Positions 1 to 43,640 of a DNA stretch of 43,640 nt are shown here, one piece after another. Position 1 is the first letter of the stretch. Every line of letters starts with the position of its first letter. Made by a program: the position numbers and the translations under genes. The stretch is from Pseudobutyrivibrio sp. (GTDB taxonomy: Bacteria > Bacillota > Clostridia > Lachnospirales > Lachnospiraceae), in contig JAIKWH010000002.1 of assembly GCA_024684955.1 (NCBI GenBank), positions 1-43,640 on the forward strand, given 5' to 3'. A model generated the notes under the pieces. That model searched no databases. It was given only the letters and a program-made list of their open reading frames with translations, and was not told the DNA's origin.

Positions 1-31
1 GGGGGAGGGGATTCTCGTAAAGGAGATAAAA

Positions 32-781
32 ATGGCAAGAAGAAAAATTATCGCAGGCAACTGGAAGATGAACATGACACCTTCTGAGGCTGTAAAGCTT
101 GTTGCTGAGCTTAAGGATTTAGTTGTAAATGATGAGGTAGACGTAGTATACTGCGTACCTGCAATTGACATCGTTCCTGTAGTAGAGGCTGTAAAGGGCA
201 CAAACGTATCTGTTGGTGCTGAAAACTTCTACATTGAGGATAAGGGTGCTTTCACAGGTGAGATTTCTGCTCCAATGCTTGTTGATGCAGGTGTTAAGTA
301 TGTAATCATGGGTCACTCTGAGAGAAGAGATATCTTCGGCGAGAACGATATTCTTATCAATGCAAAGGTTAAGAAGGCATTCGCTTCTGGCCTCAAGCCA
401 ATTCTTTGCTGTGGCGAGTCACTTGCACTTCGCAAGGCTGGCACATACAAGGAGTGGATTGAGAGACAGATTACATGGGATCTTTCAGGCGTAACTGCTG
501 ATCAGGTAAAAGATCTTGTTATCGCTTACGAGCCAATTTGGGCTATCGGAACAGGTGAGACAGCTACTGCTGATCAGGCAGAGGAGGTTTGCGCGTTTAT
601 TCGTGAGCTTATCTGCAAACTTTACGATGCTCCTACAGCTGAGGCTGTTCGCATCCAGTACGGCGGATCTATGAATGCAGGAAATGCTGCTGAGCTTCTT
701 AGCAAGCCAAATATCGATGGCGGTCTTATTGGTGGTGCTTCACTCAAGGCTGACTTTGGTAAAATTGTCAATTATAAGTAA
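32..781 (+). CDS. tpiA: Triosephosphate isomerase
   Basis: Cytosolic glycolytic enzyme interconverting dihydroxyacetone phosphate and glyceraldehyde 3-phosphate. The 249-residue length is normal for the family. Visible active-site residues are Asn10 and Lys12 in the N-terminal GNWKMN motif, His95 in GHSERR and the catalytic Glu167 in [11 protein letters not shown]; the phosphate-binding YGGS and GGLIGGAS loops lie near the C-terminus. An AAGGAG ribosome site at 20-25 fixes the start. The gene is followed by a strong terminator, so it probably ends a transcription unit that begins before the window (in many Clostridia gapA-pgk-tpiA). The dominant codons look like those of a highly expressed gene. 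Confidence 0.98.
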
Positions 782-804
782 TAAATACTCCTAAAGTTCT
801 ACAT

Positions 805-833
805 GCACACCGGTTTTTCCGGTGTGCTTTTTT
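805..833 (+). terminator. Rho-independent terminator after tpiA
   Basis: Perfect 9-bp stem GCACACCGG/CCGGTGTGC (805-813, 819-827) with a TTTTT loop, followed by a T-run. It separates tpiA from the lipoprotein genes. Confidence 0.92.
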
Positions 834-834
834 A

Positions 835-863
835 TTTTAAAAGAATGGGAATTATGGTATAAT
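835..863 (+). promoter_or_regulatory. Candidate promoter of the lipoprotein pair
   Basis: TATAAT at 858-863 preceded by TGG, an extended -10 pattern. The -35 position (TTTTAA, 835-840, 17-nt spacer) is weak, as is common with extended -10 promoters. It begins directly after the tpiA terminator. Confidence 0.6.
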
Positions 864-872
864 TTGGCACGT

Positions 873-897
873 AAGCCAAGTCTTAAGTATTTGGCTT
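873..897 (+). repeat. Inverted repeat at the expected transcription start
   Basis: AAGCCAA (873-879) and TTGGCTT (891-897) are perfect inverted arms around an 11-nt centre that contains CTTAAG. It lies just downstream of the -10 at 858-863 and before the ribosome site, so it could be an operator or a 5' leader hairpin. No function is shown. Confidence 0.5.
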
Positions 898-916
898 GGA
901 TACGTATGGAGGTAAA

Positions 917-2293
917 ATGAAGCCTAATAATTTTGCTTTTAGCTTATCAATTATATTAGCCGCCAGTCTTTTAACAGCCTGCGGCGATTCAGATAAATCT
1001 ACTCACGTCGAGACTACCCCTGAAAACACCCAAGAAATAGTTACAGATACAATTAAAGATTACAATCAACTTACCTATGATGAATTGGAAGTTTTAGCCT
1101 ATGAGGGTGATTTGCAGGCTCAAGTTGCTCTTGCCACCATGCTTGAATATGGCAATGATGATGTTAAACAAGATTTTCAAGAGGCCTTTGACTGGTATCA
1201 GATGGCCAGTGATGTGGGAAATGTGGATGCCACATGTGCTCTTGGATATTTCTATCTTACAGGCACCTATGTGGACAAGGATTTAGACAAAGCAAATGAA
1301 TGCTTTACTTTGGCCCTTGAGGGAGGCTCAGTAAATGCCAATGTCGGACTTGGTAGAGTTATTCTAGAGACTCTTACAGATGAAGATATGGCAAAGTATT
1401 CAATCCCCCCAAAAGTGCAAGTCCTTGAGACAGAGGAGACAGAGGAAGGCCAAGATGCAGGGCAAGAAGAGTCTGCTGAGGAATCTATAGGGGATGCATC
1501 TGTTATAGAGGAGGCTATTCCTGAAAATGAGCAAACTTCCAATGAAAATATAGTTGATTTTGAACACTTGAGTCCTGAGGACTTGGAAGAACTTGCTGAG
1601 GATCCTATCTATTTATCTATTGGCCAGTGCTTTGAGTACTTTACTACAGCAGCCACTGCCGGAGATTTAGATGGCACCTATTACATGGGTTATATGTATG
1701 AGCATGGCCTGGGGTGTCAGGGCAGTTACGAGACTGCATTAGAGTTTTACAACGCAGCATCATATTCTGATAGCACCTTGCTTTCTGACCAGCTGGCAAT
1801 CAATATGTCAGACAATGCAATCGGCGTTTTAAATGTAAAGGGATATTTGGCAGAGTCCAGCACCGAGTCTGCCTTGGAACATTTTAAAAAGGCTAGTGAC
1901 AATGGTTACCCTAGATCCAGCTATTACCTTGGACAGATTTATGAAAAGGGAATCGGGGTAGACAAGGACTATCAAAAAGCCTTGGAATATTACTTGCTTG
2001 CCGCTGATTATAGGTTTGCACCTGCCCTTAATCAGATGGGATATATGTATTATAATGGTTTGGGAGTTAACGTAGATTTTGCCACTGCTGTTTACTATCA
2101 AAAGATGGCAGCACTGCAGGGATACACACCTGCTCAGGTTAATCTAGGGTTCTTATACGAGAACGGTTATGGAGTTGAGAGAAATTTGGAGACGGCTTTA
2201 GAGTATTATGAGATGGCATCTGAAAAGGGATTCGAAGGTGCTGAGGAAGCGGTGACAAGAGTCAGGGCGCAGATTAATGAGGAAGAAAGCTAG
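917..2293 (+). CDS. SEL1-repeat (TPR-like) lipoprotein
   Basis: A 458-residue exported lipoprotein. The start chosen is ATG 917, preceded by GGAGG, rather than an upstream in-frame codon at 896, because it gives a clean signal peptide with lipobox LTAC and lipidated Cys22. The mature part has several SEL1 repeats (about 36 residues, pattern A..LG..Y..G.GV..D...A..YY..AA..G) in two blocks, separated by an acidic Glu/Ser-rich linker around residues 170-230. SEL1 solenoids mediate protein-protein contacts, so this is likely an extracytoplasmic scaffold or adaptor. Its 3' end overlaps the CapA-like gene by 17 nt, which implies translational coupling and possibly joint function. The partner protein is unknown. 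Confidence 0.9.
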   Translation: MKPNNFAFSLSIILAASLLTACGDSDKSTHVETTPENTQEIVTDTIKDYNQLTYDELEVLAYEGDLQAQVALATMLEYGNDDVKQDFQEAFDWYQMASDVGNVDATCALGYFYLTGTYVDKDLDKANECFTLALEGGSVNANVGLGRVILETLTDEDMAKYSIPPKVQVLETEETEEGQDAGQEESAEESIGDASVIEEAIPENEQTSNENIVDFEHLSPEDLEELAEDPIYLSIGQCFEYFTTAATAGDLDGTYYMGYMYEHGLGCQGSYETALEFYNAASYSDSTLLSDQLAINMSDNAIGVLNVKGYLAESSTESALEHFKKASDNGYPRSSYYLGQIYEKGIGVDKDYQKALEYYLLAADYRFAPALNQMGYMYYNGLGVNVDFATAVYYQKMAALQGYTPAQVNLGFLYENGYGVERNLETALEYYEMASEKGFEGAEEAVTRVRAQINEEES

Positions 2294-3671
2294 TAGATTT
2301 TCTTTAGCACTTATTTGTGTAGCCTGCCTGGCTTTTACTGGTTGCTTAGGTCAGACAGAGGGTACCAATACAAATGTTGAAGAAAAAAAGGAGCCTGAAA
2401 AGATAAAAATCAAAGATCTTTCTCAGGCCTGGGATGCAATACTGAATAAAAGTACAAAGGAGTTCATTGGGGGACATCCAATTGATGAGGCGTTCCTTTC
2501 CTTTGTTACGGCCAAATATGGCAATTCAGTTATTGAGGAAATTGCTAGTTACGCATATTTTGATACGCCGGAGATTTGGTACCAACTCACTGGAAAAAGC
2601 ATTCACGTTCTTTGGTATGATTACTGCAAGGAGACGGGAATACAAAATTATTCTTTTGATAACACTTATCTATTGGACGATAATGAGTCAACCAGTCCAA
2701 ATGAGATTGTTATAGATTTGGCGGGGGACCTTACCCTTGCTGAAAATGTCAGCACTACAGTCTTTATGGATCAGCAAATAAATGGAATAGAGGATTGCTT
2801 CTCCCAGGATTTGCTAGATGAAATGAGGTCGGCTGACCTGATGATTATAAATAATGAGTTTGCCTTTACTGACAGGGGAGAGGCCCTAGAGGGAAAAGCC
2901 TATACTTTTAGAGGCAATCCTTCCAGAGTTGGGCTCATCAAAGAATTGGGAGTGGATTTGGTTAGCCTTGCAAATAATCATGTATATGATTACGGAGAGA
3001 TTGGCTTGCTTGATACCCTAGACACCCTAGAGGGAGATTCCATCCCTTATGTTGGGGCAGGTCGAAATCTCAATCAGGCAGTTACACCAGTTTACTTTAT
3101 AGTAGGTGGCAGAAAAATTGCCATATGTGCAGCCACACAGATTGAGCGCACCTTTACCTATACAAAGGAGGCTACCGAGGATTCTCCAGGAGTTCTCAAA
3201 TGCCTGCACCCTGAACTTTTCTGTCAGGAGATAGCCATGGCAAAAACCAATGCAGACTATGTTATTGTCTATCCTCATTGGGGCACCGAGGGAAATGCCA
3301 ATTATGGCACTGACCAGGCGGCATTGGCCAGAAAATTTGTTGACGCTGGCGCAGATGTTGTAATAGGTGGACACACTCATTGCTTACAAACTATTGAATA
3401 TATGGATGACATTCCTATATATTATAGTCTTGGTAATTATTATTTTTCTGTTTCAGCCCAGAGCCCTGCTGATTACAATACGGGCCTGGCCCAGATCAGG
3501 ATTCAGCCAGACGGAGGAATAGATTGTTTCTTTATTCCTTGCCTCTACAGTGATGGAGTGACATCACTACTTAATTCAGAAGATAAAGCTTTTAGCGATA
3601 TCATAAATAGTCTTAATAAATTATCGAAAACGGCAGTTCTCGATTCACATGGACATGTTACAAAACAATAA
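2277..3671 (+). CDS. CapA-like metallophosphatase lipoprotein
   Basis: A 464-residue CapA/PgsA-family protein anchored outside the membrane: a signal peptide ends in FTGC with lipidated Cys23. The family has a calcineurin-like metallophosphatase fold, and the metal-site motifs are visible in order: DLAGDLTL, NNEF, ANNH, PHWGTE and GGHTHCLQ. CapA/PgsA members take part in poly-gamma-glutamate or capsule production, but no capB/capC partner lies here, so the substrate is open. Residues 30-140 form an extra N-terminal region before the catalytic domain. The start overlaps the end of the SEL1 gene and has only a weak ribosome site, consistent with coupling. gpmI follows after 20 nt, so gpmI may be partly co-transcribed. 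Confidence 0.88.
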   Translation: MRKKASRFSLALICVACLAFTGCLGQTEGTNTNVEEKKEPEKIKIKDLSQAWDAILNKSTKEFIGGHPIDEAFLSFVTAKYGNSVIEEIASYAYFDTPEIWYQLTGKSIHVLWYDYCKETGIQNYSFDNTYLLDDNESTSPNEIVIDLAGDLTLAENVSTTVFMDQQINGIEDCFSQDLLDEMRSADLMIINNEFAFTDRGEALEGKAYTFRGNPSRVGLIKELGVDLVSLANNHVYDYGEIGLLDTLDTLEGDSIPYVGAGRNLNQAVTPVYFIVGGRKIAICAATQIERTFTYTKEATEDSPGVLKCLHPELFCQEIAMAKTNADYVIVYPHWGTEGNANYGTDQAALARKFVDAGADVVIGGHTHCLQTIEYMDDIPIYYSLGNYYFSVSAQSPADYNTGLAQIRIQPDGGIDCFFIPCLYSDGVTSLLNSEDKAFSDIINSLNKLSKTAVLDSHGHVTKQ

Positions 3672-3691
3672 ATAGAATAAGGAGATTTACT

Positions 3692-5236
3692 ATGAGTAAG
3701 AAACCAGTAGTACTTATGGTTCTCGATGGATATGGTCTCAATGACAATCCAAAGGGAAACGCCATTGCAATGGCAAACACACCAGTTATGGATAAACTGA
3801 TGGCTGAATGCCCATTCGTTCCAGGACAGGCTTCAGGACTTTTTGTTGGACTTCCTGATGGCCAGATGGGTAATTCAGAGGTTGGACATATGAATATCGG
3901 TGCCGGCAGAGTTATCTACCAGGACCTGACCAGAATTACAAAGTCAATTGAGGACGGAGATTTCTTTGAGAACAAGGTTCTCCTGGAGGCAATTAACAAC
4001 TGCAAGAAATCTGGCGGCGACCTGCATCTTTGGGGCCTCCTTTCTCCAGGCGGTGTACATAGCCACCTGACTCACGTATTCGGTCTCTTAGAGTTGTGCA
4101 AGAAAAATGATTTCAAGAATGTATATGTACATGCATTCCTGGATGGTAGAGATACCCCTCCTGCATCTGGCAAGGATTATCTTGCAGAGCTCCAGGCAAA
4201 GATGGACGAGATTGGCGTTGGCTCTATTGCCTCTATCTCAGGACGTTATTACGCAATGGATAGAGATAACAACTGGGACCGTGTAGAAAAGGCTTACAAT
4301 TCTCTAGTAAAGGGAGAGGGCGTCCTTGCTACTAGCGTACCAGATGCTATGCAAAAGAGTTACGACGAGGGAGTAACAGATGAGTTCGTTCTTCCTACAG
4401 TTATTACAGATGAAAATGGCCAGCCACTTTCTCTTGTAAAGAATGGAGACTCAGTTATCTTCTTCAACTTCCGTCCTGATAGAGCTAGAGAAATTACTAG
4501 AGCTTTCTGCGATGACCAGTTTACAGGATTCGATAGAGAATTCCTTGATTTATACTACGCTTGTTTCAAGGATTATGATGAGACAATCCCTAACAAGCAC
4601 ATTGCATTCGAAAAGGAAAGCATTACAAATACTTTTGGCCAGTTCTTAGCTGATCACAATCTGAAACAGCTTAGACTTGCTGAGACTGAAAAATACGCAC
4701 ACGTTACTTTCTTCTTCAACGGTGGTGTTGAAGAGCCAAACAAGGACGAGGATAGAATCCTTGTCAACTCACCAAAGGAAGTAGCCACATATGACCTTAA
4801 ACCGGAAATGTCTGCTCCAGAAGTTGGAGCAAAACTTGTAGAGGCTATCAAGTCTGACAAGTATGATGTTATTATCATCAATTTCGCAAATCCGGATATG
4901 GTAGGTCATACCGGCGTCATAGAGGCAGCTGTAAAGGCTGTAGAGCGTGTAGACTCACTTGTAGGCGATGCCGTTGAGGCAATCAAGGAAAAGGATGGAT
5001 GCCTTTTCATTTGCGCTGATCATGGAAATGCTGAGAAGATGATTGATTATGAGACAGGAGAGCCACACACAGCTCACACAACAAATCCTGTACCATTTAT
5101 CTTAGTTAACTATGATAGTGATTACACTCTTGCTGAGGGCGGAGCCCTTTGTGATATTGCTCCTACTTTGATCCAGATTATGGGTCTTGAGCAGCCAAAG
5201 GAAATGACTGGAAAGTCACTACTTATCAAAAAATAG
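3692..5236 (+). CDS. gpmI: 2,3-bisphosphoglycerate-independent phosphoglycerate mutase
   Basis: Converts 3-phosphoglycerate to 2-phosphoglycerate in glycolysis through a phosphoserine intermediate and two Mn ions, in the cytosol. Length 514 is normal. The alkaline-phosphatase-type metal site is seen in VLDGYG (Asp12) and the catalytic Ser62 in GNSEVGHMN; further metal ligands are in NFANPDMVGHTG and ADHGNAE near the C-terminus, and HAFLDGRDTPP and FNFRPDR are family hallmarks. An AAGGAG site sits upstream. It follows the CapA-like gene closely with no terminator between them. Confidence 0.98.
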   Translation: MSKKPVVLMVLDGYGLNDNPKGNAIAMANTPVMDKLMAECPFVPGQASGLFVGLPDGQMGNSEVGHMNIGAGRVIYQDLTRITKSIEDGDFFENKVLLEAINNCKKSGGDLHLWGLLSPGGVHSHLTHVFGLLELCKKNDFKNVYVHAFLDGRDTPPASGKDYLAELQAKMDEIGVGSIASISGRYYAMDRDNNWDRVEKAYNSLVKGEGVLATSVPDAMQKSYDEGVTDEFVLPTVITDENGQPLSLVKNGDSVIFFNFRPDRAREITRAFCDDQFTGFDREFLDLYYACFKDYDETIPNKHIAFEKESITNTFGQFLADHNLKQLRLAETEKYAHVTFFFNGGVEEPNKDEDRILVNSPKEVATYDLKPEMSAPEVGAKLVEAIKSDKYDVIIINFANPDMVGHTGVIEAAVKAVERVDSLVGDAVEAIKEKDGCLFICADHGNAEKMIDYETGEPHTAHTTNPVPFILVNYDSDYTLAEGGALCDIAPTLIQIMGLEQPKEMTGKSLLIKK

Positions 5237-5260
5237 TTAACTACACATTACATAAACTAT

Positions 5261-5284
5261 CGGGGAAGCCCTAGTGCTTTCCCG
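5261..5284 (+). other. Intergenic hairpin between gpmI and purC
   Basis: A 9-bp stem, CGGGGAAGC (5261-5269) with GCTTTCCCG (5276-5284), includes one G-T wobble and has a 6-nt loop. It is not followed directly by a T-run; an 8-T tract occurs only at about 5312-5319. It may be a weak gpmI terminator or a leader element of the purine genes. It does not match the purine, PRPP or ZTP riboswitch cores that I can recall. Confidence 0.55.
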
Positions 5285-5354
5285 GTGGATTTATAAAATG
5301 TGGATGGTAACTTTTTTTTACAAAAATTTAATAAAAAAGAGAGAGGATTTGATT

Positions 5355-6221
5355 ATGAAACCAATTAAAGAAGGAAAAGTAAGAGAAGTGTACGATAATG
5401 GCGATAGCATTATTATGGTGGCAACCGATCGTATATCTGCATTTGATGTTATTCTCAAGAACAAGATTGTTAACAAGGGTGCAGTGCTTACACAGATGTC
5501 TAAGTTTTGGTTCGATTTGACCAAAGACATCGTTTTGAATCACATGCTTTCAACAGACACATCAGACATGCCTGAGTTTTTCCAGACAGATGAGTACAAG
5601 GGCAAGACAATGATGTGCAAGAAACTGACAATGCTTCCAATCGAGTGTATTGTCAGAGGCTACATCACTGGCAGCGGCTGGGCTTCATACAAGGAGAACG
5701 GTACTGTTTGTGGAATTACTCTTCCTGAGGGATTGGTAGAATCAGACAAGTTGCCTGAGCCTATTTACACCCCTTCTACTAAGGCTGAAATTGGTGATCA
5801 TGATGAAAACATCTCTTTTGAACGTTCTATAGAAGTTCTTGAAAAAGAATTCCCAGGCCATGGAGAAGAGTACGCAACTCAGCTTCGTGACAACACAATC
5901 ACCCTTTACAAAAAGTGTGCTGATTATGCTTACACAAAGGGAATTATTATTGCTGATACAAAATTCGAGTTTGGTCTTGATGAGGATGGAAACATGGTAC
6001 TAGCAGACGAAATGCTGACACCTGATTCATCTCGTTTCTGGCCTTTAAATGGCTATGAGCCAGGACATGGTCAGCCATCATTCGACAAGCAGTTTGTTCG
6101 TGATTGGCTCAAGGCTAATCCTGACAGCGACTATAACCTGCCACAGGATGTAATCGACAAGACAATTGCCAAGTACCTGGAGGCATACAAACTCCTCACA
6201 GGTAAGGATTTAGCCATCTAG
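5355..6221 (+). CDS. purC: Phosphoribosylaminoimidazole-succinocarboxamide synthase
   Basis: SAICAR synthetase, step 8 of IMP synthesis: joins aspartate to CAIR with ATP hydrolysis. Start ATG 5355, after GAGAGGA, is chosen over the in-frame upstream codon at 5274 because it gives the canonical N-terminus MKPIKEGKVREVYD and a normal length of 288 residues. Family motifs are visible: TDRISAFDV, ECIVRGYITGSGW, IIADTKFEFG and DEMLTPDSSRFW. First gene of a purC-purF-purB cluster with tight spacing to purF (15 nt). Confidence 0.97.
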   Translation: MKPIKEGKVREVYDNGDSIIMVATDRISAFDVILKNKIVNKGAVLTQMSKFWFDLTKDIVLNHMLSTDTSDMPEFFQTDEYKGKTMMCKKLTMLPIECIVRGYITGSGWASYKENGTVCGITLPEGLVESDKLPEPIYTPSTKAEIGDHDENISFERSIEVLEKEFPGHGEEYATQLRDNTITLYKKCADYAYTKGIIIADTKFEFGLDEDGNMVLADEMLTPDSSRFWPLNGYEPGHGQPSFDKQFVRDWLKANPDSDYNLPQDVIDKTIAKYLEAYKLLTGKDLAI

Positions 6222-6236
6222 TTTAAAGGAGAATTT

Positions 6237-7676
6237 ATGACTAATTTTAAGGACACGCCATGGGACGGGTTGCATGAGGAGTGCGGCGTCTTTGCGATGT
6301 ATGATTTTGATGGTGGAGATGTTGCCTCCTCTATTTATTATGGCCTATTTGCCCTGCAGCACAGGGGGCAGGAATCCTGCGGTATTGCAGTATCTGACAC
6401 AAATGGACCAAAGAGAAATTATGCATTGCACAAGGACATGGGACTGGTAAACGAAGTTTTCAATCAGGATATTTTGGAGGGCATGCATGGAGATATCGGT
6501 GTAGGTCACACCAGATATTCTACAGCAGGCTCATCTACCAGAGAAAACGCCCAGCCTTTGGTGCTTTCATATGTTAAGGGAATACTGGGAATGGCCCATA
6601 ATGGAAACCTGATAAACGCAGAGGAACTGCGAGATGAGCTTTCCATGACAGGTGCTATTTTCCAGACCACAATAGATTCGGAGACAATTGCCTATATCAT
6701 AGCAAGAGAACGACTCAAATCTGCCACTGTTGAGGAAGCAGTTGCCAGAGCCTGTGACAAGATCAAGGGTGCATATTCTCTAGTTGTTATGTCGCCAAGA
6801 AAGTTGATTGCAGCCCGTGACCCTCAGGGATTTAGACCTCTTTGCATAGGAAAAAGAGACAATGCTTATGTCATCGCATCTGAGACATGTGCCCTAGATA
6901 CTATTGGGGCAAAATATATCAGAGATGTGGAGCCGGGAGAGATAGTTACTATTTCTCCAGAATTTGGTATCAAGTCTGACACCAGCAGGTGCCTGGACAA
7001 GTCAAAGCACGGCAGATGTATTTTCGAATATATTTATTTTGCAAGACCGGACAGCGACATAGATGGAGTATCAGTTTATGATGCCAGAATCAAGGCAGGT
7101 AGATTTTTGGCCCAGGATTCTCCAGTGGACGCAGATTTGGTTGTGGGTGTACCAGAATCAGGTAATGCGGCAGCCCAGGGATATTCTCTAGAATCAGGAA
7201 TCCCATACGGCACAGCCTTTGTCAAAAACGGATATGTGGGCAGGACTTTTATCAAGCCAAAACAGAAGTCTAGAGAATCCTCAGTCCAGGTCAAGTTAAA
7301 CGCATTGAGGGAAGTTGTGGCTGGCAAGAGAATTATCATGATTGATGATTCCATTGTCAGAGGTACCACATCGGATAGAATCGTAAAGATGCTGAGAGAT
7401 GCAGGGGCTACTGAGGTTCATGTTCGCATTTCATCACCACCATTCTTGTGGCCATGCTATTTTGGCACCGATGTGCCTTGCCGTGAGCAACTTATTGCCT
7501 ACAACCACAGCGTGGAGGAAATCCGTGACATTATCGGGGCAGACTCATTGGCTTACCTAGGCCTGGAGCGTCTCTCCCAGATGGTTGGAGGCCTGGAGAT
7601 TTGCCAGGGATGTTTTAATGGCAACTATCCAATTGAGCCACCAAAGCATGACATACGCGGAGACTATGATAAATAA
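6237..7676 (+). CDS. purF: Amidophosphoribosyltransferase (PurF, Fe-S type)
   Basis: Catalyses the committed step of purine synthesis, PRPP plus glutamine to phosphoribosylamine. The N-terminal Ntn glutaminase domain begins at Cys16 (EECGVF) after a 15-residue propeptide that is normally cleaved; the C-terminal phosphoribosyltransferase domain has the PRPP loop IIMIDDSIVRGTTS. Cysteines in KHGRCIFEY, PFLWPCYFG and EICQGCFNG match the ligands of the 4Fe-4S cluster of the Bacillus-type enzyme, an oxygen-sensitive form that suits an anaerobe. Length 479 is typical. AAAGGAGAA precedes the start; purB follows after 15 nt. Confidence 0.97.
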   Translation: MTNFKDTPWDGLHEECGVFAMYDFDGGDVASSIYYGLFALQHRGQESCGIAVSDTNGPKRNYALHKDMGLVNEVFNQDILEGMHGDIGVGHTRYSTAGSSTRENAQPLVLSYVKGILGMAHNGNLINAEELRDELSMTGAIFQTTIDSETIAYIIARERLKSATVEEAVARACDKIKGAYSLVVMSPRKLIAARDPQGFRPLCIGKRDNAYVIASETCALDTIGAKYIRDVEPGEIVTISPEFGIKSDTSRCLDKSKHGRCIFEYIYFARPDSDIDGVSVYDARIKAGRFLAQDSPVDADLVVGVPESGNAAAQGYSLESGIPYGTAFVKNGYVGRTFIKPKQKSRESSVQVKLNALREVVAGKRIIMIDDSIVRGTTSDRIVKMLRDAGATEVHVRISSPPFLWPCYFGTDVPCREQLIAYNHSVEEIRDIIGADSLAYLGLERLSQMVGGLEICQGCFNGNYPIEPPKHDIRGDYDK

Positions 7677-7691
7677 TCGAAGGAGAATAAT

Positions 7692-9143
7692 ATGAGTACA
7701 GATAGATACACAAGTCCTCTGAGTGAGAGATACGCCAGCAAGGAGATGCAGTATATCTTTTCTCAGGACAAAAAGTTTTCTACATGGAGAAGACTTTGGA
7801 TTGCCCTTGCTGAGACAGAGATGGAATTAGGACTTTCTCAGGATGGCAAGCCAGTCATCACTCAGGATATGATTGATGAGATGAAAGCCCATATTGAGGA
7901 CATTAATTATGATGTTGCCAAGGCTAGAGAGGCCGAGGTAAGACATGATGTTATGAGCCATGTATATGCTTATGGCAAGCAGTGTCCAAAGGCTGCAGGT
8001 ATTATCCACCTGGGAGCCACCAGCTGCTATGTTGGGGACAATACTGACATTATTATCATGAGAGATGCCCTGCTCCTTATCAGAAAAAAACTGGTAAATG
8101 TTATTGCTGAACTGGCAAATTTTGCTGACAGGTATAAGAGCCAGCCAACACTGGCCTTTACCCATTTTCAGCCTGCTCAGCCTACCACAGTAGGCAAGCG
8201 TGCTACACTTTGGCTCAATGAGTTTGTTATGGATTTGGAGGATTTGGATTATGTCCTTTCTACCCTCAAACTATTAGGCTCAAAGGGTACAACAGGCACT
8301 CAGGCCAGTTTTTTAGAGCTTTTCAATGGGGACAATGAGACTATTGACAAAATTGACCCAATGATTGCAAAGAAGATGGGCTTTGAGAATTGCTATCCAG
8401 TGTCTGGCCAGACCTATTCTCGAAAGGTGGATACTAGGGTGTGCAACATCTTAGCAGGTATCGCAGCCTCAGCCCACAAGATGTCAAACGACATCAGATT
8501 ACTCCAGCACCTCAAAGAGGTGGAGGAGCCATTTGAGAAGAGTCAGATTGGCTCATCTGCTATGGCATACAAGAGAAACCCAATGCGTTCTGAGAGAATA
8601 GCATCCCTTTCTCGTTATGTCATGATTGATGCCCTCAATCCAGCTATTACCTCTGCCACCCAGTGGTTTGAGAGAACCCTTGATGATTCTGCAAACAAGC
8701 GCCTTTCTGTAGCAGAAGGATTCCTGGCCGCAGACGGTGTCCTGGACCTTTGCCTCAATGTAGTAGATGGCCTGGTGGTATATGACAAGGTAATCACAAA
8801 GCGTCTTATGTCAGAGCTGCCATTTATGGCAACAGAAAACATCATGATGGATGCGGTAAAACTGGGAGGCAACAGACAGGAACTCCACGAAAAGATTAGG
8901 ACCCTCTCTATGGAGGCAGGCAAGAATGTAAAGGTAGAAGGCAAGGACAACAACCTGCTGGAACTCATTGCAGCCGACGACGAATTCCCTATGGGCCTGG
9001 AGGAACTGGAGGCCACAATGCAGCCTGAGAGATATGTAGGCCGCGCTCCTCGCCAGGTAGAGCTTTACCTTAGAGATGTCATTAATCCTATTTTGGAGGA
9101 GAATAAAGAGGACCTGGGAGTCAAAGCAGTTATTTCTGTATAG
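7692..9143 (+). CDS. purB: Adenylosuccinate lyase
   Basis: Fumarase/aspartase-superfamily enzyme that removes fumarate from SAICAR and from adenylosuccinate, acting at two points of purine synthesis. The family signature SSAMAYKRNPMRSE, which carries the flexible catalytic loop, is present, as are LGATSCYVGDN and THFQPAQPTT. Length 483 fits the longer, eukaryote-like PurB type seen in many Clostridia. It follows purC and purF in one apparent operon, with ribosome site AAGGAG. No clear terminator follows before msrA. Confidence 0.97.
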   Translation: MSTDRYTSPLSERYASKEMQYIFSQDKKFSTWRRLWIALAETEMELGLSQDGKPVITQDMIDEMKAHIEDINYDVAKAREAEVRHDVMSHVYAYGKQCPKAAGIIHLGATSCYVGDNTDIIIMRDALLLIRKKLVNVIAELANFADRYKSQPTLAFTHFQPAQPTTVGKRATLWLNEFVMDLEDLDYVLSTLKLLGSKGTTGTQASFLELFNGDNETIDKIDPMIAKKMGFENCYPVSGQTYSRKVDTRVCNILAGIAASAHKMSNDIRLLQHLKEVEEPFEKSQIGSSAMAYKRNPMRSERIASLSRYVMIDALNPAITSATQWFERTLDDSANKRLSVAEGFLAADGVLDLCLNVVDGLVVYDKVITKRLMSELPFMATENIMMDAVKLGGNRQELHEKIRTLSMEAGKNVKVEGKDNNLLELIAADDEFPMGLEELEATMQPERYVGRAPRQVELYLRDVINPILEENKEDLGVKAVISV

Positions 9144-9157
9144 GAAGTCCTAAAAAG

Positions 9158-9166
9158 TGATATACT
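9158..9166 (+). promoter_or_regulatory. Candidate extended -10 promoter of msrA
   Basis: TGATATACT combines TG-N with a TATACT -10 hexamer (9161-9166). No convincing -35 is seen. It would give msrA its own transcript in addition to read-through from purB. Confidence 0.45.
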
Positions 9167-9199
9167 AGGCTGGCATGAATAATATTAGGAGGCCTATTT

Positions 9200-9715
9200 A
9201 TGAGTTTAAAAAATATATATGTGGCGGGAGGATGCTTTTGGGGTACCGAGAGAGTCTTTAAGGCCTTGACAGGAGTAGAGGAGACTACAGTAGGATATGC
9301 CAATGGCCACACAGATAATCCTACATATAAGGAAGTGTGCACTGATACTACAGGCCACAGGGAGACTGTTAAAGTCACATATGATCCCCAAAAGATTTCC
9401 TTAGAGAAAATTCTCACTGCTTATTTTATGGTGGTGGACCCTACTGTTAAAAACCAGCAGGGTGAGGATATTGGCAGTCAGTATCAGACCGGTGTCTACT
9501 ATGACAATGAGGAGGATTTGCCAGCCGTCACTGCTATGTTTGAAAAGGTAGAAAAGGATTATGACCAGTTTTATGTAGAGCTGCTTCCTCTTTCAAATTT
9601 TTGGTCAGCAGAGGAGTATCATCAGGATTACTTGGACAAAAACCCTAACGGATATTGTCATATCACCCCAATTGAGATGGAAAAAATCCATGACTTGGAT
9701 AAGACAATGAAATAA
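9200..9715 (+). CDS. msrA: Peptide methionine-S-sulfoxide reductase
   Basis: Cytosolic repair enzyme that reduces methionine-S-sulfoxide in proteins or free form, regenerated by thioredoxin. The catalytic Cys12 lies in the hallmark GGCFWGTE; GYANG, TGHRETV, QYQTGVYY and EEYHQDYL are further family motifs. Length 171 is that of the single-domain MsrA without a fused MsrB. Candidate resolving cysteines are in KEVCTD and GYCHITP. The start follows AGGAGG. It is separated from purB by 56 nt. Confidence 0.97.
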   Translation: MSLKNIYVAGGCFWGTERVFKALTGVEETTVGYANGHTDNPTYKEVCTDTTGHRETVKVTYDPQKISLEKILTAYFMVVDPTVKNQQGEDIGSQYQTGVYYDNEEDLPAVTAMFEKVEKDYDQFYVELLPLSNFWSAEEYHQDYLDKNPNGYCHITPIEMEKIHDLDKTMK

Positions 9716-9738
9716 GTAAAAAAATTTTCAATACTTTA

Positions 9739-9767
9739 TTGCATTAAAGTGTTAATAGTTGTAAAAT
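9739..9767 (+). promoter_or_regulatory. Promoter of gdhA
   Basis: TTGCAT (9739-9744), 17-nt spacer, TAAAAT (9762-9767). It lies about 75 nt before the chosen gdhA start. Confidence 0.65.
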
Positions 9768-9776
9768 GCATTCTAG

Positions 9777-11204
<1,428 letters not shown>

Positions 11205-11219
11205 TTTTTAAAACTAATA

Positions 11220-11256
11220 TAGACCCAAAACGAACAGAGTTTTGGGTCTATTTTTG
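11220..11256 (+). terminator. Rho-independent terminator after gdhA
   Basis: Perfect 12-bp stem TAGACCCAAAAC/GTTTTGGGTCTA (11220-11231, 11239-11250), 7-nt loop, then TTTTTG. Confidence 0.95.
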
Positions 11257-11333
11257 TGCTTAAATAACTTTTTAAACACATTTGGGTGATAGTATGATAT
11301 CTAGTAAATGTTGCCCTTACTCGGAGGTTTATC

Positions 11334-12035
11334 ATGGCGTTTGTGGAGTTTAAGAATGTGGGAAAGGTTTATAAGACCGGAGAGGTAAAGATAGAGGCTC
11401 TCAAGGATGTAAACTTTGAAATTGAAGAGGGAGAATTTTGTATTATTGTTGGGGCTAGTGGCGCCGGCAAAACTACAATTTTGAATATATTAGGTGGAAT
11501 GGATACCCTGACATCGGGAGCGGTATATCTGGCGGATAGGGATATATCTGGCCTCTCAAATAGGGACCTGACTGCATATAGGAGATATGATGTTGGCTTT
11601 GTATTCCAGTTTTATAATCTGGTGGGCAATTTGACTGCAAAGGAGAATGTAGAACTGGCAGCCCAGATTTGCAAGGACCCTATTGATGCAGTTGAGATAC
11701 TACATGAGGTGGGTCTGGGGGAGAGAATTAATAATTTTCCGGCTCAATTGTCAGGAGGAGAGCAGCAAAGAGTTGCCATAGCAAGAGCCCTGGCCAAGAA
11801 TCCTAAGTTGCTCCTTTGTGATGAGCCTACAGGAGCCCTGGATGATGCCACTGGTCGCAGTGTATTAAAACTATTGCAGGACACCTGCAAGAATCAAAAT
11901 AAGACAGTGGTGGTTATTACTCATAATCATGCCCTTACTGCCATGGCAGACAGGGTAATTACTATTAAATCGGGTACTGTTGCAGACATGACTCTCAATC
12001 CAAATCCAAAGAGTGTGGATGATATTATCTGGTAA
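11334..12035 (+). CDS. ABC transporter ATP-binding protein (MacB/LolD type)
   Basis: A 233-residue nucleotide-binding domain that powers the FtsX-type permease encoded next. Walker [10 protein letters not shown] is at 40-48, the signature LSGGEQQR at 139-146, Walker [13 protein letters not shown] follows, and the switch histidine is in VVITHNH. The sequence style ([22 protein letters not shown]) is that of the MacB/LolD/BceA class, whose members move lipoproteins, peptides or signals by mechanotransmission rather than by substrate channelling. The start follows CGGAGG. A TATGAT hexamer at 11293-11298 may be its -10. It is spaced 17 nt from the permease. Confidence 0.95.
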
Positions 12036-12052
12036 TAATAAAGGATTTTTAT

Positions 12053-14932
12053 ATGCTATTTAAATCTACTATTAGAGAAATAAAAGATTCTTTTGGCAGG
12101 TATATGGCCCTGCTTCTTATAATAGCCCTTGGCGTTGGCTTTTTTGCTGGTCTTAGGGTTACAGATCCTGCCATGAGGCAGGCTATGCAAATCTATTTGG
12201 ATGAGCATCAATTCTACGATTTTCGTCTGGTATCTTCCCTGGGTTTTGAAGACCAGGATATAGAATATCTGAAAGAAAATATTGAGGCTAGGAATGTGGA
12301 GGAATCTATTTCCTTTGATATCCTGGCAGATTTTGATGGCTCTAGTCTGGCCTTAAAAGCTATATCCATACCAAGCAAAATTAATACTCTAGAATTGGAA
12401 ACAGGCCATTTGCCTGAGTCTGATGATGAGTGCCTGATTGATTCCTATGTATTTGCAGAGGCCGAATTAGGGGACTATCTAGTAATATCTGACAGCAATG
12501 AAGAGGATGACAGGGACCACTTTAAATATGATAGGTACAAGGTGGTAGGAACAGTAAAATCTCCCCTTTTTATCCAATATGAGAGAGGCACCACCTCTCT
12601 AGGAGCAGGTGTTTTGGACGGTTTTATGTACATAACAGAGGATGGATTTGATTCTGATGTGTACACAGAATGCTATGTAAAATTTGATTCTGACCTTACC
12701 CTATATTCTGATGAGTACAAGGATTTAATTGACACTAGAGAGGAAGAGATTGAAAGCATCCTAGAAAAGTCTGCCCAGATGCGTTATGACAGGATAATGG
12801 CGGATGCCAATAAAGAATTAAAAGAGGCTGAGGATGAATTAAATGACAAAAAGGCAGAGGGTCAAGCAGAATTGGATGATGCTAAGACTAAATTAGATGA
12901 TGCAAAAGCGGAACTTGATAAAGCCTATGATTCCATCAAAGAATATGAGGATATGGAAGTTCAACTTTATGATGCATTATCCAATATGGACCAGCAACTT
13001 TCTCAGATGGAGCAGGCTTTGGCTTACAGCCCGGACCAGGTGGACATGAATCAATATGCTATACTGCGTCAGACCTACGATGAAAACATGGCCAAGTATG
13101 AAATGTTGCATAATAACTTGGTGGAGGCCAGAAATCAGTATGAAGATGGCCTTGGTGAATATAAGGATGGCCTGGTGGAATATAAGGATGGACAGGCAGA
13201 ATTTGATGAGAAGATAGAGGAGGCGGAAGAAAAGATTGCTGATGCCAAGAAAGATATTGCAGATATAGATGAAGCAGACACCTACCTATTGGGCAGAGAT
13301 ACCAACACAGGATATGTGTGCTTTGAAAGTGACTCCACAATTGTAGGAGCAATCGCCGTGGTATTTCCTGTATTCTTTTTCTTAGTTGCCGCCCTGGTTT
13401 GTATGACAACTATGAATAGAATGGTGGAAGACCAGAGGACCCAAATAGGCGTATTAAAGGCCTTAGGTTACAGCAATGGGGCTATTATGGGCAAGTTTAT
13501 ATTCTACTCTGGCTCAGCGGCCTTTCTGGGGGCACTCTTTGGATTTATAGCAGGCACCATAGCCTTCCCAAAGGCCATATGGTTTGCCTACAAGATGATG
13601 TACAACACCAACGAGATATCTTATTATTTTAGCCCTTCTATGCTAACCATCAGTTTTTTGGTGGCCTTTTTGTGCTCTGTAGGTGTAACTGCAATTTCCT
13701 GCCGCTATGAGATGCATGAGATGGCGGCATCCCTTATGAGACCAAAGGCTCCAAAGGCTGGCAAGAGAATATTCCTAGAGTATATTGGATTCTTCTGGAA
13801 CAGACTTAAATTCCTAAAGAAGGTTAGTCTGAGAAATATTTTCAGATATAAGGGTCGACTTGTAATGATGGTAATGGGGATAGGAGGTTGCACCGCCCTT
13901 CTTGTTGCCGGTCTTGGAATATATGATTCTATTGCTGATATTGCTGTTAATCAGTTTACCAATATTTCCTTCTACGATATTGACCTGACCATGAAAGACA
14001 AGGTGAAAGACCAGGTGCCTCTTTTGGAGGAAATGGGCTTTGATACAGAGGATTACTTGGTGTATTATCATACTTCTGCGGATTTAAGCAATGACAAGTA
14101 TACAAAGAATGTTTATGTAAATGTATATGAGGATGATGCAAACATAGAAAAGTTTTATGATCTCCACGACATCAAAGGAAACCACCTGGATTTGCCAGAG
14201 CAGGGAAAGATAATTGTAAACCATGGTTTGGCGGATAGATATGACATAAAGGTGGGGGACAAGGTAAGGCTTTCATCTGATTCCTTAAAGGAGACAGAGT
14301 TTGAGGTTGCAGGAATAAATCAAAACTTTATTAGCAACTATGTCTATATGACTAGGTCAAGTTATGAGCGACTAATAGGAAAGTTGCCAGACAGAAAAAA
14401 TATATACCTAAACGTAAAGGAGGGCCAAGACCCTCATGTTATAGGTGCAGATTTGATGGGAAAATCCAGTGTCAGCCTGGTTTCATCAACAGTGGATACA
14501 TTGGACAGGGTGGATTCCATGATGGCAAGTTTAAATATTATTGTATATTTGGTAATAGGCTGCGCCATCGCACTGGAAACTGTAGTAGTGTACAATCTTA
14601 CTAATATTAATATAGGAGAGAGAGTAAGAGAGATAGCCACAGTAAAGGTTCTGGGATTTTACAAGGAGGAGACCAGGTCTTATGTGTTTAGAGAGAATGT
14701 TATCCTTGCTGTAATGGGGGCTGCAGTTGGCCTTGTCCTGGGTAAATATCTCCATTTGTATGTAATGAATCAGATAGTGGTGGACATGATTACCTTTGAT
14801 ATAAGGGTTACAGCTTTAAGTTATTTCCTGGCCTTTATTTTGACGATATTATTTACTATCGTTATCAATGCATTAATGGGAAAGAAACTGGACGAAATAT
14901 CTATGACAGAATCCCTAAAAGCGGTAGAATAA
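12053..14932 (+). CDS. Large FtsX/MacB-type ABC permease with coiled-coil domain
   Basis: A 959-residue membrane protein and partner of the preceding ATPase. It has an N-terminal membrane segment (about 17-35), a large extracytoplasmic region, then FtsX-type membrane blocks near 430-545 and again towards the C-terminus (about 830-950), with another single segment near 610-635. Residues about 246-410 are a long heptad-rich coiled coil full of Glu, Asp, Lys and Ala, resembling the periplasmic hairpins of membrane-fusion proteins but on one chain. This arrangement occurs in several Firmicutes permeases. The substrate is unknown. No two-component genes adjoin it, unlike Bce-type systems. Confidence 0.92.
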   Translation: MLFKSTIREIKDSFGRYMALLLIIALGVGFFAGLRVTDPAMRQAMQIYLDEHQFYDFRLVSSLGFEDQDIEYLKENIEARNVEESISFDILADFDGSSLALKAISIPSKINTLELETGHLPESDDECLIDSYVFAEAELGDYLVISDSNEEDDRDHFKYDRYKVVGTVKSPLFIQYERGTTSLGAGVLDGFMYITEDGFDSDVYTECYVKFDSDLTLYSDEYKDLIDTREEEIESILEKSAQMRYDRIMADANKELKEAEDELNDKKAEGQAELDDAKTKLDDAKAELDKAYDSIKEYEDMEVQLYDALSNMDQQLSQMEQALAYSPDQVDMNQYAILRQTYDENMAKYEMLHNNLVEARNQYEDGLGEYKDGLVEYKDGQAEFDEKIEEAEEKIADAKKDIADIDEADTYLLGRDTNTGYVCFESDSTIVGAIAVVFPVFFFLVAALVCMTTMNRMVEDQRTQIGVLKALGYSNGAIMGKFIFYSGSAAFLGALFGFIAGTIAFPKAIWFAYKMMYNTNEISYYFSPSMLTISFLVAFLCSVGVTAISCRYEMHEMAASLMRPKAPKAGKRIFLEYIGFFWNRLKFLKKVSLRNIFRYKGRLVMMVMGIGGCTALLVAGLGIYDSIADIAVNQFTNISFYDIDLTMKDKVKDQVPLLEEMGFDTEDYLVYYHTSADLSNDKYTKNVYVNVYEDDANIEKFYDLHDIKGNHLDLPEQGKIIVNHGLADRYDIKVGDKVRLSSDSLKETEFEVAGINQNFISNYVYMTRSSYERLIGKLPDRKNIYLNVKEGQDPHVIGADLMGKSSVSLVSSTVDTLDRVDSMMASLNIIVYLVIGCAIALETVVVYNLTNINIGERVREIATVKVLGFYKEETRSYVFRENVILAVMGAAVGLVLGKYLHLYVMNQIVVDMITFDIRVTALSYFLAFILTILFTIVINALMGKKLDEISMTESLKAVE

Positions 14933-14939
14933 TAATGCC

Positions 14940-14970
14940 TAGGGCAAGACAATCATTGACTCTTGCCCTA
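14940..14970 (+). terminator. Hairpin after the ABC permease, overlapping the thrC promoter
   Basis: Perfect 10-bp arms TAGGGCAAGA (14940-14949) and TCTTGCCCTA (14961-14970) with an 11-nt loop. The following AGTTTACAT is a poor T-tract, so termination may be inefficient. The loop carries the -35 box of the thrC promoter. Confidence 0.7.
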
Positions 14971-14984
14971 AGTTTACATATAAT
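14956..14984 (+). promoter_or_regulatory. Promoter of thrC
   Basis: TTGACT (14956-14961), 17-nt spacer, TATAAT (14979-14984), a near-consensus sigma-A promoter. Its -35 lies within the hairpin at 14940-14970. Downstream, TTTAATAC/GTATTAAA (14994-15001, 15008-15015) forms an 8-bp inverted repeat in the leader. Confidence 0.85.
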
Positions 14985-15045
14985 ATAGCAAGATTTAATA
15001 CAATAAAGTATTAAAGTATGACTAGATTGCAAGAGAGGATTTGTT

Positions 15046-16536
15046 ATGGGTATCAATTACGTTAGTACAAGAGATTTAAACAAGACAGAGGTCAAGGCTT
15101 CTGAGGCTATATTAAAAGGTCTTGCAGATGACGGAGGTTTGTTCGTCCCTACATCAGTTCCAAAACTGGATGTGGCATTGACAGACCTGGCCAAGATGTC
15201 TTACCAGCAGGTTGCATATGAGGTTTTAAAACTTTTCCTTACAGACTTTACTAGGGAAGAACTGACAAACTGCATTAACCGTGCATACGATAGCAAATTT
15301 GATACCGAAGAAATCGCTCCTTTGACATATGCGGATGGAGCCTATTTCCTAGAGCTTTTCCATGGTTCTACCATTGCCTTTAAAGATATGGCCCTTTCAA
15401 TTCTGCCACATCTTATGATTACATCCGCTCGCAAAAATAATATTAAAAACGATATCGTTATCCTCACTGCCACATCTGGCGACACAGGCAAGGCAGCCCT
15501 GGCAGGTTTTGCAGGAGTAGAGGGTACAAAAATTGTTGTATTCTATCCAAAGAATGGCGTTAGTGCTATCCAAGAAAAGCAGATGGTTACCCAAAAGGGT
15601 GACAACACCCATGTAGTTGGTATCAAGGGCAACTTTGATCAGGCGCAGACTGGGGTTAAGCAGATGTTTTCAGACAAGGGACTGGAGGCAAAACTGGATG
15701 GGGCTGGATACCAGTTCTCATCGGCCAACTCTATTAACATCGGCCGTTTGGTTCCACAGATTGCTTACTATGTATTTGCCTATACCAGACTCCTGGCTGA
15801 GGAAAAGATTGCAGATGGCGATTTGATCAACGTTGTTGTCCCTACAGGAAACTTTGGTAACATCCTGGCTGCATATTATGCAAAAAACATGGGACTGCCT
15901 ATTGATAAACTCATCTGTGCATCAAATGAGAATAAGGTTTTATATGACTTCTTTATGACTGGAGAATATGACAGAAACAGAGAGTTTATGCTTACGAATT
16001 CTCCATCAATGGATATCCTAATCTCTAGCAACCTGGAGAGACTCATATATCACATTGCTGGAAATGACCCTGCAGTCAATGCAGACCTGATGGCCAGCCT
16101 TCGCACTACCGGCAAATACCAGATTACAAAGGAGATGAAAGATCACCTGGATTCATTCTTTGGTGGATATACTACAGAGGATGAGACAGCCCAGACTATC
16201 AAAAATCTCTACGAAAAGACAGGATATATTATTGATACTCACACAGCTGTTGCAGCCCATGTATATAATCAGTACAAGGACAAGACAGGAGATGACAAGC
16301 CTACTGTTATTGCCTCAACAGCATCTCCATTCAAGTTTACCCGCGCGGTAATGGGAGCAATTGATCCAGTTTATGAGAATGAAGAGGATTTTGTGCTGGT
16401 TGATAAGCTTTCAGAGTTGGGCAGCGTCAAGGTGCCTAATGCAATAGAGGAGATCCGCTCTGCAAAGGTATTACATGACACAGTGGTAGAAGTAGATGAC
16501 ATGTGCCCAGAGGTTCTCAGATTCTTGGGAATATAA
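15046..16536 (+). CDS. thrC: Threonine synthase
   Basis: PLP enzyme that converts O-phosphohomoserine to threonine, last step of the pathway. The 496-residue length and the N-terminal extension with YVSTRD and LADDGGLFVP place it in the longer class shared by E. coli and yeast. PLP-binding Lys113 is in HGSTIAFKDMALS; TATSGDTGKAAL and the phosphate-binding VVPTGNFGNILAAYYA are visible. The start follows GAGAGGA. It is a monocistronic unit with its own promoter and a terminator shared with the converging minus-strand genes. No T-box leader was recognised. Confidence 0.97.
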   Translation: MGINYVSTRDLNKTEVKASEAILKGLADDGGLFVPTSVPKLDVALTDLAKMSYQQVAYEVLKLFLTDFTREELTNCINRAYDSKFDTEEIAPLTYADGAYFLELFHGSTIAFKDMALSILPHLMITSARKNNIKNDIVILTATSGDTGKAALAGFAGVEGTKIVVFYPKNGVSAIQEKQMVTQKGDNTHVVGIKGNFDQAQTGVKQMFSDKGLEAKLDGAGYQFSSANSINIGRLVPQIAYYVFAYTRLLAEEKIADGDLINVVVPTGNFGNILAAYYAKNMGLPIDKLICASNENKVLYDFFMTGEYDRNREFMLTNSPSMDILISSNLERLIYHIAGNDPAVNADLMASLRTTGKYQITKEMKDHLDSFFGGYTTEDETAQTIKNLYEKTGYIIDTHTAVAAHVYNQYKDKTGDDKPTVIASTASPFKFTRAVMGAIDPVYENEEDFVLVDKLSELGSVKVPNAIEEIRSAKVLHDTVVEVDDMCPEVLRFLGI

Positions 16537-16548
16537 ATAAGAGCAATT

Positions 16549-16580
16549 AAAAAGGTGAAGCAAATGCTTCACCTTTTTTT
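16549..16580. terminator. Bidirectional terminator between thrC and the CheX-like gene
   Basis: AAAAAGGTGAAGCA and TGCTTCACCTTTTT form a 14-bp stem with a 2-nt loop; A-runs and T-runs flank both sides. It can serve thrC on the plus strand and the convergent minus-strand operon. Confidence 0.92.
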
Positions 16581-17460
16581 AATATGATATTATGATGTGA
16601 ATTGTTCCAAAGGAATATACGATAGGTAAGTCTATCAGTTTGTTCTGAGGTTTTAGGGTGACATCAGTAATAACTGCAGGTGGCTCTAATTCAATGTCTA
16701 CGGAAAATTGATTTGAGACATTTACAACATACAGGCCATTTAGCAGATTGAGGAAATCCTCCATTGCAGCCACAACATATTCGTTGAATTCGGAGAATTC
16801 TTCCTTTGCATATTTGGAAGCGAAAGCCATGGCTGTCTCTCTGTCGCACTCAATGTGGGTATCGTAAGTGCCCTTTGATATAAGGCGCTGAGTAACGCCA
16901 AAGGTAACTGGGAATTCATCGATTACCATAGGTGTGAGAGGAGTAAAGTTCTCATCCACAAAACGAATAAGGGAATTAAACAAAAGCTCTATGTACATAG
17001 AGTTTCTATCATCCTTTTGCGTCTCTGAAACCCAGAAAAATTTTTCAATTAGTTTTTTGATAACGGCCTGATTCTCTGTATCTAGGGAAAAATCAGAAAG
17101 TTCTGCCTCATTTTTGTAATCGAAAATAATTCTCTCAAAATCTTCGTAAGAGAAAACCCCATCCTCAACAAATATTTGGCAGAGCAAAACAAAGTCAGGA
17201 GTCTGGGTATGCATCATATCCTCCACCTGTTCCTTTGTCAGATAGCCTCTTTCTATAGCAATCTCACCAAAGCGACGATCCTCTCTAGTCTGAACAAATA
17301 AACATTCATCAACTTCTCTGGCAGTCATAAGCCCCTCGTTGATGGCCAGAGTGCCAAGTTTTAGTTTGGACTGAGATATGCGGCCTAAGGCGTCAAAAAG
17401 TTGTTGCTGATTTATAATTCCTCGCTGGAGGAGATAGTTGCCCAAGAACTGTGTATACAT
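16579..17460 (-). CDS. MshEN-like repeat protein with CheX-like domain
   Basis: A 293-residue cytosolic protein. The N-terminal part has three repeats with glycines at 7, 36 and 65, an exact 29-residue period; repeats two (34-57) and three (63-86) fit the pattern [RK].G..A...G........... Q known from MshEN domains, which bind cyclic di-GMP through two 24-residue motifs set 5 apart. The C-terminal part, from about residue 150, looks like a CheX/CheC-type domain: MEDFLNLLNG resembles the phosphatase helix and is followed by PP about 22 residues later. CheX proteins dephosphorylate CheY~P. The gene lies 3 nt after a CheY-like receiver gene, whose stop overlaps this gene's GGAGG site. Role inferred, not shown. 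Confidence 0.75.
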   Translation of the reverse strand: MYTQFLGNYLLQRGIINQQQLFDALGRISQSKLKLGTLAINEGLMTAREVDECLFVQTREDRRFGEIAIERGYLTKEQVEDMMHTQTPDFVLLCQIFVEDGVFSYEDFERIIFDYKNEAELSDFSLDTENQAVIKKLIEKFFWVSETQKDDRNSMYIELLFNSLIRFVDENFTPLTPMVIDEFPVTFGVTQRLISKGTYDTHIECDRETAMAFASKYAKEEFSEFNEYVVAAMEDFLNLLNGLYVVNVSNQFSVDIELEPPAVITDVTLKPQNKLIDLPIVYSFGTIHIIISY

Positions 17461-17463
17461 AGG

Positions 17464-17844
17464 TTAATTTCCTCCAAAACGAAGTTCGAAAATTTCTTTT
17501 ATTTGAGATTTCTCAAATGGCTTTTGGATAAAATCCTTTGCGCCAAGCTGAATAGCTTTTTTAAGTTGGGACTGGGTACCAACAGAAGAAACTACAATAA
17601 TTAAAGCATCAGAATCAATTGATTTGATTTCTTCGAGAGCCTCAGTTCCATCTTTTTCAGGCATAACAATGTCCATGAAAACTATATCAGGCTTGTTTTC
17701 TTTATACAGTTCTACAGCCTCGGCGCCATTTTTGGCTTCAACGAAAATAGCACCATCGCCGCACTCTGAAACGGCATCAATAAGTTGCTTTCTAGCCAAA
17801 ACCGAGTCATCGCAAACCAGGACTTTAATGTTAGTTAAATCCAT
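17464..17844 (-). CDS. CheY-like stand-alone response regulator
   Basis: A 126-residue single receiver domain with no output domain. The acidic pocket is CDD (Asp12, Asp13), the phosphoacceptor Asp58 lies in IVFMDIVMP, the switch residue Ser86/Ser87 in VVSS and Lys108 in QKPF. It signals by protein contact, as CheY does. It is the first gene of a two-gene minus-strand operon with the MshEN/CheX-like protein, a likely partner or phosphatase. No histidine kinase or flagellar gene is nearby, so the input and target are unknown. A GGAGAG site precedes the start. Confidence 0.95.
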   Translation of the reverse strand: MDLTNIKVLVCDDSVLARKQLIDAVSECGDGAIFVEAKNGAEAVELYKENKPDIVFMDIVMPEKDGTEALEEIKSIDSDALIIVVSSVGTQSQLKKAIQLGAKDFIQKPFEKSQIKEIFELRFGGN

Positions 17845-17893
17845 ATCTGTCTCTCCTTCTTGTAGTTATAAATATATATAAATAATACAATAA

Positions 17894-17980
17894 CCGTTCC
17901 TATTATTCAATGAAAATAGGAAGAAATCAGGCTTATTTTTTGAATAATCAGAAAACGGACCTTGCCTATATTTGTAGGCA
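17894..17980. repeat. Nested inverted repeats in the cheY-like/membrane protein intergenic region
   Basis: Three dyads lie in the 243-nt gap 17845-18087. TTCCTATT/AATAGGAA (17897-17904, 17915-17922) is one. A larger dyad, CCGTT plus ATTATTCAA (17894-17910) against TTGAATAAT plus AACGG (17940-17958), would compete with it. TGCCTA/TAGGCA (17963-17968, 17975-17980) is a third. The gap separates divergent genes, so these may be operators or a structured leader. No known riboswitch core was recognised. Confidence 0.5.
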
Positions 17981-18034
17981 CAGCAGCCAGGGATATTTAA
18001 TAGAAATTTAATGGAATTAGGAGGAGCAAATAGG

Positions 18035-18040
18035 TATAAT
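18035..18040 (+). promoter_or_regulatory. Candidate -10 element before the 119-aa membrane protein
   Basis: A perfect TATAAT about 48 nt before the start codon at 18088. The -35 region is weak (TGGAAT at 17-nt spacing), so this is tentative. Confidence 0.4.
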
Positions 18041-18087
18041 TTAACTGGCGAGAGCTTCTAGATATTTTGATTAATTGGAGGTTTGTT

Positions 18088-18447
18088 ATGGATTTTATGA
18101 CTATTTTTGATTTGATTGTTGGGGTTTTGGGAGTCTACCTTACTTTTTCAGGCTTAAAAAATTTTAAAGATGGCACTGTGGATGTTATGCTTATCACAGC
18201 CCAGGAAATGACCAAGTGCAAGGACGTTCAGGGGCTTTCAAAGTTTCTGATGCCAAAGCAGATTATATTCGGACTGTGCTGCATAGTCTTTGGTATTCAA
18301 GGTTTCCTTTGCGATGCCAAAATTCTGCAGATTTCGGATTCAATTATCAAAACAGTTAATGTGGTTTTTCTAATTTTGTTTGTGCTTGTCTGGATTATGT
18401 TTTCTTATTTCATCAATCGGGCAAAAAAGAATTATATAGGAGATTAA
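18088..18447 (+). CDS. Small membrane protein of unknown function
   Basis: A 119-residue protein; start ATG 18088 follows TTGGAGG, and the in-frame upstream ATG at 18067 lacks such a site. Three hydrophobic segments are seen (about 5-22, 60-80 and 88-110), so it is probably an integral membrane protein with a short loop rich in charged residues at 25-55. I do not recognise a family. It lies 76 nt upstream of a two-component system on the same strand and could be co-transcribed; no terminator lies between them. Whether it acts with the kinase is unknown. Confidence 0.75.
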   Translation: MDFMTIFDLIVGVLGVYLTFSGLKNFKDGTVDVMLITAQEMTKCKDVQGLSKFLMPKQIIFGLCCIVFGIQGFLCDAKILQISDSIIKTVNVVFLILFVLVWIMFSYFINRAKKNYIGD

Positions 18448-18523
18448 TTCATTCATAATTCTTGCTTTTAACACTTAGATGTCACATAAGTTGGCGAAAA
18501 TGAACTTGTATTAGGAGGACAGG

Positions 18524-19201
18524 ATGAAAAATATACTTGTTGTAGACGACGAAGAAAAAATCAGGTCTATAATTAGAAAATATGGCGAGTTTGAAGGATA
18601 CTCCATCACAGAGGCAAAGGACGGCATGGATGCCATCGAAAAGGTAAAGGCCGGCGGAGATTATGATGTGATAATCATGGATGTTATGATGCCTGAACTA
18701 GATGGATTCTCTGCTTGCACAGAGATTAAAAAGATAAAAGACATTCCTGTGATTATGCTTTCTGCCAGAGGTGAGGAATATGACAGGATTCACGGTTTTG
18801 AGGCTGGAGTAGATGACTATGTGGTAAAGCCATTCTCTCCAAAAGAGCTTATGATGCGTGTCAATGTGGTTACCACTAGAGGCAAGGCGACTCCTGCTGA
18901 GGAGACTGCTGAAATCTTTAGGTACGAGGGCTTGGAGATCAACTTTACAGCCCGCACAGTATCCATAGATGGCAAGCGCATCGATATGTCACCAAAGGAA
19001 TACGAGTTGCTCTTTTACCTGGTTAGAAACAAAAATATTGCCCTGGCCAGGGAAAAACTTATCACTGAGGTGTGGGGTTATGACTACTATGGTGATGACC
19101 GTACCCTTGATACCCATATCAAACTGCTGAGAAACAGTCTGGGAGAATACAGAAAATTACTTGTCACCCTCAGAGGTGTAGGATATAGATTTGAGGCCTA
19201 G
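18524..19201 (+). CDS. OmpR/PhoB-family response regulator
   Basis: A 225-residue regulator with an N-terminal receiver (Asp8, Asp9, phosphoacceptor Asp53 in IIMDVMMPELDG, Lys in VVKPFSP) and a C-terminal winged-helix DNA-binding domain (SPKEYELLFYLVRNK, DRTLDTHIKLLRNSL, LRGVGYRFEA). It acts as a transcription factor controlled by phosphorylation from the kinase encoded 21 nt downstream. AGGAGGA precedes the start. The regulon cannot be read from this window; candidates include its neighbours. Confidence 0.96.
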   Translation: MKNILVVDDEEKIRSIIRKYGEFEGYSITEAKDGMDAIEKVKAGGDYDVIIMDVMMPELDGFSACTEIKKIKDIPVIMLSARGEEYDRIHGFEAGVDDYVVKPFSPKELMMRVNVVTTRGKATPAEETAEIFRYEGLEINFTARTVSIDGKRIDMSPKEYELLFYLVRNKNIALAREKLITEVWGYDYYGDDRTLDTHIKLLRNSLGEYRKLLVTLRGVGYRFEA

Positions 19202-19222
19202 TATCAGGCGAGGAGATTTCCA

Positions 19223-20863
19223 TTGAGAAGAAGTCATACCAGTATTAAATGGAAAATTTTTATAGTATTCTTGGTATTTGCCATAGTGCTCTTGGGAGTA
19301 CTATGGTTTTTTCAGGTTGTTTATTTAAATGACTTTTACAAGTACATCAAAAAGATAGAGACCGAGTCAGTGATTGATCAGATAGAGGAGGTCCTTATTA
19401 AAGAGGAGGATTGTGCCTCTGAAATAGAAAAGATTGCCGCCAGAAAGAATTTGGGAGTCTTTATCACTGACTCGGCTGGTAACAAGATTTATAACGCAGA
19501 ATACATTTTTAATTCTCAGATTTCATCTATGCCAAGTTACATGTTTACCCTCTTTTATGAGGAGGCCCGTTCCAACGGGGGCGAGGCAGTCATTGAATAC
19601 AAGGGCAATAGGATGATGAACCTCTATCTCAGTGGCAAGGCTGCTGCCAAGGAGGCAGAGAGCGAGGCTGACTCCACTTCTTCTGCATCCCTAAAGATGG
19701 AGGATGTGGCAAGGCCTCAGGATATACTGGATGAGGCGGGGATACCTAACAATAGCCCTGTGAATCAGGGAACTGGAAAGGTGGGCTACACCGAGCCTTA
19801 TGACCAGCCTCAGCACGAGTTTATGCAAAACCTGGGTAATGATATGGCAGAGTCTGTTATTTATGTCAGAATCATTTACGTGGATGGGGTAGAAAATGTA
19901 CTGATGGTTAATTCTGTTTTGACTCCAGTGGATTCTACAGTATCAACCCTAAAAACTCAGCTTGTAGTTATTTCATTTATAATTGCAATCCTGGCCTTTG
20001 GCCTGGCTGCCATGCTTTCTAGGAGCGTTTCCAAGTCTATTATTAGGCTAAATGACAGGGCAAAGAAACTTGCCGCTGGAGATTATAATGTTAAATTTGA
20101 TTCTGTGGATTATGCAGAGGTGGCACAACTTTCCGACACCCTTAATTTTGCCGCCACAGAGCTGGGCAAGACAGATGAACTGCAAAAAGAACTGATAGCC
20201 AATGTATCCCACGACCTTAGGACACCTCTTACTATGATAAAGGGATATGCTGAGGTGATGAGAGATATTCCAGGAGAAAATACCCCTGAGAATGTCCAGG
20301 TTGTTATAGATGAGACAGAGAGATTGACAGATCTCGTAAATGACATGCTTGATATATCTAGACTAAAGGCCGGCACCATTACTATTGATCCAGAGGAATA
20401 CAATTTTACAGCCAGTGTCCGCTACGTCCTGGAGAGATATAACAAACTGAGAGAGGTGGATGGTTACACTATCAATTTCCTCTATGACGAAGAGGTCTAT
20501 GTATACGCTGACGAAAAGAAAATGTATCAGGTCCTTTACAATCTGGTAAATAATGCCATCAATTACACTGGGGAGGACAAGACAGTTACGGTCCGCCAGA
20601 TTGTGGATGGTGATATTATGAGAATTGAGGTAACTGACACTGGAAAGGGTGTTAGCCCAGAGGACATCCCTTATGTTTGGGATAGGTATTACAAGGATAA
20701 ATCAGCCCACAAGAGGGCAATACAGGGTACAGGCCTGGGTCTATCCATAGTAAAAAGTGTCTTGGAATTACATGGGGCAAAATACGGAGTGTCATCTTTA
20801 AAGAATCATGGAGCCACATTCTGGTTTGAGTTAAAAATTGATCAAGATTATAGTGAAGAATAA
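19223..20863 (+). CDS. Membrane sensor histidine kinase
   Basis: A 546-residue kinase paired with the preceding regulator. The start is TTG 19223 with GAGGAG at good distance. Layout: membrane segment about 11-31, extracytoplasmic sensor region about 32-240 with a low-complexity Ala/Ser/Glu stretch near 140-160, second membrane segment about 243-268, HAMP region, HisKA with phosphorylated His330 in NVSHDLRTPLTMIKGYAEV, and an HATPase domain with N-box NLVNNAINYT, DTGKGV and GTGLGLSIV. The signal sensed is unknown. A strong terminator follows, so this ends the transcription unit. Confidence 0.95.
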   Translation: MRRSHTSIKWKIFIVFLVFAIVLLGVLWFFQVVYLNDFYKYIKKIETESVIDQIEEVLIKEEDCASEIEKIAARKNLGVFITDSAGNKIYNAEYIFNSQISSMPSYMFTLFYEEARSNGGEAVIEYKGNRMMNLYLSGKAAAKEAESEADSTSSASLKMEDVARPQDILDEAGIPNNSPVNQGTGKVGYTEPYDQPQHEFMQNLGNDMAESVIYVRIIYVDGVENVLMVNSVLTPVDSTVSTLKTQLVVISFIIAILAFGLAAMLSRSVSKSIIRLNDRAKKLAAGDYNVKFDSVDYAEVAQLSDTLNFAATELGKTDELQKELIANVSHDLRTPLTMIKGYAEVMRDIPGENTPENVQVVIDETERLTDLVNDMLDISRLKAGTITIDPEEYNFTASVRYVLERYNKLREVDGYTINFLYDEEVYVYADEKKMYQVLYNLVNNAINYTGEDKTVTVRQIVDGDIMRIEVTDTGKGVSPEDIPYVWDRYYKDKSAHKRAIQGTGLGLSIVKSVLELHGAKYGVSSLKNHGATFWFELKIDQDYSEE

Positions 20864-20872
20864 TATTAGTTT

Positions 20873-20902
20873 AAAGAGTCCTGCATGTCAGGGCTCTTTT
20901 TT
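20873..20902 (+). terminator. Rho-independent terminator after the histidine kinase
   Basis: Stem AAAGAGTCCTG (20873-20883) with CAGGGCTCTTT (20889-20899), one G-T wobble, CATGT loop, then a T-run. Confidence 0.9.
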
Positions 20903-20960
20903 GCGGATTTCTTGTGCAACTTACTTAATTGACACTAGGCTTATTTGTGACCTTTATTTA

Positions 20961-20989
20961 TTGCTTAAACCCCATTAATTCAATACAAT
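20961..20989 (+). promoter_or_regulatory. Promoter of the tetR-glycosidase operon
   Basis: TTGCTT (20961-20966), 17-nt spacer, TACAAT (20984-20989). The predicted start point is just before an inverted repeat that could be the TetR operator. Confidence 0.7.
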
Positions 20990-20995
20990 AATCTT

Positions 20996-21027
20996 AAGGA
21001 AACTAGTTTTTGGGGAATAGTTTCTTT
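20996..21027 (+). promoter_or_regulatory. Candidate TetR operator / leader dyad
   Basis: AAGGAAACTA (20996-21005) pairs with TAGTTTCTTT (21018-21027) with one wobble, and the perfect palindrome AAACTAGTTT (21000-21009) is nested in the left arm. It lies between the promoter and the tetR ribosome site, where an autoregulatory operator would be expected. Confidence 0.5.
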
Positions 21028-21045
21028 TTCAAAAAGGAGAAATGC

Positions 21046-21606
21046 ATGGTAGATAAAATATTGGAGGGAGCCTTATCTTTATACAGGAGCAAGGGGCTGA
21101 AATTTACAATGGATGAGCTTGCTATTGCTTTAAAGATGAGTAAGAAGACAATATATAAATTGTACGTGGACAAGCAGGAGTTGGTTTGCGCAATGGTAAA
21201 CTACGCCTTTGACAATATCAAGGAGACAGAGGACAGCATTTATTATGACGAGACTCTTTCTACAATAGAAAAGTTAAAGGGTATACTGACTGCTTTGCCA
21301 GAAAATTATTCTGGCTTTAATTATGATAATGTATATATGTTTAAGGACAAGTATCCCCTGGCCTATAGAGACTTGTGCGTCAGATTGGAAAGTGACTGGG
21401 ACAAGACCTTGGAACTCTTGCAGGAGGCCATGGACCAAGGGCTGGTACGCCAGGTGGACAAGGATTTGTTTAAGTTTACATATGAGGCTGCAGTGGAGCA
21501 TTTGCTTACCAGCAATTACTTGTCTAGAAAAAATATTGATTACCCAACTGCCTTTAGACAGGTGGTAGATATTATTGTTGAGGGAATAATTGTAAAGGAA
21601 AAATAA
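21046..21606 (+). CDS. TetR-family transcriptional regulator
   Basis: A 186-residue regulator. Start ATG 21046 is chosen because AGGAG (21035-21039) sits 6 nt before it; an in-frame upstream codon at 21010 would add 12 residues and lacks a site. The helix-turn-helix is at about 20-45 (FTMDELAIALKMSKKTIYKLYVDK style), followed by an all-helical ligand-binding domain. As first gene of a glycoside operon it most likely represses the operon and responds to a sugar or intermediate, although sugar operons more often use LacI or AraC regulators. Its stop codon directly abuts the GH2 start codon. Confidence 0.93.
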   Translation: MVDKILEGALSLYRSKGLKFTMDELAIALKMSKKTIYKLYVDKQELVCAMVNYAFDNIKETEDSIYYDETLSTIEKLKGILTALPENYSGFNYDNVYMFKDKYPLAYRDLCVRLESDWDKTLELLQEAMDQGLVRQVDKDLFKFTYEAAVEHLLTSNYLSRKNIDYPTAFRQVVDIIVEGIIVKEK

Positions 21607-24069
21607 ATGGCACAAAGAATTTACCTAGATAGAAAGTGGCGCTTTTTTAAAGAATTCAGTGAGGAATTAACAAGTGAATTATCGGATAGAGGACAGGTGG
21701 TAGATCTCCCACATACAGTGGAGACTACCCCTTATTCTAGTTTTGATGAAAGTATTTACCAAAAAGTTTGCTGCTATCAGAAAATGATATATGCTCCAAA
21801 CCAGTGGAAGGACCAGGTTATAAATCTGACCTTTGAGGGAGTTGCCCATTATTTTCAGGTCTATATCAACGGCAATCTGGTGGGAGACCATGCATGTGGG
21901 TATACAGCCTACACCATTGATATTTCAGATTCTCTAGTATATGGAAAAGAAAACCTAATATCAGTAAAGGTGGATAGCAATGAGACCCTCAATCAGCCAC
22001 CTTTTGGCTTTGTGATTGATTATATGACCTACGGTGGCATATACAGGGATGTGTATTTTGAAATTCAAAACAGGGCCAGAATCAAGGATATTTACTTTCA
22101 GCCCAATCTGTTGGAGAGAATATCTACCAACAAGAGAAGCACAAAGCAGATCATGGCCATGAAGCCCCAGGGCATTTTAAAGAGCAGCTGTCATTTTTCT
22201 GAGGAGGTCTTTGATTTGGCCTTTGAGGAGAAGGCTTTTATCAGGCAATACATGGACGACCAATTGCTCTTTTCCCAGCCGGTTAGCGGGCTAGAAAAGG
22301 AGGAAGGGGGATACATACTTTCTCTTTCTTCTGCGCCTACCCCAGTAAAACTATGGGATATACTGTCCCCTAGTCTTTACACAATAAAAACAGAACTTTT
22401 AATAGACGACCAGGTGGTGGATTCTAGGATTGACACCATTGGATTTAGGACCTCAGAGTTTACGAAAAATGGCTATTATCTCAACGGCAGAAAGGTAAAA
22501 ATCCGCGGTTTAAACAGGCACCAATCCTATGCCTATGTGGGCTATGCCATGCCTGAGTCTATGCAGAGACAGGATGCAAAAATCCTCAAGGAGGAACTAG
22601 GCCTAAATGGAGTCAGGACCTCCCATTATCCACAGTCCCAGTATTTTATCGACGAGTGCGATAGGCAGGGGCTCCTGGTATTCACAGAGATTCCAGGATG
22701 GCAGCATATAGGGGATGAAAAGTGGCAGGATCAGGCCCTGGATAATGTGGCTGATATGATTCTCCAGTATAGGAATCATCCATCCATCATTCTCTGGGGT
22801 GTGAGAATCAATGAATCCCAGGATAATGATGAATTTTATAAAAGGACAAATGAGCTGGCTCACAAACTGGACAAGACAAGACCTACCGGGGGAGTCAGGG
22901 CCAATAAAAAAAGCAGCCTATTAGAGGATGTTTACACCTACAATGACTTTATCCATTCAGGGGATAATGAGGGATGCGACAAAAAAGAAAATGTAACATC
23001 TGATATGGAAAAGCCGTATCTGATTACAGAGTACAATGGTCACATGTATCCAACAAAGCCTTTTGACGATGAGATACATAGACAAAACCATCTCCTAAGA
23101 CATGCCAAGGTATTGGACAGCGTAAGTGAGCAGGCAGATATAGCAGGCTCCTTTGGCTGGTGCATGTTTGATTACAATACCCACAAGGATTTTGGGTCTG
23201 GTGATAGGATCTGTTATCACGGGGTAATGGATATGTTTAGGAATCCTAAATTGGCAGCCAGCGTATACTCAGTTTATTCAGAGGTGGATACAGAACTGAC
23301 CGTTACATCATCTTTTGATGTGGGAGAGCATCCAGCCAGTGTAAGAGGGGAATCATACATTCTCACAAATGCAGATTCTGTAAAGATGTACAAAAATGGC
23401 ACTTTATTAAAGGAGTATTTCCCTGGTGATTCTCCATATAAAAACCTGCCTCACGGCCCAATTTTAATAGATGATTATATTGGCGAGGAACTGACAAAAA
23501 ATGAAAATCTTTCTGAGAGAACCGGAAAGATAGTAAGTCTAATCCTAAATCAGGTTGCCCTAAAAGGATATATGATGAGGCCGGAACTTTTGCTCAAAGC
23601 CTTATATCTAAGGGTATTTTGCAACATTGACATGAAAAAAGCTACTGCTTGGTACAACAAGTACGTAGGGGATTGGGGCGCTGAGTCTAGAGAGTACAAG
23701 TTTTCAGCCATAAAAGATGGCAAGGTAGTAAAGAGCATTACCAAGTCTGACTCAAAAGAATGCTTTATAAACACCAGGATTAGCCACACCCTGCTGACAG
23801 AATGGCATACCTATGATGTGGCCCAGGTGAGAATTTCCATTGTGGACCAAAATGATAATAGGCTTTACTACTACAACGAGCCTATTAGATTCAAGGTGGA
23901 TGGACCAATTGAAATAATAGGACCTGATGTGGTTTCGCCTATTGGAGGAGCCACCGGTTTATACATCAAATCAAAGGGAAAGGATGGAGACGGTACCATT
24001 ACAATCCAAAGTGGCTCCTGTCCGGATGTGATTATTCCTGTATCGGTAGAGTGTTTGTTGGAGAGGTAA
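21607..24069 (+). CDS. Glycoside hydrolase family 2 enzyme (beta-galactosidase/beta-glucuronidase type)
   Basis: An 820-residue enzyme without signal peptide, so it should act in the cytosol. Layout: sugar-binding jelly-roll about 1-160, Ig-like domain about 165-290, TIM barrel about 295-580, then C-terminal beta domains. Barrel motifs RGLNRHQ and VRTSHYPQS are typical of the family. Predicted acid/base is Glu403 in WGVRINES (more often GNE) and nucleophile Glu475 in LITEYNGH; the 72-residue spacing fits GH2. Family members cleave beta-galactosides, beta-glucuronides or beta-mannosides with retention; the substrate here is not decidable from sequence alone. It directly follows tetR and precedes a GT-like protein. 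Confidence 0.92.
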   Translation: MAQRIYLDRKWRFFKEFSEELTSELSDRGQVVDLPHTVETTPYSSFDESIYQKVCCYQKMIYAPNQWKDQVINLTFEGVAHYFQVYINGNLVGDHACGYTAYTIDISDSLVYGKENLISVKVDSNETLNQPPFGFVIDYMTYGGIYRDVYFEIQNRARIKDIYFQPNLLERISTNKRSTKQIMAMKPQGILKSSCHFSEEVFDLAFEEKAFIRQYMDDQLLFSQPVSGLEKEEGGYILSLSSAPTPVKLWDILSPSLYTIKTELLIDDQVVDSRIDTIGFRTSEFTKNGYYLNGRKVKIRGLNRHQSYAYVGYAMPESMQRQDAKILKEELGLNGVRTSHYPQSQYFIDECDRQGLLVFTEIPGWQHIGDEKWQDQALDNVADMILQYRNHPSIILWGVRINESQDNDEFYKRTNELAHKLDKTRPTGGVRANKKSSLLEDVYTYNDFIHSGDNEGCDKKENVTSDMEKPYLITEYNGHMYPTKPFDDEIHRQNHLLRHAKVLDSVSEQADIAGSFGWCMFDYNTHKDFGSGDRICYHGVMDMFRNPKLAASVYSVYSEVDTELTVTSSFDVGEHPASVRGESYILTNADSVKMYKNGTLLKEYFPGDSPYKNLPHGPILIDDYIGEELTKNENLSERTGKIVSLILNQVALKGYMMRPELLLKALYLRVFCNIDMKKATAWYNKYVGDWGAESREYKFSAIKDGKVVKSITKSDSKECFINTRISHTLLTEWHTYDVAQVRISIVDQNDNRLYYYNEPIRFKVDGPIEIIGPDVVSPIGGATGLYIKSKGKDGDGTITIQSGSCPDVIIPVSVECLLER

Positions 24070-24072
24070 ATC

Positions 24073-25542
24073 ATGGAAAAAAGCAAAGTGATTTTTGGAA
24101 ATCAAATTTCTGAGAAAGCCTATGAAAAAGCCCAAAAGACAAAGGCTAAAAGTTTGAAAAAATACGGTGATGACTCCGGGGCCAACTATCCCATTTACGT
24201 AGATAGGAATGAGACAATTTATGACAGTCTTGGGGTCTATGACATAAGGTTAAAAGAGGGGGATAGTCCCTATTCCCTAGATAGAGATAAGGGAATAATC
24301 GTGGGAAATATCAGGATGGGCTTTGGCCACTACAGGATATCCATGGCCATTGCCTCTGCAGCCCATGCCCTGGGATATATTCCATATTGGATGGATTTAA
24401 ATTCTTATCCTCAAACCACCTGCACCAAGATAATAGGTGCGCAAAATGACCTGTATTCACTAGGGTCTAGATTATCAAAAAATTCTCTCTTTAATAAATT
24501 CATTTGGGAGCCCCTTAATTATGAGGGCTTTAGAAAACTGTCTTACAATGCCTCAGATCAAAAAAATGCAGAACTGATGGCTCCAGTCTTTGAGAATATA
24601 CCAAAGGATATTCCAGTGATTGGGACCCACGCATGGCCTGCCCAGGCAGCAATCCATGGGGGCATGGCCTATGTGGTAAATGCCATTCCAGACAACTGGC
24701 CAATGGCTCTGCATTTTGCAGAGGGGGCTGTTCATACTATTCAGTGCAAAAACGCCTATATGGGCTACAGGATTTTAAACGGCATGGATGGGGACAAGGT
24801 GTTAAATCCTATGCCTAATGATTCCCTATTTTACACAGGCCATTATGTGGACCATGAACTGGTGGTCAATATTGAAAAGGACTGCCAGGCCAGGCTGGAT
24901 AGAAAGGCAAAGGGGAAGCCTATCCGTTTCCTTCTGACCATTGGGGGAGCCGGGGCTCAAAGGGAAATATTTGCCGAGATTATCAGGCACTTGCTAAATG
25001 ACATAAAAGAAAATAAGGCAATGCTCTATGTAAATGTGGGGGATTACAAAAATGTCTGGGAGGAACTCTTGACTGAGATCCCTGAGATGAAAGAACTTGC
25101 CACAGAGCATTTTGACAATTTTTCTGACACTAAAGAATTTGCCGCCCAGGCAATTGACGGGGATGTTTATGGCATTCACGGATTCTACCACGAGAATATT
25201 TTTGAGGCTGTATATGCTACAAACCTACTTATGAGGTCTTGTGATGTGCTGATTACAAAGCCTTCAGAGTTGTCATTTTATCCTGTTCCAAAACTCTTTA
25301 TAAAGAGGGTGGGAAAGCATGAAATGTGGGGTGCAATTCATTCTGCAGAAATGGGGGATGGCAGCTTAGAATGCAGGGATATTCCTCATACCCTGCAAAT
25401 GATAGACATGTTTATGAAAGACGATAGGCTTTTATCTGATATGGTGGGGTCTATTTGTGATAATAATAAAATCGGTCTTTACAACGGGGCTTATGAGGCT
25501 GTAAAGATTGCTATGGGACTGAAGAAAATCAAAAACCTATAA
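24073..25542 (+). CDS. Putative GT-B-fold glycosyltransferase-like protein of unknown role
   Basis: A 489-residue soluble protein that I cannot place firmly in a family. Residues 75-100 (GIIVGNIRMGFGHYRIS then an Ala-rich helix) resemble the N-terminal glycine loop and GH..A motif of MurG/MGDG-synthase-like enzymes; LLTIGGAGAQRE near 288-300 resembles the start of a C-terminal nucleotide-binding half; and ITKPSELSFYPVP at 394-406 sits where GT28-type proteins have the TKPGG donor loop. It therefore looks like a GT-B transferase or a relative such as an epimerase or phosphorylase. It lies inside a glycoside-degradation operon, 3 nt after GH2 and 18 nt before the symporter, which is unusual for a transferase. 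Confidence 0.6.
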   Translation: MEKSKVIFGNQISEKAYEKAQKTKAKSLKKYGDDSGANYPIYVDRNETIYDSLGVYDIRLKEGDSPYSLDRDKGIIVGNIRMGFGHYRISMAIASAAHALGYIPYWMDLNSYPQTTCTKIIGAQNDLYSLGSRLSKNSLFNKFIWEPLNYEGFRKLSYNASDQKNAELMAPVFENIPKDIPVIGTHAWPAQAAIHGGMAYVVNAIPDNWPMALHFAEGAVHTIQCKNAYMGYRILNGMDGDKVLNPMPNDSLFYTGHYVDHELVVNIEKDCQARLDRKAKGKPIRFLLTIGGAGAQREIFAEIIRHLLNDIKENKAMLYVNVGDYKNVWEELLTEIPEMKELATEHFDNFSDTKEFAAQAIDGDVYGIHGFYHENIFEAVYATNLLMRSCDVLITKPSELSFYPVPKLFIKRVGKHEMWGAIHSAEMGDGSLECRDIPHTLQMIDMFMKDDRLLSDMVGSICDNNKIGLYNGAYEAVKIAMGLKKIKNL

Positions 25543-25560
25543 ATAAAGGAGGGGTTTACT

Positions 25561-26988
25561 ATGGAGAGAAAGAAACCTTTAACAGGGAAAATTATTTGGC
25601 TATTTGCAATAGGACAACTGGGGTGGAGCCTCCTGTCGGCCCTTATCACCAACTGGGTTACTACCTTTTACCAGCCAGATGCAGAGATGATGGAGGCTGG
25701 ACAAAAGGTGTTCTTTGCCCAGGACAAGGTGGTCTTTGGACTGCTTACAATATTGGGTGGTGTATTTGCTTTTGGTAGATTGTGGGATGCCATCACAGAT
25801 CCTTTGATCGCCAATTTCTCAGACAAGAGCAAAAATCCAAAGGGTAGGAGAATACCCTTTATGGCCAAGGCAGCCATACCATTTTCCATTGCTGCAGTTT
25901 TAGTATACTGGTGTCCAGTCAATGGTAATTCTCCTGTAAATGCCTGGTGGGTTTTTGTCATGCTCATTTTGTTCTACCTGTTTATGACCATGTATTGCAC
26001 ACCATACAACTCACTGATTGCAGAATTATCTGGCAACCAAAAGGAACTGACTGATATATCTACTGCGATTTCTTTTACCTTTATTTTTGGTTCGGCCATT
26101 GGCTATGCGGCTCCTTATATTTGGGGACCTCTGACTGGGGTCTTTAATGACCGGGTAATGGCCATCAGGGTCACCTTCACCATCCTGGCAGCCATTGGTT
26201 TGATATGTCTTTTGGTGCCAGTCTTTACAATAAAAGAAAAGGATTATGTGGTTGTAAAGGATGAGGATATTGATTCCAAATCCAATGTTATTCAGTCATT
26301 GGCCAAGACTTTTAAAAACAAGGACTTTGTCACATTTGTCACCTCGGATGTGTGTTATTGGATAGCAATCACCATGTTCCAGACCGGATTGCCATTTTTT
26401 GTTACATCCCTTATGAAATTGGAGGAGTCTTGGAATACAACCTTGTATATAGGCATGACCCTGCTTTCTGTCCTTTGCTACCTGCCGGTAAATATGGTTG
26501 TTAGAAAGGGTAAATTGCAAAAGAAGCATCTGATTATGTTTGCCTTTATACAGTTCTCTATCGTATATCTGATTACATCATTTGCCTCAGGCACAGCAGG
26601 TACAAACGATGGTCTGGTATTTGGACTGATAGTGGTGGCTTTGGCAGCTGTTCCTATGGCTATCCTTGGCATTTTGCCTCAGACAATCGTTGCTGACGTG
26701 GCAAAAGAAGATGAGATATTGACAGGGGAGAATAGGGATGGAATGTTTTTTGCAGCCCGCACATTCTCTATGAAATTAGGTCAGGCTATTGCAACAGTTC
26801 TCTTTACCAGCCTGGCTACTATTGGAGCCAGCTATGATGAAGAGGGCAATTTGCTTACTGCCACAGGCCAGGGTTATAGGGTGGCAGCGGTTGTGTGTGC
26901 CATTTGCTGCTTTGGCGCTGCAATCATTCTCAATTTCTACAATGAGAAAAAGATTATGGCTACCCTCAAAGAACACGAGTTACATTAG
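25561..26988 (+). CDS. GPH-family (MelB-like) sugar:cation symporter
   Basis: A 475-residue membrane transporter with about 12 membrane segments. Family features are the GRLWDAITDPLIANFSDKS segment near residues 70-90, homologous to the MelB loop with its cation-binding aspartates, and KNPKGRRIPFM just after it. GPH carriers import melibiose, raffinose-type or other galactosides, xylosides or glucuronides with Na+, Li+ or H+. Position between a GH2 and a GH36 glycosidase points to an oligosaccharide with alpha-galactosyl and possibly beta-linked residues. AAGGAGG gives a strong ribosome site. Confidence 0.93.
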   Translation: MERKKPLTGKIIWLFAIGQLGWSLLSALITNWVTTFYQPDAEMMEAGQKVFFAQDKVVFGLLTILGGVFAFGRLWDAITDPLIANFSDKSKNPKGRRIPFMAKAAIPFSIAAVLVYWCPVNGNSPVNAWWVFVMLILFYLFMTMYCTPYNSLIAELSGNQKELTDISTAISFTFIFGSAIGYAAPYIWGPLTGVFNDRVMAIRVTFTILAAIGLICLLVPVFTIKEKDYVVVKDEDIDSKSNVIQSLAKTFKNKDFVTFVTSDVCYWIAITMFQTGLPFFVTSLMKLEESWNTTLYIGMTLLSVLCYLPVNMVVRKGKLQKKHLIMFAFIQFSIVYLITSFASGTAGTNDGLVFGLIVVALAAVPMAILGILPQTIVADVAKEDEILTGENRDGMFFAARTFSMKLGQAIATVLFTSLATIGASYDEEGNLLTATGQGYRVAAVVCAICCFGAAIILNFYNEKKIMATLKEHELH

Positions 26989-27021
26989 TTTGTATTTTGC
27001 CAATGATTTAGGAGAGAGATT

Positions 27022-29358
27022 ATGATTAAGGTTGAAAATAATGTTTTCTTTCTTAATACAAAAAATACAAGTTACATTTTTGATGTATTAGAGACAGGCC
27101 AGTTGCAGCACCTCTATTATGGCAGGAGTATTCACATAGGTGATGTGTCTCATCTTAGGCAAAAGCACGCCTTTTTGCCAGGCAATACCATATCCTATGA
27201 CAAGGGACATAGTAGTTTTTCCCTAGAGGATGTGGATTTGGAATTCTCCGCTATTGGAAAGGGAGATATCAGGGAGCCTATGGTGGAGGTCCTCTGCCAT
27301 GACCACTCCTCATCTTTAGATTTTGTCTTTGATTCCTATGAGATTTTGGAGGGGAAGGAGGCCTTTGAAAACCTGCCATCCTCCTATGATGATGCTAAAA
27401 AGGTCCAGACTCTCAATGTGACTTTAAAAGATAAGAACAAGGGCTTTACCCTGGTCCTGTCATATTATGTATATGAGGACTGTGACGTAATCAGCCGGTC
27501 TGTAAAATTTATTAATTCTACAGAGGAGTCAGTAAAGATAAAGAGAATCCTGTCTCTGCTTTTGGACTTTGATGAAAAGGATATGAAAATCACCTCCTTT
27601 CATGGGGGATGGACCAGGGAGATGAAGAGGGATGATTTGGTCCTTTCTGCTGGGAAATATGTTAATTCTTCATTCACCGGTACCAGTTCCAACAGGACGA
27701 ATCCTTTGATATTCCTATCAGACAAGGATTCAAATGAAACTGCAGGGTCAGTGTTTGGATTTAATCTAATATATTCAGGCAACCACTATTCCGCAGTGGA
27801 GGTGTCTGCCTTTAATAAAACCAGGTTTGTGACAGGAATCAATCCTATGAATTTTGGCTGGCTCCTAGAGCCTGGCCAGGATTTTAGGGCACCGGAGGCT
27901 GTGATGACTTACTCTGCCAAAGGCTTTAGGCAGGCCAGTCACAATTTCCACCATTTTGTGAGAGAGCATATTACAAGAGGCCCATGGAAAAAGAAGGAGA
28001 GGCTTGTTCTCATCAATAGTTGGGAGGCTTCCTACTTTAACTTTGATGAGGGCAAACTCCTCAAACTGGCAAGGGCAGCCAAAAATCTTGGCATAGAATT
28101 GTTTGTTATGGATGATGGCTGGTTTGGACAGAGAGACGACGATACCAAGGCCCTGGGAGACTGGGATATAGTAAATAAAAAGAAATTGCCAAAGGGATTG
28201 GAGGGCCTGTCAAAGAAACTAAACGATATGGGCATGGCCTTTGGCCTATGGGTGGAGCCGGAAATGGTTAATGTGGATTCTAATCTCTACAAAAACCATC
28301 CAGATTGGGCAATAGATATCCCAGACCAAGACCACTCTGAGGGCAGGAACCAAAGGCTCCTGGATCTGTGCAACCCTGATGTGGTGGACTATTTGATTGA
28401 TACCATGAGAAAGGTCTTTTCCACCCCTGGTCTTTCCTACATTAAATGGGATATGAACAGGAATTTCTCCGACTATTACTCAAAGTATTTGCCAAAGGAA
28501 AGGCAGGAGGAGGTGGGCCATCGGTATGTCCTTGGCCTCTATAGACTCCTGGATACTTTGACTGGAGAATTCCCAGAGATTCTCATGGAGGGATGTGCCA
28601 GCGGAGGCAATCGTTTTGACCTGGGAGCCCTTTCATATTTTCCGCAGATATGGGCCAGTGACAACTCAGATGCTGTCTGTAGGCTAAGTATTCAGGATGG
28701 ATATTCCTATGGATACCCTCAGTGCTGCTACACAGCTCATGTGTCATCTTGTCCAAATCACCAGACCCTTAGGGTGACCCCTTTAGAATCCAGATTTGCG
28801 GTGTCCGCCTTTGGAGTACTAGGATATGAGCTTAATTTAATTGATGCAAAGCCAGAGGAACTAGCCGCAATAAAAGACCAGGTCAGCCTCTATAAAAAAT
28901 ACAGAAAGGTCCTGCAATTTGGAGACTTTTATAGACTGAGGTCAGACAACGTTTATCAGTGGGAAATCCTAGATAGGCAAAAGACCTGCGGCCTTACTTT
29001 TATAATGCAAAAGGAGGCTATGCCAGGGGAGGAATATCTAAAGATTAAATGTGCAGGCTTGCAGGCTGACAAGGTATATCACTTTTTTGGCAGGAGCCTG
29101 GAATATAATTTAAAGGGATTTGGAGACCTGGTAAACACCGTTGCCCCAGTCCATATAAAGCAGGATTCCTTGGTCCACAATATGGTGGCAAAATTTGTAA
29201 AGATGCCAGGGGAGACAGAGGATTATACATTATATGGAGATAATCTAATGGAGGCAGGCCTTAAATTACACCAGGCCTTTGTGGGAACTGGCTACAATGA
29301 TCAGGTAAGATATTTCCCAGACTATAGCAGTCGATTGTATTTTATAGAGATGAAATAA
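27022..29358 (+). CDS. Alpha-galactosidase, glycoside hydrolase family 36
   Basis: A 778-residue cytosolic enzyme that releases terminal alpha-galactose from oligosaccharides such as melibiose, raffinose or stachyose. It has the N-terminal beta-supersandwich, a TIM barrel from about 330 and a C-terminal beta domain. Catalytic residues: nucleophile Asp477 in KWDMNRNFSD and acid/base Asp547 in WASDNSDA, matching numbering and spacing of known GH36 enzymes. CASGGNRFDLG and MDDGWFG are further hallmarks. It has no signal peptide, consistent with import by the preceding symporter. Last gene of the operon, ended by a strong terminator. Confidence 0.97.
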   Translation: MIKVENNVFFLNTKNTSYIFDVLETGQLQHLYYGRSIHIGDVSHLRQKHAFLPGNTISYDKGHSSFSLEDVDLEFSAIGKGDIREPMVEVLCHDHSSSLDFVFDSYEILEGKEAFENLPSSYDDAKKVQTLNVTLKDKNKGFTLVLSYYVYEDCDVISRSVKFINSTEESVKIKRILSLLLDFDEKDMKITSFHGGWTREMKRDDLVLSAGKYVNSSFTGTSSNRTNPLIFLSDKDSNETAGSVFGFNLIYSGNHYSAVEVSAFNKTRFVTGINPMNFGWLLEPGQDFRAPEAVMTYSAKGFRQASHNFHHFVREHITRGPWKKKERLVLINSWEASYFNFDEGKLLKLARAAKNLGIELFVMDDGWFGQRDDDTKALGDWDIVNKKKLPKGLEGLSKKLNDMGMAFGLWVEPEMVNVDSNLYKNHPDWAIDIPDQDHSEGRNQRLLDLCNPDVVDYLIDTMRKVFSTPGLSYIKWDMNRNFSDYYSKYLPKERQEEVGHRYVLGLYRLLDTLTGEFPEILMEGCASGGNRFDLGALSYFPQIWASDNSDAVCRLSIQDGYSYGYPQCCYTAHVSSCPNHQTLRVTPLESRFAVSAFGVLGYELNLIDAKPEELAAIKDQVSLYKKYRKVLQFGDFYRLRSDNVYQWEILDRQKTCGLTFIMQKEAMPGEEYLKIKCAGLQADKVYHFFGRSLEYNLKGFGDLVNTVAPVHIKQDSLVHNMVAKFVKMPGETEDYTLYGDNLMEAGLKLHQAFVGTGYNDQVRYFPDYSSRLYFIEMK

Positions 29359-29361
29359 ATA

Positions 29362-29388
29362 AAAGCCCCAGCATTTGCTGGGGCTTTC
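29362..29388. terminator. Bidirectional terminator after the GH36 gene
   Basis: Perfect 11-bp stem AAAGCCCCAGC/GCTGGGGCTTT (29362-29372, 29377-29387) with an ATTT loop. It separates the convergent GH36 and CLC genes. Confidence 0.92.
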
Positions 29389-29390
29389 TC

Positions 29391-30668
29391 TTATTTTACG
29401 TGTTTGTCTATGTAGTTGCTACGGTATTTGCTGTAGACAATTTTTTGTGATTTATAAAGGCCAAAGTATCCTGATACCCAGTAAGAAAAGGCTACAGAGA
29501 TTAGGAAATATGGCATGGCGTCATAGCCAAACAATTCGAAGCAAATGAGAAGGCTGGTGATAGGACAGTTAGTAACTCCGCAAAAGAGAGCACCCATTCC
29601 AACAGCGGCAGATAGGGATGCTGGCATGCCAAGCAGCGGGCCAAAGGCTGCACCAAAGGTGGCTCCTATGAAAAGGGTTGGGACAATCTCGCCACCCTTG
29701 TATCCACAGGATAGGGTCAGGGTCGTAAAGATTATCTTTAAAAGGAAAGCCCCCATGCCAATTGATGCCCCGGTAAAGCAAGAGGCGATTATGGCTGAGC
29801 CAGTGCTGTTATAGGTTTGCTCTCCAACTATGAGAGTGAGAACTAAAACTGATGTGCCACCGATTAATGCCTTGATATAAGGGTTTTTTAACTTGTTTGA
29901 AATAAAGCCCTCAAAGTAGTGCATAATAGCGCAAAAGAGGATGGATACCAGGCCACAAAGTATTGAGAAAGCAACGATTGATATGGTTGTATTAAAAGTA
30001 AATTTTGGGATGTCTGGGATTAAATATTCCTCAGCTCTCAGGCCAAATTGAATGGCAACCCACCTGCCTACCAGTGATGAAAGGACACATGGGGCCAGGG
30101 CAGAATAGTGCATGATTCCAACAGATATAACCTCCATGGAAAAGATGGCCGCAGCCATTGGTGTGCCAAAGAGGGCGGAAAAAGCTGCTGACATACCGCA
30201 CATAATCATGGTCTTTCTGTCTGTGTCAGAAAGTTTTAAGATTCTGGCAAACCCGTTACCCAAGGCTCCTCCCATTTGTAGGGCTGCTCCCTCTCGACCG
30301 GCAGATCCGCCTACCAGATGAGTAATGAGGGTGGCCACAAAAATCAGTGGGGCCAGTCTGGCTGGCAGGTGCTTGTCTGATTGGATGGCAGCGATGACTG
30401 TGTTGGTACCGTTGTCTTTTACCCTTAGGATTTTGTTGTAAATAAAGGTAATCACAATGGCGCCCACAGGCAAAAAGTATACAAACCAAGGATGGTTTTC
30501 CCTGGCGGAAATTACATATCTCATAGAAAGGCCAAAGGCTGAAGAGAAAGCCCCCACTCCTAGTCCTATCAGTATTCCTGCAATGGTCCACTGGAATATG
30601 GATAGGATTCTTTGGCTGTTGTGTTCAATTTTGTGTTTTACTAAGTCTTTAAAATCTTGTGTAAACAT
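29391..30668 (-). CDS. CLC-family anion channel/antiporter, possibly fluoride type
   Basis: A 425-residue CLC membrane protein with about 10-12 hydrophobic helices and an N-terminal cytosolic helix; no CBS domains. The gating-glutamate motif is GGSAGREGAALQMGG with Glu126. The usual GSGIP chloride motif is replaced by NGTNTV at about 87-92, and the third motif reads GGEIVPTLF. Loss of the GSGIP serine and GREG followed by a small residue, then QMGG, recall the CLC-F fluoride/proton antiporters, but this is from memory of the family. No fluoride riboswitch is seen upstream. A GGAG site precedes the start. It is divergent from the lipid kinase gene. Confidence 0.88.
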   Translation of the reverse strand: MFTQDFKDLVKHKIEHNSQRILSIFQWTIAGILIGLGVGAFSSAFGLSMRYVISARENHPWFVYFLPVGAIVITFIYNKILRVKDNGTNTVIAAIQSDKHLPARLAPLIFVATLITHLVGGSAGREGAALQMGGALGNGFARILKLSDTDRKTMIMCGMSAAFSALFGTPMAAAIFSMEVISVGIMHYSALAPCVLSSLVGRWVAIQFGLRAEEYLIPDIPKFTFNTTISIVAFSILCGLVSILFCAIMHYFEGFISNKLKNPYIKALIGGTSVLVLTLIVGEQTYNSTGSAIIASCFTGASIGMGAFLLKIIFTTLTLSCGYKGGEIVPTLFIGATFGAAFGPLLGMPASLSAAVGMGALFCGVTNCPITSLLICFELFGYDAMPYFLISVAFSYWVSGYFGLYKSQKIVYSKYRSNYIDKHVK

Positions 30669-30712
30669 CTACATCTCCATTATTACTTATTTATTTATCA
30701 CTCACATCATAG

Positions 30713-30727
30713 ATTATATGGTAAAAT
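30713..30727. promoter_or_regulatory. Overlapping divergent -10 elements
   Basis: On the minus strand TATAAT (30718 to 30713) could serve the CLC gene. On the plus strand TGGTAAAAT (30719-30727) is an extended -10 that could serve the lipid kinase gene. Both lack a good -35. The two would overlap back to back. Confidence 0.4.
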
Positions 30728-30753
30728 TTTTAAAGAGCGATTAAGGAGAAGAT

Positions 30754-31683
30754 ATGAAAAGAGTATTTATAGTTAACAAGGGTTCTGCCTCAGGAAATGG
30801 CAGACTGACCTGGGAAAAAATAGAAGACTACCTCAAAAAGGAATCCATAAACTATGAGGTATATTTTACCCAGGGAAAGGATGACGCCACCAGGCTGGCT
30901 GAGATGGTGACTTCCAAGGGAGAAATGATAAATCTCTATGTCTGCGGTGGGGATGGCACCTTAAATGAGGCCCTAAATGGAATAAAAGATTTTGATAAAA
31001 CCTTTTACACACCTATTCCTGCAGGCTCTGCCAATGATTTTATCAAGGGTATTGGGCTGGATGGTACAGGGGTGGAGATTGTAAAAAGGACCCTGTCTAA
31101 AAATGACTTTAGATTATTTGATATAGGAAAGGTTGTTTTTGAGGGAGGTGACCGTTTATTTGGGGTAAGTTCTGGCATTGGAGTGGATGCCTATGTTTGT
31201 CTCCAGGCCCTTACTTCTAAATTAAAGGTATTCTTAAACAAGATTGGCCTGGGACAGGCCACCTACGGTCTCCTTACTGTGGGAGATATTTTTACCATGC
31301 CTTTTTCTGACGCAAGGCTGACTATTACAAGAGGGGACCAGGTGGTAGAAAAGGATGTGAAAAATACTATCTTTGCTGCGGCTATGAATTGCAGCATAGA
31401 GGGAGGGGGGATCCCCATGTCCCCAGATGCCACTGCTGATAGCGGACATCTCAGCCTCTTTCACGCCCATGACATATCAAGACTTAGATGCCTATTTACC
31501 CTGCCAGCTATTGTTGCAGGCAAACACATAGGAAAACCAGGTGTGGACCTAGACGACTTTGACAAGGCTACTGTGGTATTCAAGGATAAAATGTGCCTCC
31601 ATGCAGACGGAGAACATTTGGGATTCTACAAGGAAATCAGTTTTGAATGTCTGCCTAGAAAACTTAAAATCAAGGGCTTTTAG
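30754..31683 (+). CDS. Diacylglycerol/lipid kinase family protein (DagK/YegS type)
   Basis: A 309-residue soluble kinase with the hallmark GGDGTLNE at 65-72 that binds ATP, PIPAGSANDF (nucleotide and metal loop) and a C-terminal DGE-type segment (HADGEHLGF). In Gram-positives such enzymes rephosphorylate diacylglycerol released by lipoteichoic acid synthesis, or phosphorylate related lipids. It acts at the inner membrane face. AAGGAG precedes the start. It is not obviously in an operon; the next gene has its own promoter. Confidence 0.93.
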   Translation: MKRVFIVNKGSASGNGRLTWEKIEDYLKKESINYEVYFTQGKDDATRLAEMVTSKGEMINLYVCGGDGTLNEALNGIKDFDKTFYTPIPAGSANDFIKGIGLDGTGVEIVKRTLSKNDFRLFDIGKVVFEGGDRLFGVSSGIGVDAYVCLQALTSKLKVFLNKIGLGQATYGLLTVGDIFTMPFSDARLTITRGDQVVEKDVKNTIFAAAMNCSIEGGGIPMSPDATADSGHLSLFHAHDISRLRCLFTLPAIVAGKHIGKPGVDLDDFDKATVVFKDKMCLHADGEHLGFYKEISFECLPRKLKIKGF

Positions 31684-31691
31684 ACTTCTTG

Positions 31692-31721
31692 TTGCTAAAT
31701 TTTATGGCTATACCTTATAAT
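31692..31721 (+). promoter_or_regulatory. Promoter of the Trp-rich membrane protein gene
   Basis: TTGCTA (31692-31697), 18-nt spacer, TATAAT (31716-31721), about 41 nt upstream of the start codon. Confidence 0.7.
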
Positions 31722-31762
31722 GACTTTGGTGGGGAAATTATTTATTAACTAAGGAGGGAAAT

Positions 31763-32878
31763 ATGTTTTTCCAAATAACTAACTTATGGCAAATCCTTGG
31801 CTGGTTTTTGGTATTTGCCGGATTAATTATTATGAACGAGTTGGGCCGTCGTACAAAGACAGGCGGTATGATTATTTTCGTAATCATTCCTGCAATTCTC
31901 ACTGTATACTTTATTGCGGCTCACTTTGGGGCATTTGGAGGTGCCGCAAATCCTACAGTTGCTTACATGGACGGCTGGTTCCACTACTTCAAACTTTATG
32001 CTGCTGATATCGGCTGCGTAGGTTTTATGATGATCAAGTACAAGTGGGGACTTGGCAAGCAGAAGTGGTTCCTTTGGTGGCCATGGTTTATCGTTGCTGC
32101 AAATATTATGATTGCAAATGTATCTGATATTGAGTCAGCCCTTGCTGCTTACGCAATCTCTGGAGATTTTTCAGGTGCTTGGTGGGCATCAAACGAAGGC
32201 GTATTTATTTACGGCGGTTGGTGGAATGTTGTTAACGCCCTTGCTGGTCTTATCAACATCTTCTGTATGACTGGCTGCGTTAAACTTTACGCTTCAAATG
32301 ATAAGAATAGATCAGATATGATTTGGCCTGATATGACAATCTGGTTCATCATCGCCTATGATGTATGGAATTTTGAGTACACATACTTAAATCTTCCTAC
32401 TCATACATGGTACTGCGGTGTTGCACTTCTTCTTGCTCCTACATTTGCTAATGCACTTTGGAACAAGGGTGGTTGGATTCAGAACCGTGCCAACACACTG
32501 GCAATCTGGTGTATGTTTGCTCAGGTTGTACCTCTTTTCCAGTTAAAGGGTACTTTTGCTGCAGTTCTTCCTACAGTATATGGCGGGGCAGCAGAAAATG
32601 GTGTGACAACCATGATGCTTTATGACAAGGCTATTGAAATTTTCAATGCAGGTCAGGGCAAGACAGAGGCTGCAGGTGCTGCCATTGCTGATTTTGGTAT
32701 TGTGGCAGATCCTAGAATGCAGGGCTTTGTCGCTATGATGGCACTTGCTGTAAATGTACTTTGCATGTCTGTCATTATCAGAAATGCTATCAAGAATGGC
32801 CACAACCCATATTCTTACCCAGTATTTGAGGGTTCTAGAGATTATGAGGAGGCTATGTCTAGAGCACAGGCTCTATAA
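31763..32878 (+). CDS. Trp-rich multi-pass membrane protein, unknown function (DUF5692-like)
   Basis: A 371-residue integral membrane protein with about 8-9 hydrophobic segments. It has 19 tryptophans (5%), many in aromatic clusters such as KWFLWWPWF and YGGWWN, and few charges in the segments. It resembles proteins I recall as DUF5692, common in Lachnospiraceae, but I cannot confirm that. Codon choice is unusually regular and resembles tpiA and gdhA rather than its neighbours, suggesting strong expression. AGGAGGG gives a strong ribosome site, and the gene has its own promoter and terminator. Transport or a membrane-embedded binding role is possible; none is shown. Confidence 0.8.
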   Translation: MFFQITNLWQILGWFLVFAGLIIMNELGRRTKTGGMIIFVIIPAILTVYFIAAHFGAFGGAANPTVAYMDGWFHYFKLYAADIGCVGFMMIKYKWGLGKQKWFLWWPWFIVAANIMIANVSDIESALAAYAISGDFSGAWWASNEGVFIYGGWWNVVNALAGLINIFCMTGCVKLYASNDKNRSDMIWPDMTIWFIIAYDVWNFEYTYLNLPTHTWYCGVALLLAPTFANALWNKGGWIQNRANTLAIWCMFAQVVPLFQLKGTFAAVLPTVYGGAAENGVTTMMLYDKAIEIFNAGQGKTEAAGAAIADFGIVADPRMQGFVAMMALAVNVLCMSVIIRNAIKNGHNPYSYPVFEGSRDYEEAMSRAQAL

Positions 32879-32904
32879 TTCATATCAATAATTTAACTCA
32901 ACTC

Positions 32905-32937
32905 AGGTCCAGGCAGTTTAACTGTCTGGACCTTTTA
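32905..32937 (+). terminator. Terminator after the Trp-rich membrane protein gene
   Basis: 12-bp stem AGGTCCAGGCAG (32905-32916) with CTGTCTGGACCT (32922-32933), one G-T wobble, TTTAA loop, then TTTAT. The -35 of the following promoter lies in the loop. Confidence 0.88.
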
Positions 32938-32946
32938 TGTTATACT
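32918..32946 (+). promoter_or_regulatory. Promoter of the DNA glycosylase gene
   Basis: TTAACT (32918-32923), 17-nt spacer, TGTTATACT with TATACT at 32941-32946, an extended -10. The -35 overlaps the loop and 3' arm of the upstream terminator. Confidence 0.65.
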
Positions 32947-33003
32947 AGATGTTGTGATTTTATATTGATTGCAACACTAGTAATTGGTTAATCGAGGTTT
33001 TTA

Positions 33004-33843
33004 ATGGTTTTTAGCAAGAAATTAACTGGAGAGGAATTCAACCCTGAGGTCATAATGAATTCTGGCCAGGTTTTTAGAATGAAAAAGGAGACCAAAGGGG
33101 CTGATGGTATTCCTGACACCTACTATGCGGCTTCTGGCAGTAATGAAGTTTATTTTTACCTGAACAAGGAAAATGATAGTTGGGACTTTGCCTGTCAGGA
33201 ATCTCAGTGGGATTTTTGGCAAAAGTACTTTGATTTTTCTACTGACTATGCCTCTTATAATAAAATAATTAGGACTTCCTCTGATGACTTTTTAAAGGAT
33301 GCCCTAAAAAATTCCTTTGGAATGAGAATCTTAAGACAGGACCTGTGGGAGGTTTCTATCTCTTATATTATTTCTCAAAATAATATGATTCCAAAGATTA
33401 AAAAATCTATTCAGTGCCTTTGTGACAGGTATAGCGATGGGGCTTCCTTTCCATCGGCTCAGATTTTATCTACCATTCCTGTGGAGGAACTGGCTGATGG
33501 TACAGCCCTGGGATATAGGGCAGAATACATTAGCAATATCTCAAAAGGGGTGGCAAGTAAAGAAATAGATTTGGAGGCCATTAGCCATCTTTCTTATGAC
33601 CAGGCTTATGAGAGGTTGATAGGAATAAAGGGTATTGGTCCCAAGGTTGCCAACTGTATCATGCTCTATGGATTCCATTTTATGGAGAGTTATCCTATTG
33701 ATACCTGGATGAAAAAGATTATGACAGAGGACTATTCATCCTATTCAAAGGATGAGTATTTGGACTATATCAACAAGACATATCCTGGCTTTCAGGGATA
33801 TGTTCAGCAATTGCAGTTTTATTCCAAGAGAAAGAAGAAATAG
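33004..33843 (+). CDS. OGG1-type 8-oxoguanine DNA glycosylase/AP lyase
   Basis: A 279-residue base-excision repair enzyme of the HhH-GPD superfamily with the OGG1-like N-terminal domain (NSGQVFRM near 20-27). The helix-hairpin-helix is IKGIGPKVANC, with catalytic Lys214, and the conserved Asp233 lies in PIDTW; the 19-residue spacing equals that of human OGG1. It should remove 8-oxoguanine opposite cytosine and nick the strand. Such OGG1-like enzymes are widespread in Clostridia. Ribosome site CGAGG is modest. It is followed after 14 nt by the CobD-like gene. Confidence 0.93.
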   Translation: MVFSKKLTGEEFNPEVIMNSGQVFRMKKETKGADGIPDTYYAASGSNEVYFYLNKENDSWDFACQESQWDFWQKYFDFSTDYASYNKIIRTSSDDFLKDALKNSFGMRILRQDLWEVSISYIISQNNMIPKIKKSIQCLCDRYSDGASFPSAQILSTIPVEELADGTALGYRAEYISNISKGVASKEIDLEAISHLSYDQAYERLIGIKGIGPKVANCIMLYGFHFMESYPIDTWMKKIMTEDYSSYSKDEYLDYINKTYPGFQGYVQQLQFYSKRKKK

Positions 33844-33857
33844 GTGCGAGGTTTCTA

Positions 33858-34796
33858 ATGTTCAAACTTCATGTATTTGCTTTGACAGTTGGAATGGCCC
33901 TGGAGCTATTCATAGGAAAGGTGCCAGGGGGATTTGACCCATTCCTTTACATCAAAAAATGGATAAAGTATTTGGATCTTGCTCTGTTGGGAAAGGATAT
34001 TATCCTCATTGAGCCTGAGCGGCAAAGGAGACAGGGAGTCTGGCTTTTGATCCTGGCCCTCCTGCCTTTCACCCTTTTGGTTCTTTTCTTTACAATGCTA
34101 TTTTGGGAGGTTTCTCCTGTATTAGCCTTTATCTGGGAGGCTTTCCTTTCTTATATTTGCCTTAGTGGACACAATATTTACTATGGCAGCCATGAGGTTC
34201 TTTCATCCTATTTTGAGGGAGGACTTGAGGCAGCAAACTCTACCTGGGAAATACTATTTGATGAAGAAATAAATTTTTCTGATGAAAATGATATGGCAGA
34301 CAGGTCCATTTCTTATATTGCCAGAAGGACAGGAGATGTGGTTTTAGGCCAGGCCCTGGTCCTATTTGCCTTTGGGCCAGTGGTAGGCTTTGCCTACAGG
34401 ATTATTGACCTGGCCGATTCTCTAGTGGCCTGTAATGACAAGAGATACAGGTACTTTGGCTACTATGTGGCCAGGCTAAACCACTATGTGAATTTCATCC
34501 CATCAGTCTTTGCGGCCAGGCTGAGCATTTTTACAGCGTCCTTGCCTTTTAATGACTTTGACAAAAGAAATGCAAAATACATCTATATGAGGGACTCTAT
34601 TAGAGGGGAAAATGTTAATGCGCTCAGGACCCTCAGCGCCTTTGCAGGTGCCCTAGGCCTCTCTTTGGAGAACGGCAGAGTAGGAGACATGGATAGGGAA
34701 ATAGGCTACAAAGATATAAAAAATGCTGCCTATCTCATGAGAAATTCATATATTGTATTTGAAATTTGCTTACTTATATTATTGATAATCTGCTAA
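33858..34796 (+). CDS. Divergent CobD/CbiB-family membrane protein
   Basis: A 312-residue membrane protein resembling adenosylcobinamide-phosphate synthase (CobD/CbiB), which joins an aminopropanol arm to cobyric acid. Resemblance is seen in the opening segment, the HNIYYGSHEV helix, the GGLEAANSTW stretch and the YRIIDLADSLVACNDKRYRYFGYYVARLNHYVNFIPSVFAAR-like region split over residues 185-225. The usual Glu/Ala-Glu-Asn/Asp core (E..AEN..DG) that follows the RDT motif in true CobD is not seen. No other cobalamin gene is nearby. It may be a paralogue with another role. It follows the glycosylase gene by 14 nt. Confidence 0.7.
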   Translation: MFKLHVFALTVGMALELFIGKVPGGFDPFLYIKKWIKYLDLALLGKDIILIEPERQRRQGVWLLILALLPFTLLVLFFTMLFWEVSPVLAFIWEAFLSYICLSGHNIYYGSHEVLSSYFEGGLEAANSTWEILFDEEINFSDENDMADRSISYIARRTGDVVLGQALVLFAFGPVVGFAYRIIDLADSLVACNDKRYRYFGYYVARLNHYVNFIPSVFAARLSIFTASLPFNDFDKRNAKYIYMRDSIRGENVNALRTLSAFAGALGLSLENGRVGDMDREIGYKDIKNAAYLMRNSYIVFEICLLILLIIC

Positions 34797-34810
34797 CCAA
34801 AGATTATAAT
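34782..34810 (+). promoter_or_regulatory. Promoter of the small membrane protein-alaS unit
   Basis: TTGATA (34782-34787), 17-nt spacer, TATAAT (34805-34810), a strong sigma-A match. The -35 lies in the 3' end of the CobD-like gene. Confidence 0.85.
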
Positions 34811-34857
34811 TTAGGAAAGTATGCGATTTAGATTTTAAAATTAGAGGAGGATTTGCG

Positions 34858-35016
34858 ATGAGTGCATTTTTGTCTAGTTTTTTTAGTTATCTTATTAAAA
34901 TGATCATACTTATTTGTCTTGGAATGATGGGTGGCTTTATTGGAATCAAGCTCCGCAAATACCAGGACAGGAAGAAAGAGGCTGACAATACTTCAGAGTC
35001 TTCTTCCCAAGAATAA
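34858..35016 (+). CDS. 52-aa single-span membrane protein
   Basis: A small open frame of 52 residues that starts ATG 34858, after GAGGAGG, and ends TAA 35014-35016. The N-terminal 32 residues form one hydrophobic span (SYLIKMIILICLGMMGGF region) with a GG..GI..G pattern, followed by a basic stretch KLRKYQDRKK and an acidic/Ser tail, a topology suggesting Nin-Cin or Nout-Cin anchoring with a cytosolic tail. It has its own promoter and lies 20 nt before alaS, so it is probably co-transcribed with it. I do not recognise the family. Confidence 0.8.
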   Translation: MSAFLSSFFSYLIKMIILICLGMMGGFIGIKLRKYQDRKKEADNTSESSSQE

Positions 35017-35036
35017 TTTTTCGGAGGACTTTTGTT

Positions 35037-37691
35037 TTGAATACCGGTGTTAATGATTTACGACGCGCCTACTTGGAATTCTTTGAGAGCAAAGGACACC
35101 TTTGCCTCAACAGTTTTTCTCTTGTACCACACAATGACAACTCTCTGTTGCTCATAAATGCAGGTATGGCACCACTCAAGCCATATTTTACAGGTCAGGA
35201 GATTCCACCAAGAAAGCGCGTTACTACATGTCAAAAATGCGTTAGAACAGGTGATATTGACAATGTTGGAAAGACCGCACGTCATCTTACATTTTTCGAG
35301 ATGCTTGGAAATTTCTCCTTTGGAGATTATTTTAAGCACGAGGCAATTGCCTGGTCATGGGAATTTTTGACTCAGGTTTTGGAATTAGATCCAAACAGAC
35401 TTTATCCATCTATCTATGGAGAGGATGAGGAAGCATTTGATATCTGGACCAAGGAGATTGGTGTTGCACCAGAGCGCATCACTAGATTCTACAGAGATCC
35501 AGAGACAGGAGAATGCGACAACTTCTGGGAGCACGGCGCAGGCCCATGTGGACCATGCTCAGAGATTTATTATGACCGTGGTGAGAAATACGGATGTGGC
35601 AAGCCTGACTGCAAGGTTGGTTGCGATTGCGACCGCTACATGGAGGTTTGGAACAATGTATTTACCCAGTTCAACGGAGATGGCCATGGTGGCTATGAGG
35701 AGTTGGCTCAGAAAAATATCGATACAGGTATGGGTCTGGAGAGACTTGCAGTTGTTATGCAGGACGTAGACTCAGTATTTGATATTGATACAATGAAGGC
35801 TATTCGTGACAGGATTTGCGAAATGTCAGGCAAAAAGTATCATGTTGATGCTATGGATGATGTTTCAATCCGACTTATCACAGACCATATACGTTCATCT
35901 ACATTCCTTGTTTCAGATGGTGTTACACCTTCCAACGAGGGTAGAGGATATGTACTTCGTCGTCTTATCAGACGTGCTGCAAAGCACGGTAGAGCCCTTG
36001 GTATAAAGGGTGACTTTATGGCTCTCCTTGCTGAGACAGTTATCAATGAATGTAAAGATGGCTATCCAGAGTTGTGGGAAAAGAGAGAGTACATCTTTAA
36101 GACTCTTACAGCAGAGGAAAAGCAGTTTAACAAGACTATCGACAAGGGTCTTGAAATTTTATCTGGCATGGAGGAGGCTCTTATCGCCTCTGGATCAAAG
36201 GTTCTCTCTGGAGAGGATGCATTCAAACTGTACGATACCTACGGATTCCCTGCAGATCTTACTGCTGAGATTTTGGAGGAAAAGGGCCTTACCTATGATG
36301 AGGCTGGCTTTGAAGCATGCATGGAGCACCAGAGACAGACTGCTCGTGCAGCCCGCAAAGAGACAAACTACATGGGAGCAGACGCTTCCGTTTATGACGA
36401 TATTGATCTTTCAATCACCTCGGAGTTTGTGGGTTATGACAAGACCATCTCTGAGTCAACAGTTTCTGTTCTTACAACAGAGACAGAGATCGTAGATACC
36501 CTGGCTGAGGGAATGGTAGGTACAATTATCGTGCCTGAGACTCCATTCTATGCAACAATGGGTGGTCAGATTGGTGATACAGGTCTTATTTCTACAGCAA
36601 ATGGAGAATTTGCAGTAGAGGATACAATAAAACTAAAGGGTGGAAAGATTGGCCATGTTGGACATATGACAGCAGGCATGATCAAGACTGGAGAAAAGGT
36701 TACCCTCACTGTTGATGCAAATAGACGTAGCCGCATCTGCCAGAATCACTCAGCAACTCACCTGCTCCAAAAGGCCCTCCGTGAGGTACTTGGTACCCAT
36801 GTAGAGCAAAAGGGCTCTTACCAGGATGCTGACAGGACTCGTTTTGACTTCTCTCATTTCTCTGCTATGACAGAGGAGGAGATTGCCAAGGTTGAGGCCC
36901 TTGTTAATCAAAAAATTTCAGAGGGACTGGATGTTACCACAGCAATCATGTCAATCGATGATGCTAAAAAGTCTGGCGCCATGGCCCTCTTTGGCGAGAA
37001 ATACGGTGATACAGTCCGCGTAGTAAAGATGGGAGATTTCTCCACAGAATTATGTGGTGGTACCCATGTTTCTAATACATCTACTATCTCTGCATTCAAG
37101 ATTCTCTCAGAGTCTGGTGTTGCTGCTGGTACAAGACGTATCGAGGCAATCACAGGACCTGCAGTATTTGAATACTATGCAGACCTTGAGAAAAAACTTA
37201 ATGCTTCAGCTGCTCTTCTTAAATGTAAGCCAGCAGAGGTGGAGGAAAAGATTGCTCACCTTCAGAAACAATTGAAGGAGACAAACTCAGAGTTAGAATC
37301 CCTCAAGGCAAAGGCAGCCCAGGCAGCCGTTGGTGATGTTATGGACTCTGTAGTTGAGGTCAATGGGGTCAAGCTTCTTGCAACTTCTGTATCAGGAGTT
37401 GATATGAATGGACTCCGTGATCTTGGCGATGATATGAAGAATAAACTGGGACAGGGTGTTGTTGTTTTAGCATCTGACATGGACGGCAAGGTTAACCTGG
37501 TTGTTATGGTTACAGATGATGCTCAGGCAAAGGGCGCCCACGCAGGCAACATTGTAAAGGCCATTGCACCAAAGGTTGGCGGTGGCGGCGGTGGTCGTCC
37601 AAACATGGCTCAGGCCGGCGGCAAGAACCCAGCAGGCATTGCAGATGCTTTGGCAGAGGCAAAGACAGTCCTTGAATCAATGATCCAGTAA
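35037..37691 (+). CDS. alaS: Alanyl-tRNA synthetase
   Basis: Charges tRNA-Ala in the cytosol; 884 residues is normal. The start is TTG 35037, with GGAGGA at 35023-35028; no ATG lies near. Domains: class II catalytic core about 1-240, tRNA recognition 240-460, editing domain with Zn/active-site residues His571, His575 (NHSATH), Cys673 and His677 (CGGTH), then coiled coil and C-Ala domain ending in the Gly-rich KVGGGGGGRPNMAQAGG. A Cys-rich insert (CGKPDCKVGCDCD) near 180-205 could bind a metal ion. No T-box leader was recognised before it. Confidence 0.98.
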   Translation: MNTGVNDLRRAYLEFFESKGHLCLNSFSLVPHNDNSLLLINAGMAPLKPYFTGQEIPPRKRVTTCQKCVRTGDIDNVGKTARHLTFFEMLGNFSFGDYFKHEAIAWSWEFLTQVLELDPNRLYPSIYGEDEEAFDIWTKEIGVAPERITRFYRDPETGECDNFWEHGAGPCGPCSEIYYDRGEKYGCGKPDCKVGCDCDRYMEVWNNVFTQFNGDGHGGYEELAQKNIDTGMGLERLAVVMQDVDSVFDIDTMKAIRDRICEMSGKKYHVDAMDDVSIRLITDHIRSSTFLVSDGVTPSNEGRGYVLRRLIRRAAKHGRALGIKGDFMALLAETVINECKDGYPELWEKREYIFKTLTAEEKQFNKTIDKGLEILSGMEEALIASGSKVLSGEDAFKLYDTYGFPADLTAEILEEKGLTYDEAGFEACMEHQRQTARAARKETNYMGADASVYDDIDLSITSEFVGYDKTISESTVSVLTTETEIVDTLAEGMVGTIIVPETPFYATMGGQIGDTGLISTANGEFAVEDTIKLKGGKIGHVGHMTAGMIKTGEKVTLTVDANRRSRICQNHSATHLLQKALREVLGTHVEQKGSYQDADRTRFDFSHFSAMTEEEIAKVEALVNQKISEGLDVTTAIMSIDDAKKSGAMALFGEKYGDTVRVVKMGDFSTELCGGTHVSNTSTISAFKILSESGVAAGTRRIEAITGPAVFEYYADLEKKLNASAALLKCKPAEVEEKIAHLQKQLKETNSELESLKAKAAQAAVGDVMDSVVEVNGVKLLATSVSGVDMNGLRDLGDDMKNKLGQGVVVLASDMDGKVNLVVMVTDDAQAKGAHAGNIVKAIAPKVGGGGGGRPNMAQAGGKNPAGIADALAEAKTVLESMIQ

Positions 37692-37704
37692 TATAAATTA
37701 AGGG

Positions 37705-37732
37705 TTGACGTGTGCTTGTTTTATGCTATAAT
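37705..37732 (+). promoter_or_regulatory. Promoter of rpsU
   Basis: TTGACG (37705-37710), 16-nt spacer, TATAAT (37727-37732) preceded by TGC (extended -10). A very strong promoter, as expected for a ribosomal protein gene. Confidence 0.9.
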
Positions 37733-37797
37733 GCCTATTAGTGCTTTTAGATTAAATTAAGTACAATCCCCAGATGGAGGGAGGTTAGGATTAGACT

Positions 37798-37971
37798 ATG
37801 TCATTTGTTACAGTTAAAGAAAACGAATCATTAGACAGCGCTCTTCGTAGATTTAAGAGAAACTGTGCTAAGGCTGGCATTCAGCAGGAGATTCGCAAAC
37901 GTGAGCACTATGAGAAGCCTTCAGTAAAGCGTAAGAAGAAGTCTGAGGCTGCTAGAAAGCGTAAATACTAA
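37798..37971 (+). CDS. rpsU: 30S ribosomal protein S21
   Basis: A 57-residue basic protein of the small ribosomal subunit, acting near the mRNA exit site in Shine-Dalgarno contact. The sequence begins [19 protein letters not shown], has KRNCAKAGI, and ends in a Lys/Arg-rich tail, all typical of S21. The ATG at 37798 is preceded by GGAGGGAGG at 37777-37785, a somewhat long spacing. Single-gene unit with a strong promoter and terminator between alaS and prfC. Confidence 0.97.
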
Positions 37972-37997
37972 TTTTCGCTTGCAAATTATGAAACCAT

Positions 37998-38029
37998 GGC
38001 CTATACCGTTCTTCGGTATAGGCCTTTTC
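37998..38029 (+). terminator. Rho-independent terminator after rpsU
   Basis: Perfect 11-bp stem GGCCTATACCG/CGGTATAGGCC (37998-38008, 38014-38024), TTCTT loop, then TTTTC. A TTGCAA (37979-37984) and TATACC (38002-38007) pair at 17-nt spacing overlaps it and might be a weak prfC promoter. Confidence 0.92.
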
Positions 38030-38054
38030 ATTGGAAAGATATTTTGGAGGAACT

Positions 38055-39644
38055 ATGGCACTTACTACAGAAGAAGAGATAAAAAGACGTCGTACCTTTG
38101 CGATTATATCCCATCCTGATGCAGGTAAAACCACCCTTACTGAAAAGTTTTTGCTTTATGGTGGACAGATTAATTTGGCTGGTTCGGTAAAGGGAAAGGC
38201 TACAGCAAGACATGCAGTTTCTGACTGGATGGAAATAGAGAAGGAGAGAGGTATTTCCGTTACTTCTTCAGTTCTTCAGTTTGAATATGATGGCTATTGT
38301 ATCAATATTTTGGATACACCAGGTCACCAGGATTTCTCTGAGGACACATATCGTACCCTTATGGCTGCAGATTCTGCCGTCATGGTTATTGATGCCTCAA
38401 AAGGTGTTGAGGCCCAGACCAGAAAGTTGTTTAAGGTCTGCGTTATGCGCCATATTCCTATTTTTACCTTTATAAACAAGATGGATAGGGACGCAAACGA
38501 CACCTTCGAACTTTTGGATGACATCGAAAACGAGTTGGGAATTGCCACATGTCCTATCAACTGGCCCATTGGCTCTGGAAAGGGATTTAAGGGTGTATAC
38601 GACAGGAATACCAGGTGTGTCCGTCTTTTCTCTGACACCCTAAAGGGTACAAAGCAGGGCGAGGAAAAGGTTGTTTCTATTGATGATCCATCGATTATAG
38701 ATTTGATTGGCCAGGACAAGTATGACCAACTCATGGAGGAATTGGAATTATTAGACGGTGCAGGTGCTGAATTTAATCAGGAAAATGTTACCGCCGGAGA
38801 GCTTTCTCCAGTATTCTTTGGTTCTGCTCTTACAAACTTTGGTGTGGAGACTTTCCTGGAGCACTTCCTCAAGATGACCTACAGTCCTCTTCCTAGAAAG
38901 AGTGATATAGGAGAGATTAGTCCATTTTCTGAGGATTTCTCTGCCTTTGTATTCAAGATTCAGGCCAATATGAACAAGGCCCACAGGGATAGGGTTGCCT
39001 TTCTTAGGATTTGTTCTGGTACCTTTGATGCCGGCACAGACTATCTCCATGTCCAGGGCAATAGAAAGGCCAAACTGTCTGCCCCACAGCAGATGATGGC
39101 CGATTCCAGAAAGATTGTAGACAAGGCATATGCGGGAGATATAATCGGTGTCTTTGATCCGGGACTTTATTCTATCGGAGACACTTTTACCTCGGCCAAA
39201 TCTGCCTTTAGATTTGAGGGTATCCCTACCTTTGCCCCTGAGCATTTTGCCCGCGTGCGTCAGATTGATACCATGAAACGTAAGCAATTTATGAAGGGTA
39301 TCACCCAGATTGCCCAGGAGGGTGCAATCCAAATCTTCCAGGAGTTTAACACTGGCATGGAGGAAATCATCGTCGGTGTAGTTGGTGTTCTTCAGTTTGA
39401 TGTATTAAAATATAGGTTAAATAACGAATACAATGTAGAGATAGCCCTGGAGAATCTGCCTTACGAGTACATTAGGTGGATCGAGGGAGATTATGACATC
39501 GACAAGATTTCAGGCACCTCTGACATGAAAAAAATCAAAGACCTAAAGGACAGACCATTGCTCTTGTTTGTCAACTCTTGGTCAGTTGGCATGGTCCTTG
39601 ATAGAAACGAAGGATTAAAGCTTTCAGAATTTGGTACAAACTAA
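38055..39644 (+). CDS. prfC: Peptide chain release factor 3
   Basis: GTPase that recycles RF1/RF2 from the ribosome after termination. Start ATG 38055 follows TGGAGGA; an upstream in-frame codon at 38031 lies in the terminator region and is not credible. Length 529 is normal. G1 loop HPDAGKTT is at 20-27, then RGISVTSSV (switch I), DTPGHQDFSEDTYR (G3) and NKMDR (G4). It is distinguished from EF-G by the lack of domains IV and V. The acyltransferase gene follows with almost no gap. Confidence 0.97.
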   Translation: MALTTEEEIKRRRTFAIISHPDAGKTTLTEKFLLYGGQINLAGSVKGKATARHAVSDWMEIEKERGISVTSSVLQFEYDGYCINILDTPGHQDFSEDTYRTLMAADSAVMVIDASKGVEAQTRKLFKVCVMRHIPIFTFINKMDRDANDTFELLDDIENELGIATCPINWPIGSGKGFKGVYDRNTRCVRLFSDTLKGTKQGEEKVVSIDDPSIIDLIGQDKYDQLMEELELLDGAGAEFNQENVTAGELSPVFFGSALTNFGVETFLEHFLKMTYSPLPRKSDIGEISPFSEDFSAFVFKIQANMNKAHRDRVAFLRICSGTFDAGTDYLHVQGNRKAKLSAPQQMMADSRKIVDKAYAGDIIGVFDPGLYSIGDTFTSAKSAFRFEGIPTFAPEHFARVRQIDTMKRKQFMKGITQIAQEGAIQIFQEFNTGMEEIIVGVVGVLQFDVLKYRLNNEYNVEIALENLPYEYIRWIEGDYDIDKISGTSDMKKIKDLKDRPLLLFVNSWSVGMVLDRNEGLKLSEFGTN

Positions 39645-39645
39645 T

Positions 39646-40704
39646 ATGACTTTAAAAGAAGCTGCTGTAGACAAAAAAAATAATCTGAATTTCATCCGCC
39701 TCTTTGCCTCTTTGATGGTGCTGTACATGCATTCTTTTGCGATTTGCATTGCAGACCAGTCCCAGGACATATTTGGGATTCTCACCTTCAAAAAGGAACT
39801 GGCAGGTGGTATTGCTGTGGATATTTTCTTTGTCATCAGTGGCTTTTTGATTATCAGGTCCTTTGACAGGTCCAGATCCCTATCCAGATATTTTAAGGCT
39901 AGATTTCTTAGAATATGGCCTCTGCTTTGTATAGTGGTTTTACTTTCTTGCTTTGTCCTAGGCCCACTTGTGTCAGATTACGGGCCAAAGATATATTTTA
40001 TGGGAGACTATCAAGGATATCTGCTCAACATGTTTTTCATAGGCAGCCAATCTACCCTGCCGGGCCTTTTTACCAACCACTATAGCCACGCTATTAATGG
40101 GTCTCTGTGGACTTTGACCTACGAGGTTATTTGTTATTTTCTGGTGGTGATGCTTTTTCCTTTGTGGAGCAGGTACAAGGCCTCAGGCCCGGTATTTGCC
40201 ATTTCAATGGGAATAATCCATCTGATTTATTCCACAGGACATGGGATAGGTCTAGGCCCGGTGTCTCCAGATTTTATATCAAATTTTGCTAGGCTTTCTA
40301 TGTTCTTTGCAGTGGGGTCTACCTATTACCTCTATGAGGACAGGATTAAACTAAAGTGGCAGTACTTTTTGCTGGCCCTTATTTTAGACTTATTTCTTAC
40401 TTATTTTTTTGATTTTAGTATAGTCTTTGCTGTATTTGGTTCTTACCTTATATTTTTTATAGCCTTTCAAAAAAAGTTTGTGGCAAGGGCCTATGACAAG
40501 GTAGGAGATTTGTCCTACTCAATCTATCTCTTGGCTTTCCCAATCCAGCAGACCCTGTTGCATTTTATGGGACATCCTACAGAGACCTACAATACTATGA
40601 CTATGGATCCATATTTGAATATGGCCCTTACAGTTCTCATACTGATTCCTTTGTCATATATGTCTTGGCACCTGATAGAAAAGCAATTTTTGAAATTAAA
40701 ATAA
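39646..40704 (+). CDS. Acyltransferase family 3 membrane protein (OafA/WecH-like)
   Basis: A 352-residue integral membrane acyltransferase with about 10 membrane segments. The family signature is at the N-terminus: NNLNFIRLFASLMVLYMHS (catalytic His in the first helix), then FFVISGFLI, SRYFKARFLRIWPLL, and NGSLWTLTYEVICYF. Such proteins O-acetylate or succinylate surface polysaccharides or peptidoglycan. ATG 39646 starts 1 nt after the prfC stop, implying translational coupling; a TTG 15 nt upstream inside prfC is an alternative start. No polysaccharide gene is near, so the acceptor is unknown. Confidence 0.93.
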   Translation: MTLKEAAVDKKNNLNFIRLFASLMVLYMHSFAICIADQSQDIFGILTFKKELAGGIAVDIFFVISGFLIIRSFDRSRSLSRYFKARFLRIWPLLCIVVLLSCFVLGPLVSDYGPKIYFMGDYQGYLLNMFFIGSQSTLPGLFTNHYSHAINGSLWTLTYEVICYFLVVMLFPLWSRYKASGPVFAISMGIIHLIYSTGHGIGLGPVSPDFISNFARLSMFFAVGSTYYLYEDRIKLKWQYFLLALILDLFLTYFFDFSIVFAVFGSYLIFFIAFQKKFVARAYDKVGDLSYSIYLLAFPIQQTLLHFMGHPTETYNTMTMDPYLNMALTVLILIPLSYMSWHLIEKQFLKLK

Positions 40705-40710
40705 TAGGAC

Positions 40711-40738
40711 TTGACTTAGTTTTTTGACTTTGTATAAT
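40711..40738 (+). promoter_or_regulatory. Distal candidate promoter of recA
   Basis: TTGACT (40711-40716), 16-nt spacer, TATAAT (40733-40738). Start point would fall inside the 5' arm of the terminator at 40743-40770, so this transcript should lose the hairpin and read through into recA. Confidence 0.6.
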
Positions 40739-40742
40739 AGTG

Positions 40743-40770
40743 GACAGTGGTTTTCGCCACTGTCTTTTTT
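40743..40770 (+). terminator. Rho-independent terminator after the acyltransferase gene
   Basis: Perfect 8-bp stem GACAGTGG/CCACTGTC (40743-40750, 40757-40764), TTTTCG loop, then TTTTTT. Confidence 0.92.
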
Positions 40771-40795
40771 CTTTTTATTTTTCCCTATTTTTTTG

Positions 40796-40824
40796 TTGAC
40801 ATTAATTATGTCTTTAATTATTAT
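40796..40824 (+). promoter_or_regulatory. Proximal promoter of recA
   Basis: TTGACA (40796-40801), 17-nt spacer, TATTAT (40819-40824), close to consensus. The LexA-type box lies about 12 nt after it. Confidence 0.88.
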
Positions 40825-40835
40825 TAATTTATAAA

Positions 40836-40849
40836 CGAACAGTTGTTCC
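40836..40849 (+). promoter_or_regulatory. LexA (SOS) box before recA
   Basis: CGAACAGTTGTTCC contains a perfect GAAC-N4-GTTC dyad and differs from the Gram-positive box CGAACATATGTTCG mainly in the centre and last base. It overlaps the expected transcription start, a standard repressor position. Confidence 0.85.
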
Positions 40850-40868
40850 GAACGGAGGTTTTAATAAA

Positions 40869-41924
40869 ATGGCAGATGAAAATAAGTTAAAGGCCCTTGA
40901 TGCGGCCATTTCACAGATTGAAAAACAATACGGCAAAGGCTCAGTTATGAAACTTGGAGAGGGAGCCAACATCCAGGTTGACACAGTTCCAACCGGCTCT
41001 ATCAGCCTTGATATCGCCCTGGGACAGGGCGGTTTCCCAAAGGGTCGTATTATTGAGATATATGGACCAGAATCATCTGGTAAGACAACACTTGCCCTTC
41101 ATGCAGTTGCCGAGGTTCAAAAGAGCGGTGGCATCGCTGGTTTCATCGATGCAGAGCATGCCCTTGATCCTAAATATGCCAAGGCAATCGGTGTTAATAT
41201 TGACGAGTTATACATTTCTCAGCCTGATAATGGTGAGCAGGCTCTTGAGATTACAGAGACCATGGTTCGCTCTGGTGCTATGGATATCATCGTAGTTGAC
41301 TCTGTTGCAGCCCTTGTTCCAAAGGCAGAAATCGATGGAGACATGGGAGATAGCCATGTTGGTCTACATGCCCGCCTTATGTCACAGGCCATGAGAAAGT
41401 TGACTGGTATTGTTGCAAAGACCAATTGCGTTGTCATCTTTATCAACCAGCTCCGTGAAAAGGTTGGCGTTATGTTCGGCAATCCTGAGACTACCACTGG
41501 TGGTCGCGCTCTTAAATTCTACGCTTCAGTTCGTATCGATGTCCGCCGTATCGAGGCTCTAAAGCAAAATGGCGAGGTAATTGGTAATAGAACCAGAGCA
41601 AAGATTGTTAAAAACAAGATTGCACCTCCTTTCAGAGAGGCTGAGTTTGATATTATGTTCGGCGAGGGTATATCTAGAGAGGGAGACCTCCTGGATGTGG
41701 CTACCAATTTGGATATCATTCAAAAGTCTGGCGCTTGGTATGCATACCTGGGCGAAAAGATCGGTCAGGGCCGCGAAAATGCCAAGTTATATCTCAAGCA
41801 AAACACAGATGTGAGAGATGAAATCGAGGCTGCTATTAGGGATCACTACAAGGAAGTAGACGAGGTCGAGGTAGGTCTCGTTGGAGGTCCAAAGGACCAA
41901 ATACCTACAGAGGATATTGAATAA
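40869..41924 (+). CDS. recA: Recombinase RecA
   Basis: Strand-exchange and SOS coprotease protein; 351 residues. Walker A GPESSGKT is at 66-73; the RecA signature [11 protein letters not shown], the DNA-binding loops ([36 protein letters not shown]) and a conserved C-terminal acidic tail (EVDEVEVG) are visible. Start ATG 40869 follows ACGGAGG. Control by LexA is inferred from the box at 40836. recX starts directly after its stop codon. Confidence 0.99.
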
Positions 41925-42518
41925 ATGAAAATTATTTCTCTTGTTAAAATGGATAAGGGAAGAGCAAAAATCTGTCTCGAGGGTGGGGCAGATTTTGTTC
42001 TTTATAAAAAAGAATATATGTCTTATGGCCTTGCTGAGGGTGAGGACTTGTCTGAGGCAAGTTATGATGAGATCAAAAGAGAGATTCTCATTCCCCGCTG
42101 CAAAAAAAGAGGCCTGTACCTCCTGCAAAAGCAGGACAGGTCTAGGAAAAATCTCACTGATAAGTTATTGGAGGGAGGCTATCCCATTGATGTAGTAGAT
42201 GAGGCCATAGCCTATATTGATTCCTTTGGCTATATTGATGACGAGAGAATGGCCAGGTCATATATCAGGTTTTATCAGGATTCTCGCTCTAAAATGAGGA
42301 TTAGGCAAGACCTTAAGAAAAAGGGCATTAGTGATGATGTTATCAATATTGCCCTGGAGGATGAATACGCAAATGATGAGATGGAACTGATAAATGCTCT
42401 CCTCACAAAAAAGCACTATGACAAGGAAGAAGCAAGCTATGAGGACAAAGGAAAAATGTATAGATTTTTGGCCTCTAGAGGTTTTTCATCAGATGCAATA
42501 AAAAAGGCTTTATCTTGA
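41925..42518 (+). CDS. recX: RecA regulator RecX
   Basis: A 197-residue helical protein that binds RecA filaments and limits their activity. Typical RecX features: RSRKNLTDKLLEGGYPIDVVDEAIAYI-like and FGYIDDERMARSYI-like segments (residues about 68-105), then DLKKKGISDDVI and FLASRGFSSDAI near the end. ATG 41925 abuts the recA stop codon, giving coupled translation, the usual recA-recX arrangement. Confidence 0.93.
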   Translation: MKIISLVKMDKGRAKICLEGGADFVLYKKEYMSYGLAEGEDLSEASYDEIKREILIPRCKKRGLYLLQKQDRSRKNLTDKLLEGGYPIDVVDEAIAYIDSFGYIDDERMARSYIRFYQDSRSKMRIRQDLKKKGISDDVINIALEDEYANDEMELINALLTKKHYDKEEASYEDKGKMYRFLASRGFSSDAIKKALS

Positions 42519-42550
42519 CACTTTACCTATATAAAGTTAAACTAATTGTG

Positions 42551-42579
42551 TTGATGTTTATAAATGAGAGCAATATGCT
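42551..42579 (+). promoter_or_regulatory. Candidate promoter of rny
   Basis: TTGATG (42551-42556), 17-nt spacer, TATGCT (42574-42579). An alternative is TTGACA (42515-42520) with TAAACT (42538-42543), whose spacer holds the dyad ACTTTA/TAAAGT (42520-42525, 42532-42537). Confidence 0.55.
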
Positions 42580-42624
42580 TTTATTTTAAATCCCAATTAG
42601 AAAATTTAATAAGGAGGTGCTCCT

Positions 42625-43640
42625 GTGCTAACAACGATTATCGTAGCTGTCGTTGCGGTTGTTGTTGCAGTACTGATTACACTGGCACTTGCCAATAGTT
42701 ATCACAAGAATCAAGAGCGGACCAAGATTGGTTCTGCTGAAAACAAGGCTCGTGAGATTATTGATGAGGCAGTTAAGAGCGCGGAGGCTAAAAAGAGAGA
42801 GGCTATGCTTGAGGCAAAAGAAGATGCTATCAAGCAGAAAAACGATCTTGATAAAGAAATCCGCGAGCGCAGAGCAGAGATTCAGAGGAGCGAGCATCGC
42901 ATTTCTCAAAAGGAAGAAAACCTGGAGAAAAAGTTAGAGGCTTGCGATAAAAGAGAATCTGAATTTGCTCGTCAGGAACAGCAGCTTAACAAGCAGCGAG
43001 AAGAGGTTGCTAAGCTTAATCAGCAAAGAGTACAGGAACTAGAAAGAATCTCAGGTCTTACCTCCGACCAAGCAAAAGAACAACTTTTAAAATCTGTAGA
43101 AGAAGACGTCAAATTAGACGCAGCTAAACTTATCAAAGAAACTTTGGCTCAGGCCAAAGATGAAGCTGATAAAAAGGCTAAGGAAATTGTTGTTAATGCA
43201 ATTCAAAAATGCTCAGCAGACCATGTGGCTGAAACAACAATATCTGTAGTACAGCTTCCTAATGATGAGATGAAAGGACGAATCATTGGACGTGAGGGAC
43301 GTAATATTCGTACCCTTGAGACAATGACAGGAGTAGAGCTTATTATTGATGATACTCCAGAGGCAGTCATTTTATCTGCATTTGATCCAGTTAGACGTGA
43401 GGTAGCGCGTATAGCGCTTGAAAAGCTCATTGTAGATGGACGTATTCATCCAGCTAGAATTGAGGAAACAGTCGAAAAGGCTAAGAAAGATGTAGAGCAG
43501 CAAATCAAAGAGGAAGGCGAGGCAGCCGCTCTTGAGGTTGGTGTTCAGGGTATCCACCCAGAGCTTCTTAGACTTCTAGGCAAGATGAAATTTAGAACCA
43601 GTTATGGACAGAATGTATTAAAGCATTCTATCGAGGTAGC
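42625..43640 (+). CDS. rny: Ribonuclease Y, 5' part (runs off the window)
   Basis: The first 338 codons of an endoribonuclease that starts bulk mRNA decay at the membrane. Start GTG 42625 follows AAGGAGG. Layout: N-terminal membrane anchor (about 4-25), long coiled coil rich in Glu, Lys, Arg and Gln (about 30-160), KH RNA-binding domain with [15 protein letters not shown] at 218-232, and the beginning of the HD catalytic domain, whose first histidine (His334 in VLKHS) is just inside the window edge. The frame stays open to 43640, so the missing part is the rest of the HD domain. Order recA-recX-rny is usual in Clostridia. Confidence 0.97.

Follow-up and report, generated by a model that had tools for sequence, protein, structure and literature searches.

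A CheX-like protein with an MshEN-type repeat module, paired with or fused to a CheY-type receiver, in Lachnospiraceae and related families

Introduction

In model bacteria, the known influence of cyclic di-GMP (c-di-GMP) on swimming is exerted mostly via the motor or via separate adaptors. The closest described relatives of the protein analyzed here are MshEN domains and CheX phosphatases. In the MshEN domain of Vibrio cholerae MshE (PDB code 5htl; NCBIfam NF053729), R9, Q32, R38, and Q61 are named contacts of c-di-GMP, and Leu29 is part of a guanine-binding triangle (PMC5013675). The catalytic motif of CheX is ExxN (PMC3510030), in which the acidic residue makes a salt bridge with the lysine of the receiver and the Asn orients water (PMC3035606).

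MshEN co-occurs with CheA and with the phosphatase CheX in proteins according to Wang et al. 2016 (PMC5013675), so the two-domain architecture described below, which the first-pass annotation of the locus had put forward as possibly undescribed, is already on record. That record is one sentence of section 12, in which receiver pairing, a four-repeat structure, a triple fusion, and a function do not appear, and no experiments on MshEN-CheA or MshEN-CheX proteins were found in the parts of the article consulted (PMC5013675). In Borrelia, a link of c-di-GMP to CheX or CheY3 has been proposed from the swimming of mutants; the receptor proposed there, PlzA, is a separate protein (PMC4013479), whereas the module considered here is part of the predicted phosphatase polypeptide itself. 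No functional study of the pair described here was recognized in the literature searched, most subscription journals lying outside its coverage. Judged by these searches, a known combination gains new detail in its pairing with a receiver, the triple fusion, the arrangement in four repeats, and the co-occurrence with CheA.

We use the name MCX for the MshEN-CheX protein family. Its gene was analyzed in a window of 43,640 nucleotides (the whole stretch of DNA studied) from a Pseudobutyrivibrio contig, where it lies next to a receiver gene:

16579..17460, minus strand: MCX gene, 293 amino acids, assigned by profile matches and AlphaFold2
17464..17844, minus strand: stand-alone CheY-type receiver, 126 amino acids, Response_reg match of 89.8 bits, proposed substrate of MCX

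MCX combines a messenger-type module with a putative enzyme that would end the signal of a receiver, next to that receiver. We consider it somewhat probable that MCX serves the adjacent receiver as its dedicated phosphatase, with its activity or substrate access set by c-di-GMP, and that this receiver is most likely charged by CheA.

Results and Discussion

Overall structure of MCX and sampling of the family

Positions 16579-17460 form an open reading frame on the minus strand only (start 17460, end 16579), and a search of the genome assembly returned this single MCX match. A pattern search of the whole window for a sigma-28-type promoter gave no match. The AlphaFold2 model, computed from the window MCX and 47 aligned sequences (mean pLDDT 88.4, pTM 0.81), consists of eight helices arranged in four pairs (residues 2-30, 35-60, 64-84, and 89-118, together spanning region 2-118), followed by two helices and an α/β domain (residues 178-292). 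The first-pass annotation had proposed a profile search of both halves. The MshEN half was confirmed well above its cut-off (63.1 against 38 bits), and the Pfam CheX match of the other half stayed just below the gathering cut-off (24.4 against 27 bits). Matches of DUF4388, FumaraseC_C, and EpsG over the repeat region were all below cut-off and were taken as cross-matches of the repeat.

The family search gave 97 rows at E<=1e-14, of which 70 were fetched and examined for neighbors; nine of the 97 have frames longer than 430 amino acids, and seven of these nine are among the 70. Most counts below refer to 83 MCX proteins, which comprise the one in the window, three from Pseudobutyrivibrio contigs, and 11 from outside the family Lachnospiraceae. 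This set leaves out L082 (a duplicate of L069) and the short proteins L062-L064, L073, L091, L092, and L100, six of these seven having a receiver upstream; it retains L050, in which an in-frame stop removes the first 43 residues. The duplicate L082 is still counted in the tallies of 79 receivers and of 84 proteins in the pattern search, and in the first tally of residue 54.

The repeat module and its relation to MshEN

From glycines at residues 7, 36, and 65, the first-pass annotation had proposed three repeats with an exact 29-residue period. These glycines are present and the period holds, but the number of repeats rises to four. When the profile built from 67 aligned sequences (the window MCX and 66 relatives) was compared with itself, four exact, ungapped repeats of period 29 emerged (z 3.6-7.3 against column shuffles), and the best three offsets for repeat 3 were 34, 5, and 92. 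Position 94 is Cys in the window MCX and Gly in 31 of the 67 aligned proteins; this Cys is probably why the fourth repeat was first overlooked.

17377..17448, minus strand: repeat 1, residues 5-28, degenerate (Phe for the motif Arg, Ile for Gln)
17290..17361, minus strand: repeat 2, residues 34-57, c-di-GMP motif I (K34 L35 G36 ... V50 L54 Q57)
17203..17274, minus strand: repeat 3, residues 63-86, c-di-GMP motif II (R63 F64 G65 ... V79 M83 Q86)
17116..17187, minus strand: repeat 4, residues 92-115, degenerate (C94, Y115 for Gln)

As had been supposed, repeats 2 and 3 correspond to the 24-residue motifs of MshEN, on the evidence of both the NCBIfam c-di-GMP_motif match and the alignment to MshE. 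Residues 29-86 of the MCX family profile, which hold these two repeats, align to residues 4-61 of V. cholerae MshE (E 1.6e-5), and K34, Q57, R63, and Q86 of MCX fall on R9, Q32, R38, and Q61 of MshE. The c-di-GMP_motif profile is matched at E<=0.01 by 46 of the 47 members of A1. The relaxed 24-residue MshEN pattern from the literature matches the window MCX at residues 34 and 63, 29 residues apart, and no pair at this spacing arose in any of 16,800 shuffled versions of 84 family proteins. MCX therefore shares with MshEN the two 24-residue motifs, the 5-residue spacer, and contacts in register with MshE 4-61. It differs in having four repeats, the outer two of which are degenerate, in carrying the module on a CheX-like domain instead of an ATPase, and in the polar character of residue 54 in most relatives.

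At all twelve contact positions checked in the two motifs, the window MCX has a residue of the allowed set; its repeats 1 and 4 lack the ligand-contact residues. Across the 83 proteins, six of these positions are well kept (K/R34 in 75, G36 in 77, Q57 in 80, R/K63 in 73, G65 in 77, and Q86 in 79). Two pattern matches 29 residues apart were found in only 13 of the 84 MCX proteins of at least 240 amino acids, and two guanine-contact positions are relaxed. The window MCX has Leu at residue 54, the counterpart of VcMshE L29; a hydrophobic residue or Cys occupies this position in only 22 of 83 proteins, Asn in 25 of 28 downstream-receiver rows (one of them a duplicate) and in all seven fusions, and His in 19 of 45 upstream-receiver rows. 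Residue 50, the counterpart of VcMshE L25, is L/I/V/M/F in 54 of 83 and otherwise often Ala. Given the relaxed residues 50 and 54 and the few pattern pairs, either the predicted ligand binding has better support in the window MCX than in its relatives at large, or the ligand is now contacted in a different way. In the lineages with a conserved Asn or His at residue 54, the contacts of the pocket may have changed, and these residues could mean an altered ligand.

The same relaxation would also fit a CheX-type phosphatase of the partner receiver whose repeat module is past nucleotide binding and now acts as a scaffold, dimerization, or localization element. Such a course has a precedent in MshEN domains that lost binding, for example Xanthomonas XpsE (PMC5013675), and repeats 1 and 4 of MCX remain recognizable in sequence and model although their contact residues are gone. 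We nevertheless regard it as unlikely, because K/R34, G36, Q57, R/K63, G65, and Q86 are kept in 73-80 of 83 proteins, the window MCX has allowed residues throughout, and GGDEF domains occur in every MCX genome (see below). In the preferred reading, MCX would bind c-di-GMP.

The CheX-like domain

The C-terminal half of MCX had been described as CheX-like, an assignment supported by the Pfam CheX match (E 3.2e-5) and by similarity at profile level to CheX proteins of solved structure.

16585..16929, minus strand: CheX-like α/β domain, residues 178-292, assigned by Pfam CheX, profiles, and AlphaFold2
16747..16758, minus strand: codons of D235-x2-N238, the counterpart of the catalytic E-x2-N pair of CheX

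Profile A2 matches CheX of T. maritima (PDB codes 1squ and 1xko) at E 5e-4 and CheX of Borrelia (PDB code 3hzh) at 2e-3, the family profile matches the Borrelia protein at E 0.003, and 32 of 47 members match Pfam CheX at E<=0.01. In the Borrelia alignment, D235 and N238 of MCX land on an E and an N, which we take for the published ExxN pair. Of the 83 MCX proteins, 82 retain the acidic-x2-Asn pair, with D at the acidic position in 40 (including the window MCX) and E in 42. MCX and CheX appear to have in common an α/β core, predicted for MCX, and an acidic-x2-Asn pair on a long helix, whereas MCX often has D instead of E, carries a predicted N-terminal sensor module, and has its own paired receiver. 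MCX is a putative phosphatase, and in the window MCX the Asp would stand in for the Glu of CheX.

The sole loss of the pair is found in L061 (2599-3426, 275 amino acids), which also lacks a receiver neighbor; its repeat module retains G36, Q57, F64, G65, and Q86. One other family, f39, includes versions (L089, L090, L091, L092, and L100) in which the repeats are strongly degenerate or missing, the CheX pair is intact, and a receiver lies upstream.

The partner receiver

The receiver gene of the window (17844-17464) ends 3 bp upstream of MCX. A receiver is adjacent to or fused with 81 of the 83 MCX proteins examined. By script, it lies directly upstream in 46, directly downstream in 27, and in the same open reading frame in seven; the remaining case, L043, was scored as having none because of a long open reading frame and showed a downstream receiver when read by hand. 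The median gap between the two genes is 4 bp. Among 79 adjacent receivers, a count that includes one duplicate row and six receivers beside short proteins, the phospho-Asp and the Lys are present in all 79, the two acidic residues in 79 and 78, and the Ser/Thr in 78. The adjacent receiver of G070 (L076:4105-4464) is strongly divergent, with the second acid and Ser/Thr positions changed.

The seven fusions sit at two places on the MCX tree, indicating two origins, and both places lie inside the downstream-receiver group. The four fusions that were scanned carry both Response_reg and CheX matches. Besides L061, only L037 (2977-3846) among the 83 has no receiver neighbor; it keeps the D-x2-N pair together with a divergent OmpR-type regulator and kinase and looks as if the receiver gene alone was lost. 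Among short CheX-only proteins, L062-L064 have a receiver upstream and L073 does not.

Distribution and co-occurrence with chemotaxis genes

At E<1e-14, MCX occurs in 92 of 299 Lachnospiraceae genomes, which represent 298 genera at about one genome per genus. Near-full-length MCX was also found in 11 genomes of eight other families when 398 genomes of the phylum were searched, and a receiver is adjacent in all 11 loci.

CheA (PF02895) is present in 88 of the 92 MCX genomes and in 66 of the 207 genomes without MCX, FliM in 85 against 68, and GGDEF domains in all 92 against 160; these counts use the same threshold and exclude G273 (CheX only), and the Fisher tests applied to them treat genomes as independent, ignoring kinship. 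FliM is missing from seven MCX genomes and CheA from four. CheA without a FliM match is found in G040, G068, G120, and G147, which points to CheA rather than to the flagellum itself; G168 has FliM without CheA, and G070, G174, and G235 have neither. A link to type IV pili was considered and set aside, because PilB (a T2SSE match below E 1e-100) shows only moderate enrichment (57 of 92 against 66 of 207). The genome of the window (86% complete) contains CheA, FliM, and 16 GGDEF matches over the cut-off, and it has no T2SSE match better than 2e-55.

Gene neighborhoods and the kinase

The window belongs to the upstream-receiver group. An OmpR-type regulator on the opposite strand lies upstream of the pair in 12 of the 46 upstream-receiver loci, most of which were examined with a flank of only 1.5 kb, and in L037. 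Where the flank reaches far enough, a kinase is found next to this regulator (L002-L004, L036, L037, and L039), as in the window (regulator 18524-19201, kinase 19223-20863). Neither was seen in 28 downstream-receiver loci or seven fusions, where the flanks covered 1.5-8 kb, or less when the contig ended earlier.

With a regulator and kinase beside the pair, CheA is not the sole candidate kinase in the upstream-receiver group. The pair might stand outside chemotaxis or work with the nearby OmpR-type sensor kinase, the correlation with CheA then being a by-product of lineage. The three MCX genomes without both CheA and FliM would fit such an arrangement, among them G070, which is 99% complete and in which the receiver is divergent and the neighbor of MCX is a GGDEF-EAL gene. 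We hold this to be rather improbable, since the nearby kinase has its own regulator, has no counterpart in the flanks, of up to 8 kb, of 28 downstream-receiver loci and seven fusions, and CheA accompanies MCX in nearly all genomes. Among kinase families, CheA alone was found to accompany the pair in either gene order, and for this reason we propose it as the kinase of the receiver.

Other neighbors were recorded as well. In the window, a small membrane-protein-like open reading frame, the OmpR-type regulator, and the histidine kinase (18067-20863) adjoin the pair in a gene order that is conserved in Pseudobutyrivibrio (L002). Beyond them, positions 21010-29358 appear by eye to be a carbohydrate-use region with TetR-like regulator, β-galactosidase-like, sugar transporter-like, and α-galactosidase-like genes. 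A GGDEF-EAL gene stands divergent from MCX at a distance of 119-170 bp in L041, L043, and L076, an arrangement seen in part of the downstream-receiver group, with coordinates recorded for G002 and G188; L038 has an EAL-type open reading frame 1.4 kb from MCX. Adjacency to GGDEF/EAL genes was rejected as a general feature, as it applies to four of 91 open reading frames, all in the downstream-receiver group, a count that is low by construction because many loci have a flank of only 1.5 kb.

The target of MCX

MCX co-varies with its partner receiver and not with the CheY of the flagellar operon. Across 21 genomes, the distances between MCX proteins correlate with those between partner receivers (rho 0.78, 0 of 2000 permutations as high) and hardly with those between operon CheYs (rho 0.19, 177 of 2000); for upstream receivers only (16 genomes), both values are weaker (partner rho 0.48, 17 of 2000; operon CheY 0.10, 529 of 2000). 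Short proteins, L050, and, in the downstream group, L076 were excluded from this comparison. In the receiver tree, one clade unites the upstream-group receivers (SH-aLRT 99) and a second one 22 flagellar-operon CheYs (100), and the other forks are poorly resolved because of the few columns. Of the receivers in fusions, six of seven group with partner receivers and none with operon CheYs, L058 being unplaced.

In L075 (G213), flhG-PilZ-cheB-cheA-cheW-cheC-cheD-sigma28-like open reading frames precede the pair, with four open reading frames between, and rpsB follows it (names assigned by eye except for CheA, a profile match). Although this location, the strong co-occurrence with CheA and FliM, and the known role of CheX as a phosphatase of phosphorylated CheY (PMC3510030) could suggest the canonical flagellar CheY as the main substrate of MCX, with the adjacent receiver as a regulator or competitor, this is very unlikely given the co-variation, the grouping of the fused receivers, and the presence in the window's genome of a FliY-like protein (named by eye) next to a distinct CheY beside FliM.

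Proposed mechanism

As a dedicated phosphatase of the adjacent receiver, MCX would insert D235 and N238 of its CheX-like domain into the active site of the receiver and direct a water molecule onto the phospho-aspartate, as in CheX. c-di-GMP would occupy one MshEN-type pocket formed by repeats 2 and 3. Binding would move the repeat module against the CheX domain and so alter either how well the partner receiver gains access or how fast hydrolysis proceeds. The receiver would most likely obtain its phosphate from CheA and, alongside the CheY of the flagellar operon, provide a second output or a sink for phosphate, and c-di-GMP would thereby bias the output of CheA in the decision to swim or to settle. 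The sequences themselves show the domains, the repeats, the receiver as a paired or fused partner, the retained catalytic and phosphorylation residues, the co-variation, and the co-occurrence with CheA and GGDEF; ligand binding, enzymatic activity, CheA as the kinase, what the receiver acts on, and the direction of control are inferred.

More broadly, and more tentatively, MCX and its receiver may constitute a c-di-GMP-gated branch of CheA signaling in Lachnospiraceae and related families, condensed in some genera into a single sensor-phosphatase-receiver protein. If true, this would provide a direct link from c-di-GMP to chemotaxis phosphorylation in a large family, with MCX in 92 of the 299 genomes, and biochemical work would have a pair or a natural fusion at hand.
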